Shown here piece by piece: positions 1-45,563 of a stretch of DNA of 45,563 bases. The translations under genes were made by a program, and so were the position numbers. The stretch lies in contig CALUVN010000012.1 in assembly GCA_944324235.1 (NCBI GenBank), positions 1 to 45,563 on the forward strand. Direction: 5' to 3'. The DNA comes from Candidatus Gastranaerophilales bacterium (GTDB lineage: Bacteria > Cyanobacteriota > Vampirovibrionia > Gastranaerophilales > Gastranaerophilaceae). Within the stretch, counting starts at the first letter, position 1; every line of letters begins with the position of its first letter. A model generated the notes under the pieces. It was not told where the DNA came from. It was given only the letters and a program-made list of their open reading frames with translations, and did no database searches.

Positions 1-66
1 ACACGCGACCGAAAGAAACGAGTCATCAGAAACTACGTTTCCGAACCTTCCTACGGCAAACGTTAC

Positions 67-162
67 GTTTGCATCAACATTATTTCCGCAAACTGAGAAT
101 GCGCCTGTACTAGATATTCAGCAAACTTTAAACATCTTTTACAAGTCGGCTTTTGTATAAAC
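67..162. repeat. 96-bp direct repeat, copy 1 (R1)
   Basis: This stretch aligns without gaps to 478-573, with about 13 differences counted by eye. The first two thirds are almost identical and the last third is diverged. It starts inside the right arm of a GCAAACGT/ACGTTTGC palindrome (56-72). No coding function is apparent. Confidence 0.8.
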
Positions 163-191
163 CGTAAGCGCTTAACAACACTTCCCTCCAC

Positions 192-213
192 CGTCAGATT
201 GACCTCTGTGAGG
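192..213. repeat. 22-bp repeat, copy 1 (R2), inside a small multi-stem palindrome
   Basis: The 22 bases recur exactly at 329-350. They contain two mini-hairpins, GTCA-gat-TGAC (193-203) and CCTC-tgt-GAGG (203-213), which share one base. Around this copy TTCCCTCC (182-189) pairs with GGAGGGAA (214-221), closing a small branched structure. Confidence 0.7.
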
Positions 214-328
214 GGAGGGAATGAGGGAGGGGGCAAACATGATGTTTGCATCAAAAGGGAGTGAATAGTGAATGGTGAAGAGTGAACAGTCCGTTACAGT
301 GCTGCGCACAATGATACTCTTCCGCACC

Positions 329-350
329 CGTCAGATTGACCTCTGTGAGG
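329..350. repeat. 22-bp repeat, copy 2 (R2)
   Basis: This is an exact copy of 192-213. It lies directly upstream of the structured element at 356-458. The outer TTCCCTCC/GGAGGGAA stem of copy 1 is not kept here. Confidence 0.7.
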
Positions 351-355
351 GAGGC

Positions 356-458
356 GGATTTGCGGACGGACGACACGAAGTAAGTCCGGATAGCGAACGG
401 AACGAGACTACTAAGCCGCAGGCTTTTTGTCGAGTCTCCGTGAGCGTGGAGCAAATCC
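356..458. repeat. Structured dispersed repeat, copy 1
   Basis: A branched palindromic element. The outer stem GGATTTGC (356-363) pairs with GCAAATCC (451-458). Inside are a hairpin ending in GTCCGGA, an inner stem GAGACT/AGTCTC, and an apical hairpin AAGCC-gca-GGCTT. The same framework occurs at 39223-39330 and 39625-39732, where the closing stem reads GGATTTCC/GGAAATCC. That is a compensatory change on both sides, so base pairing appears to be maintained. It is followed by 'aagac', as in the other copies. The orientation of any transcript is unknown. Confidence 0.7.
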
Positions 459-484
459 AAGACAGGGGCAAACATAAGTTTGCA
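439..484. repeat. About 46-bp repeat, copy 1 (R3)
   Basis: This segment runs from the right side of the structured element through 'caagacagggg' to a GCAAAC-ATAA-GTTTGC hairpin. It recurs with few differences at 676-722. It overlaps the structured element and the start of R1, so the modules interlock. Confidence 0.65.
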
Positions 485-573
485 TCAACATTATTTCCAC
501 AGACTGAGAATGCGCCTGTACTAGATATTCAAAAACTTATAAAAACTTTCTACAAGTAGGCTTTTGGATAAAC
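478..573. repeat. 96-bp direct repeat, copy 2 (R1)
   Basis: This is the second copy of the repeat at 67-162, equal in length and ungapped. Like copy 1 it begins inside the right arm of a GCAAAC...GTTTGC hairpin (468-483). The shared boundary suggests that hairpin and repeat move or amplify as one module. Confidence 0.8.
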
Positions 574-578
574 TTGAA

Positions 579-604
579 TACCCTCTCCTAAATAGGAGAG
601 GGTA
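579..604. repeat. Perfect 11-bp-arm hairpin
   Basis: TACCCTCTCCT (579-589), a four-base AAAT loop, and AGGAGAGGGTA (594-604) form a perfect inverted repeat. No T-run follows on the + strand, so it is not a canonical terminator. It looks like a small palindromic repeat unit. Confidence 0.7.
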
Positions 605-616
605 GGGTGAGGTATG

Positions 617-722
617 ATTTGCGGAAAGCTTAGATCCTGAAACGAGTTCAGGATGACAGACTTTGTCCCTCGCCCCGTGAGCGTGGAGCAAATACAAGAC
701 AGGGGAAAACATCATGTTTGCA
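617..722. repeat. Diverged structured repeat and R3 copy 2
   Basis: ATTTGC (617-622) pairs with GCAAAT (688-693) around an internal hairpin with arms ATCCTGAA and TTCAGGAT, a reduced version of the element at 356-458. The right side (676-722) is the second R3 copy and ends in AAACAT-c-ATGTTT, another variant of the GCAAAC hairpin. Confidence 0.5.
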
Positions 723-770
723 ATATAAACCATAGTTTCCTCGTTAAAGAGAGTTCATTTTTGATTTATA

Positions 771-1847
771 CTATGATAAAAAGCAACGAATATACCACGG
801 AAATGCTTGATTAGCCTCTTTTTCAAGAACATTCTGGTAATAATCAGATTCCGTATTTAAAATATCAGAATTATCCGGCATTTTATACTCGCATGCTGAT
901 TTAAAGTATTCTTCTGCCTTTTTCTCTTCATCAAGAGTAAGCGGCGGGTTATCATCAATAACTTTCTGATAATGCTCTTTATCAATTATAATAGGGAGTT
1001 CAGTCAGCTTTATGTCTTTATTCGTATGCAGTGTCCAGACAGCGTTTATAAAATCAACAAGGTTGAATTCATATCCGTATTTTGAAATTTTCATATTTTT
1101 ATATTTATCTGAAAGCCCTGAATTAATTTCTGTGATAGCTTGCTGATAATATTTTTTTACTTCAGGATTATTTAATTGAACTTCATTCTCTTTAATAAAG
1201 ATATAATTTATTTTTGCAATACCATCTTTAGAGCGGGCTATTGTCTCAAATTGTTTTGCATGCACAAGTTCGTGCTTTAATGTATGCTTTGTTAATAAGT
1301 TATAGATAATCGGATCAGAAATATCTTTTTTATTAAAAGAAATTTTACCGTTTGCACCGTTGTAAAAAGCACTAATCTTATTTGAATAAATAGGTTTTTC
1401 TGACAGATGAGCACTTGTATCATTAATTTTATCAAAATATTTGTTTAGTTTATCAATATTCTTATCAAGATTTTCATTTTGTACTTTAGCAAAATAGTTT
1501 GAAAGCAATTTACCAGCAATGAATGTACCAGCCAATTCAATCGCAGAAAAAATTAAAAATTTACTTTTAATTCCTTGATAATTTGTAATCTTATTTAATA
1601 AACCAAAAGTTATATGAGCTAAGGAAAAACCAACTGGCAATATATTTAATAATCTACCTGTCAGCGAATAATTACCATAGGCCAAAGGCTGACTATAAAG
1701 CGCAGAAGAATTTTCATCAAAAGTCTTTTTAAAAGTATCAAGCATAGGTTTACTGTCCTGATGCTTATGAACAGACACTGGATAATTACTCTTGAGCGGG
1801 TTGCTGGAGCTACTTATATTATTTACATACGAATCAATTAGTGTCAT
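771..1847 (-). CDS. Membrane protein with HExxH metallopeptidase-like motif
   Basis: A 358-residue protein of unknown family. The start is ATG 1845-1847 with a good AAGGAAG ribosome binding site 7 bases upstream. The first 70 residues are polar and low in complexity. Hydrophobic segments follow at about 70-87 and 95-117. In the middle is KHELVHAKQFE, an HExxH zinc-binding signature of gluzincin-like peptidases, with a Glu-rich stretch (EKEANQAF) near the C terminus that could supply a third ligand. That role is inferred, not shown. The gene is divergent from smc. I do not recognise a named family, and activity is unproven because many HExxH proteins are not peptidases. Confidence 0.85.
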   Translation of the reverse strand: MTLIDSYVNNISSSSNPLKSNYPVSVHKHQDSKPMLDTFKKTFDENSSALYSQPLAYGNYSLTGRLLNILPVGFSLAHITFGLLNKITNYQGIKSKFLIFSAIELAGTFIAGKLLSNYFAKVQNENLDKNIDKLNKYFDKINDTSAHLSEKPIYSNKISAFYNGANGKISFNKKDISDPIIYNLLTKHTLKHELVHAKQFETIARSKDGIAKINYIFIKENEVQLNNPEVKKYYQQAITEINSGLSDKYKNMKISKYGYEFNLVDFINAVWTLHTNKDIKLTELPIIIDKEHYQKVIDDNPPLTLDEEKKAEEYFKSACEYKMPDNSDILNTESDYYQNVLEKEANQAFPWYIRCFLS

Positions 1848-1892
1848 TATCTACTTCCTTAAATTAATAAACACAGAAAGAAAGAAAAAAAT

Positions 1893-1959
1893 TGCTTAAA
1901 AATAAGATTTATTAAGCACAATGTTACATTTTGACATGCCGAAAATATTGTTGTTCAAT
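1893..1959 (+). promoter_or_regulatory. smc promoter and nearby palindrome
   Basis: TTGACA (1931-1936) and TTCAAT (1954-1959) are 17 bases apart, which would place transcription start about 20 bases before the smc ATG. Upstream, TGCTTAA (1893-1899) and TTAAGCA (1912-1918) form an inverted repeat in the gap between the divergent genes. This is a sequence match only. Confidence 0.5.
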
Positions 1960-1987
1960 AGAATTAAGACTATTATCGGGTAGGGAT

Positions 1988-4900
1988 ATGTACATAAAAC
2001 AACTTGAAATAGATAATTTCAAATCATTTGCAAATAAATCAGAAATACCGCTCTTAAAAGGATTTACCACCATATCAGGTCCAAACGGTTCCGGTAAGAG
2101 TAATATCATAGACAGTATTCTTTTTGCACTCGGGCTCGCTAATGCCGGTGAACTGAGAGCTGAAAATCTGTCTCACTTTATTTCTACATATACAAAGCGT
2201 AATGATGCCTATGTAAAAGTTACTTTTGGCGACATGAATTCAGACAACGAATTTTCTGTAGCAAGAAAAATCCGCAAATCATCTCAAGGCTACGCAAGTA
2301 CATACTACCTGAACGATTCTGTAACAACCCTTTCCAACATCCACGCATTTTTGGAAAAATACAACGTAACCCCGAACAGCTATAACGTTATGATGCAGGG
2401 CGATGTTCAAGGAATTACAAACTGTACCCCGAAAAACAGACGGAAAATTATAGACGAAATAGCAGGAATTGCAGATTTCGACCGAAGGATAGATCAGGCA
2501 ACAAATGAGCTTAATACGGTTGAACAACGGGTTGAAAGGTCGACTGTCATTCTTAATGAAGTTGAAACTCGTCTTGAGCAATTAAAAGAAGAACGTGAAG
2601 TTGCTCTTAAGTATCAAAAATTAAAAGAAGAAAAAACATCACTTGAAGGTCAGATTAATACCGTCAGATTTTTTGATATTAAAAAAGCGCTTGAAAAAGC
2701 ACACGAAAATATTCTTGAATTCACTAAAAAGAAAAAAGAAGAAGAAGTTAAAAACAAAGATTTGGACGAGCGTCTTAAACTCATAAAAGGTAAATACGAT
2801 GAAATATCAGAACTTGTCAAGGAAAAAGGCGAAGCTCAACAAATTGAATTAAAGAAAAAAGAAGAAACCCTTAAAGGCGAAATCGAACGCAAAAAGAACG
2901 CCTCCGATTATGCCGACAAACAAATCCACGACGGGTTACGCTCAATCGAAAATGCAAAAAACGGCATCGAAAACTTTAATAAAAAAATTGCAGACTTCAA
3001 ATTGAAAATTTCGATGAAAGATGATGAAATTAAGGTAATTGAATCTACTATCAAAGAAAAAAATGAAGAACTTAAAAAAATTCTTGAAGATATGACAGGT
3101 ATGAACGCAACTGCAGACCAGCATATTGAAAAAAGAAACACACTGAGAAAAACACTTGAAGAGCTGCAAGATAAAGAAAATTCACTTCTCAAAAAAAAAT
3201 ACCCGCTTGAAAGTGAACTTAAATCTCTCGAAAAAGAACTTGAACAGGCTAAAGAAAAACTTGAAGAACTGGAAAACCTCAAAGCAAATTTCACATCCGA
3301 TCAGGATTTAAAACAAAAAATGGTGGAACAGCTTCAAAAAGAACTTCAGGACTTCAAAATTATTCAGCAAAATACAATGCACGAGCTGGATAAAACCAAA
3401 AATGAAATAAATGACGTAACTTATGATACTCAAGTAGTTTATAGAAAATTAACGTCAATGGAAGTGAAAAAGCAGGCCGCAGAAGAATCTTTCGGCCGAG
3501 CCATTGATACTGTTATGGGAGCAAAACTAAAAGGTGTACATGCGCCTCTTGTTCAACTCGGAACGGTTGACAAAGAGTATTCTACGGCAATGGAAGTTGC
3601 ATTCGGCGGCAGAATGTCCCACGTTGTTGTTGATGATGAACACGTTGCATCAGTCGCAATTGAACTTTTAAAATCATCAGGTGCAGGACGTGCGACATTT
3701 ATTCCGCTCAACAAAGTTCAAAAAGCGCCGACACGCCTTGCATTACCTAAGGATAAGGGCGTTATTGATTTTGCAATCAATCTTGTGGATTTTGACGATA
3801 CATACATAAATGCATTCTACTACGCAGTCGGAGATACACTCGTTGTCGAAGATATGGAATGCGCAAAAAAACTTATCGGCAAATACAGAATGGTAACGCT
3901 CTCAGGTGAACTCTTTGAAAAATCAGGGTCTATGACAGGCGGCTCTATGAGACGCACAGGTCTGAGCTTTAGCCAGAATGATGATAATGAACTTAATACA
4001 TGCAAAGAAAAACTGAAAGAACTTGAATCAAAACTAAAATCACTTAACCAGAAGAAAAATGACCTGGAAGCAAAACTTGATAAAGTTCGTTCCGGTTACT
4101 CTGATGCAATGAGCGAATTCAGCAAGTCAAAAGTTGAACTTGATAATATGAATAAAAACTATGAAAATAGTGAAAATATTCTTAAAGAACGCGCTGAATT
4201 CATCAAAAACACAGAACCTAAAATTGACGAATTGAACAAAAAACTTGATAAGCTTGAAGACAAACACGTTTCACTCATTGATGAAATGACGCTTGTTCAG
4301 GAACAAATTGCAGAAGTTGAAAAACTTATTAACGAACAGGATTTGAAAGACCTAAAAGAAAAAACAGAAGGGGTTGAAGCTGAAATCAAACGACTTCAGG
4401 TAAATCTGATGAATGCTAACAACGACAAAAATGAACTTAACCGTCAAATTTCATTCCACAATGACCTCATTCAAACCAAAAGCGAAGAAATTGTAAATAT
4501 TGAACATAACAATAAAAAACTTGAAAAAGATAAAATAACATACAAAGAAGAAACAGAAGTTCTCAACAAACGACTGGAAGAACTCAAAGTTCAAATAGAA
4601 GAAATAGAAGAAAAACTCGGCGAACTTTTGAAACAGCGTGATGAAATTCATAATGACCTTATTGAACTGGAAAAACAAAAACACATAAGAATTTCAGACA
4701 TTGAAAGAATTGCGGAACAAATTGAATCATTCAAAGCACGCCGCCGCGAACTTGAACCTCAGCTTGATGAAGCCCGCAATGTCCTTTCCAACGCAGGAGT
4801 CGAAATTGATAAACTTGAACCGACAGAAATTTCGATTGAAGAAATTACATCAAAAATTCAAAAACTTGAAAAGAAAATGGATGAACTCGGCGACGTTAAC

Positions 4901-5479
4901 ATGAGAGCACTTACTTCGTACGATGAAGTTCTCACCCGTCAAACAGAACTTAAACAACAAATCGACACCCTTTCAAAAGAAAGAAAAGAAATTCTTGAAA
5001 GAATGAACGGCTATGAACAGCTTAAAAAAGAAACGTTCATGAAAACTTACAACAACATTAATGCGAACTTTAAAGAAGTGTTCCATCAATTATCGGAAGG
5101 TGAAGGCGAACTGATTCTGGAAAATCCGGAAGATCCTCTAAACGGAGGATTAACAATTGCAGCTCAACCACGTGATAAAAAGCTTCAAAGATTAGAAAGT
5201 ATGTCCGGCGGAGAAAAGTCATTAACCGCTCTGGCATTCGTTTTTGCAATACAAAGATATATGCCTGCACCTTTCTATGCATTTGATGAAGTTGATGCCA
5301 GCCTTGATACAATGAACGTTGAACGTATCGCCCAAATGGTGCAGAACCAGTCAAAAGATACGCAATTTATAGTTGTTAGTCACAGAAAACCTATGATAGA
5401 ATCAGCTAATAGGACGATAGGTGTAACCCAAAAAGAAAAAGGTATTACTAGAGTTACCGGAATAAAACTAAGAGATTAA
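1988..5479 (+). CDS. smc: Chromosome segregation ATPase SMC
   Basis: An SMC condensin subunit of 1163 residues. Walker A is GPNGSGKS (31-38). Long coiled coils flank a hinge at about 505-660, containing the typical GAxLKGVHAPL and GGR segments. The C-terminal ABC signature MSGGEKS is near 1071 and Walker B, FYAFDEVDASLD, near 1100. The signature starts with Met rather than the usual Leu. I chose ATG 1988 because MYIKQLEIDNFKSF is the normal SMC N terminus; an in-frame extension to 1931 would overlap the promoter. SMC dimers with ScpA and ScpB compact and separate chromosomes. scpA starts 6 bases after the stop, so the three genes form one unit. Confidence 0.97.
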   Translation: MYIKQLEIDNFKSFANKSEIPLLKGFTTISGPNGSGKSNIIDSILFALGLANAGELRAENLSHFISTYTKRNDAYVKVTFGDMNSDNEFSVARKIRKSSQGYASTYYLNDSVTTLSNIHAFLEKYNVTPNSYNVMMQGDVQGITNCTPKNRRKIIDEIAGIADFDRRIDQATNELNTVEQRVERSTVILNEVETRLEQLKEEREVALKYQKLKEEKTSLEGQINTVRFFDIKKALEKAHENILEFTKKKKEEEVKNKDLDERLKLIKGKYDEISELVKEKGEAQQIELKKKEETLKGEIERKKNASDYADKQIHDGLRSIENAKNGIENFNKKIADFKLKISMKDDEIKVIESTIKEKNEELKKILEDMTGMNATADQHIEKRNTLRKTLEELQDKENSLLKKKYPLESELKSLEKELEQAKEKLEELENLKANFTSDQDLKQKMVEQLQKELQDFKIIQQNTMHELDKTKNEINDVTYDTQVVYRKLTSMEVKKQAAEESFGRAIDTVMGAKLKGVHAPLVQLGTVDKEYSTAMEVAFGGRMSHVVVDDEHVASVAIELLKSSGAGRATFIPLNKVQKAPTRLALPKDKGVIDFAINLVDFDDTYINAFYYAVGDTLVVEDMECAKKLIGKYRMVTLSGELFEKSGSMTGGSMRRTGLSFSQNDDNELNTCKEKLKELESKLKSLNQKKNDLEAKLDKVRSGYSDAMSEFSKSKVELDNMNKNYENSENILKERAEFIKNTEPKIDELNKKLDKLEDKHVSLIDEMTLVQEQIAEVEKLINEQDLKDLKEKTEGVEAEIKRLQVNLMNANNDKNELNRQISFHNDLIQTKSEEIVNIEHNNKKLEKDKITYKEETEVLNKRLEELKVQIEEIEEKLGELLKQRDEIHNDLIELEKQKHIRISDIERIAEQIESFKARRRELEPQLDEARNVLSNAGVEIDKLEPTEISIEEITSKIQKLEKKMDELGDVNMRALTSYDEVLTRQTELKQQIDTLSKERKEILERMNGYEQLKKETFMKTYNNINANFKEVFHQLSEGEGELILENPEDPLNGGLTIAAQPRDKKLQRLESMSGGEKSLTALAFVFAIQRYMPAPFYAFDEVDASLDTMNVERIAQMVQNQSKDTQFIVVSHRKPMIESANRTIGVTQKEKGITRVTGIKLRD

Positions 5480-5485
5480 AGATAA

Positions 5486-6292
5486 ATGGCAGAAAACGCA
5501 GTTTTAAATTATGAATATCTTGAAAATGAAAACGACGGGATAGGCGTTCTTGTTGAAATGGCTAAAGCAGGAAAAATTGACCCGTGGAACATTGATATTA
5601 TTGATGTCACTGACAAATTTCTTGCTAAAATTTGTGAAATGAAATCACAAAACCTCAGACTTACCGGCAGAACTCTTTTGTTTGCATCAATATTGATTAA
5701 ATTGCAGTCAAATGTACTTGAAGGTATTAGTGCAGCACAGTTTGAAGACCAGTACGATGAAGTTCAGTATGATGACGACGGATTTATTGCAGAATACGCA
5801 GAGGAAGATTATATCCCGACAAACAATGTAATCTCCATTGATGAAGTGCTTCAAAGACGTACAAGTGTCCGCCTGAACAGAAACCGGACAGTGACTTTGA
5901 ATGACTTAATCCGCCAACTGAAATTTTATGAAAAAATTGACAGAAAACAAGCTCTTAAAAGTGCACAAGAACGTGCAAAACGAAGAGTTCAATCTTATTC
6001 AAGATTTACACCTGATGATATCGTTAATATGGCTCACGAAGAATATATTGAAGAAGCCGTATTAAAATTAAAAGCAAATCTTGAACAGATATTCTTAAAA
6101 GAAGAAAAAGTCGATTTGGATTCACTCACACTTTTAGGAATGGATAGAATCAGTGCATATATAGCAATGCTGTTTTTATCAGCAGAATCAGACTACGACC
6201 TTACACAGGATGAATTTTATTCAAATGTCTATGTAATTAAAGAAAAAAAATCAGAGGTGATTGAAAATGGAACAGTTGAAATCGCGAATTGA
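5486..6292 (+). CDS. scpA: Segregation and condensation protein A (kleisin)
   Basis: A 268-residue kleisin. The N-terminal segment (YLENENDGIGVLVEMAKAGKIDPWNIDIIDVTDKFL) matches the ScpA family, which bridges SMC heads and binds ScpB. The middle is acidic and the C-terminal winged-helix part would contact the SMC head. It sits 6 bases after smc and overlaps scpB by 26 bases. The order smc-scpA-scpB is unusual compared with genomes where smc is apart, and it fits equimolar complex assembly. Confidence 0.93.
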   Translation: MAENAVLNYEYLENENDGIGVLVEMAKAGKIDPWNIDIIDVTDKFLAKICEMKSQNLRLTGRTLLFASILIKLQSNVLEGISAAQFEDQYDEVQYDDDGFIAEYAEEDYIPTNNVISIDEVLQRRTSVRLNRNRTVTLNDLIRQLKFYEKIDRKQALKSAQERAKRRVQSYSRFTPDDIVNMAHEEYIEEAVLKLKANLEQIFLKEEKVDLDSLTLLGMDRISAYIAMLFLSAESDYDLTQDEFYSNVYVIKEKKSEVIENGTVEIAN

Positions 6293-6791
6293 GGCTGTTT
6301 TATTTACAACAGCTCAGGCGCTTTCCGTACACGAAATAGCTGAAATACTTGAAGAAGAAAACGATGAAACCGTCGAAGAAGCATTACTTGAATTAATAAT
6401 GGATTATTCATCACGCAGCGGCGCACTTGAAATTGATGACGAAAACGGCTATATCCTCCAAGTAAAAGAAGAACATATGGATATTGTCGAAAAATTATGT
6501 CCTGTAGAACTTAAACCGGCTGTGCTTCGTACACTTTCGGTAATTGCACTAAAAGAACCTATTCGTCAGACTGTCTTAAAAGAATTAAGAGGCTCAAATG
6601 CTTACGAGCACGTTCAAGAGCTGGTGGAAAAAGGTCTGGTATCCAAAACAAAAGACAAAAACGGCAGAAGCTATAATCTGAAAACGACCCCGAAATTTGC
6701 AGAGTATTTCAAATTAAAAGGTGACACTAGAGCACTTGCAAAAATTTTGGAGCTGGATAACGGAGTTAAAGATCATGGAGAAGAAGAATAA
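6267..6791 (+). CDS. scpB: Segregation and condensation protein B
   Basis: A 174-residue protein with the two winged-helix domains of ScpB. The N-terminal MEQLKSRIEAVLFTTAQALS and the central LKPAVLRTLSVIALKEPIRQTVLKELRG are typical. It acts as a dimer on the ScpA kleisin. I start it at ATG 6267 because GAGGTG (6254-6259) lies 7 bases upstream; a TTG at 6261 is in frame but badly spaced. It overlaps the end of scpA by 26 bases and the next gene by 17, so translation is probably coupled along the chain. Confidence 0.92.
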   Translation: MEQLKSRIEAVLFTTAQALSVHEIAEILEEENDETVEEALLELIMDYSSRSGALEIDDENGYILQVKEEHMDIVEKLCPVELKPAVLRTLSVIALKEPIRQTVLKELRGSNAYEHVQELVEKGLVSKTKDKNGRSYNLKTTPKFAEYFKLKGDTRALAKILELDNGVKDHGEEE

Positions 6792-8112
6792 AAGACTGTA
6801 CATACTTACGTCAATATTTATTTTGTGTATTGCTGTAAGTTTATTTCTTCCCAACTTTTTAACAACAGCCGGAGAAAACGCTTACAAATACGGAGATTAC
6901 GTAAAAGCTTACAATAAATTTTATATGGCACTAAAGCTTCGTCCATATAATAAAGACATACGGTATAATTTTGTAAAAACACTTACCAAATTTAGAAGTA
7001 ATGTAAAAATTCAAAAAAAAATATACGAATTTAGTGAAAGCTCCCAAAACGACAGTGCCAAAACACTTGCCACAAGCAAAATATTAAATTGGAGATACAA
7101 CATCCACAAGCACTATGGCAGGAATTACATAAACCACGTGTCCTATGACAATAAAATTTTACGATGGGATATAAATACTTTTCCACTAAAAATATATATT
7201 GAAAATACAAGCATAAAAAACTTACCGAATTACTATGTAAGCGAGATAAAGAAAAGCTTTACATCCTGGCAAAATGCAAGCGGATTCATTTCATTTACAT
7301 ATATTGATGATGAAAAAAAAGCTGATATAGTCGTAAAATTCAGCAATATAAATGACTCTGATTGCAGCGGCACAGGCTGCAAATATGTTGTTGCCTATAC
7401 TGTACCGATTGTAAAAGGTAACAGATTAAAACAAATGATTATCACAGTATATGACAAAGATCCGTTTGGCAATTTACTTTCAACAAAAGAACTCCACAAT
7501 ACTGTTTTACACGAAATAGGTCACGCACTCGGCATAATGGGCCACAGTCAAAACAGCTACGACCTTATGTACATGGCGACAAATCAAAATCAGATACAAG
7601 CACAAAATCTTTCTAACTACATATATTTAACAAGCAGCGACATCAATACATTAAAACTGCTGTACAAATTAGTACCTGACATTACTAATGTTCCGCTAGC
7701 CCAAGTTAACAAATCCGGTTTAATTTATCCGCCAATACTTATAGGAAACGCCGAAACAATCAATTTGCGTAAACTTATTGATGCAAAAAAATACGTTGAA
7801 AAAGCACCAAATATTTCAGGCGGATATATTGATTTAGGAATAGCGCTCGCGGAAGTAGGCAAAACAGAAGAAGCAACAAAAGCCTTTAATAAGGCCCTAA
7901 AATTAGCAAATACAAAAAACGAACGAGCCCTTGCATATTATAACCTTGCAGTTATATCAATGAACAACAAAAAATATAAAGAAGCCATTAAATACGCTGA
8001 AATTTCAAAATCTATCCAGCCGTCAGAGGAGATAAATGAACTTGTAACTGCAATACGACAATATTTGGGTTTAAGAACCAAATTTCCTGTAGCAAATTAT
8101 CTGGAAAACTAG
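6775..8112 (+). CDS. Matrixin-type metalloprotease with TPR repeats
   Basis: A 445-residue anchored protein. An N-terminal hydrophobic segment (about 7-28) acts as signal anchor, followed by a TPR-like stretch. The catalytic centre HEIGHALGIMGH has ligands H246, H250 and probably H257, and a DLMYM Met-turn follows. The one extra residue before the third His resembles the cyanobacterial HExGHALGxWGHS type as I remember it. Two or three TPRs follow (about 345-440). It probably acts outside the membrane as a zinc endopeptidase. The start ATG 6775 has GGAG 9 bases upstream and overlaps scpB by 17 bases. Nothing here explains why a protease is coupled to condensin genes. Confidence 0.88.
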   Translation: MEKKNKRLYILTSIFILCIAVSLFLPNFLTTAGENAYKYGDYVKAYNKFYMALKLRPYNKDIRYNFVKTLTKFRSNVKIQKKIYEFSESSQNDSAKTLATSKILNWRYNIHKHYGRNYINHVSYDNKILRWDINTFPLKIYIENTSIKNLPNYYVSEIKKSFTSWQNASGFISFTYIDDEKKADIVVKFSNINDSDCSGTGCKYVVAYTVPIVKGNRLKQMIITVYDKDPFGNLLSTKELHNTVLHEIGHALGIMGHSQNSYDLMYMATNQNQIQAQNLSNYIYLTSSDINTLKLLYKLVPDITNVPLAQVNKSGLIYPPILIGNAETINLRKLIDAKKYVEKAPNISGGYIDLGIALAEVGKTEEATKAFNKALKLANTKNERALAYYNLAVISMNNKKYKEAIKYAEISKSIQPSEEINELVTAIRQYLGLRTKFPVANYLEN

Positions 8113-8171
8113 CAAAAAAATTTAAAATTAATCTTGATAATATTGTTTTTTCACCAATAAATAAAAAATGA

Positions 8172-8206
8172 TTTACAAACTCTTTACAAACCCTTTAATT
8201 TATAAT
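8172..8206 (+). promoter_or_regulatory. TTTACA direct repeats before a TATAAT box
   Basis: TTTACA at 8172 and 8183 and TTTAAT at 8194 recur every 11 bases, with TATAAT at 8201-8206 just after. Eleven-base direct repeats of this kind are the layout used by PhoB/PhoP-type response regulators, but no regulator is identified here. The stretch 8113-8258 holds no gene. Confidence 0.4.
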
Positions 8207-8258
8207 CTGTTTAAGTTATATTTAACAGGTTGAGAAATTAAGCTTGGAGAAAGAATCA

Positions 8259-9632
8259 ATGTATAATGTAGCAATAATAGGTGCAGGCCCTGCCGGAATT
8301 TTTGCGGCTCTGGAAATAACAAAATTAAAACCTGACTGGAAAGTAGTTCTTGTTGAAAAAGGTCAAAAAATTGAAAACAGAAAATGTCTTTTAAGAGAAG
8401 GCTACGCAAAATGTCCTACCTGCAAAAAATGCGGATTGCTTTGCGGATGGGGAGGCGCAGGAGCATTTTCAGACGGGAAATTAACACTAACTCCAGATGT
8501 CGGCGGACACCTTGTTGACTACATGTCAAGAGAAAAAGTTGAAGAACTTATTGACTATTCAGATAAATTATATTTGCAGTTCGGTGCAACGGATGAAGTT
8601 TTCGGAACAGACATGAAAACTTTTCGTGAGCTTGAAAGACAGGCTGTTCTTGCTGAACTTAAACTTGTTCACTCCCCAGTAAGACACTTGGGAACAGAAA
8701 GAAGCCTGAATGTTTTGAAGAACATGCAGGATTATCTGGATGAAAGAATTACAATACTGAATAATGTCTCCGCACAGTCTCTGATTGTAGAATGCGAACA
8801 GGTAAAAGGCATTGTACTCGATAACGGAGAAACAATTTCAGCAGAATATACAATCATAGCACCGGGAAGAGAAGGTGCAGACTGGTTAACAAAAGAATTT
8901 GCAAAAAATAAAATCGGTATGGTAAATAACGCAGTTGATATCGGAGTTCGCGTAGAATTGCCTGCTCCTGTATTTGAACCTTTAACCGATAAATTATATG
9001 AATCAAAATTAATCTACCACTCACCGACTTTTGGCGATGAAGTGAGAACATTCTGTATGAACCCGAACGGCGAAGTCGTACAGGAAAATTATAACGGTAT
9101 CTCAACAGTAAACGGTCACAGCTATGCAGAAAAAACAACAAACAATACAAACTTTGCATTGCTGGTTAGTAAAAAATTTACAGAACCGTTTAAAGAACCG
9201 ATACAGTACGGACAACATATTGCAAGCCTTGCCAATATGCTCGGAGGCGGAATTCTTGTACAAAGATTCGGCGACCTTCTTGACGGACGCCGCTCTACTC
9301 CTGAAAGAATTAAATCAAGTGTACTGACTCCGACTCTTGCATGCGCAACCCCTGGTGATTTAAGCCTTGTTATTCCGTACAGACAGATGACAAGTATTAT
9401 AGAAATGCTCTACGCATTAGATAAAATTGCACCTGGAACGGCTTCAAGATACACTCTGCTTTACGGTATAGAAGTTAAATTCTACTCTGCAAGAGTAAAA
9501 TTAACAGAAGAACTTGAGACAGAAGGCGTAAAAAATCTGTTTGCAATAGGTGACGGCGCAGGTGTAACAAGAGGTCTGATACAAGCCTCAGCATCCGGTG
9601 TTCATGTTGCAAGAACTATTTGCTCAAGATAG
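8259..9632 (+). CDS. NAD(P)/FAD-dependent oxidoreductase
   Basis: A 457-residue flavoprotein. The N terminus holds a Rossmann dinucleotide-binding motif, GAGPAGIFAALE. A cysteine cluster, CPTCKKCGLLCGWGGAGAFS, follows at about residues 50-70, and the C-terminal FAD signature is NLFAIGDGAGVTRGLIQ. This combination matches the uncharacterised FAD-dependent dehydrogenases (COG2509-like, from memory). The substrate is unknown. The Cys cluster could be a redox or metal site. The start is ATG 8259 with GGAG 9 bases before; a TTG at 8244 is upstream of that site. It is followed closely by a histidine kinase with its own promoter. Confidence 0.85.
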   Translation: MYNVAIIGAGPAGIFAALEITKLKPDWKVVLVEKGQKIENRKCLLREGYAKCPTCKKCGLLCGWGGAGAFSDGKLTLTPDVGGHLVDYMSREKVEELIDYSDKLYLQFGATDEVFGTDMKTFRELERQAVLAELKLVHSPVRHLGTERSLNVLKNMQDYLDERITILNNVSAQSLIVECEQVKGIVLDNGETISAEYTIIAPGREGADWLTKEFAKNKIGMVNNAVDIGVRVELPAPVFEPLTDKLYESKLIYHSPTFGDEVRTFCMNPNGEVVQENYNGISTVNGHSYAEKTTNNTNFALLVSKKFTEPFKEPIQYGQHIASLANMLGGGILVQRFGDLLDGRRSTPERIKSSVLTPTLACATPGDLSLVIPYRQMTSIIEMLYALDKIAPGTASRYTLLYGIEVKFYSARVKLTEELETEGVKNLFAIGDGAGVTRGLIQASASGVHVARTICSR

Positions 9633-9648
9633 TATCTGGTGGTATAAT
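9620..9648 (+). promoter_or_regulatory. Promoter abutting the kinase ATG (leaderless?)
   Basis: TTGCTC (9620-9625) and TATAAT (9643-9648) are 17 bases apart, and TGG directly before the -10 gives an extended -10 element. The expected start site lies at or within two bases of the ATG at 9656, and no ribosome binding site is seen. The -35 lies within the end of the upstream gene. Confidence 0.55.
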
Positions 9649-9655
9649 TTGAATT

Positions 9656-11449
9656 ATGAAAACGCAGAAAATTAGTCTGACAACTCAAAATCGTTTAATA
9701 ATTTTCGGGCTGGTGTTAAGTACAATCCTTATTGTAGCGATTGCTGTTTTTGCAATATTTAATATTCAGAAAAAACTCAATGAGGGATACCAGAATTTCG
9801 GTCAGGTAATCTCTAAAACTCTCGCTATTGAATCGGTTGAAATAACAAAAGGACTTTCAAAACAGAATGTCTATAATACTTTAAAAGCCCACACTGATTC
9901 TATATTGAAAAGCCATGACGATATTGTTTTTATTGAATTTAAAGACTCTAACGGACAGGTAATATATTCCGGAAAAAATAAAAATTACAATAATCTTAAA
10001 CGTTCAAATATAACAGTAACATCACCGATGAATGAAGAAAAATCAGGTGAATTCAAATATGCAGGTTCTGTTACGGTAGGACTTTCGGGAAACATAATTA
10101 ACCAGATTTCATCAACAACACGAAACTCTCTGATGTTTGTATTTACAGTAGCATGGGTAGTGTTTGCATTTGTAATACTTATAAATACATACCTTATTAC
10201 AAGAGAATTAAGGATTCTGCAAGAAGGTGTTAAAAAGATTTCAACAAAAGAATTCGGTTACAAAATAGAAGGTAAAGACGTAAGCAGCGAAGTACAGGAG
10301 CTTTTTAACGCATTCAATGATATGTCTGCAAGACTGCACATCTACGAAGAACAAAATGTAGAACAACTAACCCTTGAACGCAACAAGCTAGAAGCAATTT
10401 TAATGAGTATCGCAAACGGAGTAGTTGTATGCGATAACTTTGATAATGTAGTTCTTGTTAACAACCATGCGCAAAAACTGCTTGAAGTTGAAGAAAAACA
10501 GATGTTGAATACAAAAATTCAACAATATATTGATACTGCAGGGAATTATTGTTTTAAAGACAAAATTGAAGAATTTAAAGATACTCCAATCGAAGTAATG
10601 GAGCAAAAACCTATTGAATTTAATATAGAAGTAGATAATCGAGTTATTAAATCCATAATTTCCCCTATGTTTACAAGAAACAAGGATTATGTGGGTTACA
10701 TAATCGTACTCATTGACGTAACAAGAGAAACAGAAATGGATCAAATGCGATCACACTTTATATCAAATGTATCACACGAATTACGTACACCGGTAACAGT
10801 ATTAAGAAGCTATATAGACACACTCTATAATTACGGTAATGAATTTGATTATGACACGCAGAAAGAATTTATCGGCACAATTAATCAGGAAATTATCCGG
10901 TTAAACAACATGGTTAATGATATTCTTGATTTTTCAAGACTTGAGTCCAATGTTGAAATGCAAAAATCACCAAATGATATGTCAGAAGTTGTCCAAAATG
11001 CCGTTAATCAGGTTCAGGTGCTTGCAAACGAGCATAACCTTAAAATCAATATATCCAAGCCGGACGATATCCCTGTTATAATGTTTAACTATGACAGCAT
11101 TGAACGCGCGTTTACAAATTTGCTCTCAAACGCAATAAAATATTCGCCTGACAACGCAAATATTGATATTAAATTAACATCAAATAAGGAAAATGTAACA
11201 GTAACGGTAACAGATGAAGGATGCGGGATTGCGCAGGAACATCTGAAAAAAATCTTCGACAGATTCTACAGAGTGGAAAACGCAACCCACACAATAAAAG
11301 GGACAGGTATAGGACTTCATCTTGTAAAAACCACAATAGAAAAATACCACAATGGAAAAGTGTTTGTACAATCAGAAGTAGGTAAAGGTTCAACATTTGG
11401 ATTTTCGCTTCCTATAAAGGTGGAAAGCAAAGATACTCAACTAATATAA
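9656..11449 (+). CDS. Sensor histidine kinase (PhoR/WalK-like)
   Basis: A 597-residue membrane kinase. TM1 is at about 12-33, an extracytoplasmic sensor at about 34-158 and TM2 at about 160-182. HAMP follows (to about 236) and then a PAS-like domain (about 245-350). HisKA carries the phospho-acceptor in SHELRTP (H374). The ATPase domain has N box NLLSNAIKYSP, DEGCGIA, FDRFYRVE and GTGIGLHLVK. The layout resembles PhoR/WalK kinases. No response regulator gene is next to it, so the partner must be elsewhere. There is no ribosome binding site; the promoter sits against the ATG. Confidence 0.93.
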   Translation: MKTQKISLTTQNRLIIFGLVLSTILIVAIAVFAIFNIQKKLNEGYQNFGQVISKTLAIESVEITKGLSKQNVYNTLKAHTDSILKSHDDIVFIEFKDSNGQVIYSGKNKNYNNLKRSNITVTSPMNEEKSGEFKYAGSVTVGLSGNIINQISSTTRNSLMFVFTVAWVVFAFVILINTYLITRELRILQEGVKKISTKEFGYKIEGKDVSSEVQELFNAFNDMSARLHIYEEQNVEQLTLERNKLEAILMSIANGVVVCDNFDNVVLVNNHAQKLLEVEEKQMLNTKIQQYIDTAGNYCFKDKIEEFKDTPIEVMEQKPIEFNIEVDNRVIKSIISPMFTRNKDYVGYIIVLIDVTRETEMDQMRSHFISNVSHELRTPVTVLRSYIDTLYNYGNEFDYDTQKEFIGTINQEIIRLNNMVNDILDFSRLESNVEMQKSPNDMSEVVQNAVNQVQVLANEHNLKINISKPDDIPVIMFNYDSIERAFTNLLSNAIKYSPDNANIDIKLTSNKENVTVTVTDEGCGIAQEHLKKIFDRFYRVENATHTIKGTGIGLHLVKTTIEKYHNGKVFVQSEVGKGSTFGFSLPIKVESKDTQLI

Positions 11450-11458
11450 GGGGAAAAG

Positions 11459-12283
11459 GTGCTAAAAAGTAATTTTGATCCTAATAAGGTTCACAACGAA
11501 TCACAAGAAGAGTTTGTAGTACCTAAAAAAACTTTTTTAGAAAAATTATTTTCACTGGAAGGATTTTGCAATATCTGCCTCATTATAGTAATTGCGCTGT
11601 TAGGGTACTCCTTTTTAGGAGACATAAGTTTTAAAATCAAACACGCATTTCCAAAGATTTCAGAAGCAACTTACAAAAAAATAGATATACAAAAGAATCC
11701 GATTCAGATAAATCTTAAAAAAAATGGTGTAGAATTGGAAAAAGGAGAAAACGATTATACAGAGTTTGCCTATGACAAAATAGCCCAATACAGCATTTCA
11801 GGTATGCTGGTTGCCATAAATACCGATTTCTGGCTGCGCGGGATAATGAGAAATGATTTTGACAAAGTTTCACTGATGGACATAGGGATTGTATGGGGTG
11901 ACATAGCAGACAAAGATTACATAAAAAAACACCTGAAATTTAAATCAGAAAAAACAGCAACCGCACGATGGCTCAGATACAACTATAAATGCAAAGGACA
12001 GAACTGTCAGCCATTCAGTTACATAAAACGACATGTAGCACACACACATCTTGTACCGGCAAATAGAAATGTTATGGGGGCGCTGCTTACTCTGAAAAAA
12101 TATGACACAGTAAAGCTTGACGGTTTTTTGGTAGATCTGTACTTTAAAAATGGAGGGAAAGCAGTGACAAGTATTTCCAGAACAGATAACAATGCAGGTT
12201 CAAGAGGCGGCAACAATACAGGTGGCGCATGTGAAATTATGTACGTAACTAGCGTGCAAATCGCAGAAAGGATATATAAGTAA
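11459..12283 (+). CDS. Anchored protein, paralogue 1 (GDGACE-type family)
   Basis: A 274-residue protein starting at GTG 11459 behind a clear GGGGAAAAG site. One membrane segment lies at about 36-56 and the rest is probably outside the cytoplasm. The C-terminal 170 residues are clearly related to the next gene: SISG, an ISPLDIxxxWGD-like stretch, HxVPANxN, a GxLVD strand, S-I-S-R-T-D and GGACEIMYVTSVQI. I associate this pattern with a conserved uncharacterised family, but recall no function. It has an extra CKGQNCQ dicysteine loop that the paralogue lacks. It follows the kinase by 9 bases, probably in one operon. Confidence 0.75.
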   Translation: MLKSNFDPNKVHNESQEEFVVPKKTFLEKLFSLEGFCNICLIIVIALLGYSFLGDISFKIKHAFPKISEATYKKIDIQKNPIQINLKKNGVELEKGENDYTEFAYDKIAQYSISGMLVAINTDFWLRGIMRNDFDKVSLMDIGIVWGDIADKDYIKKHLKFKSEKTATARWLRYNYKCKGQNCQPFSYIKRHVAHTHLVPANRNVMGALLTLKKYDTVKLDGFLVDLYFKNGGKAVTSISRTDNNAGSRGGNNTGGACEIMYVTSVQIAERIYK

Positions 12284-12284
12284 A

Positions 12285-12977
12285 ATGCAATGGACAACAT
12301 GTGTTACTCTACTGTTAATGATAGCTGCAGCATCGCTGTATCTCAGTTGGGATGATGTACAATTTTACAAAAGTATTAAAGAACCTTCAGTCTCTGAACA
12401 ATCAGAAGCACCTATAGACTACAACGCTCCTTATCAGGATGCCCTTGCTGTAGAAGGGACAAACCCCATAAAAATCTATGACGGCAAAAAAGAGGCTTTA
12501 CTAATTCCGAGAGCCGTTTACGAAATTTCAGGGTTGTTTATCGGAAAAAATACGAATTTTGGAATGAGAAAATTCAACGGAATTTTTGACAGAATTTCAC
12601 CGCTGGATATTGCAATAGCATGGGGCGACAATGCAAATAAACAATTTATAGAAAAAAACTATATAATTTCCATGGAAAAAGATTTTACAGACGGCGGAAG
12701 ATTTCTGTATCTGGATGCAAAAGCAGGCTCAAATGCAAGTTCATACGATTTAAATTACGCAAATACTCATGTTATACCGGCTAACACCAACATCCTAAAC
12801 GCATTGATGGGCACTGAATTATATGATGAAATTGATTTGACAGGGCTGCTCGTGGATGTCGAAATCAACGGGAAAATAAAATACGAAACCAGCCTTTCCC
12901 GTTATGATGAAGGAGACGGAGCCTGCGAAATTTTGTATGTTACAGCAGTCAGAATAAACAACAAAATTTACAAATAA
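12285..12977 (+). CDS. Anchored protein, paralogue 2 (GDGACE-type family)
   Basis: A 230-residue relative of the preceding protein. It has an N-terminal hydrophobic segment (about 4-20) and the family pattern EISGLF, ISPLDIAIAWGDNA, THVIPANTNI, GLLVDVEI, SLSRYDEGDGACEILYVTAVRI. The ATG lies 1 base after the stop of paralogue 1 with only a weak GGA upstream, so translational coupling is likely. It converges on the TPR gene, 2 bases away. Function unknown. Confidence 0.78.
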   Translation: MQWTTCVTLLLMIAAASLYLSWDDVQFYKSIKEPSVSEQSEAPIDYNAPYQDALAVEGTNPIKIYDGKKEALLIPRAVYEISGLFIGKNTNFGMRKFNGIFDRISPLDIAIAWGDNANKQFIEKNYIISMEKDFTDGGRFLYLDAKAGSNASSYDLNYANTHVIPANTNILNALMGTELYDEIDLTGLLVDVEINGKIKYETSLSRYDEGDGACEILYVTAVRINNKIYK

Positions 12978-12979
12978 AA

Positions 12980-14575
12980 TTAATTGAACAATGCGTTAAT
13001 TTTATCAACAATGTCCTGAGGGTCAATCTCGTTGGTAACTTTATTTATATCCTGAGCAATCTGATAAAGTTTTGCAGCCTCAATTTTATCACCGGTAACA
13101 GTAATAGCACGCGCCATATTAAAATGAGCAAGCGCATAATTTGGATTGCATTCTATAGACTTTTTGAACAATTCTATAGCCTTCTGCACCCGACCTAAAT
13201 CATCAAGATAAATAACACCTAAATTATTATAGGCAATATCATAATCAGGCTGGAATTCAATTGCAAGTTCATATTCCTTTATAGCTTCATCTATATCGCC
13301 CTTACCCCAGTATAAAAAACCTAAATTACAGTGGATTTTGGCATTAGTCGGGTCTAAATCCAGAGCGTTTCTGTAAACAGCCAGAGCGTTTGGAAAATCT
13401 TCCTTATCATAAAAAGCACTGCCAAGATTTACATAAATATCAATATCTTCCGGTGTCAACAAATAAGCACTTTGATAAGAGCTGATTGCAGCATCCAAAT
13501 CATTTTTTGTTTCCTGATAAACAAATCCTAAAATCTGATTTATAACGCTTGTACGCTGTCTATTCGGATTCAGGGTAATAGCGGTTTGAAAATGAGAAAC
13601 TGCGCCCTGAATATCACCTTTAATATAAAGAATATTTGCAAGATTAGAATGGTATTCTGAAACAGTAGGCATAATCTGGATTAATTTTTCATAAATTTCA
13701 ACCGCAGAATCATAATCACCCTGCTCTTCATAAACCTTACACAAATTTTGATACGCCTGAATATTTAAGCAATCTAACCAAATAGCCATTTTATATTCTG
13801 TAATTGCATCGTCATACATACCAACAGAACGGTACATATCGCCAAGAACACCGTACAACGGCACAAATCCCGGAGTTTTTTCAATAGCTGATATATAAGT
13901 TTCAATAGCGTCGTTTACACTTTTAAACTGAATCTGGTACAAGCCCTTGAACATAATCGGGAAAAATTTTACAAAATTTGAAAAAGCTTTTGAAACATTG
14001 CCGATAGCCTCCAAATCAAACGGAAGAGTAAGCACGGACATCAAATATTCAAAATAAGCTTTTGCAGTCGTTTTAAAAGATTGAAACGAAGAAATTCTGT
14101 AAAGATTATACAAAAGGAAATGCGCTGACGAACTAGTGAACGGCGCACATTTGATAGCTTTTTTGGCATTAATTGCAGCTTCCAAAAATCTCGATTTTTT
14201 TGTATAAGTTTCAGCAAGCAAATAATAACCTTTAGCGAATTTAGGATTTTTAGCTACAGACATATCAAGATAATTGACAGCCTTGTCCAAATCACCTTTA
14301 TAGTAATGCGCACGGCCTATTTTATAATAAATTTCAGCAGAATCAATATAAGATTCCAGAGCACGCTGGTACTCGGTAATCGCCTCATCAATATACTGAC
14401 ACGAATTAGAAATATCAAGGTGCCATGCTAAATATAAATCACCGAGTCTGACATGCAAATCAGCGTTTGTAGGATCATCCTGAAGCCCAATCTGACAAAG
14501 CTCAATAGCTGATTTTACATTACCCGTTTTATACTCTTTATTAATCTTCTTCTCTAAATCTTTCGTTACATTCAT
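12980..14575 (-). CDS. Tetratricopeptide repeat protein
   Basis: A 531-residue protein made almost entirely of TPR units, about 12-13 in all, with repeated A-x-x-x-Y/L-G-x-x-Y and consensus A-I-x-x-Y/F-x-x-A-L/I. Examples are NLGFLYWGKGDIDEAIKEY and NLGVIYLDDLGRVQKAIELF. There is no signal peptide or membrane segment, so it is probably a cytoplasmic scaffold. No catalytic domain is seen, and partners cannot be inferred. It is divergent from the synthase-like gene; a palindrome lies between the two starts. Confidence 0.85.
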   Translation of the reverse strand: MNVTKDLEKKINKEYKTGNVKSAIELCQIGLQDDPTNADLHVRLGDLYLAWHLDISNSCQYIDEAITEYQRALESYIDSAEIYYKIGRAHYYKGDLDKAVNYLDMSVAKNPKFAKGYYLLAETYTKKSRFLEAAINAKKAIKCAPFTSSSAHFLLYNLYRISSFQSFKTTAKAYFEYLMSVLTLPFDLEAIGNVSKAFSNFVKFFPIMFKGLYQIQFKSVNDAIETYISAIEKTPGFVPLYGVLGDMYRSVGMYDDAITEYKMAIWLDCLNIQAYQNLCKVYEEQGDYDSAVEIYEKLIQIMPTVSEYHSNLANILYIKGDIQGAVSHFQTAITLNPNRQRTSVINQILGFVYQETKNDLDAAISSYQSAYLLTPEDIDIYVNLGSAFYDKEDFPNALAVYRNALDLDPTNAKIHCNLGFLYWGKGDIDEAIKEYELAIEFQPDYDIAYNNLGVIYLDDLGRVQKAIELFKKSIECNPNYALAHFNMARAITVTGDKIEAAKLYQIAQDINKVTNEIDPQDIVDKINALFN

Positions 14576-14585
14576 AATTTTAAAT

Positions 14586-14621
14586 ATCTGTCTTGACAGA
14601 TGGGATTAAATACTACATACT
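14586..14621 (+). promoter_or_regulatory. Palindromic operator overlapping the synthase promoter
   Basis: ATCTGTC-TT-GACAGAT (14586-14601) is a perfect 7-bp-arm palindrome. Its right half contains the -35 box TTGACA (14593-14598), and CATACT (14616-14621) lies 17 bases further on. A repressor here would block the synthase gene and perhaps the divergent TPR gene. Confidence 0.5.
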
Positions 14622-14697
14622 AGACATTGTAAATAATATTGCACAAAAAAGCAAGTTATTTACCAAATTTAGGGATAAATATAAAAGAGGTGCCGCA

Positions 14698-15996
14698 ATG
14701 AGTAACAAAATATACTTTGTAGATGTAACAAACAGGGACGGAGTACAAACTTCACGTCTTGGTCTGGCAAAACTTGAAAAAACGATTATCAACCTTATGC
14801 TGAATGAAATGGGCATAACTCAATCAGAATTTGGATTTCCAACAACCACCCACGAAATAAATTACCTCAACGGCAACCTTGAACTTGTTGAAAGAAAAGT
14901 TATAACAACAACAAAACTATCAGGCTGGATGCGTGCAATTTCTGATGATGTGGAATTGTCGTTTAAAAATGTACCGAAATTAAAACACTGCAATCTCTCG
15001 CAATCCACATCGCAGCAGATGATTAACGGCAAATATCTTGGCAAGAAAACTCCTGAAGATATAATCAGAATGACCTGTGAAGCTGTTGAATGCGCCGTTT
15101 CAAAAGGTGCAGAAACAATAGGCGTAAACGCAGAAGATGCATCCAGAAGTGATTTGGAATTTTTAATCAAATATGCAACCGAAGCTAAAAGATGCGGAGC
15201 ACAGAGATTTAGATACTGTGATACTCTGGGATATGAAGACCCTGCAACTGCCTACAAAAGAATAAATGAAATTGCAAAAAGAACACAAATGGCAGTAGAA
15301 GTACACTACCATAACGATCTCGGCATGGCTGCAGCGTGTTCGGTAATGGGAGCAAGAGGAGCAATCGATGCCGGAGTCGATGCATATATCAACACTGCAA
15401 TTAATGGAATGGGAGAACGCGCAGGCAACGCTGATTTGGTATCCTGTCTGCTCGCAGTACTCAAATCAGCAGGCTTCAAAAATAAATATGAAATTGACCC
15501 TAACATTGATTTAAGCAAAGCATGGAAACTTGCAAAATATACATCCTACGCATTCGGTGTACCAATTCCTATAAACCAGCCTGCAGTAGGTGATAACGCA
15601 TTTGCACACGAATCAGGAATCCACGCGGACGGTGCACTGAAAGATCGCAGAAATTACGAACTTTATGATTTTGAAGAACTCGGACGCGGTGAACCTGAAA
15701 TAATCGAAACAGGAAGAATGATTACAACAGGAGAATACGGCGGAATTAAAGGTTTCAGAAACGTATACAACAACCTTGAAATTGAATTCAAAGATGACCA
15801 CGAAGCAAGAACCATTCTGGAACTCGTCAGATATGCAAACGTACATACACAAAAACCTCTGACAACAGACGAGTTAAAATTTATTTACCATCACCCTGAT
15901 ATTGCGGCACAAATTATGACAGTAACACCGCACTACGAACATCAGGGCGCACTGAAAGAACGTGTAGGAGTCGGAATCCCGCAGAAAATTATTTAA
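14698..15996 (+). CDS. Isopropylmalate/homocitrate synthase-like enzyme
   Basis: A 432-residue DRE-TIM metallolyase. VDVTNRDGVQTSRL gives the catalytic Arg-Asp and metal-binding start of the barrel. EVHYHNDLGMAAA supplies the two His ligands, and INGMGERAGNADL is the conserved glycine-rich end. Such enzymes condense acetyl-CoA with a 2-keto acid. The protein is longer than NifV/homocitrate synthases and lacks an obvious LeuA regulatory domain, so 2-isopropylmalate, homocitrate or citramalate synthase are all possible. A LeuC-type dehydratase 2 kb downstream supports a leucine-like chain-extension route. ATG 14698 has AGAGG 7 bases upstream; an earlier frame start would overlap the promoter. 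Confidence 0.82.
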   Translation: MSNKIYFVDVTNRDGVQTSRLGLAKLEKTIINLMLNEMGITQSEFGFPTTTHEINYLNGNLELVERKVITTTKLSGWMRAISDDVELSFKNVPKLKHCNLSQSTSQQMINGKYLGKKTPEDIIRMTCEAVECAVSKGAETIGVNAEDASRSDLEFLIKYATEAKRCGAQRFRYCDTLGYEDPATAYKRINEIAKRTQMAVEVHYHNDLGMAAACSVMGARGAIDAGVDAYINTAINGMGERAGNADLVSCLLAVLKSAGFKNKYEIDPNIDLSKAWKLAKYTSYAFGVPIPINQPAVGDNAFAHESGIHADGALKDRRNYELYDFEELGRGEPEIIETGRMITTGEYGGIKGFRNVYNNLEIEFKDDHEARTILELVRYANVHTQKPLTTDELKFIYHHPDIAAQIMTVTPHYEHQGALKERVGVGIPQKII

Positions 15997-15998
15997 TT

Positions 15999-16481
15999 AT
16001 GAGCATAGAAAAAGTAAAAGAATACTTTAAACAATTTGGTATAGAGCATAAAATTATAGAACCGGAACAATCCAGCGCAACAGTTGAACTTGCAGCGCAG
16101 GCACTCGGTGTTGAACCGGCAAGAATTGCCAAAACACTTTCTTTTAAAACCACAGACTCATGTATTCTTGTTGTTACTGCAGGCGATGCTAAAATAGACA
16201 ACAAAAAATTTAAAACAAAATTCGGAATAAAAGCTAAAATGCTTACTCCTGATGAAGTACTTGAATATATCGGACACGCAATAGGCGGAGTGTGTCCTTT
16301 TGCAATAAAAAATTCAGATGTAAAAGTTTACTGCGACATCTCTTTAAAAAGATTTACAACTATATTTCCTGCATGCGGCAGCTCTAATTCGGCAATAGAA
16401 TTAACATGCGATGAACTCGAAAAATATTCAAACTGTACAGAATGGGTTGATGTATGTAAACTTAATTGTAACGAATTGTAA
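15999..16481 (+). CDS. YbaK/EbsC-family aminoacyl-tRNA deacylase
   Basis: A 160-residue single-domain protein of the YbaK/ProX family, which hydrolyses mischarged aminoacyl-tRNAs. Visible landmarks are SSATVELAAQALGV (N-terminal), the IGGVCPFA loop typical of the family, and PACGSSNSAIEL near the C terminus. It starts 2 bases after the synthase stop, so the two are probably co-transcribed. There is no clear ribosome binding site, which fits re-initiation. Specificity (Cys-tRNA(Pro) or another) cannot be read from sequence. Confidence 0.87.
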   Translation: MSIEKVKEYFKQFGIEHKIIEPEQSSATVELAAQALGVEPARIAKTLSFKTTDSCILVVTAGDAKIDNKKFKTKFGIKAKMLTPDEVLEYIGHAIGGVCPFAIKNSDVKVYCDISLKRFTTIFPACGSSNSAIELTCDELEKYSNCTEWVDVCKLNCNEL

Positions 16482-16488
16482 AAATTAT

Positions 16489-16516
16489 TAAATTTCCCAC
16501 GAAAAAACGCCGATAT
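16489..16516 (+). promoter_or_regulatory. Sigma28 (FliA)-like promoter
   Basis: TAAATTTC (16489-16496) and GCCGATAT (16509-16516) are separated by 12 bases. The flagellar sigma28 consensus is TAAAGTTT-N11-GCCGATAA. The -10 matches 7 of 8, the TAAA core of the -35 is intact, and the spacer is one base long. It ends 32 bases before the ATG of the hook-like gene at 16549. Confidence 0.5.
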
Positions 16517-16548
16517 TAAAAGTAAGGGTAAAACTAAAAAGGGCAACT

Positions 16549-18063
16549 ATGGGAATGGCAGCTTCGCAAGCCAGATTTCTTGGTCTGACTGCGCGTAAGA
16601 CAAATGTTGAATACGAAGGACAACAGATTAACCAGCAAAGAACAACGCTGGCTAATCAATCTGCCAACTATTATAACCAATTGCTGGGGATGAGCGTGCC
16701 TGTGCCGCCATCTGTTGCCGACTATACAAAAACAGTTTACTCTTTTAAAGACGGTGCCCTCACCAATACCCTTACCAATATACAAGCAACCGCAAACGGT
16801 GAATACAAAATCAGTTATTTACGCAAATACACCGATGATTTTTCAATAGTAAGCTACAATACACACAGACTTGCTGAATTATCACAAGGTTATATAAGCG
16901 AAACAACATACAATAAATTTTTAACAGGAACTAACGGCGGCTGCTACACATCAGCAGTACAAAACTACGATGCCGGACACTATGCCCACACATTTGCGCA
17001 CATGCTCCAGCCCGGAAATTACACAACTTCAGACGGAAAGCCCCTAACAATTTACCCTCCGGGAAGCGCAACAGGCCTGAACTCACGCTGGTGGACAACA
17101 CCAAGTGCAGGCTCATCTGGTGATATAAAATTAATGGATGAAATTAGTGCAGAACTTGTCGGTACACCAATGGTACAAAAAATTGTTGATTTGCTGTATG
17201 AATTTATGTGCGAATGTTACCCGGGACAAGAAATTGATGCAACAAAAGTTCTGACAGAAGGTACTCGCGGCAAAGGTGCATCCGCAGAAAGAAAAAATGA
17301 ACTTGCACAAAGAGCGCAAGAACTTGTAACCCAATTGAAATATTCACCAGGAGAATATTGGATTGGTAACGATAAGCTGCGCGAACTCGGTAAAATACCG
17401 GATTCGATTACTGATGCAAACGGAAATATTATAGAATACTTAGGCAACGACCCGTACCTGAAATCTTTGTCTATAGAAAATTTAAATAAGCTGCTATTAG
17501 AAGAACAGAGATATATTGCCGAGCTGCAAGAAAAATTTGGAGAAAACGTAAACTGGCAAGTAAGATATGTAAAAAATACTTCATCAAATACCTGGGAACC
17601 ATTCTTCTACAATACTAAAGATCTTGAAAACGCATTGTTCGATGAAGATACATCCCTTCAACTAACACACATACCTTGCTACACAATCGGAGCAAAAGAA
17701 GTTATCAACGAATTAAAAAACCAAACTGCCAAATTTGAACAAGATTCAACAGGCAGATACACAAGCATAACCCTCTACGATGAGAACGGTAATAAAACTA
17801 CCTATGCACTCATTACCGAAACTGTTACTGATCAGGCAAAATACGATGACGCGATGAATCAGTATGAATATGACAAATATTTATACGATAAAGCTATTCA
17901 AGAAATAAACGCTAAAATAGAAATTACGCAGCTACAAGACAAAAACCTGGAACTCAGATTAAAACAACTCGATACCGAACAAAATGCAATTCAAACTGAA
18001 ATGGATGCCGTTTCTAAAGTCATTGAAAAAAATACCGAATCCACATTCAAAACATTCGGATAA
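16549..18063 (+). CDS. Flagellar-hook/secretion-like coiled-coil protein
   Basis: A 504-residue protein starting at ATG 16549, 6 bases after an AAAGGGC site. The N terminus (MGMAASQARFLGLTARKTNV) followed by a Gln/Asn/Ser-rich helix resembles the start of axial flagellar or related export substrates and lacks a Sec signal peptide. The C-terminal 60 residues form a heptad-type helix rich in L, E, K and Q, ending in TFKTFG. The middle is unlike anything I know. I recall similar N termini in gut Melainabacteria proteins without known function. The sigma28-like promoter just upstream supports a motility or surface role, but no flagellar gene is in this window. Confidence 0.75.
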   Translation: MGMAASQARFLGLTARKTNVEYEGQQINQQRTTLANQSANYYNQLLGMSVPVPPSVADYTKTVYSFKDGALTNTLTNIQATANGEYKISYLRKYTDDFSIVSYNTHRLAELSQGYISETTYNKFLTGTNGGCYTSAVQNYDAGHYAHTFAHMLQPGNYTTSDGKPLTIYPPGSATGLNSRWWTTPSAGSSGDIKLMDEISAELVGTPMVQKIVDLLYEFMCECYPGQEIDATKVLTEGTRGKGASAERKNELAQRAQELVTQLKYSPGEYWIGNDKLRELGKIPDSITDANGNIIEYLGNDPYLKSLSIENLNKLLLEEQRYIAELQEKFGENVNWQVRYVKNTSSNTWEPFFYNTKDLENALFDEDTSLQLTHIPCYTIGAKEVINELKNQTAKFEQDSTGRYTSITLYDENGNKTTYALITETVTDQAKYDDAMNQYEYDKYLYDKAIQEINAKIEITQLQDKNLELRLKQLDTEQNAIQTEMDAVSKVIEKNTESTFKTFG

Positions 18064-18107
18064 TAAAGTAGTTTTTGTGCTATGATTGTAGAAAAAAGGG
18101 GGCAGTC

Positions 18108-19349
18108 ATGGGACAAACTTTAGCAGAAAAAATAATATCAAAACACGCAGGTAAAAGTGTAAAAGCCGGCGAGCTGGTCATTGCAAATGTTGATGTCTGC
18201 GCAGTACAAGACGGTACTGGTCCTTTGACCGTTCAGGAATTCAAAAAACTCGGAAAAGATAAATTAAACAATCCTGATAGAACAATTCTTTTTATAGACC
18301 ACGCATCTCCGAGTCCGCGTAAAGAATTGTCTAATACCCATACAGTACTTAGAGACTTTTCAAAAGAATACGGCGCAGTCCTCTCTGATGTAGGAGCAGG
18401 AGTTTGTCACCAGCGTCTGGTTGAAACTTTTGTAAATCCGGGAGAAATTCTTGTCGGAGCTGATTCTCATACCTGCACATCAGGCGCACTCGGCGCTTTT
18501 GCAACAGGCATGGGCTCAACTGACATTGCAGTCGCAATGGCTCTCGGTAAAACATGGCTTAAAGTGCCTGCAACATTCAAAATTGAAGTCACAGGTAAAT
18601 TTAATAAAGGAATTTGCTCAAAAGATTTGATGCTCCATCTTATAGGAATGATAGGAGCAGACGGAGCAACTTATAAAGCACTGGAATTTTGCGGCGACAC
18701 AATAGAAAATATGCCGATGTCAGAACGCTTTACACTTGCCAATATGGCAGTAGAAGCCGGTGCTAAGGCCGGATTATTCGTTGCTGATGAAACAACAAAA
18801 GAATTTTTAAAATCACGAGGAAGAGAAGACAAATTTTCTTCAATAAAACCTGATTCTGATGCTGTATATGAAAGAATAATAAAAATTAATGCATCAGAGA
18901 TTAAACATACAGTATCCTGCCCTCATACTGTAGATAACACCAAAACTGTTGATGAACTGGGAAAAATAAAAGTTAATCAGGTGTTTGTCGGAACATGTAC
19001 AAACGGAAGAATTGAAGACCTGCGCATTGTTGCAGAAGTTCTAAAAGGCAAAAAGATAAATCCTGATGTAAGAATGCTGATTTGCCCTGCATCAAAAGAT
19101 GTTTATCTTCAGGCACTTGATGAAGGATTAATAAAAGAATTTGTAGAAGCAAATGCTACAATACTTCCGCCGGGCTGCGGTCCTTGCGTGGGCGTCCATG
19201 CCGGAACGCTTGCTGACGGAGAAGTCTGCCTTGCAACCCAGAACAGAAACTTTCAGGGAAGAATGGGCAACACAAAAGGAGACATTTACCTTGCATCTCC
19301 ATACGTTGCAGCGCACACTGCAATAAAAGGATACATTTACGTAGAATAA
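18108..19349 (+). CDS. leuC: 3-isopropylmalate dehydratase-type large subunit
   Basis: A 413-residue aconitase-superfamily large subunit. Landmarks are IDHASPS near the N terminus, GADSHTCTSGALGAFATGMGSTD in the substrate and cluster region, VGTCTNGR, and PPGCGPCVG supplying the last two cluster cysteines of the [4Fe-4S] site. The length fits the short LeuC/homoaconitase type. The small subunit (leuD) is not adjacent and must lie elsewhere. ATG 18108 follows a strong GGGGG run; an in-frame start at 18075 would overlap the -10-like TATGAT at about 18081. Together with the synthase at 14698 it suggests leucine or a homologous chain-extension pathway. Confidence 0.85.
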   Translation: MGQTLAEKIISKHAGKSVKAGELVIANVDVCAVQDGTGPLTVQEFKKLGKDKLNNPDRTILFIDHASPSPRKELSNTHTVLRDFSKEYGAVLSDVGAGVCHQRLVETFVNPGEILVGADSHTCTSGALGAFATGMGSTDIAVAMALGKTWLKVPATFKIEVTGKFNKGICSKDLMLHLIGMIGADGATYKALEFCGDTIENMPMSERFTLANMAVEAGAKAGLFVADETTKEFLKSRGREDKFSSIKPDSDAVYERIIKINASEIKHTVSCPHTVDNTKTVDELGKIKVNQVFVGTCTNGRIEDLRIVAEVLKGKKINPDVRMLICPASKDVYLQALDEGLIKEFVEANATILPPGCGPCVGVHAGTLADGEVCLATQNRNFQGRMGNTKGDIYLASPYVAAHTAIKGYIYVE

Positions 19350-19411
19350 ATTATTCTTATTATTAAAATAAAAAGATAATCCAGTAGATATATAGAAAAG
19401 TACGAACAACT

Positions 19412-19430
19412 GTAAGTAAAAATTACTTAC
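19412..19430. promoter_or_regulatory. Palindrome upstream of the ECF sigma gene
   Basis: GTAAGTAAAAATTACTTAC has perfect 8-bp arms and a 3-base centre, and lies 20 bases before the sigma-factor ATG. It could be an operator or shape an autoregulated promoter. A GAAC (19404-19407) just upstream is a weak ECF-type -35 candidate. Confidence 0.5.
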
Positions 19431-19450
19431 CATAGTATCAGGAGATATTT

Positions 19451-20050
19451 ATGGCAAGCAGTAAATTGCAGTACAAAAAAATGGCGCTTGAAGAACTCAT
19501 AGTGCTGTCACAAAAAAATGACCTCAAGGCTCTGGAAGAGCTGCTTCGTCGTGAACAAAAAAATATCTATACAGCATTTACCTATCTTGATAAAAAAAGA
19601 GAAAACGTATCAGATTTGACACAAGAAGCACTCATGCGTGTAGCCAAAAATATTCATGCGCTAAAAAATCCCAAAACCTTCAAAAGCTGGCTAAACCAAA
19701 TAGTGACAAATCTATTTTATGACGACCTCAGAAAAGCATCAAAAAGGCCTGAAATTATCTCCATAGACGAAACAGAACCTGATGGAATGACAAACCCGAT
19801 TAAAAACCAGATTCCTGACAAAAAGTGCAAACCGCCGGAAAAATGTATGTCATCAGAACTGGAACGAATAATTAAAGCAGAAATACAAAATCTGCCGGAA
19901 CCGTTCAGAATTGCAATAATACTGAGAGAACTGCAAGGGCTGAGCTATGAAGAAATTGCTGAAGCAACAAATTCAAGCATAGGTACTGTTAAATCCAGAA
20001 TTGCAAGGGCTCGCGGCAAACTACAAGAAGAACTGAAATCGTATATCTAA
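19451..20050 (+). CDS. ECF-family RNA polymerase sigma factor
   Basis: A 199-residue ECF sigma factor of RpoE/SigW type. Region 2 contains SDLTQEALMRVAKNIHALKNPKTFKSWL; the variable acidic linker runs about 105-135; region 4 has LPEPFRIAIILRELQGLSYEEIAEATNSSIGTVKSRIARAR, a clear helix-turn-helix for the -35. ATG 19451 has AGGAG 7 bases upstream. Its stop codon lies within the AAGGAG of the anti-sigma gene, so the pair is coupled. The palindrome just upstream may be part of its control. Confidence 0.93.
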   Translation: MASSKLQYKKMALEELIVLSQKNDLKALEELLRREQKNIYTAFTYLDKKRENVSDLTQEALMRVAKNIHALKNPKTFKSWLNQIVTNLFYDDLRKASKRPEIISIDETEPDGMTNPIKNQIPDKKCKPPEKCMSSELERIIKAEIQNLPEPFRIAIILRELQGLSYEEIAEATNSSIGTVKSRIARARGKLQEELKSYI

Positions 20051-20060
20051 GGAGAACTTA

Positions 20061-20633
20061 ATGCATCAAGAACTTACATGTAATCAGGTAAATGCTCTGA
20101 TGAGTTTTTACCTTGAAGACAAACTGAATGAAACACTCAAACAATATGTAGAAATACATCTTCAACACTGCCCGAAATGTAAAAAAAGAATTGAACAGCT
20201 AAAAGATTTAATAAATAAAAACATAAAACAACTTCCTAAAAAAGAGGAAGATTCTAACGAACAATTTATAACACCACAATACATAGAATTCAAAAAGAAC
20301 CTCTCAGCTTACATAGATAACGAACTTAACGATGAGGAAAATATTCGAATTAAAAAAATCTCAATATCCAATCCATTGGCAAGACAGGATCTTGAAAAAA
20401 TATATACATACAAAAAACTTATACACAACGCATTTGAAAAAACGAGAACCGACTTTAAAGAAGACTATACAAAATCAGTAATAGACAACATCGCAAGACA
20501 AGAGGTAACAAACGATAAAGATCCGTTTATAAAACTTATAAGCACATTTTCCGCAACAATATTATTTTTAATACTAAGCCTTATTTGGTTCAGTATAGAG
20601 ACAGGCATGATTAAATTTTCATTCCATTACTAG
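20061..20633 (+). CDS. Zinc-finger membrane anti-sigma factor
   Basis: A 190-residue anti-sigma factor. The N terminus has the ZAS pattern C7...H33-x3-C37-x2-C40 (HLQHCPKC), which binds zinc and holds the sigma factor. A second similar helical segment (LSAYIDNELNDEEN) follows at about 85-100. One transmembrane helix lies at about 157-178 with a short tail outside. It would sequester the partner sigma at the membrane until a signal cleaves or reshapes it. Its 3' end overlaps the opposing gene at 20611 by 23 bases. Confidence 0.88.
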   Translation: MHQELTCNQVNALMSFYLEDKLNETLKQYVEIHLQHCPKCKKRIEQLKDLINKNIKQLPKKEEDSNEQFITPQYIEFKKNLSAYIDNELNDEENIRIKKISISNPLARQDLEKIYTYKKLIHNAFEKTRTDFKEDYTKSVIDNIARQEVTNDKDPFIKLISTFSATILFLILSLIWFSIETGMIKFSFHY

Positions 20634-21252
20634 AATGTGCAGCAGCATACCTTTGAAAAGTATCCAGAGATATTCCTTTAGGATAACACAATTTAGGCTT
20701 CTCATTTTGCTCTATTCTTGCAATGGCTTTTTGCTGCCTGTCAGCTGCAAACTTATTACGCAGTATAGGAGTTACAATATTACATGAAATAATAGAACCA
20801 ATCGTACTCGCAGCAATAGCGTTACCTGAAGCTATTGCCTTATAAGCAGGTCTGATTTCATCGAAATTTGCCAGCTCTTTTATGTTAAAATCCACTGATC
20901 CGATATGTTTCTTTAAATTATACTTTTTAAGAAACGCGTCAATAGCAGGAGTACGCCACTTTCCAGTAGAGACCATTTTATTGGCAAATTTAGTAAACGA
21001 ATTTGTAAAAAGATAAAAAGATGCAATATTAACGCACCCGTCAGCAATCTCCTGCGGGATTAGGAAAGATTTTTGTTTTTTAGGAATTTTATCATTAAAT
21101 ACTACAGCAGAAACCTGAGCCAGAGATGACAAAATCCATCCGAGAGTCCCCGTATGCAAGAGCATTTTACCGGGATCTTCCCCAAATTGACGCATGAGAG
21201 AATTTTTAATATTCATAAAAGATTCTGACACTAAGTTACTAAGATTTTTCAT
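20611..21252 (-). CDS. Membrane-associated protein of unknown function
   Basis: A 213-residue protein with three or so hydrophobic stretches (about 32-50, 70-90, 140-165) in an otherwise basic sequence. No known domain is recognised. ATG 21250-21252 has GGAGGG 7 bases upstream, inside the end of the previous gene, with a 14-base overlap. The two genes form a coupled pair. The convergent overlap with the anti-sigma gene means transcription of either can affect the other. Probably specific to this lineage. Confidence 0.7.
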   Translation of the reverse strand: MKNLSNLVSESFMNIKNSLMRQFGEDPGKMLLHTGTLGWILSSLAQVSAVVFNDKIPKKQKSFLIPQEIADGCVNIASFYLFTNSFTKFANKMVSTGKWRTPAIDAFLKKYNLKKHIGSVDFNIKELANFDEIRPAYKAIASGNAIAASTIGSIISCNIVTPILRNKFAADRQQKAIARIEQNEKPKLCYPKGISLDTFQRYAAAHSSNGMKI

Positions 21253-21844
21253 TGTTTAGCCCTCCAATCTCAGCAAATTCATTTGTCAGAAACCTTGTTA
21301 ACGGAAGGTCAATGGCGAAATTTGTAAACGTCATAACTATCAAAGCAAGTACATTTCCTAAACCGTTTTTGTAATTCTGGTACTCATCAGAATTAGCAAG
21401 AACCTTTGTTATCGGGGAAAAGAAAGTATTTAACCTGGTAAGCTGGACAGGTTTACCGTCTTTTCCAAGTGAGCTTGGCAGTTTAGAAAATGCGTCAACC
21501 GATTTAATAAGTGCTTTACGAATAGTAAAACCAGTAAATGTACCGGCAATAATTTTTGCAATAGTACGGGCAATGGAAATTTTTCTTGTCTCTTCATCAA
21601 CTCTATGATTCATAGCGTCAATTCCAACCTGTAACCCCAGGGCTGTAGCACCTAAAATAGCACGGTTTTCAGCAGGAGAAATATATTTTCCTATGCGCTC
21701 AAAAGTTTTTATAGCTCTTTCTGATGTAAAGATATGATCAGGCATCGCGTTTAACAATGTCTGATTTACGGATTTTGAAAATCTTTTTACTGCCATTCCA
21801 AGAGGGGTCGATGAAATGGGTCGTCTTGATATTCGCATAAGCAC
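21239..21844 (-). CDS. Membrane-associated protein of unknown function
   Basis: A 201-residue protein, first gene of the coupled pair. It has hydrophobic segments at about 63-78 and 165-185, and a stretch DEETRKISIARTIAKIIAG. The ending NFAIDLPLTRFLTNEF is loosely reminiscent of a motif (QPIN-x-x-LT) in the large paralogues at 33-36.5 kb, so a remote relationship is possible but not shown. Start ATG 21842-21844; MRISRRP could also be used. Confidence 0.65.
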   Translation of the reverse strand: MLMRISRRPISSTPLGMAVKRFSKSVNQTLLNAMPDHIFTSERAIKTFERIGKYISPAENRAILGATALGLQVGIDAMNHRVDEETRKISIARTIAKIIAGTFTGFTIRKALIKSVDAFSKLPSSLGKDGKPVQLTRLNTFFSPITKVLANSDEYQNYKNGLGNVLALIVMTFTNFAIDLPLTRFLTNEFAEIGGLNNEKS

Positions 21845-21945
21845 CTACCTGCCCATTCATATAAACCGACTGAACACAAAATATTGCCGTAATATCGCAA
21901 AAGATTAAGAAAAATTTACAATATAATTATGAATAAAAGACATCA

Positions 21946-23181
21946 TTACAGTTTTGCACCCTTAGGTACAACAGTAACCCCGTTTGGTGAAACATGAAAT
22001 CCGCGTCTCAAATCTTCCTCTCTATCGTAGCCAATTCTTGTATTTGGCGGGATATAAACGTTTTTATCAATAATAGCACGCTTAATTCTTGAATATCTAC
22101 CGACTTCAACATTTTCCATTAAAATACTCTCGTAAACCTGAGAATAACTGTTGACGCGCACTTTAGGGGACAGAACACATTTTGAAATACTGCCGCCGGA
22201 AACTATACATCCCTCTGATACCATGGAATTTGTAGCCATACCAACTCTGTCACCTTCCTGCCATATAAATTTTGCAGGAGGATAATTATAATTAAAAGTT
22301 CTGATAGGCCACTCTTTTGAATACAAATTTAATTCAGGATTGGAGTATAACAAATCCATATTTGCCTGCCAATATGCGTCAATACTACCGACGTCACGCC
22401 AGTAGCCGCGTTCTGCATCAGTTATTCCGGGGAATTCATTATCAGCAAAATTATAAATATATATGCTTTTACCTTCTTCTAAAAGCATAGGAATAACATT
22501 TTTACCGAAATCATGACTTGATGACTGAATTTTTTCATCTTCATTAAGCGCTTCAAGAAGAATGCCTTTATTAAAAATATAATTTCCCATGGATGCCAGA
22601 CACATATTAGGATTTCCAGGGATAGATTTTGGTGTCGTTTTAGGCTTTTCAACGAAGTTAACGAGCTTCCAGTCATCGTCAACTTCAATAATTCCGAATT
22701 CTGAAGCTTCCTCTATAGGAATAGGAATTGCTGAAATAGATAAATCGGCACACTTTTCTTTATGGAAATCAAGCATCTGGGAAACATCCATTTTATAAAT
22801 GTGATCTCCTCCAAAAATACAGACATAATCAGGATCTTCATCAGTAATATGAAAAACATTCTGATAAATAGCATCCGCAGTACCTCTGTACCAGTCAGAA
22901 CCTGTACGCATTTGAGCAGGAGCTAAATCTACATACTGATTTAAAAACGGTGATAAAGCCCACCCTCTGGTTATATGTTTATTAAGAGAGTCTGATTTAT
23001 ACTGTGTTAAAACTTTTATTTTGAAGAAACCGGAGTTTATAAAGTTATTCAAAACAAAATCAATAATTCTGTAACGACCTGCAAACGGAACCGCAGGCTT
23101 TGCTCTATCTTTTGTCAACGGCAAAAGCCTTTTGCCCTCGCCACCTGCAAGTATCATAACCAAAGCGTCATCAACAGACAT
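21946..23181 (-). CDS. glgC: Glucose-1-phosphate adenylyltransferase
   Basis: A 411-residue ADP-glucose pyrophosphorylase, the committing step of glycogen synthesis. The N-terminal [21 protein letters not shown] is the nucleotidyl-transferase signature. GGDHIYKMD (metal/nucleotide site) and the GRYSRI left-handed beta-helix C-terminal domain follow. It would make ADP-glucose from glucose-1-phosphate and ATP in the cytoplasm, allosterically regulated in most bacteria. ATG 23179-23181 has AAGGAG 8 bases upstream. A promoter at 23218-23247 lies between it and purN. Confidence 0.96.
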
Positions 23182-23217
23182 AATCTTAACTCCTTATCTT
23201 AAACCTATAATAAAGTA

Positions 23218-23247
23218 ATTATAGCACATGCCCCTTATTTAATACAA
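23218..23247 (-). promoter_or_regulatory. glgC promoter
   Basis: Read on the - strand, TTGTAT (23242-23247) and TATAAT (23218-23223) are 18 bases apart, and TGC before the -10 forms an extended element. It is about 37 bases upstream of the glgC ATG. Confidence 0.6.
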
Positions 23248-23261
23248 AGATTAACAAAACT

Positions 23262-23846
23262 TTAATGGCACGCAGTGCAGCCTGAACCGCATGATGCCCC
23301 GAGCAAATCCTGAAAATCAAAAACTTTATCATTAAGTATAGCCTCAATAACAACAGGATAAAGTTTTTGTTCAAGCGAATGAATTTCAGCCTCAAACTCA
23401 TCAAAATGAGTTAAATTACCGATTAAAACAGGATACTGTGCAATAATTTTGCCGCCGTCAAGTTCACTTGTAACATAGTGAACAGTCACGCCTGAAACCT
23501 TTACTCCGGCATAAAAAGCTCTTTGAATAGCATCCTTTCCTTTAAATGAAGGCAAGAGTGACGGATGTACGTTGATAAATTTTCCAAGATTTAAAATCTC
23601 CGGAGAAAGCTGAGGGGCATACCCTGCAAGAACAATCAAATCAAAATTATGAGTACCGAAATACGCAGCATTCTCTTCAAAAGGCAAATATTGATGTTTT
23701 ACCCCCAATCGTTTTGCCGCTCCAAGAATATCTGAATTAAGATTATCAGACAGACAAACAATCTCAATATCCTTGCCGGAAAAATAATTTACTATGGCCT
23801 CAAAAACCATACCGTCACCTGAACCTAGAACTGCAATTTTTTTCAT
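23262..23846 (-). CDS. purN: Phosphoribosylglycinamide formyltransferase, odd Cys tail
   Basis: A 194-residue GAR transformylase of de novo purine synthesis. Conserved parts are the GSGDGM N terminus, LAGYAPQLSPEIL, the substrate and catalytic segment INVHPSLLPSFKGKDAIQRA, and VSGVTVHYVTSELDGGKIIAQ. The catalytic Asn-His-Asp triad appears present as N-V-H and D-G-G. The tail, ASCGSGCTACH, has three cysteines and a terminal CxxCH and is not part of the usual PurN fold. The start ATG 23844-23846 has AGGAG upstream. It is divergent from the small gene at 23953. Confidence 0.9.
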   Translation of the reverse strand: MKKIAVLGSGDGMVFEAIVNYFSGKDIEIVCLSDNLNSDILGAAKRLGVKHQYLPFEENAAYFGTHNFDLIVLAGYAPQLSPEILNLGKFINVHPSLLPSFKGKDAIQRAFYAGVKVSGVTVHYVTSELDGGKIIAQYPVLIGNLTHFDEFEAEIHSLEQKLYPVVIEAILNDKVFDFQDLLGASCGSGCTACH

Positions 23847-23952
23847 AAACCACTCCTGTTAATTGTATAAAAATATCTATAGTATAATTTTATTACAAAA
23901 CTCAAAGCAAAAAAAATTCTTTAGAAGTCTTAATATTTTAGAGGAAAAATTT

Positions 23953-24312
23953 ATGAATATACAAAACAGCAATACAAATATAAACTTCGGAATAAAATTA
24001 AATACAGGCAGCGTACTTGAGGTTACAAGTTTAAAGATATTTCAAAGTGAAGGGATGCGCGGTCCGAGGGAAGTTGTAAACTCGCTTAACGGAAAACCTG
24101 CGAATTTCAGTTGTTACGGCTACAAGGGCTTTAAACACCAAGCTGAAATCATAGGAACAAAAATTATGAATAAATATCCTGAGATTAAATCCGCAACAGA
24201 GGAAATATTGGCAATCACAGAAAAAAATCCCGATATTAAAAAGGAAGCTCTAAATAAATCAGTACAACCAATAATTGAAAAAATCGGACGGGAAATAGAC
24301 ATAACAATATAA
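23953..24312 (+). CDS. Small NFG-motif protein, unknown function
   Basis: A 119-residue protein. ATG 23953 has GAGGAA 6 bases before it; an upstream frame start at 23863 lacks a site. The first 20 residues are Asn/Thr-rich and contain NTNINFGIKL, the shared N-terminal F-x-G-type motif discussed in the findings. The rest is helical and charged with no recognisable domain. It stands alone between divergent purN and a bidirectional terminator. Confidence 0.65.
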   Translation: MNIQNSNTNINFGIKLNTGSVLEVTSLKIFQSEGMRGPREVVNSLNGKPANFSCYGYKGFKHQAEIIGTKIMNKYPEIKSATEEILAITEKNPDIKKEALNKSVQPIIEKIGREIDITI

Positions 24313-24313
24313 A

Positions 24314-24341
24314 AAAAGACCGCAATATAAGCGGTCTTTTT
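24314..24341. terminator. Bidirectional intrinsic terminator
   Basis: AAAAAGACCGC, a loop AATATAA, then GCGGTC and a T-run; the A-run on the left makes it work for both strands. It ends the small gene at 23953 (+) and the oxaloacetate decarboxylase operon (-). Confidence 0.85.
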
Positions 24342-24358
24342 ATTTAAGAAAATTTAAC

Positions 24359-25543
24359 TTAACAAAGAGCGAGTAAAATACCGGCAGCAACAGCAGAACC
24401 GATAACACCCGCAACGTTAGGGCCCATAGCGTGCATCAATAAATAGTTTTGATCATTAGCTTCCAAACCTACTTTATTAGAAACACGTGCGGCCATCGGA
24501 ACAGCAGAAACACCTGCCGAACCAATAAGCGGATTGATTTTTTCTTTTGAAAACAAGTTCATAACCTTTGCGAATATAACACCAGATGCTGTAGCAATTG
24601 AAAATGCGCATATACCCAAAATCAAAATGAACAATGTTTGAATAGTCAGGAATTGGTGAGCAGAAAGTTTTGAACCTACAGACAAACCTAACAAAATAGT
24701 AACGATATTGATAAATTCGTTCTGTAAAGTTTTAGACAATCTTTCAACAACACCTGATTCCTTACAAAGGTTACCAAATGCAAGCGCACCGATAAGCGGG
24801 CAAGCATCCGGAAGGAAAATAACACAAAGCAAAAGTACAACCAGCGGGAAAACAATTTTTTCACGCTTTGTAACAACACGCAATTGTGTCATTTGAATTT
24901 TTCTTTCTTCTTCAGTTGTGAAGAATTTCATAATAGGCGGTTGAATAACCGGTACAAGAGCCATATATGAATAAGCTGCAACAGCAATAGCACCGAGTAA
25001 TTCAGGAGCAAGTCTTGTAGTAACAAATATTGAAGTAGGGCCGTCAGCACCACCAATAATACCGATTGAAGCGGCCTGTTTCAAAGTGAAGCCAACTTCA
25101 GGCCAGATTGCAGTAATTACAAGAGCAAGAAGTAAAGCTCCAAAAATACCAAACTGAGCAGCTCCGCCAAGGAGTGCTGTTTTCGGATTAGCAATCAACG
25201 GACCGAAGTCAGTCATTGCGCCTACACCCATAAATATAAATAACGGGAACAGACCTGATTGGATACCAGCAGCGTACACAATACCCAACAAGCCGTGCGG
25301 ACCTGCAATATCACATATAGGAATATTTGCAAGCAAACCGCCGAATGCAATAGGAACCAATAATAACGGTTCATATTGTTTTTTAATACCTAACCAGAGT
25401 AAAAATAGACATACCAGAATCATTATTGGAGCGCCGTATGCCTGTAAAAAACCTTCAACACCTGTGGCAGTCACGTTATGGTTGACCATATTGGCCATAC
25501 CGGTTGACTTCCAGAGTATTACTAAACTATCTTGTATATTCAT
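24359..25543 (-). CDS. oadB: Na+-pumping oxaloacetate decarboxylase, beta subunit
   Basis: A 394-residue polytopic membrane protein of the OadB/GcdB/MmdB family, with about nine hydrophobic helices. The hallmark [21 protein letters not shown], containing the sodium-coupling Asp region, is in the middle, and [12 protein letters not shown] and [17 protein letters not shown] follow. It decarboxylates carboxybiotin on the alpha subunit and exports sodium. The adjacent alpha gene has a pyruvate-carboxylase-type domain, so oxaloacetate is favoured over methylmalonyl- or glutaconyl-CoA. ATG 25541-25543 has AAGGA 8 bases upstream. The spacing to the alpha stop is 22 bases. No gamma subunit gene is seen. 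Confidence 0.93.
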
Positions 25544-25565
25544 GTTTTCTAATCCTTTATTCTAT

Positions 25566-27356
25566 TTAACCGACAGTAACCAATACTTGACCTGTTTGAA
25601 CCTGATTACCAACTTCAATATCAACAGAACTTACAGTTCCGGAAACAGGAGATTTGATTTCAGTTTCCATTTTCATTGCTTCAATGACTGCGATAACATC
25701 ACCTTCTGAAATGACATCACCCTGTTCAACCAGAACTTTCAGAACAGTACCAGGCAATGCGGCTTTAACAGGAGTACCGGCACCGGACTCTGCAGATGCT
25801 GACGGAGCTTCAATACCGGATTTAATATCAAAGTCATACAATTTACCGTTAACAGTTGCCTTTTTACCTTCCAATGCAACAGCGTATTTTTTACCATTGA
25901 TAGAAACTGTATAACCGTTTGATGAAGATTGAACTTTTGGCTCACAAGAAGTTTCATTTTTTCTTATACCGAGAGTAGCCTTACCTTCAAGGAAAAGAAT
26001 ACCTTTTTCTTTGCAAGTTGCAGCAATAAAGATATTTTCTTCGGTTTCCTCAAGATTTGCATCCTTAAGCATTTTCTTGGCTGCTTCGATACCTTTATTA
26101 GGATCTTTATCGTTCAAATCAACTACAGTTTCGGTTGTCGGCTGCAAGTTAAGTTGTTCAGAGGCAATTTTAATAATTTCAGCATCAGGTTCGCAAGGAG
26201 TTTTTCCGAAATAACCGAGAACCATTTTGCCGTAACCTTCAGCAACTTTTTTCCATTTGCCAAACATTACATTGTTAAATGCTTGTTGGAAATAGAATTG
26301 TGAAACAGGAGTAACCGAAGTACCAAAACCGCCTTTTTCAACTACTTCTTTCATGGCTGCAACGATTTCAGGATATTTATCCATCAAATTGTTATCTCTG
26401 AGCATTTGAGTATTAGCAGTCAATGCACCGCCAGGAAGAGGTGATTGAATAATCATCGGATTAACTGCAAGCGCTTCAGGCGGCAAGAAATAATCTTTCA
26501 TACATTCTTTGAATACTTCTTCAGTTTCAAGAATTTTTTCAATATCAACACCCAAATCGTAATCTGTACCTTTAACTGCATGCCACATAGAAACGATATC
26601 AGGTTGAGCAGTACCGCCGGAAACAGGTTTCATAGAAAGGTCAATACCGTCCGCACCGCCGTCAAGAGCAGCAAGGTAAGCAGCAAGTCCGGTACCGGCA
26701 GTTTCATGAGAGTGGAATCTGATATGAGCATCAGCACCGAGAATTTCTCTGGTACGTTTTATCGTTTCGTAAACTTTTCTAGGATTTGAAGTACCTGATG
26801 CATCTTTGAATGCAAGTGAATCAAACGGGATACCTGCATCAAGAATATTTCTTAAAACTTTTTCGTAGAAATCTACGTCATGAGCACCCTTACAACCGAT
26901 AGGGAGTTCCATCATGGTAATAGTAACTTCATGTTTAAGACCGTTATCTCTAATGCATTGTCCGGAATAAATCAAATTATTAACATCATTTAATGCATCA
27001 AAATTTCTGATAGTAGTAACTCCGTGCTTTTTAAACATTTTAGCGTGTAAATTAATGATATCTCTAGGTTGGGAATCAAGTCCAACGACATTTACACCGC
27101 GCGCAAGACTTTGAAGATTAATATCAGGTCCGACTGCAGCCCTGATTTTATCCATAGTTTCAAAGGCATTTTCATTACAGTAAAAAATAGGAGATTGGAA
27201 TCTTGCACCGCCTGCGACTTCAAAATGTTTGATACCGGCTGCTACGGCAGATTGCAATGCAGGTATAAAATCATCTACGAGCACCCTTGCACCGTACACA
27301 GACTGGAAACCGTCACGAAAAGAGGTATCCATTACTTTAATCAATTTTTTAGTCAT
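25566..27356 (-). CDS. oadA: Oxaloacetate decarboxylase alpha subunit (biotin protein)
   Basis: A 596-residue fusion of carboxyltransferase and biotin carrier. DTSFRDGFQS begins the TIM-barrel; SLAFKDASGTSNP carries the Lys that is carboxylated or coordinates metal, and RFHSHETAGTG gives the His ligands. The C-terminal domain has the EAMKMETE biotin site (Lys about 562), preceded by a proline/alanine-rich linker. It transfers CO2 from oxaloacetate to biotin and yields pyruvate. ATG 27354-27356 has AAAGGG upstream; the longer frame start would overlap birA. It lies 13 bases after biotin ligase. Confidence 0.93.
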   Translation of the reverse strand: MTKKLIKVMDTSFRDGFQSVYGARVLVDDFIPALQSAVAAGIKHFEVAGGARFQSPIFYCNENAFETMDKIRAAVGPDINLQSLARGVNVVGLDSQPRDIINLHAKMFKKHGVTTIRNFDALNDVNNLIYSGQCIRDNGLKHEVTITMMELPIGCKGAHDVDFYEKVLRNILDAGIPFDSLAFKDASGTSNPRKVYETIKRTREILGADAHIRFHSHETAGTGLAAYLAALDGGADGIDLSMKPVSGGTAQPDIVSMWHAVKGTDYDLGVDIEKILETEEVFKECMKDYFLPPEALAVNPMIIQSPLPGGALTANTQMLRDNNLMDKYPEIVAAMKEVVEKGGFGTSVTPVSQFYFQQAFNNVMFGKWKKVAEGYGKMVLGYFGKTPCEPDAEIIKIASEQLNLQPTTETVVDLNDKDPNKGIEAAKKMLKDANLEETEENIFIAATCKEKGILFLEGKATLGIRKNETSCEPKVQSSSNGYTVSINGKKYAVALEGKKATVNGKLYDFDIKSGIEAPSASAESGAGTPVKAALPGTVLKVLVEQGDVISEGDVIAVIEAMKMETEIKSPVSGTVSSVDIEVGNQVQTGQVLVTVG

Positions 27357-27369
27357 AATTTTCCCTTTC

Positions 27370-28086
27370 TTATAAAATATCACCAATAGTTAGTACTACA
27401 TTTTTTCCTTTTGAATCAAGAACAAGTTCACCATTATCTGTAATTGAACGAGCAATACCTTTACTTTTTTTATCGAAAATTTGCACGCAAATCTCCTTGT
27501 CCAGAAAATCTGCACGCGAAATATATTTAGATTTGATATACTCAAACCCTGTTTCCAAAAATTTATCGTATTCAGCAAAAAATTCAGAAACCAAATAATT
27601 TTTAAATTCAAAAACGTCAACATTTCTGCCAATTTCAAGATTGAGTGCAGTTGCCGGCTTATCAATTTCACCGAGCAAATCAAAAGTTGCATTAAGATTG
27701 ACACCAATACCTAACACCAGTCCCCTGAACAGCTGTCCCTGCATAACTGTTTCTGATAAGATACCGGCAATTTTTTTATTATTTACTAATACATCATTAG
27801 GCCACTTAATCTGAGGAGTAATCCCGTAACTCTCTAAAATATTGCATAAAACAACAGACAAGTACTGCGTTAAATTTGAATATACTGACCTGAAATCATT
27901 AGAAGGTTTTAAAACAAAAGAAAGAAACAGATTACCTGCACCTAAATTTTTCCATGCTCTGGTAAATCTGCCGCGTCCTGAAGTTTGACTAAGAGCATGA
28001 ATTACGGTACGGTCATCAAGTGAATCCAAGTTAGACTTTCCGTAAAGATTTGTCGAATCAACCTCTTCAAGAAATATTTCTTTCAT
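27370..28086 (-). CDS. birA: Biotin-[carboxyl-carrier] protein ligase
   Basis: A 238-residue catalytic-type ligase, without the N-terminal DNA-binding domain of repressor BirA. Landmarks are EEVDSTNLYGK, the biotinyl-AMP loop SGRGRFTRAW, KWPNDVLVNNKKIAGIL, and GIGVNLN. It makes biotinyl-AMP and attaches biotin to the carrier Lys. Its position directly before oadA, 13 bases away, implies matched expression with its substrate. As it lacks the helix-turn-helix, it should not itself regulate transcription. A short C-terminal SH3-like domain follows. Confidence 0.93.
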   Translation of the reverse strand: MKEIFLEEVDSTNLYGKSNLDSLDDRTVIHALSQTSGRGRFTRAWKNLGAGNLFLSFVLKPSNDFRSVYSNLTQYLSVVLCNILESYGITPQIKWPNDVLVNNKKIAGILSETVMQGQLFRGLVLGIGVNLNATFDLLGEIDKPATALNLEIGRNVDVFEFKNYLVSEFFAEYDKFLETGFEYIKSKYISRADFLDKEICVQIFDKKSKGIARSITDNGELVLDSKGKNVVLTIGDIL

Positions 28087-28142
28087 TAATACCCCGTAAA
28101 TAAAAATAATTATAGGTTAATTTTATAATAAACAAAAAAAAT

Positions 28143-28171
28143 TTGCGATTTTTTTTTAGTTGAGTTACAAT
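28143..28171 (+). promoter_or_regulatory. Promoter of the atp operon
   Basis: TTGCGA (28143-28148) and TACAAT (28166-28171) are separated by 17 bases. The start would be about 18 bases before the atpB ATG, with GGGAG (28182-28186) as ribosome binding site. No atpI-like gene precedes atpB. Confidence 0.6.
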
Positions 28172-28196
28172 AGCTTTCGTAAGGGAGAGACATAAT

Positions 28197-28886
28197 ATGG
28201 AACATTGGCTCTATACAATAGAAATCGCCGGACATAGCATGACATTTAACCTTGACACTATTTTTACAATGTGGTTTGCTATGGGAGTTTTGATTATTTT
28301 TGCCATATTTGCGACAAGAAATCTTTCACTAGTCCCGACAAAATTACAAGCATTCTGCGAAAGTGTCATGGGCTTTTTCTGGTCAACTATGGATACTATG
28401 ATGCCTAAAGAAAATAAACAGCATGTTCCTCTGGTTGCATCACTGTTTTTATTTATAGTATTTGCAAATCTCATGGGACAATTACCGTTAAGATTGATAC
28501 ATATCAAATCAGGAGAACTTGCATCTCCGACTAATGATATTAACCTGACGGCAGCGATGGCAATAATAGTGCTGGTATATTATGTGACTGCCGGAATAAT
28601 GAAAAAAGGAGGCAAATTCTTCCTTCATGAATTCAGCTTTACCGGCATAGTAATGTCACTTGTAGAATTATTAGAGATGGTTACAAGACCTTTAAGCCTT
28701 GCAATCCGTCTTTTTGCAAACATATTTGCCGGAGAAATTCTGGTTACTATAGCTCTCGGAGCATGCGCATACTTCGGTCCGCTTCCGATTATGCTGTTTG
28801 AAATACTGGTTGCATTCATTCAGGCAACAGTATTCATGATGCTGACTATAGCATATATTTCATCCGCAACAGGCGAAGAACATTAA
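28197..28886 (+). CDS. atpB: ATP synthase F0 subunit a
   Basis: A 229-residue polytopic membrane protein and first gene of the ATP synthase operon. The essential Arg lies in the conserved segment RPLSLAIRLFANIFAGEIL, near residue 170. Five or six helices are visible, and QATVFMMLTIAYISSATGE forms the last. It forms the proton half-channels against the c ring. The start ATG 28197 follows GGGAG 10 bases upstream. Names follow the E. coli scheme; the cyanobacterial name is atpI. Confidence 0.95.
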   Translation: MEHWLYTIEIAGHSMTFNLDTIFTMWFAMGVLIIFAIFATRNLSLVPTKLQAFCESVMGFFWSTMDTMMPKENKQHVPLVASLFLFIVFANLMGQLPLRLIHIKSGELASPTNDINLTAAMAIIVLVYYVTAGIMKKGGKFFLHEFSFTGIVMSLVELLEMVTRPLSLAIRLFANIFAGEILVTIALGACAYFGPLPIMLFEILVAFIQATVFMMLTIAYISSATGEEH

Positions 28887-28917
28887 TTAAACGTTTTAAT
28901 AAAAAAGGAGAAAAATT

Positions 28918-29151
28918 ATGGAACAACAATTAGCACAATTCGCACACCTCGGTGCAGGTATCGCAATCGGTTTTGGCGCAACAGGCGCAGGTCTTGGTAT
29001 TGGTTTAGCAACAAAAGGTTTGATGGATGCTGTTTCAAGACAACCTGAAGTTGCCGGTAAAGCTTTCGGTTTCTTCCTGCTCGGTGCAGCATTATCAGAA
29101 GCATGTGCTTTGTATGCTTTCGTTATCGCGTTCATGTTAATGGGTAAATAA
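28918..29151 (+). CDS. atpE: ATP synthase F0 subunit c
   Basis: A 77-residue hairpin proteolipid. The glycine motif GATGAGLGIGLATKG is in helix 1, the RQPE loop at about 41-44, and the ion-carrying carboxylate is E61 in helix 2 (GAALSEACALYAF). The sodium-type c rings keep a Gln in helix 1 and a Ser after the Glu. Here the corresponding residues are I28 and A62, so it is most likely proton-binding. A strong AAGGAG precedes the ATG. Confidence 0.95.
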   Translation: MEQQLAQFAHLGAGIAIGFGATGAGLGIGLATKGLMDAVSRQPEVAGKAFGFFLLGAALSEACALYAFVIAFMLMGK

Positions 29152-29165
29152 TCGCGGAGTTCGCT

Positions 29166-29585
29166 ATGGAATTTAATGCAACATTTTTAGTTTCAATTAT
29201 TAGTTTTTTATTGTTCATGATTATTATGGAGAAAATTCTTTATACTCCGATTACGAAAATCGTAACCGAAAGAGAAGAACTTATTGATAATAATTACAGC
29301 AATGCAAAAGCAGCGTCAGAAAAAGCTTCATCACTTTATCAAAACAGAAATGACAGATTAGGTGAAGCGACGGCAAATGCAAAAAAACTTGCATCTGAAA
29401 AATTAGCAAAAGCTAATGAAGATGCCAAATTAAAAACTACGGAAGCTAAGAAAAATTCTATAGCCAAAATTAACGCCGCAAAAGAAAATATAAAAGCTCA
29501 AAGTGAACAAATTAATAATGAAATAAACAATCGAATTAACGAAATTGCAGAAAACATTTCAGCAAAAGTTCTGGGAGAAATCTAA
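29166..29585 (+). CDS. ATP synthase F0 subunit b' (second stalk)
   Basis: A 139-residue stalk subunit: one N-terminal membrane helix (about 7-27), then a charged alpha-helical stalk rich in A, E and K. It is distinct from the next gene. Having both b' and b is typical of Cyanobacteria and some phototrophs, where b' is called atpG. Start ATG 29166; the ribosome binding region is a weak CGGAG. The stop overlaps the next ATG (TAATG). Confidence 0.9.
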   Translation: MEFNATFLVSIISFLLFMIIMEKILYTPITKIVTEREELIDNNYSNAKAASEKASSLYQNRNDRLGEATANAKKLASEKLAKANEDAKLKTTEAKKNSIAKINAAKENIKAQSEQINNEINNRINEIAENISAKVLGEI

Positions 29586-30082
29586 TGACAATATGGAATA
29601 TAATTTTAGAATCCAATACATTTAATTTTCTTGTATTAGTGCTGCTCATAGCTTTTCTTATGAAAAAGCTGGATGTAGCATCAGCGCTTGAAAATTTAAA
29701 AAATAAAATTGTCAAACGCATTGAAGATTCCAAAACAGAAAAAGAAAATGCACTCTCAGAACTTAAAAAAGCTGAAAAAGCCGTTGAAAATCTTGATAAT
29801 GAAATCAAAGAACACTACGAATTTGCAGAAAAAAATATTGACGGTGTAATTAAACAAACTGATGCAAATACACTAAATCAGGTTCAGCATATTGAACAAA
29901 ATGCGGATATAGCAATTAAAAATGAAGAGAAACAAATATCCGCGCAAATTTTGAAAGCAACGGCCACCAAAGCACTATCTGGAGCTAAGGAAAAAATTAT
30001 TGCAAGATTAAATGAGCACCCTGAGCTGCATGAAAAATATATTAACGAAGCCATTGAAGATATTGATAAGGTAAAATTATAA
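29585..30082 (+). CDS. atpF: ATP synthase F0 subunit b
   Basis: A 165-residue stalk subunit with a membrane helix at about 10-28 and a long charged coiled-coil tail. It overlaps b' by one base (TAATG) and also the next gene (TAATG), so translation is coupled. It forms the peripheral stalk with b', holding delta and alpha3beta3 against rotation. Confidence 0.9.
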   Translation: MTIWNIILESNTFNFLVLVLLIAFLMKKLDVASALENLKNKIVKRIEDSKTEKENALSELKKAEKAVENLDNEIKEHYEFAEKNIDGVIKQTDANTLNQVQHIEQNADIAIKNEEKQISAQILKATATKALSGAKEKIIARLNEHPELHEKYINEAIEDIDKVKL

Positions 30083-30615
30083 TGATAAATTCAACTTCAC
30101 CTAAAAATTACGCAAAAGCTCTGGCGGAAATTGCCAAAGATAATGTTATGTCTTATGAAGATATAAAACATAATCTTGATACTGTTATTTTAATACTGCA
30201 AAGTTCATCGGAACTGCAAATGACACTTGAAAATACGGCAATTTCCAACTCTGCCAAAATTGATATTATAAACGAAGTTTTTAAAAATCAAATCAATGAT
30301 AAAATTATCAACTTCCTTAAAATTTTGGTAAATAAATCTAAATTTAATGAATTACCTTTAATTATAGATGAGTTTAACAAAATTCTTGATAACGTAAATA
30401 ATATCAAACGTGTTGAAGTTGTTTCTGCAGTACAGCTTACTGAGGATCAGAAAAACAAAATAACAGAAAAACTGAAAAATAAATTAAATAAAAATATTAT
30501 TGCAGAATGGATTGAACAACCTGAAATTATAGGCGGATTGATTATAAAAATTGAAGATGACGTAATTGATGCAAGCCTTAAAAAGAAATTGGAAAATTTA
30601 GAAATAACATTGTAA
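30082..30615 (+). CDS. atpH: ATP synthase F1 subunit delta
   Basis: A 177-residue subunit, delta/OSCP family: [16 protein letters not shown] at the N terminus and the C-terminal [25 protein letters not shown]. It caps the F1 head and connects it to the b/b' stalk. It overlaps atpF by one base and is followed by atpA after 10 bases. Confidence 0.92.
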
Positions 30616-30625
30616 AGGGGAAATT

Positions 30626-32137
30626 ATGGCACTAATAACACCTGACGAAATCAGTTCAATAATTAAAAGTAAAATAGAAAATTACGATATTCAAACTGAA
30701 GTAGCAAATACCGGTCGTGTTATAGAACTCGGTGATGGTATCGCAAGAATTTACGGCTTACGCAACGTAATGTCGAACGAGCTTGTTGTTTTTGAAGATG
30801 GCAAAAACACTCTCGGCATTACATTGAACCTTGACGAAGACAATGTTGGGGTTGTAATTCTTGGTGAATATACACAAATTAAAGAAGGTATGACAGTTAA
30901 AACAACAGGACGTATTGCTTCAGTTCCAGTTGGCGACAACCTTATCGGCAGAATTATTGACCCTACAGGTAAACCAATTGACGGCAAAGGTGAAATTGAA
31001 TATACAAAAACAAGACCAATTGAACGTGTAGCGCCGGGTATTGTTGCCAGAAAATCAGTACACCAGCCGCTTCAAACAGGTTTAACCGCAATTGATGCAC
31101 TGACTCCTATAGGACGCGGTCAACGTGAACTTATTATCGGAGACCGTCAAACAGGAAAAACTGCGATTGCAATCGATACAATTATTAACCAGAAAAATAC
31201 TGATGTAATTTGTATTTATGTAGCAATCGGACAAAAAGCATCTACAGTTGCACAAATTGCAAAAACATTAGAAGATCATAATGCAATGGATTATACAATC
31301 ATAGTTTCCGCAACAGCAAATGAATCAGCTCCGTTGCAATATATCGCACCGTTTGCGGGTGTTGCAATAGGTGAAGAATTTATGGAACAAGGCAAATCAG
31401 TATTGATTGTATATGATGATTTGAGTAAACACGCTCAAGCATACCGTGCAATGAGTTTGCTTTTGAAAAGACCTCCTGGACGTGAAGCATACCCGGGGGA
31501 TGTTTTCTATCTTCACTCAAGACTTCTTGAACGTGCCGTAAAATTAAACGATGAACTCGGCGGCGGAAGTATTACAGCTTTGCCTATCATTGAAACTCAA
31601 GCAGGCGACGTTTCAGCATACATTCCGACAAACGTAATTTCAATTACTGACGGTCAAATCTTCCTTGAAACAAACCTGTTTAACTCAGGGGTACGTCCGG
31701 CAATAAACGCTGGTATTTCAGTTTCACGTGTTGGCGGTGCAGCTCAAACTAAAGCAATCAAACAGGTTGCAGGTAAATTAAGACTTGACCTTGCTCAATT
31801 CAGAGAATTGGAAGCATTTGCGCAATTTGCATCTGATTTGGATGCAGCAACAAAAAATCAGCTGCTTAGAGGTCAAAAACTTACTGAAGTGCTGAAACAG
31901 CCGCAATACAATCCGCTTTCTGTTGCTGAACAAGTTTCAATATTATTTGCAGCAAATGAAGGATTGCTTGATGATGTAGATAATACTTTAATTGCTAAAT
32001 TCAAAAAAGAATGGTTTATGCATTTGAATTCAAATCTGAAAGAACTCTCAGATAAATTGAATGCAGGAAGTGCACTTTCTGATGACGATAAAAAACAATT
32101 ACGCGAAAGCATTGAAAACTTCAAGAAAACATTCTAA
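30626..32137 (+). CDS. atpA: ATP synthase F1 subunit alpha
   Basis: A 503-residue subunit with P-loop GDRQTGKT (about 171-178), the [13 protein letters not shown] region, and [22 protein letters not shown], the alpha-specific signature. [21 protein letters not shown] is also present. It is non-catalytic and pairs with beta, whose gene is absent here. The start is preceded by AAGGGG. Conservation is very high, as expected for the operon core. Confidence 0.97.
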
Positions 32138-32153
32138 TTAACAGGATAAAAAA

Positions 32154-33089
32154 ATGGCAAATTTAAAAGATATTAAAAACAGAATACAGAGTGTTCAAAG
32201 CACAAAAAAAATTACCCGTGCGATGAAAATGGTTGCGGCTGCAAAAGTTAAAAAAGCCGAAAATACGGTAAAAGCATCACGACCGTTTACCCATGAGTTG
32301 AATACTATGTTCAGACGGCTTTTGAATTCTGTAGGCAGTTATTCAAGCGAAAGTCTGAAAGTAAAGTCCAACATTGACAACTATCCTGAACTTTTACAGG
32401 TCAGACAGCCGGTTAAAAGTGTAGGATTACTTATCATAACATCAAACAAAGGGCTTGCAGGTGCATACAATGCTAACGTAATCAGAAAAGCTCAAAAGAA
32501 AATTGAAGAGTACAATGCGGCAGGGATAAAAACAACTCTGTTTATTGTAGGGCAAAAAGGGATATCCGCATTCAAAAAAAGAAGCAAAGCTTTGAATACG
32601 GAAATTGCTCAAACTTATGCTGGAGTTGCGAATAATCCTTCAGGTGAAGGTGCAAAAATTATTGCCGAAGACATGGCAGATTTCTATGTAGATGACAAAA
32701 TTGATAAAATTGAAATCATCACAACCAGATTCAAGAACATGATGAGCTACTATGTTGAAGAATGGGAAGTTCTGCCTTTGCAGGGAGAAGTTACTGAAGC
32801 TGCAACTTCAGCCGAGCATAAAGTAGATCCGCTTATGGAATTTGAACCTGATATGCACAATATTTTGCAAAAAATTGTTCCGATGTATATTGCAAATATT
32901 ATATATCAAGCGCTGTTAGAAGCTCAGGCAAGTGAACTTGCATCCAGAATGACTTCAATGTCTGCAGCAAATAATAATGCAGAAAAAATGATTCAAGACT
33001 TGACGATTGAGTATAACAAAACACGTCAAATGGCTATCACTAATGAAATAGTTGAAGTTGTTTCCGGAGCTAATGCTCAATTAGGATAG
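32154..33089 (+). CDS. atpG: ATP synthase F1 subunit gamma
   Basis: A 311-residue rotor subunit. ANLKDIKNRIQSVQSTKKITRAMKMVAAAKV is the long N-terminal coiled-coil helix and QMAITNEIVEVVSGANAQL the C-terminal one. It couples c-ring rotation to beta catalysis. It ends the operon; beta and epsilon genes do not follow, matching the cyanobacterial arrangement where they form a second unit. Its 3' end overlaps the opposing gene by 9 bases. The weak CAGGATAA upstream serves as ribosome binding site. Confidence 0.95.
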   Translation: MANLKDIKNRIQSVQSTKKITRAMKMVAAAKVKKAENTVKASRPFTHELNTMFRRLLNSVGSYSSESLKVKSNIDNYPELLQVRQPVKSVGLLIITSNKGLAGAYNANVIRKAQKKIEEYNAAGIKTTLFIVGQKGISAFKKRSKALNTEIAQTYAGVANNPSGEGAKIIAEDMADFYVDDKIDKIEIITTRFKNMMSYYVEEWEVLPLQGEVTEAATSAEHKVDPLMEFEPDMHNILQKIVPMYIANIIYQALLEAQASELASRMTSMSAANNNAEKMIQDLTIEYNKTRQMAITNEIVEVVSGANAQLG

Positions 33090-34808
33090 AGAAATATCTT
33101 TTAGCGCAAATTCTTTGAGGAACTTTTGATTATCAGGCTTTAACATACCTGAGGATGAATCTTTACCTGCTGCTGCATTCATTTCAGCAAGTCTTGCTTT
33201 ACGTTTAGCTTCAGATTGTTTTGTCATATAAATATTAAGTTTTGGAATTCCCAACCCGAGAACAATACCGGAGTATGCGTAACCTATTGCTTGCGAGAAA
33301 TTCAATGCTCGAAGCTGTTCTTTAAGGGCATCTTTAACGGCTGGATCAGTTATATCATTAACTTTTTTAAGTAATTCTCTAACAGGAAGAGCTTTGCCAT
33401 CTTTAACAACATCAATCCCTTGTTTTTGGAGCGTAGACATCAAAACTTCATCACGGGTTTTCAAAGAACTGCTCAATTCATTTTTGAATTTATCCCAGAA
33501 TGATTTGCCTGTATCATCCAGCTTATTAACAAGCTTAGAATTAAATATTCGTGCAGAATATTTAGAAACAAGTGCGCCAAGGACAAGCAGGTTCAAGAAC
33601 CCGAGGGAATCTTTAACTGCAGATTCACGAAGTTCATCTTTGTCACGTGCAGCCAGCAAACGAGAAGTGATTGTCATACCATAAACAAATTTTAACTGGT
33701 TAATAGTCGGCATAACTCCCTGGAATTGCAGCTTGCTTGCAAATTTTCTCGGATTAGCAGTAATTGTAGACAGTGTACCAGCACCAAAAATCAGTGCCAT
33801 AATACCTTTTAAGACTTTGAAAGAATGAGATTTATCTTTTTCTCTTCCCTCAACACCGACAAATCCGTCGCTGCCGGTTTTCTTCTTTGTCAAATACATA
33901 TTAATAGGCTGGGTTGACACACCGACAAGAGTAGCGATACCAAGACCTATTTTAGAACGGGAACTGTTCATTCTGCGAAGCCTGTTTAATAAATCATTAG
34001 CTTCAAATTTAGCTGCACTCTTAAATTCAGCAAAAGCCTTATCGGTTTTAAACGCATTTGTAAGGTTGAAAATATTTTTAACAAGAGTTTTCAGAGTATT
34101 ACCTGCATCCTTACCGCCTTCTTCAGCGAGTAATAAAACATTTTTCTCTCCGCCAGTATGCGCAGTAATAATATTATAAACATATTTGGCTACATCATCA
34201 GGCAAAGCAGTTTTAGCATTAGCGTTTTTCAGAGCATTAAACAAAGAATCGCTTACAAGTTTTTTAGCTTTATCAGGAATTTTAACATATCCGTTAACTC
34301 TGTCTGCATCAGTATTAAATACACGAATTCTATCAACAAGAGTGTCGATATGTGATTTAAGCGCTGAATCTAAATCACCATTGCTTGAATGAACAGCATC
34401 ATGCCAGCTTTTCGCAATGATATTCATAGTGTTATCATCCGCAAAAATCTTATGCGCCCTGATACCAAATTTACTGTTAAGACCGGTAGCAGCTGCAACC
34501 GCCAAACCGCCTAAAGTTCCATAAACTCCAACCAGTGAATGGTTTGTTGTACCGGTAATTTCACGACGACCTGTTTCTAATCCGGCAGCAGGACCTCTAT
34601 CACGAAAATCGACCCAGGTTCTTGGTATAACCATAGAACCTAAATCAACAAGGTTTGCACCGACGGCCTGATTTGTATCAAGGTATCTTAGCCCCATTGT
34701 CAAACAATTTTCAAGCAAACCGGTAAATTGCACATCAGAATGTCCGGCACGCTTGTTGTCGGTATTGCTATTTACTATTCGGGGAGTATTTAATTGTTGG
34801 ATGTTCAT
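33081..34808 (-). CDS. Large membrane protein, FTG-motif paralogue A
   Basis: A 575-residue protein related to the next gene. It begins with a polar, Asn-rich leader containing HSDVQFTGLLE, then a shared IPRT motif near 60 (VDLGSMVIPRT). At least five hydrophobic stretches follow. Shared motifs are QPIN-x-YLTKKKTG and ARDKDELRESAVKD. The C terminus is a basic, Ala-rich helix (KRKARLAEMNAA). No known domain is recognised. The ATG has AAGG 5 bases upstream. The two genes are separated by 20 bases and probably form one unit. Confidence 0.75.
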   Translation of the reverse strand: MNIQQLNTPRIVNSNTDNKRAGHSDVQFTGLLENCLTMGLRYLDTNQAVGANLVDLGSMVIPRTWVDFRDRGPAAGLETGRREITGTTNHSLVGVYGTLGGLAVAAATGLNSKFGIRAHKIFADDNTMNIIAKSWHDAVHSSNGDLDSALKSHIDTLVDRIRVFNTDADRVNGYVKIPDKAKKLVSDSLFNALKNANAKTALPDDVAKYVYNIITAHTGGEKNVLLLAEEGGKDAGNTLKTLVKNIFNLTNAFKTDKAFAEFKSAAKFEANDLLNRLRRMNSSRSKIGLGIATLVGVSTQPINMYLTKKKTGSDGFVGVEGREKDKSHSFKVLKGIMALIFGAGTLSTITANPRKFASKLQFQGVMPTINQLKFVYGMTITSRLLAARDKDELRESAVKDSLGFLNLLVLGALVSKYSARIFNSKLVNKLDDTGKSFWDKFKNELSSSLKTRDEVLMSTLQKQGIDVVKDGKALPVRELLKKVNDITDPAVKDALKEQLRALNFSQAIGYAYSGIVLGLGIPKLNIYMTKQSEAKRKARLAEMNAAAGKDSSSGMLKPDNQKFLKEFALKDISLS

Positions 34809-34828
34809 AACGCCTTTTCTACTAATTA

Positions 34829-36547
34829 TTATGTTTGAAAGAATGATTGAAATGCCGGTGAATCGTTTTTAATTAATTCACGCGTGAAGCCCTGTGCGGC
34901 TTTTGCATTTTCTGCAGCTGCAGCTGCAAGTTCAGCTTCCCTTTTCTTATTAGTAGTCGTTCGCGTATATAACGGAATAAATACGCCAAGCGAAATCAAT
35001 GAGAATGCGATATTACCTAATTGACATACCGTTCTCAAGTTTTTAGCTTTGCCTGTAGCTAATTCATCTGAAGCTTTCAATGAAGTATCTTTTACCCAGC
35101 TCCAGAATTTTTGCAATGAGTTTGCATTTTCTTTAGGATTTCTAAGTCTGTTTATTAACTTAACGGCCTTGCCGTCTTCATCTTTTATACCTAATCTTTC
35201 AATACAAGAAGCAATACCTTTAGCTGCATAATCTCCGAGGAAATAGAAACTGGAGAATGTAGCGATATCTCTTACTGTTGCTTCACGAAGTTCGTTTTTA
35301 TCATCAGCAGCGCCCATACGGCTTGCAAATGTTGCTGTGGAAATAATTCTTGCCTGATCCATAGACGGGAATATTCCTTTAAATTCCAGCATCTTTGCTG
35401 TAGGAAGCTTCATCATTGAAAGCAAACATACACCAACCATAGAACCTATTGAAATGAACTTTTGCTTCAATAAAGCTGCTGCTTCGTTTGAATCTTTTTT
35501 AACATTAGAATTATTGCTATTTTCTTTTATAGAATTATTTTTTTCAGCCGTAACGTCATTTTTTGCATAATCCTTATAAATCGGAGCACCTTTTACGCCT
35601 GAACTGCGTTCAGTAAGCCATCTGTTAATTGGCTGCATTGAAATTGCCAGTGGAAGAATTACTCCTAAACCTGCAAGTGATTTATATTTAACAAGTTTTT
35701 TAGCTTTAGAAATGTATTCAGAAAATACACCGGCATCTGCATCTGCAATACCAGCCTGCATAGCACCCTTTACTACGCGCAAACCTTCTCCGAATAATGA
35801 TGAAAAACTATTTGAGAAAAATTTATCTTTTCCGAGGAATTTTACATTTTCATCAATATTAGTTTCTTTTACTATAGCTTTTATTGCTTTAGTAAGTTTT
35901 TTAGCATTTATCTTTTTACCATCAAAAAGTGCATCCGCCATATCATCGAAATGCTTATCAAATTTTTCCGGTGACGCTTCATACATTGCCTTAAATGATT
36001 TTTTACCATCTTTTGTAAAATCACCGTCAGCACCTTCTAATGAATTAAATATATTAACAATAGTATTGCGTACTTTTTGTTTTCCAGAACCCTCAGCTTT
36101 TGTATAGTATTCATTGATAACATCAAGAGTATCAGAGTTTGCCCATACTTTAGAAAGTGCAGCATTGCCAAAAGTTCCCATAACAGGTTTCTTCATAGCT
36201 GCAGCCAGCCCCCAGACTATAAAGCTCGGGATAATACAGTTAACAATCAAACCTGAAGATTCTCGTCTGAATGCTTCCATACCTGCATAAGCATTTGACT
36301 CTTTTGTCTCAATAATGGTACGCGGAACAATAGCAGTAGACAAATCGAGTACTGAAACATTAACCATCGGGTATTTTTCACAGTACTGAACACCTTTAAT
36401 AAGCCCCTGACCTACAGTTTGCAATGCAGTATTAGCCATCTCGCCAAATCCGCCAAATGAGGTTTGAGAGTCTGACATAAATTTGCCCTGCTTTTTATAA
36501 GGGGTATTATTACTATTTACATTACCTAAATTAATTTTGTCTATCAT
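34829..36547 (-). CDS. Large membrane protein, FGG-motif paralogue B
   Basis: A 572-residue paralogue of the preceding protein. It has an Asn-rich leader, the N-terminal motif DSQTSFGGFGE, VDLSTAIVPRT-type signature (VLDLSTAIVPRT), QPINRWLTERSSG, and AADDKNELREATVRD. Hydrophobic segments lie at about 100-120, 270-292, 380-395, 430-450 and 520-540. The C terminus is Ala-rich and basic. It has no ribosome binding site at ATG 36547; an internal Met at residue 24 is preceded by AGGG and is an alternative start. Function unknown; likely lineage-specific. Confidence 0.75.
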   Translation of the reverse strand: MIDKINLGNVNSNNTPYKKQGKFMSDSQTSFGGFGEMANTALQTVGQGLIKGVQYCEKYPMVNVSVLDLSTAIVPRTIIETKESNAYAGMEAFRRESSGLIVNCIIPSFIVWGLAAAMKKPVMGTFGNAALSKVWANSDTLDVINEYYTKAEGSGKQKVRNTIVNIFNSLEGADGDFTKDGKKSFKAMYEASPEKFDKHFDDMADALFDGKKINAKKLTKAIKAIVKETNIDENVKFLGKDKFFSNSFSSLFGEGLRVVKGAMQAGIADADAGVFSEYISKAKKLVKYKSLAGLGVILPLAISMQPINRWLTERSSGVKGAPIYKDYAKNDVTAEKNNSIKENSNNSNVKKDSNEAAALLKQKFISIGSMVGVCLLSMMKLPTAKMLEFKGIFPSMDQARIISTATFASRMGAADDKNELREATVRDIATFSSFYFLGDYAAKGIASCIERLGIKDEDGKAVKLINRLRNPKENANSLQKFWSWVKDTSLKASDELATGKAKNLRTVCQLGNIAFSLISLGVFIPLYTRTTTNKKREAELAAAAAENAKAAQGFTRELIKNDSPAFQSFFQT

Positions 36548-36835
36548 AACTATTCAGTCTGGCTTTCTTGCAAAACTATTATAGCAAGAGCACAATCATA
36601 TTAAAAGCCGAACAAAAAAAAAGTTGCTACCTGATGCTTAATTGTAAAGTTAATATAAAGACCAATTTTTGTTATTTTTTATAAAAATAGAGATTTTTTG
36701 AATAATTTTTTGTTATTTTCAAATGAAATAATGAGAAATAAAAGACAATTTTAGAAAAAATAGCGTAAAATTAAACAAAAATTTTTTGTAAATAATTGTA
36801 ACAATTACATTTAATATCTTAAAAACAGCCACAAA
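36548..36835. other. AT-rich gap before paralogue B
   Basis: This gene-free stretch of 288 bases is very AT-rich with homopolymer runs. An extended -10 element (TGCTATAAT read on the - strand, core 36578-36583) probably drives paralogue B. I see no terminator hairpin or RNA gene. Confidence 0.6.
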
Positions 36836-38239
36836 TTACTTAAAATTCATGACAAAATCGATAGCATGTTCTTTTGTCATGACATCACCGGATAGTTGAG
36901 CGTCATGCAAAGCTGTAATAATTTTACCAAGCAATGGTGAGGGTTTTATATTTAAAAGAGACATTATTTCGTTGCCTGTTAAAAGTTTAGGTAATGGTTC
37001 AAGAGAATCTTTCACGGAAATATAGAAATTCATAAGATTTTGCAGTCCGGAAATATTTTGATTAACCATATCTTCAGTAACAGCTTCTCCCAGTGCAGAA
37101 AATCTGTCAGCCATAGCCAGAATAATGACATCAATAGAATTATCTTCCATCTTTCTGACATAACGCATCATAACTTTTTCGTTAAGTTCAGGGGCAGAAA
37201 TCACCTGAGACGGGTACATGTGATTTTTTATCATTGAAGTAAGATAATCAATCTGTTTATTTGAAAAATTCATTTTCTTCAAAAACGGAACAGCCAGCTT
37301 TGCTCCGGCATCGTCATGTTTAATAAATCTATGCCTGCCGGTCTCTTCTTCAATCGACCAAGTTGAAAACTTGCCTATATCATGCATAAACCCTGCTAAC
37401 TTTAAAAACGCAAGACGCGGATGCGCTCCGAAACTAACCTCCTCAAGATGCGATTGAACTTCTTTTTCAGCGTTAAGATATAATAATTGAATTTGCCGCA
37501 CGGTCTCAAGAGAATGGTAAAATAAATCAAGATGATGATGAGTATTTGGAGGAACACGCTTTAATTCGCTCACAAACGGAAATAAGACTTCCAGACCTCC
37601 CGTATTATCAAGAGATAATAAAGTATCATACGCAAAATTTCCGCCAAAAAGTTTCAGCAATTCATAATTTATGCGTTCAACAGCAGGAAGATTAAGAAGG
37701 TTGATGTGCTTTTTAATAATGCACATCAATTCATCAGACATTTTGAATCCTAGAACCGACATAAACCTGAAAGCACGCAAAATTCTTAAAGGATCATCAA
37801 TAAAATTTTTTTCAAAAACAGAATTTAGCTGTTTATTTAGAATATCATTTAAACCGTTAAACTTATCTAAGATTTCCATAGTTGATAAATTTACCGCAAC
37901 AGCGTTCACTGTCAAATCCCTGCGCGCTAAATCTTTGTCTATTGAACCTTCAACAGGATTTGTAATGTCAAAATAATTAATTTTATCTGGCAAAACAACT
38001 CTGTAAATTCTATTGACTTCATCAAGCGGAACAAAAACAGCATTAAAAAATTCAGCAATACGGAGGGCAAAGTCTCTTGCATCAACACCTACTACGATTA
38101 AATCTCTGTCCAAAGATGTTTTATCCATTGCAAAATCGCGAACTGAACCGCCTACAAGGTAAATTTCTTCACTAAAATTATTCCTGATAAGATTTAATAA
38201 TTCATCATCGTTAATTTTGTTTATTATTTTCGAATTCAT
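36836..38239 (-). CDS. tRNA nucleotidyltransferase / poly(A) polymerase family, HD domain
   Basis: A 467-residue class II nucleotidyltransferase. LVGGSVRDFAMDKTSLDRDLIVVG has the GG-S-x-R-D and D-x-D catalytic pattern; FIDDPLRILRAFRFMSVLGF is the RNA-binding neck motif. FMHDIGKFSTW gives an HD phosphohydrolase domain near residue 285. It adds CCA (or part of it) to tRNA 3' ends. tRNA-Thr in this window does not encode CCA, so such an enzyme is needed; tRNA-Gly does encode it. The start is ATG 38239, with ATG 38248 possible; it overlaps rsmE. Confidence 0.9.
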   Translation of the reverse strand: MNSKIINKINDDELLNLIRNNFSEEIYLVGGSVRDFAMDKTSLDRDLIVVGVDARDFALRIAEFFNAVFVPLDEVNRIYRVVLPDKINYFDITNPVEGSIDKDLARRDLTVNAVAVNLSTMEILDKFNGLNDILNKQLNSVFEKNFIDDPLRILRAFRFMSVLGFKMSDELMCIIKKHINLLNLPAVERINYELLKLFGGNFAYDTLLSLDNTGGLEVLFPFVSELKRVPPNTHHHLDLFYHSLETVRQIQLLYLNAEKEVQSHLEEVSFGAHPRLAFLKLAGFMHDIGKFSTWSIEEETGRHRFIKHDDAGAKLAVPFLKKMNFSNKQIDYLTSMIKNHMYPSQVISAPELNEKVMMRYVRKMEDNSIDVIILAMADRFSALGEAVTEDMVNQNISGLQNLMNFYISVKDSLEPLPKLLTGNEIMSLLNIKPSPLLGKIITALHDAQLSGDVMTKEHAIDFVMNFK

Positions 38240-38963
38240 AAATAACATTTCCTAACGCAACAGTCACAGCAGTTTCAGCACGCAAAATTAAGTTTCCCAG
38301 TGTCAGCATGGCAACTTGAGGATTCGCGGCAAAATATTCAAATTCCCGTTCGCTGAACCCACCCTCAGGGCCAATGATTATAAGCACCTTTTCACCTTTT
38401 TTTACAGGTGTTTCTGAAGAAAATTCATGCAAACTCTTTTTTGCAATACGCTCACAAAAAGCGATAATTTTATCAAATTTCACTTCATCCAAAAGTTTTT
38501 GAATTTCAGTCATATTAAAACAAACAGGAATATCAGCACGTTCACACTGTTTTGAAGACTCATACATAATCCGCTGCCATTTATCAATCTTCTTTTCAAT
38601 AACAGATTTAGCAAGAGCGCAGTTATCAGTATAAATTGGATAAACACCGCTTACGCCTAATTCAGTAGCTTTTTCAATAAGAAAAGCCTGTGCATCACTG
38701 TTTCTGAGGGGAGATTGTGCAAGATAAAGTTCAAAATCAAGTTTTCTTGCAGATTGATACTGATTAGAAATATCCGCAACTATAGAATTTTGAGTAATTT
38801 CTTTAATAACAGTTTCGTACTGTACGGAATTTTCGTCAATTAAAAGGAGATTTTCGCCTAATTTTGCCCGTAAAGACTTAACGATATGATTGTAATTATC
38901 TTTATCACAAATAGTAACTGTATTACCTGTTACATTATTAGAATCAATAAAAAAATGCGGCAC
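38211..38963 (-). CDS. rsmE: 16S rRNA (uridine-1498-N3)-methyltransferase
   Basis: A 250-residue SPOUT-fold methyltransferase that modifies U1498 of 16S rRNA. VPHFFI at the N terminus, the IIGPEGGFSEREFEYF loop and LTLGNLILRAETAVTVALG trefoil knot are diagnostic. I start it at GTG 38963 because AAAGGAG lies 5 bases upstream; a TTG 15 bases earlier sits before that site. Its end overlaps the start of the nucleotidyltransferase gene, giving coupled translation. Confidence 0.9.
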   Translation of the reverse strand: MPHFFIDSNNVTGNTVTICDKDNYNHIVKSLRAKLGENLLLIDENSVQYETVIKEITQNSIVADISNQYQSARKLDFELYLAQSPLRNSDAQAFLIEKATELGVSGVYPIYTDNCALAKSVIEKKIDKWQRIMYESSKQCERADIPVCFNMTEIQKLLDEVKFDKIIAFCERIAKKSLHEFSSETPVKKGEKVLIIIGPEGGFSEREFEYFAANPQVAMLTLGNLILRAETAVTVALGNVIYEFENNKQN

Positions 38964-39018
38964 AATCGCTCCTTTCAATCTAATAATATACTAAACATAA
39001 AATAATTTAAAAAAGTGC

Positions 39019-39047
39019 TTGCAAAAAAAAAATCTTTATGTAATAAT
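39019..39047 (+). promoter_or_regulatory. tRNA-Gly promoter
   Basis: TTGCAA (39019-39024) and AATAAT (39042-39047), 17 bases apart, lie just upstream of the tRNA. This is a sequence match only. Confidence 0.5.
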
Positions 39048-39070
39048 AAATCTTGCGAAACGAAACATAA

Positions 39071-39145
39071 GCGGGGGTAATTCAGTGGTAGAATGCCTCC
39101 TTGCCAAGGAGGATGTCGCGAGTTCGAGCCTCGTCTCCCGCTCCA
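39071..39145 (+). tRNA. tRNA-Gly (GCC)
   Basis: A complete cloverleaf. The acceptor GCGGGGG pairs with CTCCCGC with one G-T pair. The anticodon loop CTTGCCAA gives GCC. The T arm (GCGAG-TTCGAGC-CTCGT) is normal, the discriminator is T and CCA is encoded (39143-39145). Its 3' end recurs three more times downstream. Confidence 0.97.
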
Positions 39146-39150
39146 TAAAG

Positions 39151-39177
39151 AAGCTCCACCATAGGTGGGGCTTTTTT
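39151..39177 (+). terminator. Intrinsic terminator after tRNA-Gly
   Basis: AAGCTCCACC, loop ATA, GGTGGGGCTT and a T-run (39172-39177). One T-G wobble. A slightly decayed copy recurs at 39553-39579. Confidence 0.85.
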
Positions 39178-39222
39178 ATGAGCAGAGATAATGGCAAGAA
39201 TTCGCCAATTGCGAAGTTCGGC

Positions 39223-39330
39223 GGATTTCCGGACGGACGATGCATAAAGTGCAAGTCCGGATAGCGAGGAAATTGAGCGGAGTTGAGCCAAAGGCTCAAT
39301 AGCAAAACTTTCCGAGCGTAGAGGAAATCC
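39223..39330. repeat. Structured dispersed repeat, copy 2
   Basis: A 108-base branched palindrome. The outer stem is GGATTTCC (39223-39230) with GGAAATCC (39323-39330). A hairpin with GGAC/GTCC (extendable to TCCGGAC/GTCCGGA) follows, then an inner GGAAA/TTTCC stem (39268-39272, 39309-39313) capped by TTGAGCC-AAA-GGCTCAA (39283-39299). The framework matches 356-458. It ends 6 bases before a copy of the tRNA-Gly 3' end. Confidence 0.75.
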
Positions 39331-39336
39331 AAGACA

Positions 39337-39352
39337 AGCCTCGTCTCCCGCT
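39337..39352 (+). repeat. tRNA-Gly 3'-end copy, first
   Basis: AGCCTCGTCTCCCGCT matches the tRNA 3' end from the T arm through the discriminator. The preceding 'caagacaa' differs from the tRNA. CCA is replaced by 'aat', and no tRNA 5' part is present. Confidence 0.85.
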
Positions 39353-39356
39353 AATT

Positions 39357-39391
39357 AAAAGACCGTAGGACTTTAGTTCTAACGGTCTTTT
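39357..39391. terminator. Long terminator-like hairpin
   Basis: AAAAGACCGT and ACGGTCTTTT are the outer arms; AGGACT/AGTTCT extends the stem inside with one G-T pair and a bulged A, giving about 16 pairs. A and T runs on both sides would let it act in both directions. Confidence 0.7.
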
Positions 39392-39408
39392 AATTTGTTG
39401 AGATAATG

Positions 39409-39526
39409 GCTTGATGAAGCCTTTTTGCGAGTTGCGCGAAGGAGCTGAGGCTGGAGCGCTTTTGCGATTGTGATGAAATCACATTAGCAAAACGCGAAAT
39501 GCCGTTACATGCGACTGAGCAAGACA
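39409..39526. repeat. Unrelated structured unit between tRNA 3'-end copies
   Basis: A hairpin GGCTT-gatg-AAGCC followed by TTTTT comes first. An outer stem follows (TTGC + AGTTGC against GCGACT + GCAA, one G-T pair), enclosing TTTTGC...GCAAAA with a GTGAT-gaa-ATCAC tip. It ends in 'gac' just before the next tRNA 3' copy, as the other unit does, though the sequence differs. Confidence 0.5.
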
Positions 39527-39547
39527 CGAGCCTCGTCTCCCGCTCCA
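39527..39547 (+). repeat. tRNA-Gly 3'-end copy, second (with CCA)
   Basis: 21 bases identical to the end of tRNA-Gly including the encoded CCA. The following terminator and structured repeat are also duplicated, with few changes, from the first set. Confidence 0.85.
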
Positions 39548-39624
39548 TAAAGAAGCTCCACCATAGATGGGGCTTTTTTATGAGCAGAGATAATGGTAAG
39601 AATTCGCCAATTGCGAAGTTCGAC

Positions 39625-39732
39625 GGATTTCCGTACGGACGATGCATAAAGTGCAAGTCCGGATAGCGAGGAAATTGAGCGGAGTTGAGCCAAAGGCTCA
39701 ATAGCGAAACTTTCCGAGCGTAGAGGAAATCC
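39625..39732. repeat. Structured dispersed repeat, copy 3
   Basis: A near copy of 39223-39330, with the same outer stem GGATTTCC/GGAAATCC. One change weakens the first internal hairpin (ccgtac for ccggac). The duplication distance is 402 bases. Confidence 0.75.
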
Positions 39733-39738
39733 AAGGCA

Positions 39739-39754
39739 AGCCTCGTCTCCCGCT
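39739..39754 (+). repeat. tRNA-Gly 3'-end copy, third
   Basis: AGCCTCGTCTCCCGCT again, followed by 'aattaaaa' as in the first copy, after which the duplicated region ends. Confidence 0.85.
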
Positions 39755-39812
39755 AATTAAAATAATCTCTTAATTGCTTTATTAACAATTTGCAGCAAGC
39801 ATTAATTGAATA

Positions 39813-40910
39813 TCACTTAAGAATATAATGAGTCGCACGCGCAGCGCCTTGTTTTATAAGAATATTCTTGTTGATTAAGTCAGTAATATCCCTATTTGCA
39901 GTATCGTGAGAACAGTTACAAATTTTTGCCCATTTTTGAGTAGTTAGATTACCTTCAAAGTCATTAAGCATTTTATTTAATATTTTAATCTGTCTTTCAT
40001 TAAAAGGCACTGATTTGTTAATACTCCAAAATTCAGCCTTTTTCAAAACATCATTTAGTAAATCATCAGAATCGTTAATTGCTGTAATCATATTTCTCAA
40101 AAACCAGTTTAACCATAATGTTATATCAACTGAATCCTTTTGTGTTAATTGTAAAACATCATAATATGATTTTCTTTCCTTTTTGATTTGAGAAGACATA
40201 GAGTAAAATCTATTAGAGGAATTTTCACTTCTCGCAAGCAATAAATCAGTTAACGCACGTGCAATTCTGCCATTACCGTCTTCAAAAGGGTGTATAATCA
40301 CAAACCATAAATGAACAATTCCTGCTTTAATAACCAGATCGGTTTTAGTATCATTATTTATAAAATTAATCAATCGTTCCATTTCAACGGGCAAAATTTC
40401 AGCCGGAGGTGCTTCATAATGAACTTTTTCATGACCTACAGCTCCTGACACTACCTGCATTACACCATTTTTATCATCTCTGTATGCTCCGACTTTAATT
40501 CTGTACAGTCCGCTCCTTCCAGCTGGAAACATTGAAACCTGCCAGCCGAATAACCTGTCTTCAGATACCGTTTTGTCAAAATTTAAAGTTGCATCCAGCA
40601 TCATATCAACTATCCCTTGCACATCACGTTCTACAAAAATATCTCCGCCAATATCTAGCCCCAGTCTGCGGGCTATAGATGAACGCACCTGCTCTACATT
40701 TAAACTTACGCCTTCAATTTCACTTGACTTGATAACATCTTCCGTCAAAACATTCAAAACTGTATGCCTGCTGTTTTCAAACCCAATTCTCTGCATTTTT
40801 GCAAGTAAAATTCCCTGCTTGAGGCGAACCTCTGATAACAACGGTAAAATAGCATCCTTATCATAGGTAAAATTAGGATATTCAGAATTTTGCCAGATAT
40901 ATTTTCTCAT
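39813..40910 (-). CDS. Fic-domain AMP-transferase-type protein
   Basis: A 365-residue protein. An N-terminal DUF4172-type segment (IWQNSEYPNFTYDKDAI) precedes the inhibitory helix motif SSEIEG (62-67, pattern S-xxx-E-G), the class that blocks the active site from the N-terminal side. The Fic core is HPFEDGNGRIAR with catalytic H207. The C-terminal 60 residues (LTTQKWAKICNCSHDTANRDITDLI) look like a winged helix that may bind DNA. It probably transfers AMP to a target, unknown. No ribosome binding site is seen near the ATG, and the promoter is packed with inverted repeats. Confidence 0.92.
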   Translation of the reverse strand: MRKYIWQNSEYPNFTYDKDAILPLLSEVRLKQGILLAKMQRIGFENSRHTVLNVLTEDVIKSSEIEGVSLNVEQVRSSIARRLGLDIGGDIFVERDVQGIVDMMLDATLNFDKTVSEDRLFGWQVSMFPAGRSGLYRIKVGAYRDDKNGVMQVVSGAVGHEKVHYEAPPAEILPVEMERLINFINNDTKTDLVIKAGIVHLWFVIIHPFEDGNGRIARALTDLLLARSENSSNRFYSMSSQIKKERKSYYDVLQLTQKDSVDITLWLNWFLRNMITAINDSDDLLNDVLKKAEFWSINKSVPFNERQIKILNKMLNDFEGNLTTQKWAKICNCSHDTANRDITDLINKNILIKQGAARATHYILK

Positions 40911-40923
40911 AAATTAACGCACG

Positions 40924-41011
40924 TTTTGCGTAGATTATACAATATTATCTACGCAAAGTCAATCATTATCTACGCAAAAACTGCGAAGATAATCAAAATT
41001 ATCGACGCAAA
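40924..41011. promoter_or_regulatory. fic promoter with operator array
   Basis: On the - strand TTGACT (40957-40962) and TATAAT (40934-40939) are exactly 17 bases apart. The word ATTATCTACGCAAA occurs at 40944-40957 and 40965-40978, with one change at 40998-41011, and inverted at 40924-40938 and, degenerate, 40983-40993. The first pair forms a palindrome with 11-bp arms covering the -10, spacer and one base of the -35. A repressor bound there would block transcription directly. Confidence 0.75.
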
Positions 41012-41077
41012 TTAAATGTTGAATAAATAATATGTTATTGTTAAAATTAAAAAAAATATATATGGGTTGGGGATAAA

Positions 41078-42538
41078 ATGGAAAAGTTAAAATTTGATAA
41101 CAATAAAATCTACCTGAGTTTAATATTAATAATCATACTTGCAGGTGTATTAATGCGGATTTTGTTCTACTCCTACGGCAGAACTTTCTGGATTGACGAG
41201 TGCTCTCTTATTTTAAATATCATAGAAGGGCATAACTTTTTCAAAAACTTGATGTATGCACAGGCAGCACCGCCTTTATTCATGCATTTATCACAATTAA
41301 TATACCGCATTGGCAATTTTATAGGTATAAAAGCAGAATACTCCGTCAGAATTTTTCCGCTTTTATCTTCAATACTTGCCCTGCCGGTGTTCTACCTGAT
41401 AACTAAAAAAGTTTTTAATTCAAAAATTAGCATAGTTCTCTCATTATTTTTATTTACATTTAATGCTAAAATTTGCTATTTTTCGCAGGAATTTAAGCAA
41501 TACAGTTCAGAAGTTTTATTTTTCATCACGATTATTGCTGCATATTTATATATAGATGTACAGAAACTGACCTTAAACCGAAAAATACTTTTTGGTCTAC
41601 TTTTAGGCATTAGCATCTGGTTTTCAAATGCTGCAGCCGTTGCTTCATGCGCTGTCGGTATTTTACTTCTTATAAAAACTTTTAAAAGAGAATTAAACTG
41701 GAAAAGTTTATTAATATTAATGCTTCCAGCTGCACTATGCGCTGTCCTTTATTTGATAGTAATGCATGATACCTTTGGAAACAGCTATTTACATGAATAC
41801 TGGACAAAACATTTTATAAAATGGAATTTTAGTAATTTATATCCGATACTAGCAGGCTGCTCAAAATACTTTTTCGGAAGAAAAATAATGCCGCTTATAC
41901 TTGCACTAATAGGATTTTTATTTTTTGCCGCAGAATACAAGAAAGAAAAGAATTTAATTCTGGTTTTACCATTTTTAATAACCCTTGCACTTTCCTATCT
42001 GCATATATATCCGTTTGGGGACAGACTTATATTATTTTTGTTTCCGCTGATAGTAATCTATATAGGCAAAACAACCGATGAAATCCTATCTAAAAATAAA
42101 TACATAGGTTTAGCGGTTGCATGTATTGTAATGCTACTCAGTATCTATTGTTTCCATACTAATTACAAACAAATCATCTTTAAAAAATACAATGAAGAAC
42201 GGGTTTATGATTTGCTAAAAATTAGCGAACAATATGTAAAACCTGGAGACACCATATATTTATTAGCACCTTCCAAAAACTACAAATACTATATAAGGTT
42301 TTTTAATTTCAAAGATGTAAAAGTTATACAATACTTTATACTGTTAGAAGAATATAATCAGCAGAATTTTTATAAACATCTCATAACACTTCCTAAAGGG
42401 AAATACTACTTTTTAATGGCCGGACAGCGTAAAAACATTATGAAAACGCCATTAGAAATACTTCAGCACAAATACAACGGAAAACTGCTGTATCAAGATA
42501 ATAAATTAAACTCAATATTTTATATAGAAATAAAATAA
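41078..42538 (+). CDS. GT39-like membrane glycosyltransferase, paralogue 1
   Basis: A 486-residue polytopic protein with about ten to twelve hydrophobic helices. RTFWIDECSLILNI in the first outer loop contains the Asp-Glu pair of the ArnT/PMT family, followed by QAAPPLFMHLSQLI and SQEFKQYSSEVLF. Such enzymes use a polyprenyl-phosphate sugar outside the membrane. Acceptor and sugar are unknown. The start ATG 41078 follows GGGG 6 bases upstream. The next gene, of identical length, follows 3 bases after the stop. Confidence 0.85.
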   Translation: MEKLKFDNNKIYLSLILIIILAGVLMRILFYSYGRTFWIDECSLILNIIEGHNFFKNLMYAQAAPPLFMHLSQLIYRIGNFIGIKAEYSVRIFPLLSSILALPVFYLITKKVFNSKISIVLSLFLFTFNAKICYFSQEFKQYSSEVLFFITIIAAYLYIDVQKLTLNRKILFGLLLGISIWFSNAAAVASCAVGILLLIKTFKRELNWKSLLILMLPAALCAVLYLIVMHDTFGNSYLHEYWTKHFIKWNFSNLYPILAGCSKYFFGRKIMPLILALIGFLFFAAEYKKEKNLILVLPFLITLALSYLHIYPFGDRLILFLFPLIVIYIGKTTDEILSKNKYIGLAVACIVMLLSIYCFHTNYKQIIFKKYNEERVYDLLKISEQYVKPGDTIYLLAPSKNYKYYIRFFNFKDVKVIQYFILLEEYNQQNFYKHLITLPKGKYYFLMAGQRKNIMKTPLEILQHKYNGKLLYQDNKLNSIFYIEIK

Positions 42539-42541
42539 ACT

Positions 42542-44002
42542 ATGGATAAAACAGTTAAAAATAATTTATATTTAATCATAATAGCAGTTATTTTTATCAT
42601 CGGAATTCTGTTAAGACTTAAAGCCTATTTGCTTGTAAGGCCTCTATGGCATGATGAATGCTCTCTAGCAATTTCAATTCTGGATAGAAATATTCTAGGT
42701 TACTTTAGAGCACTTGCGCATCTGCAATCAGCACCGCCACTTTTTATGATGTCAACAAAATTTATAACACTCATTGCGGGTTTTAAAGAATTAGCACTAA
42801 GATTTATTCCACAAATTTCAGGATTACTTTCTATATGGATTTTTTATCAACTTACCAGACAAACATTTAAAAAGAAAACTTCTATAATCGCAGCCAACAT
42901 ATTATTTAGTATTAATTATTATTTGATATATTATTCACAAGAATTCAAACAATATTCATCAGATGTGCTGCTAGTAATTACTGCTATCCTTGTGTTCAGC
43001 AAAATCAATCTTAAAAATTTAACAACAAAACAATTATTAATTGCAGGGATTTTAACATCACTATTACCGTTAATTTCGATTCCTGCCACATTTGTCATAG
43101 GAGCTTTCTTGATTACACAAATAATTAAGTATAAAAAATCGATAATAAATGAATTATTAATATTTTTTGCTCCGATAGCCTGTGTAATGCTAGTCTATCT
43201 CATTACAATAAAACAACAGACGCAGCAAATTGAACAATTAAAATTATACTGGAATGACCTTGGTTTTATAAAACCAAGCATAAAAAATATATTATTAACT
43301 ATTAAAACTAACTATGCATATTACTTTAGACCTAACAAATTAGTAGTTATTGCTATAATTATGACATTAGCAGGCATATATGAAACATTTAAAAGACGAA
43401 CAAACACAGTGCTTATATTGGCATTTTTCACAATCTTGGAAGCAATATTCTGCTCCATAATGCAAATATACCCAATATATGAAAGAGTATCACTATATTT
43501 AGCTCCGTTGATAATCCTGTTGATTTCAATACCTTTTGAAAAATTTTCAAAGTCAAAAATATACTATACAAGTATATACAGTATCCTCTTTATACTATAT
43601 TTCAGCGGATATAATTCAGGATACTTTAAACACTTATTTTCAAACGACTTATTTTTACGGAAAGATTCCAGAAGTGCACTGCAAACAATCATTAATTCTT
43701 ATAAAGAGGATGAATATATCTTATATAACACCTCCTCAGATTCAGAATATTTTTACTATTCAAGATACTTTAAGTTTTCAACACCCAAAACAGGTATAAT
43801 CAATTTACCCGTATATAAAAAAGAATTATACAATTCAATATTAAATTCGCTGCCTGATGACAGAAATTATTGGTTCTACTATGCGTATGATAATTCAAAA
43901 GAACCTGTAGTAGAATTCTTACTTGATTGGAGCAAGGATAAAAAAGTAACATTTCAAAAAGAATTTAACGGAGCAGTTATTTTACGAATTCAAAATGACT
44001 GA
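42542..44002 (+). CDS. GT39-like membrane glycosyltransferase, paralogue 2
   Basis: A 486-residue paralogue with the same landmarks: RPLWHDECSLAIS, QSAPPLFMMSTKFI and SQEFKQYSSDVLL. It has the same length as its neighbour but is clearly diverged, and its codons are even more AT-rich. No own ribosome binding site is seen, so it is probably translated with paralogue 1. Function as above, with a likely different acceptor or sugar. Confidence 0.85.
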   Translation: MDKTVKNNLYLIIIAVIFIIGILLRLKAYLLVRPLWHDECSLAISILDRNILGYFRALAHLQSAPPLFMMSTKFITLIAGFKELALRFIPQISGLLSIWIFYQLTRQTFKKKTSIIAANILFSINYYLIYYSQEFKQYSSDVLLVITAILVFSKINLKNLTTKQLLIAGILTSLLPLISIPATFVIGAFLITQIIKYKKSIINELLIFFAPIACVMLVYLITIKQQTQQIEQLKLYWNDLGFIKPSIKNILLTIKTNYAYYFRPNKLVVIAIIMTLAGIYETFKRRTNTVLILAFFTILEAIFCSIMQIYPIYERVSLYLAPLIILLISIPFEKFSKSKIYYTSIYSILFILYFSGYNSGYFKHLFSNDLFLRKDSRSALQTIINSYKEDEYILYNTSSDSEYFYYSRYFKFSTPKTGIINLPVYKKELYNSILNSLPDDRNYWFYYAYDNSKEPVVEFLLDWSKDKKVTFQKEFNGAVILRIQND

Positions 44003-44012
44003 TACCTTCTAG

Positions 44013-44041
44013 TTGACATTAAAAAATCATTTTGCTAGGAT
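44013..44041 (+). promoter_or_regulatory. Promoter of the FTG-motif gene
   Basis: TTGACA (44013-44018) and TAGGAT (44036-44041), 17 bases apart, lie 34 bases before the chosen start of the next gene. Confidence 0.6.
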
Positions 44042-44074
44042 TACTACACAAGGGATAAAGTGAGGTATCTTATA

Positions 44075-44821
44075 ATGTATCTGCAACCGGTCAATTTATA
44101 TTCAATTACTAATCACCAACCTGTGATTAAAAAAAATAAAATTAACAAAAAAACTGAAGGTGTAACAGATTCTTTTGATAAAAGCACCACATCTTTCACA
44201 GGTTATAAAGAATCACTTCTAAAAATGTCCGAAAGGAATTTTGATAATGTTTCAAAACTCAAAGAGGGATTTCATGAACTGTTTAATCTTGTAACAAAAG
44301 ACACCGAAATCAAAAAGACAGATAACTTTCAGATTATAAAAACAGCATATGAAAAGGATGGGTTACGCGAATTATTGCGAAATTTATGGCTGCATAATTC
44401 AGACAATCCCGTAGGAAAGTTTTCAAATAAACTTCTTGAAGAGCCTAACGAAACACTGATCCTTGCGACTAAAAATGAAAAACCGGTGCTAACAATTAAA
44501 AACTGGGGCCCGTTTAAACTATGGGATGCACTTAGCGACAACAGAAAATGCCCGAGAGATGTAAGAATCCAGTTTACAGACAAGAATAAAACAATGGCTA
44601 CAGAATTCACTCTTGATAAAAAAGGTAACTACGTCACTCATCATAGCGCAAATGAACAATACATATTCAGCAGCTATTATGAAAGTACAGGATTAAAAAA
44701 ACAAGAAACGATACATCCAAGCATAGGTCATCCTGAAACAACTTACTATAACGAAGACGGATCAAAAGCATTTTTCAAAAACTGGTTCTATGGCGGACCA
44801 GCAATTCCTCCTGTGTGGTAA
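44075..44821 (+). CDS. FTG-motif protein, unknown function
   Basis: A 248-residue soluble-looking protein. ATG 44075 has GAGGT 8 bases before; a GTG at 44060 is an alternative. A polar leader contains STTSFTGYKES, the same N-terminal motif seen in the proteins at 23953, 33081 and 34829. The rest is charged, with a WGPFKLWDAL segment and an ending rich in aromatic residues (YGGPAIPPVW). No domain is recognised and there is no signal peptide. Confidence 0.65.
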   Translation: MYLQPVNLYSITNHQPVIKKNKINKKTEGVTDSFDKSTTSFTGYKESLLKMSERNFDNVSKLKEGFHELFNLVTKDTEIKKTDNFQIIKTAYEKDGLRELLRNLWLHNSDNPVGKFSNKLLEEPNETLILATKNEKPVLTIKNWGPFKLWDALSDNRKCPRDVRIQFTDKNKTMATEFTLDKKGNYVTHHSANEQYIFSSYYESTGLKKQETIHPSIGHPETTYYNEDGSKAFFKNWFYGGPAIPPVW

Positions 44822-44823
44822 TC

Positions 44824-45165
44824 TTACCACTTTTTAAAAATAAAAAATGCAGCAAGAACAATAAAAAGGAATCCAACGAGGTAATTCCAGCGGAATTGTT
44901 CTTTCAAAAACCATACAGAAAAGCCGCTGAACACAATCAGAGTAATAATTTCCTGAATAGTTTTTAATTGAGCAGCAGAATATACTTCATGCCCAATACG
45001 ATTTGCTGGGACCTGAAAACAGTACTCAAAAAAGGCAATTCCCCAGCTGACAAGTATAACAATCCACAACGCAGGACTTTTAAATTTCAAATGACCATAC
45101 CATGCAAAAGTCATGAAAACATTAGAAATTGTAAGTAAAATAATCGGTGCAACATGTTTAAACAT
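44824..45165 (-). CDS. DUF486 small multidrug-transporter-like membrane protein
   Basis: A 113-residue protein with four membrane helices. SNVFMTFAWYGHLKF, ILVSWGIAFFEYCFQVPANRIG and SAAQLKTIQEIITLIVFSGFSVWFL match the DUF486 (DMT superfamily) family as I know it. Transport substrate unknown. I start it at ATG 45163-45165 because GAGG lies 9 bases upstream; a longer frame start at 45213 has no site. Its end is 2 bases from the convergent FTG-motif gene. Confidence 0.85.
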   Translation of the reverse strand: MFKHVAPIILLTISNVFMTFAWYGHLKFKSPALWIVILVSWGIAFFEYCFQVPANRIGHEVYSAAQLKTIQEIITLIVFSGFSVWFLKEQFRWNYLVGFLFIVLAAFFIFKKW

Positions 45166-45224
45166 AGGATTAAACCTCAATAATAAGCTTATTACAAAAC
45201 AATTATAGCTCAAAGAAAAAAGTA

Positions 45225-45253
45225 TTGACTTTTAAATATGTTCTTAATAGAAT
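45225..45253 (+). promoter_or_regulatory. tRNA-Thr promoter
   Basis: TTGACT (45225-45230) and TAGAAT (45248-45253) have a 17-base spacer, and the start would lie just before the tRNA. Confidence 0.65.
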
Positions 45254-45264
45254 AAAAACTGTAA

Positions 45265-45336
45265 GCCGGCATAGCTCAACGGTAGAGCAACGGTTTTGTA
45301 AACCGTAGGTTGTAGGTTCGATTCCTATTGCCGGCT
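45265..45336 (+). tRNA. tRNA-Thr (TGT)
   Basis: A complete cloverleaf: acceptor GCCGGCA/TGCCGGC, anticodon loop TTTGTAA giving TGT, stem ACGGT/ACCGT, T arm with GGTTCGATTCC, discriminator T. CCA is not encoded. Confidence 0.96.
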
Positions 45337-45435
45337 ATTTTATCGGACAAATCTGATAAGATTGCACATTCTCAAAAATAAATCAGAAATATTGATACTA
45401 AATTGCTAAGATATTTTCACTTGTTGATGATTGCC

Positions 45436-45525
45436 TTTGTGGCAAGGATTCAGCGAAATCGATTAAGTATCGATTGAGTGGAGGAAGGTAGCAGCACTCA
45501 CTTGGTTTTTCCGATTTTGCCAAAT
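45436..45525 (+). ncRNA. ffs: Probable SRP RNA (4.5S-like)
   Basis: The core GGAAGGTAGCAGC (45483-45495) is the domain IV signature of bacterial signal-recognition-particle RNA. It sits at the tip of a long imperfect hairpin: TGAGTG/CACTCA (45475-45480, 45495-45500), GAAATCG/CGATTTT (45455-45461, 45512-45518) and TGGC/GCCA (45440-45443, 45519-45522). The 5' side of the tip (GTGGAGGAA) does not show the usual TCAGG, so the call needs a covariance-model test. Ends are approximate. Confidence 0.6.
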
Positions 45526-45547
45526 GTTATAAGACCTTGTGGAAGGG

Positions 45548-45563
45548 TTGCCTTTGTGGCAAG
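45548..45563 (+). repeat. Repeat of the SRP RNA 5' hairpin at the window edge
   Basis: TTGCCTTTGTGGCAAG at 45431-45446 recurs exactly here, 117 bases later, about the length of one small SRP RNA gene. It may be the start of a second tandem copy cut by the window end. Confidence 0.5.

What the first reader, a model, noticed from the sequence alone, without database searches (positions are those of the whole stretch)
39125..39754. tRNA-Gly 3' end copied three more times, framing the structured repeats
The last 16-21 bases of tRNA-Gly recur at 39337, 39527 and 39739, with no tRNA 5' parts. The order is tRNA, unit A, 3' end, unit B, 3' end with CCA, unit A', 3' end. tRNA 3' ends are classic integration sites for tyrosine recombinases, and each insertion leaves a flanking copy. 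Units of only about 200 bases with no integrase would have to be non-autonomous elements moved in trans, or amplified by unequal recombination.
Basis: partly seen in the sequence, partly recalled or inferred. Interest (0 to 1): 0.7.

Follow-up and report, generated by a model that had tools for sequence, protein, structure and literature searches.

The report
Tiny mobile inserts behind tRNA genes
Behind many tRNA genes of a group of gut bacteria sit about 200-letter stretches that code for no protein: each carries a spare copy of that tRNA's tail with a folded insert placed exactly in its T-loop, and they look like a large, apparently undescribed family of small mobile elements moved by an unknown enzyme.

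Summary
In detail: the last 16-18 nt of tRNA-Gly(GCC) recur three times (0 expected), framing units A, B and A'. It is the local case of a large family in Candidatus Gastranaerophilales. B bodies occur in 111 of 130 sampled genomes of the window's family and in only one of about 160 sampled elsewhere in the phylum. In loci chosen mostly for carrying B, units sit behind tRNAs of 15 amino acids and behind tmRNA. Presence varies between species of one genus.

Each unit has a fixed plan: tRNA, terminator, L (imperfect reverse complement of that tRNA's tail), hairpin, T-arm 5' strand, body (A or B, ending CAAGACA), tail copy. Removing the body restores the T-arm exactly in 61 of 66 units, so the body lies in the T-loop of a second, partial tRNA copy with no target duplication. 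The same A body sits in the 3' arm of REP-like hairpins whose empty versions exist. B folds with strong covariation and has no Rfam match.

A simple integrase insertion is not: arms match many tRNAs, and two genomes carrying these bodies have only two tyrosine recombinases, taken as XerC/XerD. The enzyme is unknown.

The parts
39071..39145 (+). tRNA-Gly(GCC), intact, CCA encoded
   Evidence: ARAGORN; Rfam RF00005
39146..39179 (+). terminator hairpin 1; resembles the terminator of the unit-less tRNA-Gly of G002
   Evidence: sequence; L016
39180..39205 (+). arm L of unit A (imperfect complement of the tRNA tail)
   Evidence: sequence; family-wide duplex test
39211..39220 (+). copy of the T-arm 5' strand plus start of the T-loop (GCGAAGTTCG)
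39221..39336 (+). body A, ends CCAAGACA
39337..39352 (+). tail copy 1
39353..39395 (+). terminator hairpin 2
   Evidence: inverted repeat I4
39397..39422 (+). arm L of unit B
   Evidence: sequence
39427..39433 (+). T-arm strand GCGAGTT
39434..39526 (+). body B (covariance model R1, E=3e-24)
39527..39544 (+). tail copy 2, followed by CCA
39548..39581 (+). terminator hairpin 1', duplicate of hairpin 1
   Evidence: period 402
39582..39622 (+). L, loop and T-arm strand of unit A'
39623..39738 (+). body A'
39739..39754 (+). tail copy 3
354..464 (+). free body A outside any tRNA, in a REP-like hairpin; an empty REP-like hairpin lies at about 580-605
39813..40910 (-). DUF4172-Fic protein gene directly downstream of the array; possible cargo, not shown
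   Evidence: Pfam PF13776 and PF02661

Best explanation
The array is made of non-autonomous, non-coding mobile elements with two modules. Module 1, the frame, is a duplicated 3' fragment of the local tRNA (T-arm plus acceptor 3' strand) placed behind a terminator and an inverted partial copy of itself (L), so that it can fold as a hairpin. Module 2, the body (A about 110-120 nt, B about 91-97 nt), is a folded element that sits exactly in the T-loop of that spare fragment, or in the 3' arm of a REP-like hairpin, with no target-site duplication. Shown from sequence: the parts, the match of all three frame pieces to the local tRNA, the exact joins, the shared body in different frames and in REP hairpins, presence or absence between species, and tandem arrays. 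Inferred: the body is the moving part; it is inserted into a single-stranded or cruciform hairpin by an enzyme acting in trans; the frame arose as a site-specific integration scar at the tRNA 3' end; arrays grow by recombination between tail copies.
For: In 176 scanned tRNA genes there are 87 tail copies; none of them shows an uninterrupted T-arm, and nearly all A and B copies are preceded by a body ending AAGA, AAGAC or AAGACA. Exact T-arm restoration in 18/18 A and 43/48 B units; insertion point after TT, TTCG or TTCGA. L pairs better with its own tRNA's tail than with others (-19.7 against -15.1 kcal/mol, p=7e-9; whole-unit folds p=3e-5). The T-arm strand matches the own tRNA (B p=1e-9, A p=1e-4). 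Frames follow the tRNA and not the body type (A-against-B frames, 0/500 permutations). Bodies are more alike at the same tRNA in different genomes than at different tRNAs of one genome (0.854 against 0.805, 0/1000 permutations). B covariation: 115 double-change cells against 34+-4 shuffled and at most 29 in slid controls. Sixteen A copies of the own genome lie in REP-like hairpins of at least two kinds; empty hairpins CCCTCTCCTAAGTAGGAG|AGGG exist. B lies in the T-loop of displaced tRNA-Gly and tRNA-Ile halves that begin at the anticodon loop, without L. Species differences at tRNA-Lys and tRNA-Met.
Against: No tRNA frame without a body was found among 87 copies, although empty frames should exist if the body arrives second. 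The enzyme is not identified. The three displaced-tRNA cases could instead be deletions between T-arm repeats. The statistical tests treat related loci as independent, so the p-values are too small. All comparisons are between species-level, mostly metagenome-assembled genomes.
Confidence: 0.5

Rival explanations
1. The whole unit (terminator, L, hairpin, body, tail) is an att-flanked mini-element integrated at the tRNA 3' end by a tyrosine recombinase in trans (XerC/XerD or a lost helper integrase).
For: The tail copy runs from the T-loop to the 3' end, a classic integration sublocation (own knowledge of Williams 2002; restored tRNA gene plus displaced fragment, PMC4383910). Leu(GAG) filled/empty pair. 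Two minimal tyrosine recombinases in the own genome. No frame without a body.
Against: One body type serves tRNAs of 15 amino acids with fully retargeted arms; exact body insertion in the T-loop; bodies in REP hairpins and in displaced tRNA halves without L; G002 and G008 have only two tyrosine recombinases; no phage or plasmid carrier found.
Confidence: 0.3
2. The units are functional RNAs kept next to tRNAs, for example minihelix-like decoys or regulators of the upstream tRNA, and the tail copy is there to pair.
For: Strong covariation and L:tail pairing.
Against: Each unit lies behind a terminator; related species lack them; the same A body occurs in many copies in REP hairpins; body types are interchangeable at one tRNA.
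Confidence: 0.1
3. Retro-mobility: RNA of the unit, ending in a tRNA-like 3' end, is copied back into DNA at tRNA tails.
For: Structured unit with a tRNA-like 3' end; reverse transcriptases in 17 of 39 genomes searched.
Against: No reverse transcriptase in the window's own genome, where A is multi-copy.
Confidence: 0.05
4. Decayed tandem tRNA duplicates, with the inserts acquired by chance.
For: tRNA genes can duplicate in tandem (own knowledge).
Against: No acceptor, D or anticodon arm in the copies; the same boundary and the same body ends at unrelated tRNAs; fixed distances.
Confidence: 0.02

Closest known systems
tRNA-targeting genomic islands with displaced 3' fragments (Islander, PMC4383910)
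   Same: intact tRNA upstream, copy of its 3' end downstream, species-variable presence
   Different: about 160-210 bp, no gene, no integrase, arms matched to each tRNA, folded body inside the T-loop of the displaced copy
REP/REPIN elements moved by RAYT (PMC3116915, PMC8266576)
   Same: short palindromic non-coding dispersed units, presumably mobilised in trans
   Different: no Y1 transposase in the own genome; tRNA-specific frames
IS110/IS1111 elements (REP targets PMC1525189; bridge and seek RNA PMC11208160, PMC11187229)
   Same: enter hairpin sequences such as REPs; a non-coding RNA carries target-matched guides
   Different: no DEDD transposase gene in the unit or in the own genome; body only about 91-120 nt
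MITEs
   Same: non-autonomous, palindromic, multi-copy
   Different: no target-site duplication and no related autonomous transposon found

Membership tests
tRNA genomic island (tyrosine integrase) | regenerated tRNA plus displaced 3' fragment | tested here: met
tRNA genomic island (tyrosine integrase) | integrase gene inside the element | tested here: not met
   units mostly 158-210 bp between tail copies, too short for an integrase gene; G002 and G008 have only two tyrosine recombinases
tRNA genomic island (tyrosine integrase) | empty attB in relatives | tested here: met
   Leu(GAG) L104 against L084; Met and Lys in the genus
tRNA genomic island (tyrosine integrase) | excised circular form | not testable with these tools
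   needs reads or PCR
MITE | target-site duplication flanking the body | tested here: not met
   exact join in 61 of 66 units
MITE | related autonomous transposon | tested here: inconclusive
   no Y1, IS110 or reverse transcriptase domain in the own genome; other transposase families not searched
REP/RAYT | Y1 transposase in the genome | tested here: not met
   PF01797 absent from the own genome
IS110/IS1111 | DEDD transposase | tested here: not met
   none in the own genome; in 5 of 39 genomes searched
known structured RNA family | match to an Rfam model | tested here: not met
   only tRNA reached its gathering score in 38900-39900

The most novel reading that the evidence does not exclude
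A class of non-coding elements that enters folded hairpins (tRNA T-loops in spare tRNA tails, REP arms) without target duplication, with a co-adapted complementary arm L that mirrors the target, moved by a host or unknown enzyme in genomes that lack a dedicated recombinase: target choice by nucleic-acid pairing rather than by a fixed att site.
Probability: 0.25. Interest if true: 0.85.

Novelty: new variant of a known kind. Interest (0 to 1): 0.7.

Why it matters
It is a large, apparently unnamed family of tiny mobile elements in a whole lineage of gut bacteria that uses many kinds of tRNA gene as a landing place while leaving the tRNA intact. If the arms really choose the target, it would be a new route to hairpin-directed insertion. 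It would also explain short repeats that mimic tRNA fragments and that lie at contig ends.

Tried and rejected
Rfam search: only tRNA. Phage, plasmid and IMG/VR searches: nothing. Y1, IS110 and RVT_1 as mover: absent from the own genome. Tyrosine recombinase as required partner: not retained beyond two copies in G002 and G008. L as a copy of the tRNA 5' half: considered by eye, but the Gln, Leu and Ser arms fit the complement of the T-arm better. Frames without a body: none among 87. Literature searches found no description, but the library is open-access only.

Full report
Observation. The tRNA-Gly(GCC) tail recurs at 39337, 39527 and 39739, and the 15-nt core occurs four times in the window against 0.00 expected. 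A and A' are 97% identical at a period of 402 nt, so A' is most simply a tandem duplicate from the block holding A and B.

Where it is. A search of the window's own genome with this region found the same units behind tRNA-Asp, tRNA-Arg, tRNA-Ala and tmRNA. Named records with body B are Candidatus Gastranaerophilales, Melainabacteria or Cyanobacteria, or are labelled only as (uncultured) bacterium, apart from one labelled Clostridia. Of 85 B copies in 80 fetched loci, 45 lie a nearly constant distance (73-108 bp) behind a tRNA or tmRNA in the same orientation, and the stretch beginning about 85-88 nt after the start of the B motif is usually a copy of that particular tRNA's own tail. A survey of 176 tRNA genes gave 87 tail copies. 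With the loci the tRNAs cover Ala, Arg, Asn, Asp, Gln, Glu, Gly, Ile, Leu, Lys, Met, Ser, Thr, Tyr and Val, that is 15 amino acids, plus tmRNA; Phe carries a different insert of about 45 nt. These loci were mostly chosen because they carry B, so rates are not population estimates.

Distribution. A covariance model of B found matches in 111 of 130 sampled genomes of the window's family and in one genome of another family of the order; none of the remaining roughly 160 sampled genomes of the phylum matched. At most 14 candidates were scored per genome, so copy numbers are lower bounds and some negatives may be false. By BLAST, two order-level relatives (G029, G034) also carry a B unit behind tRNA-Asp. 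No copy was found in phages, plasmids or viral contigs.

Anatomy. Each unit reads: intact tRNA, terminator, L, hairpin, T-arm 5' strand with the start of the T-loop, body, tail. L pairs with its own tRNA's tail better than with tails of other tRNAs, and swapping tails between units lowers L:tail pairing. The T-arm strand before the body also matches the local tRNA. Taking the body out restores the tRNA's T-arm at the join in 18/18 A and 43/48 B units, so there is no target duplication around the body. Frames resemble each other by tRNA and not by body type, while bodies are more alike at the same tRNA across genomes than at different tRNAs within a genome. Body B shows strong covariation; its outer helix holds two tandem G-A modules. 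These tests treat related loci as independent, so the p-values overstate the certainty.

Other sites. In the window's genome the A body also lies in REP-like hairpins: filled CCCTCTCCTAAGTAGGAG|A|(A)GGG.. against empty CCCTCTCCTAAGTAGGAGAGGG..; one filled copy is at window 354-464. In L054, L276 and L279 body B lies in the T-loop of displaced tRNA-Gly or tRNA-Ile halves that begin in the anticodon loop, the form expected of ordinary island ends. These cases suggest that the body moves independently of the frame; deletions between T-arm repeats are an alternative.

Gain, loss and amplification. Within the window's genus, tRNA-Lys(TTT) has no unit in G000 and G001, an A unit in G002 and a B-like unit in G003; tRNA-Met has none in G001 and G002 and an A unit in G003. 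At tRNA-Leu(GAG) an empty site (L104) and a filled one (L084) are followed by the same small gene. Arrays of two or three near-identical copies occur. Whether the first terminator belongs to the unit or to the locus differs between cases: at Leu the unit brings one, while at G003 tRNA-Met the terminator before the unit resembles that of unit-less relatives.

Mover. The own genome has XerC, XerD and two minimal tyrosine recombinases, and no Y1 transposase, IS110 transposase or RVT_1 domain. G002 and G008 have only two tyrosine recombinases each, assumed to be XerC and XerD, yet carry units or bodies. Serine recombinases and other transposase families were not searched. The enzyme therefore remains open.

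Verdict. I file it as a new variant of a known kind: non-autonomous mobile elements at tRNA 3' ends, with a hairpin- or T-loop-directed insertion step that is inferred and not shown.

Noticed in passing
window:39813-40910 (-): DUF4172-Fic gene directly behind the array; Fic- or RhuM-like genes (by eye) also occur at tRNA sites in L104, L065, L138 and L279, so they may be recurrent cargo.
   Followed up: partly
window:354-464 and L164-L177: Near-identical free A bodies in REP-like hairpins, several near contig ends where they may break the assembly.
   Followed up: yes
L054:396-545; L276; L279: Displaced tRNA-Gly and tRNA-Ile halves starting at the anticodon loop, with body B in the T-loop.
   Followed up: partly
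L233, L236, L197: A third kind of insert, a hairpin of about 45 nt, in T-arm copies of tRNA-Tyr and tRNA-Phe and in an anticodon-arm copy of tRNA-Met.
   Followed up: no
L073, L101, L108, L130: Recurrent motif like ATCAAACCATGTGNNTTTTACA beside truncated B copies, possibly the end of an insertion sequence.
   Followed up: no
L104, L113, L114, L128, L033: Stretches ending in the 3' part of an ORF (..VDKLPNMEPF..YSELISIMKQST.EYYNMR..) whose DNA resembles the tRNA-Leu tail, directly before a Leu-type unit.
   Followed up: no
L184, L185 (G000 contigs C16, C51): Minimal tyrosine recombinases of 183 and 166 aa (ORF lists); no N-terminal domain hit for the one scanned.
   Followed up: partly
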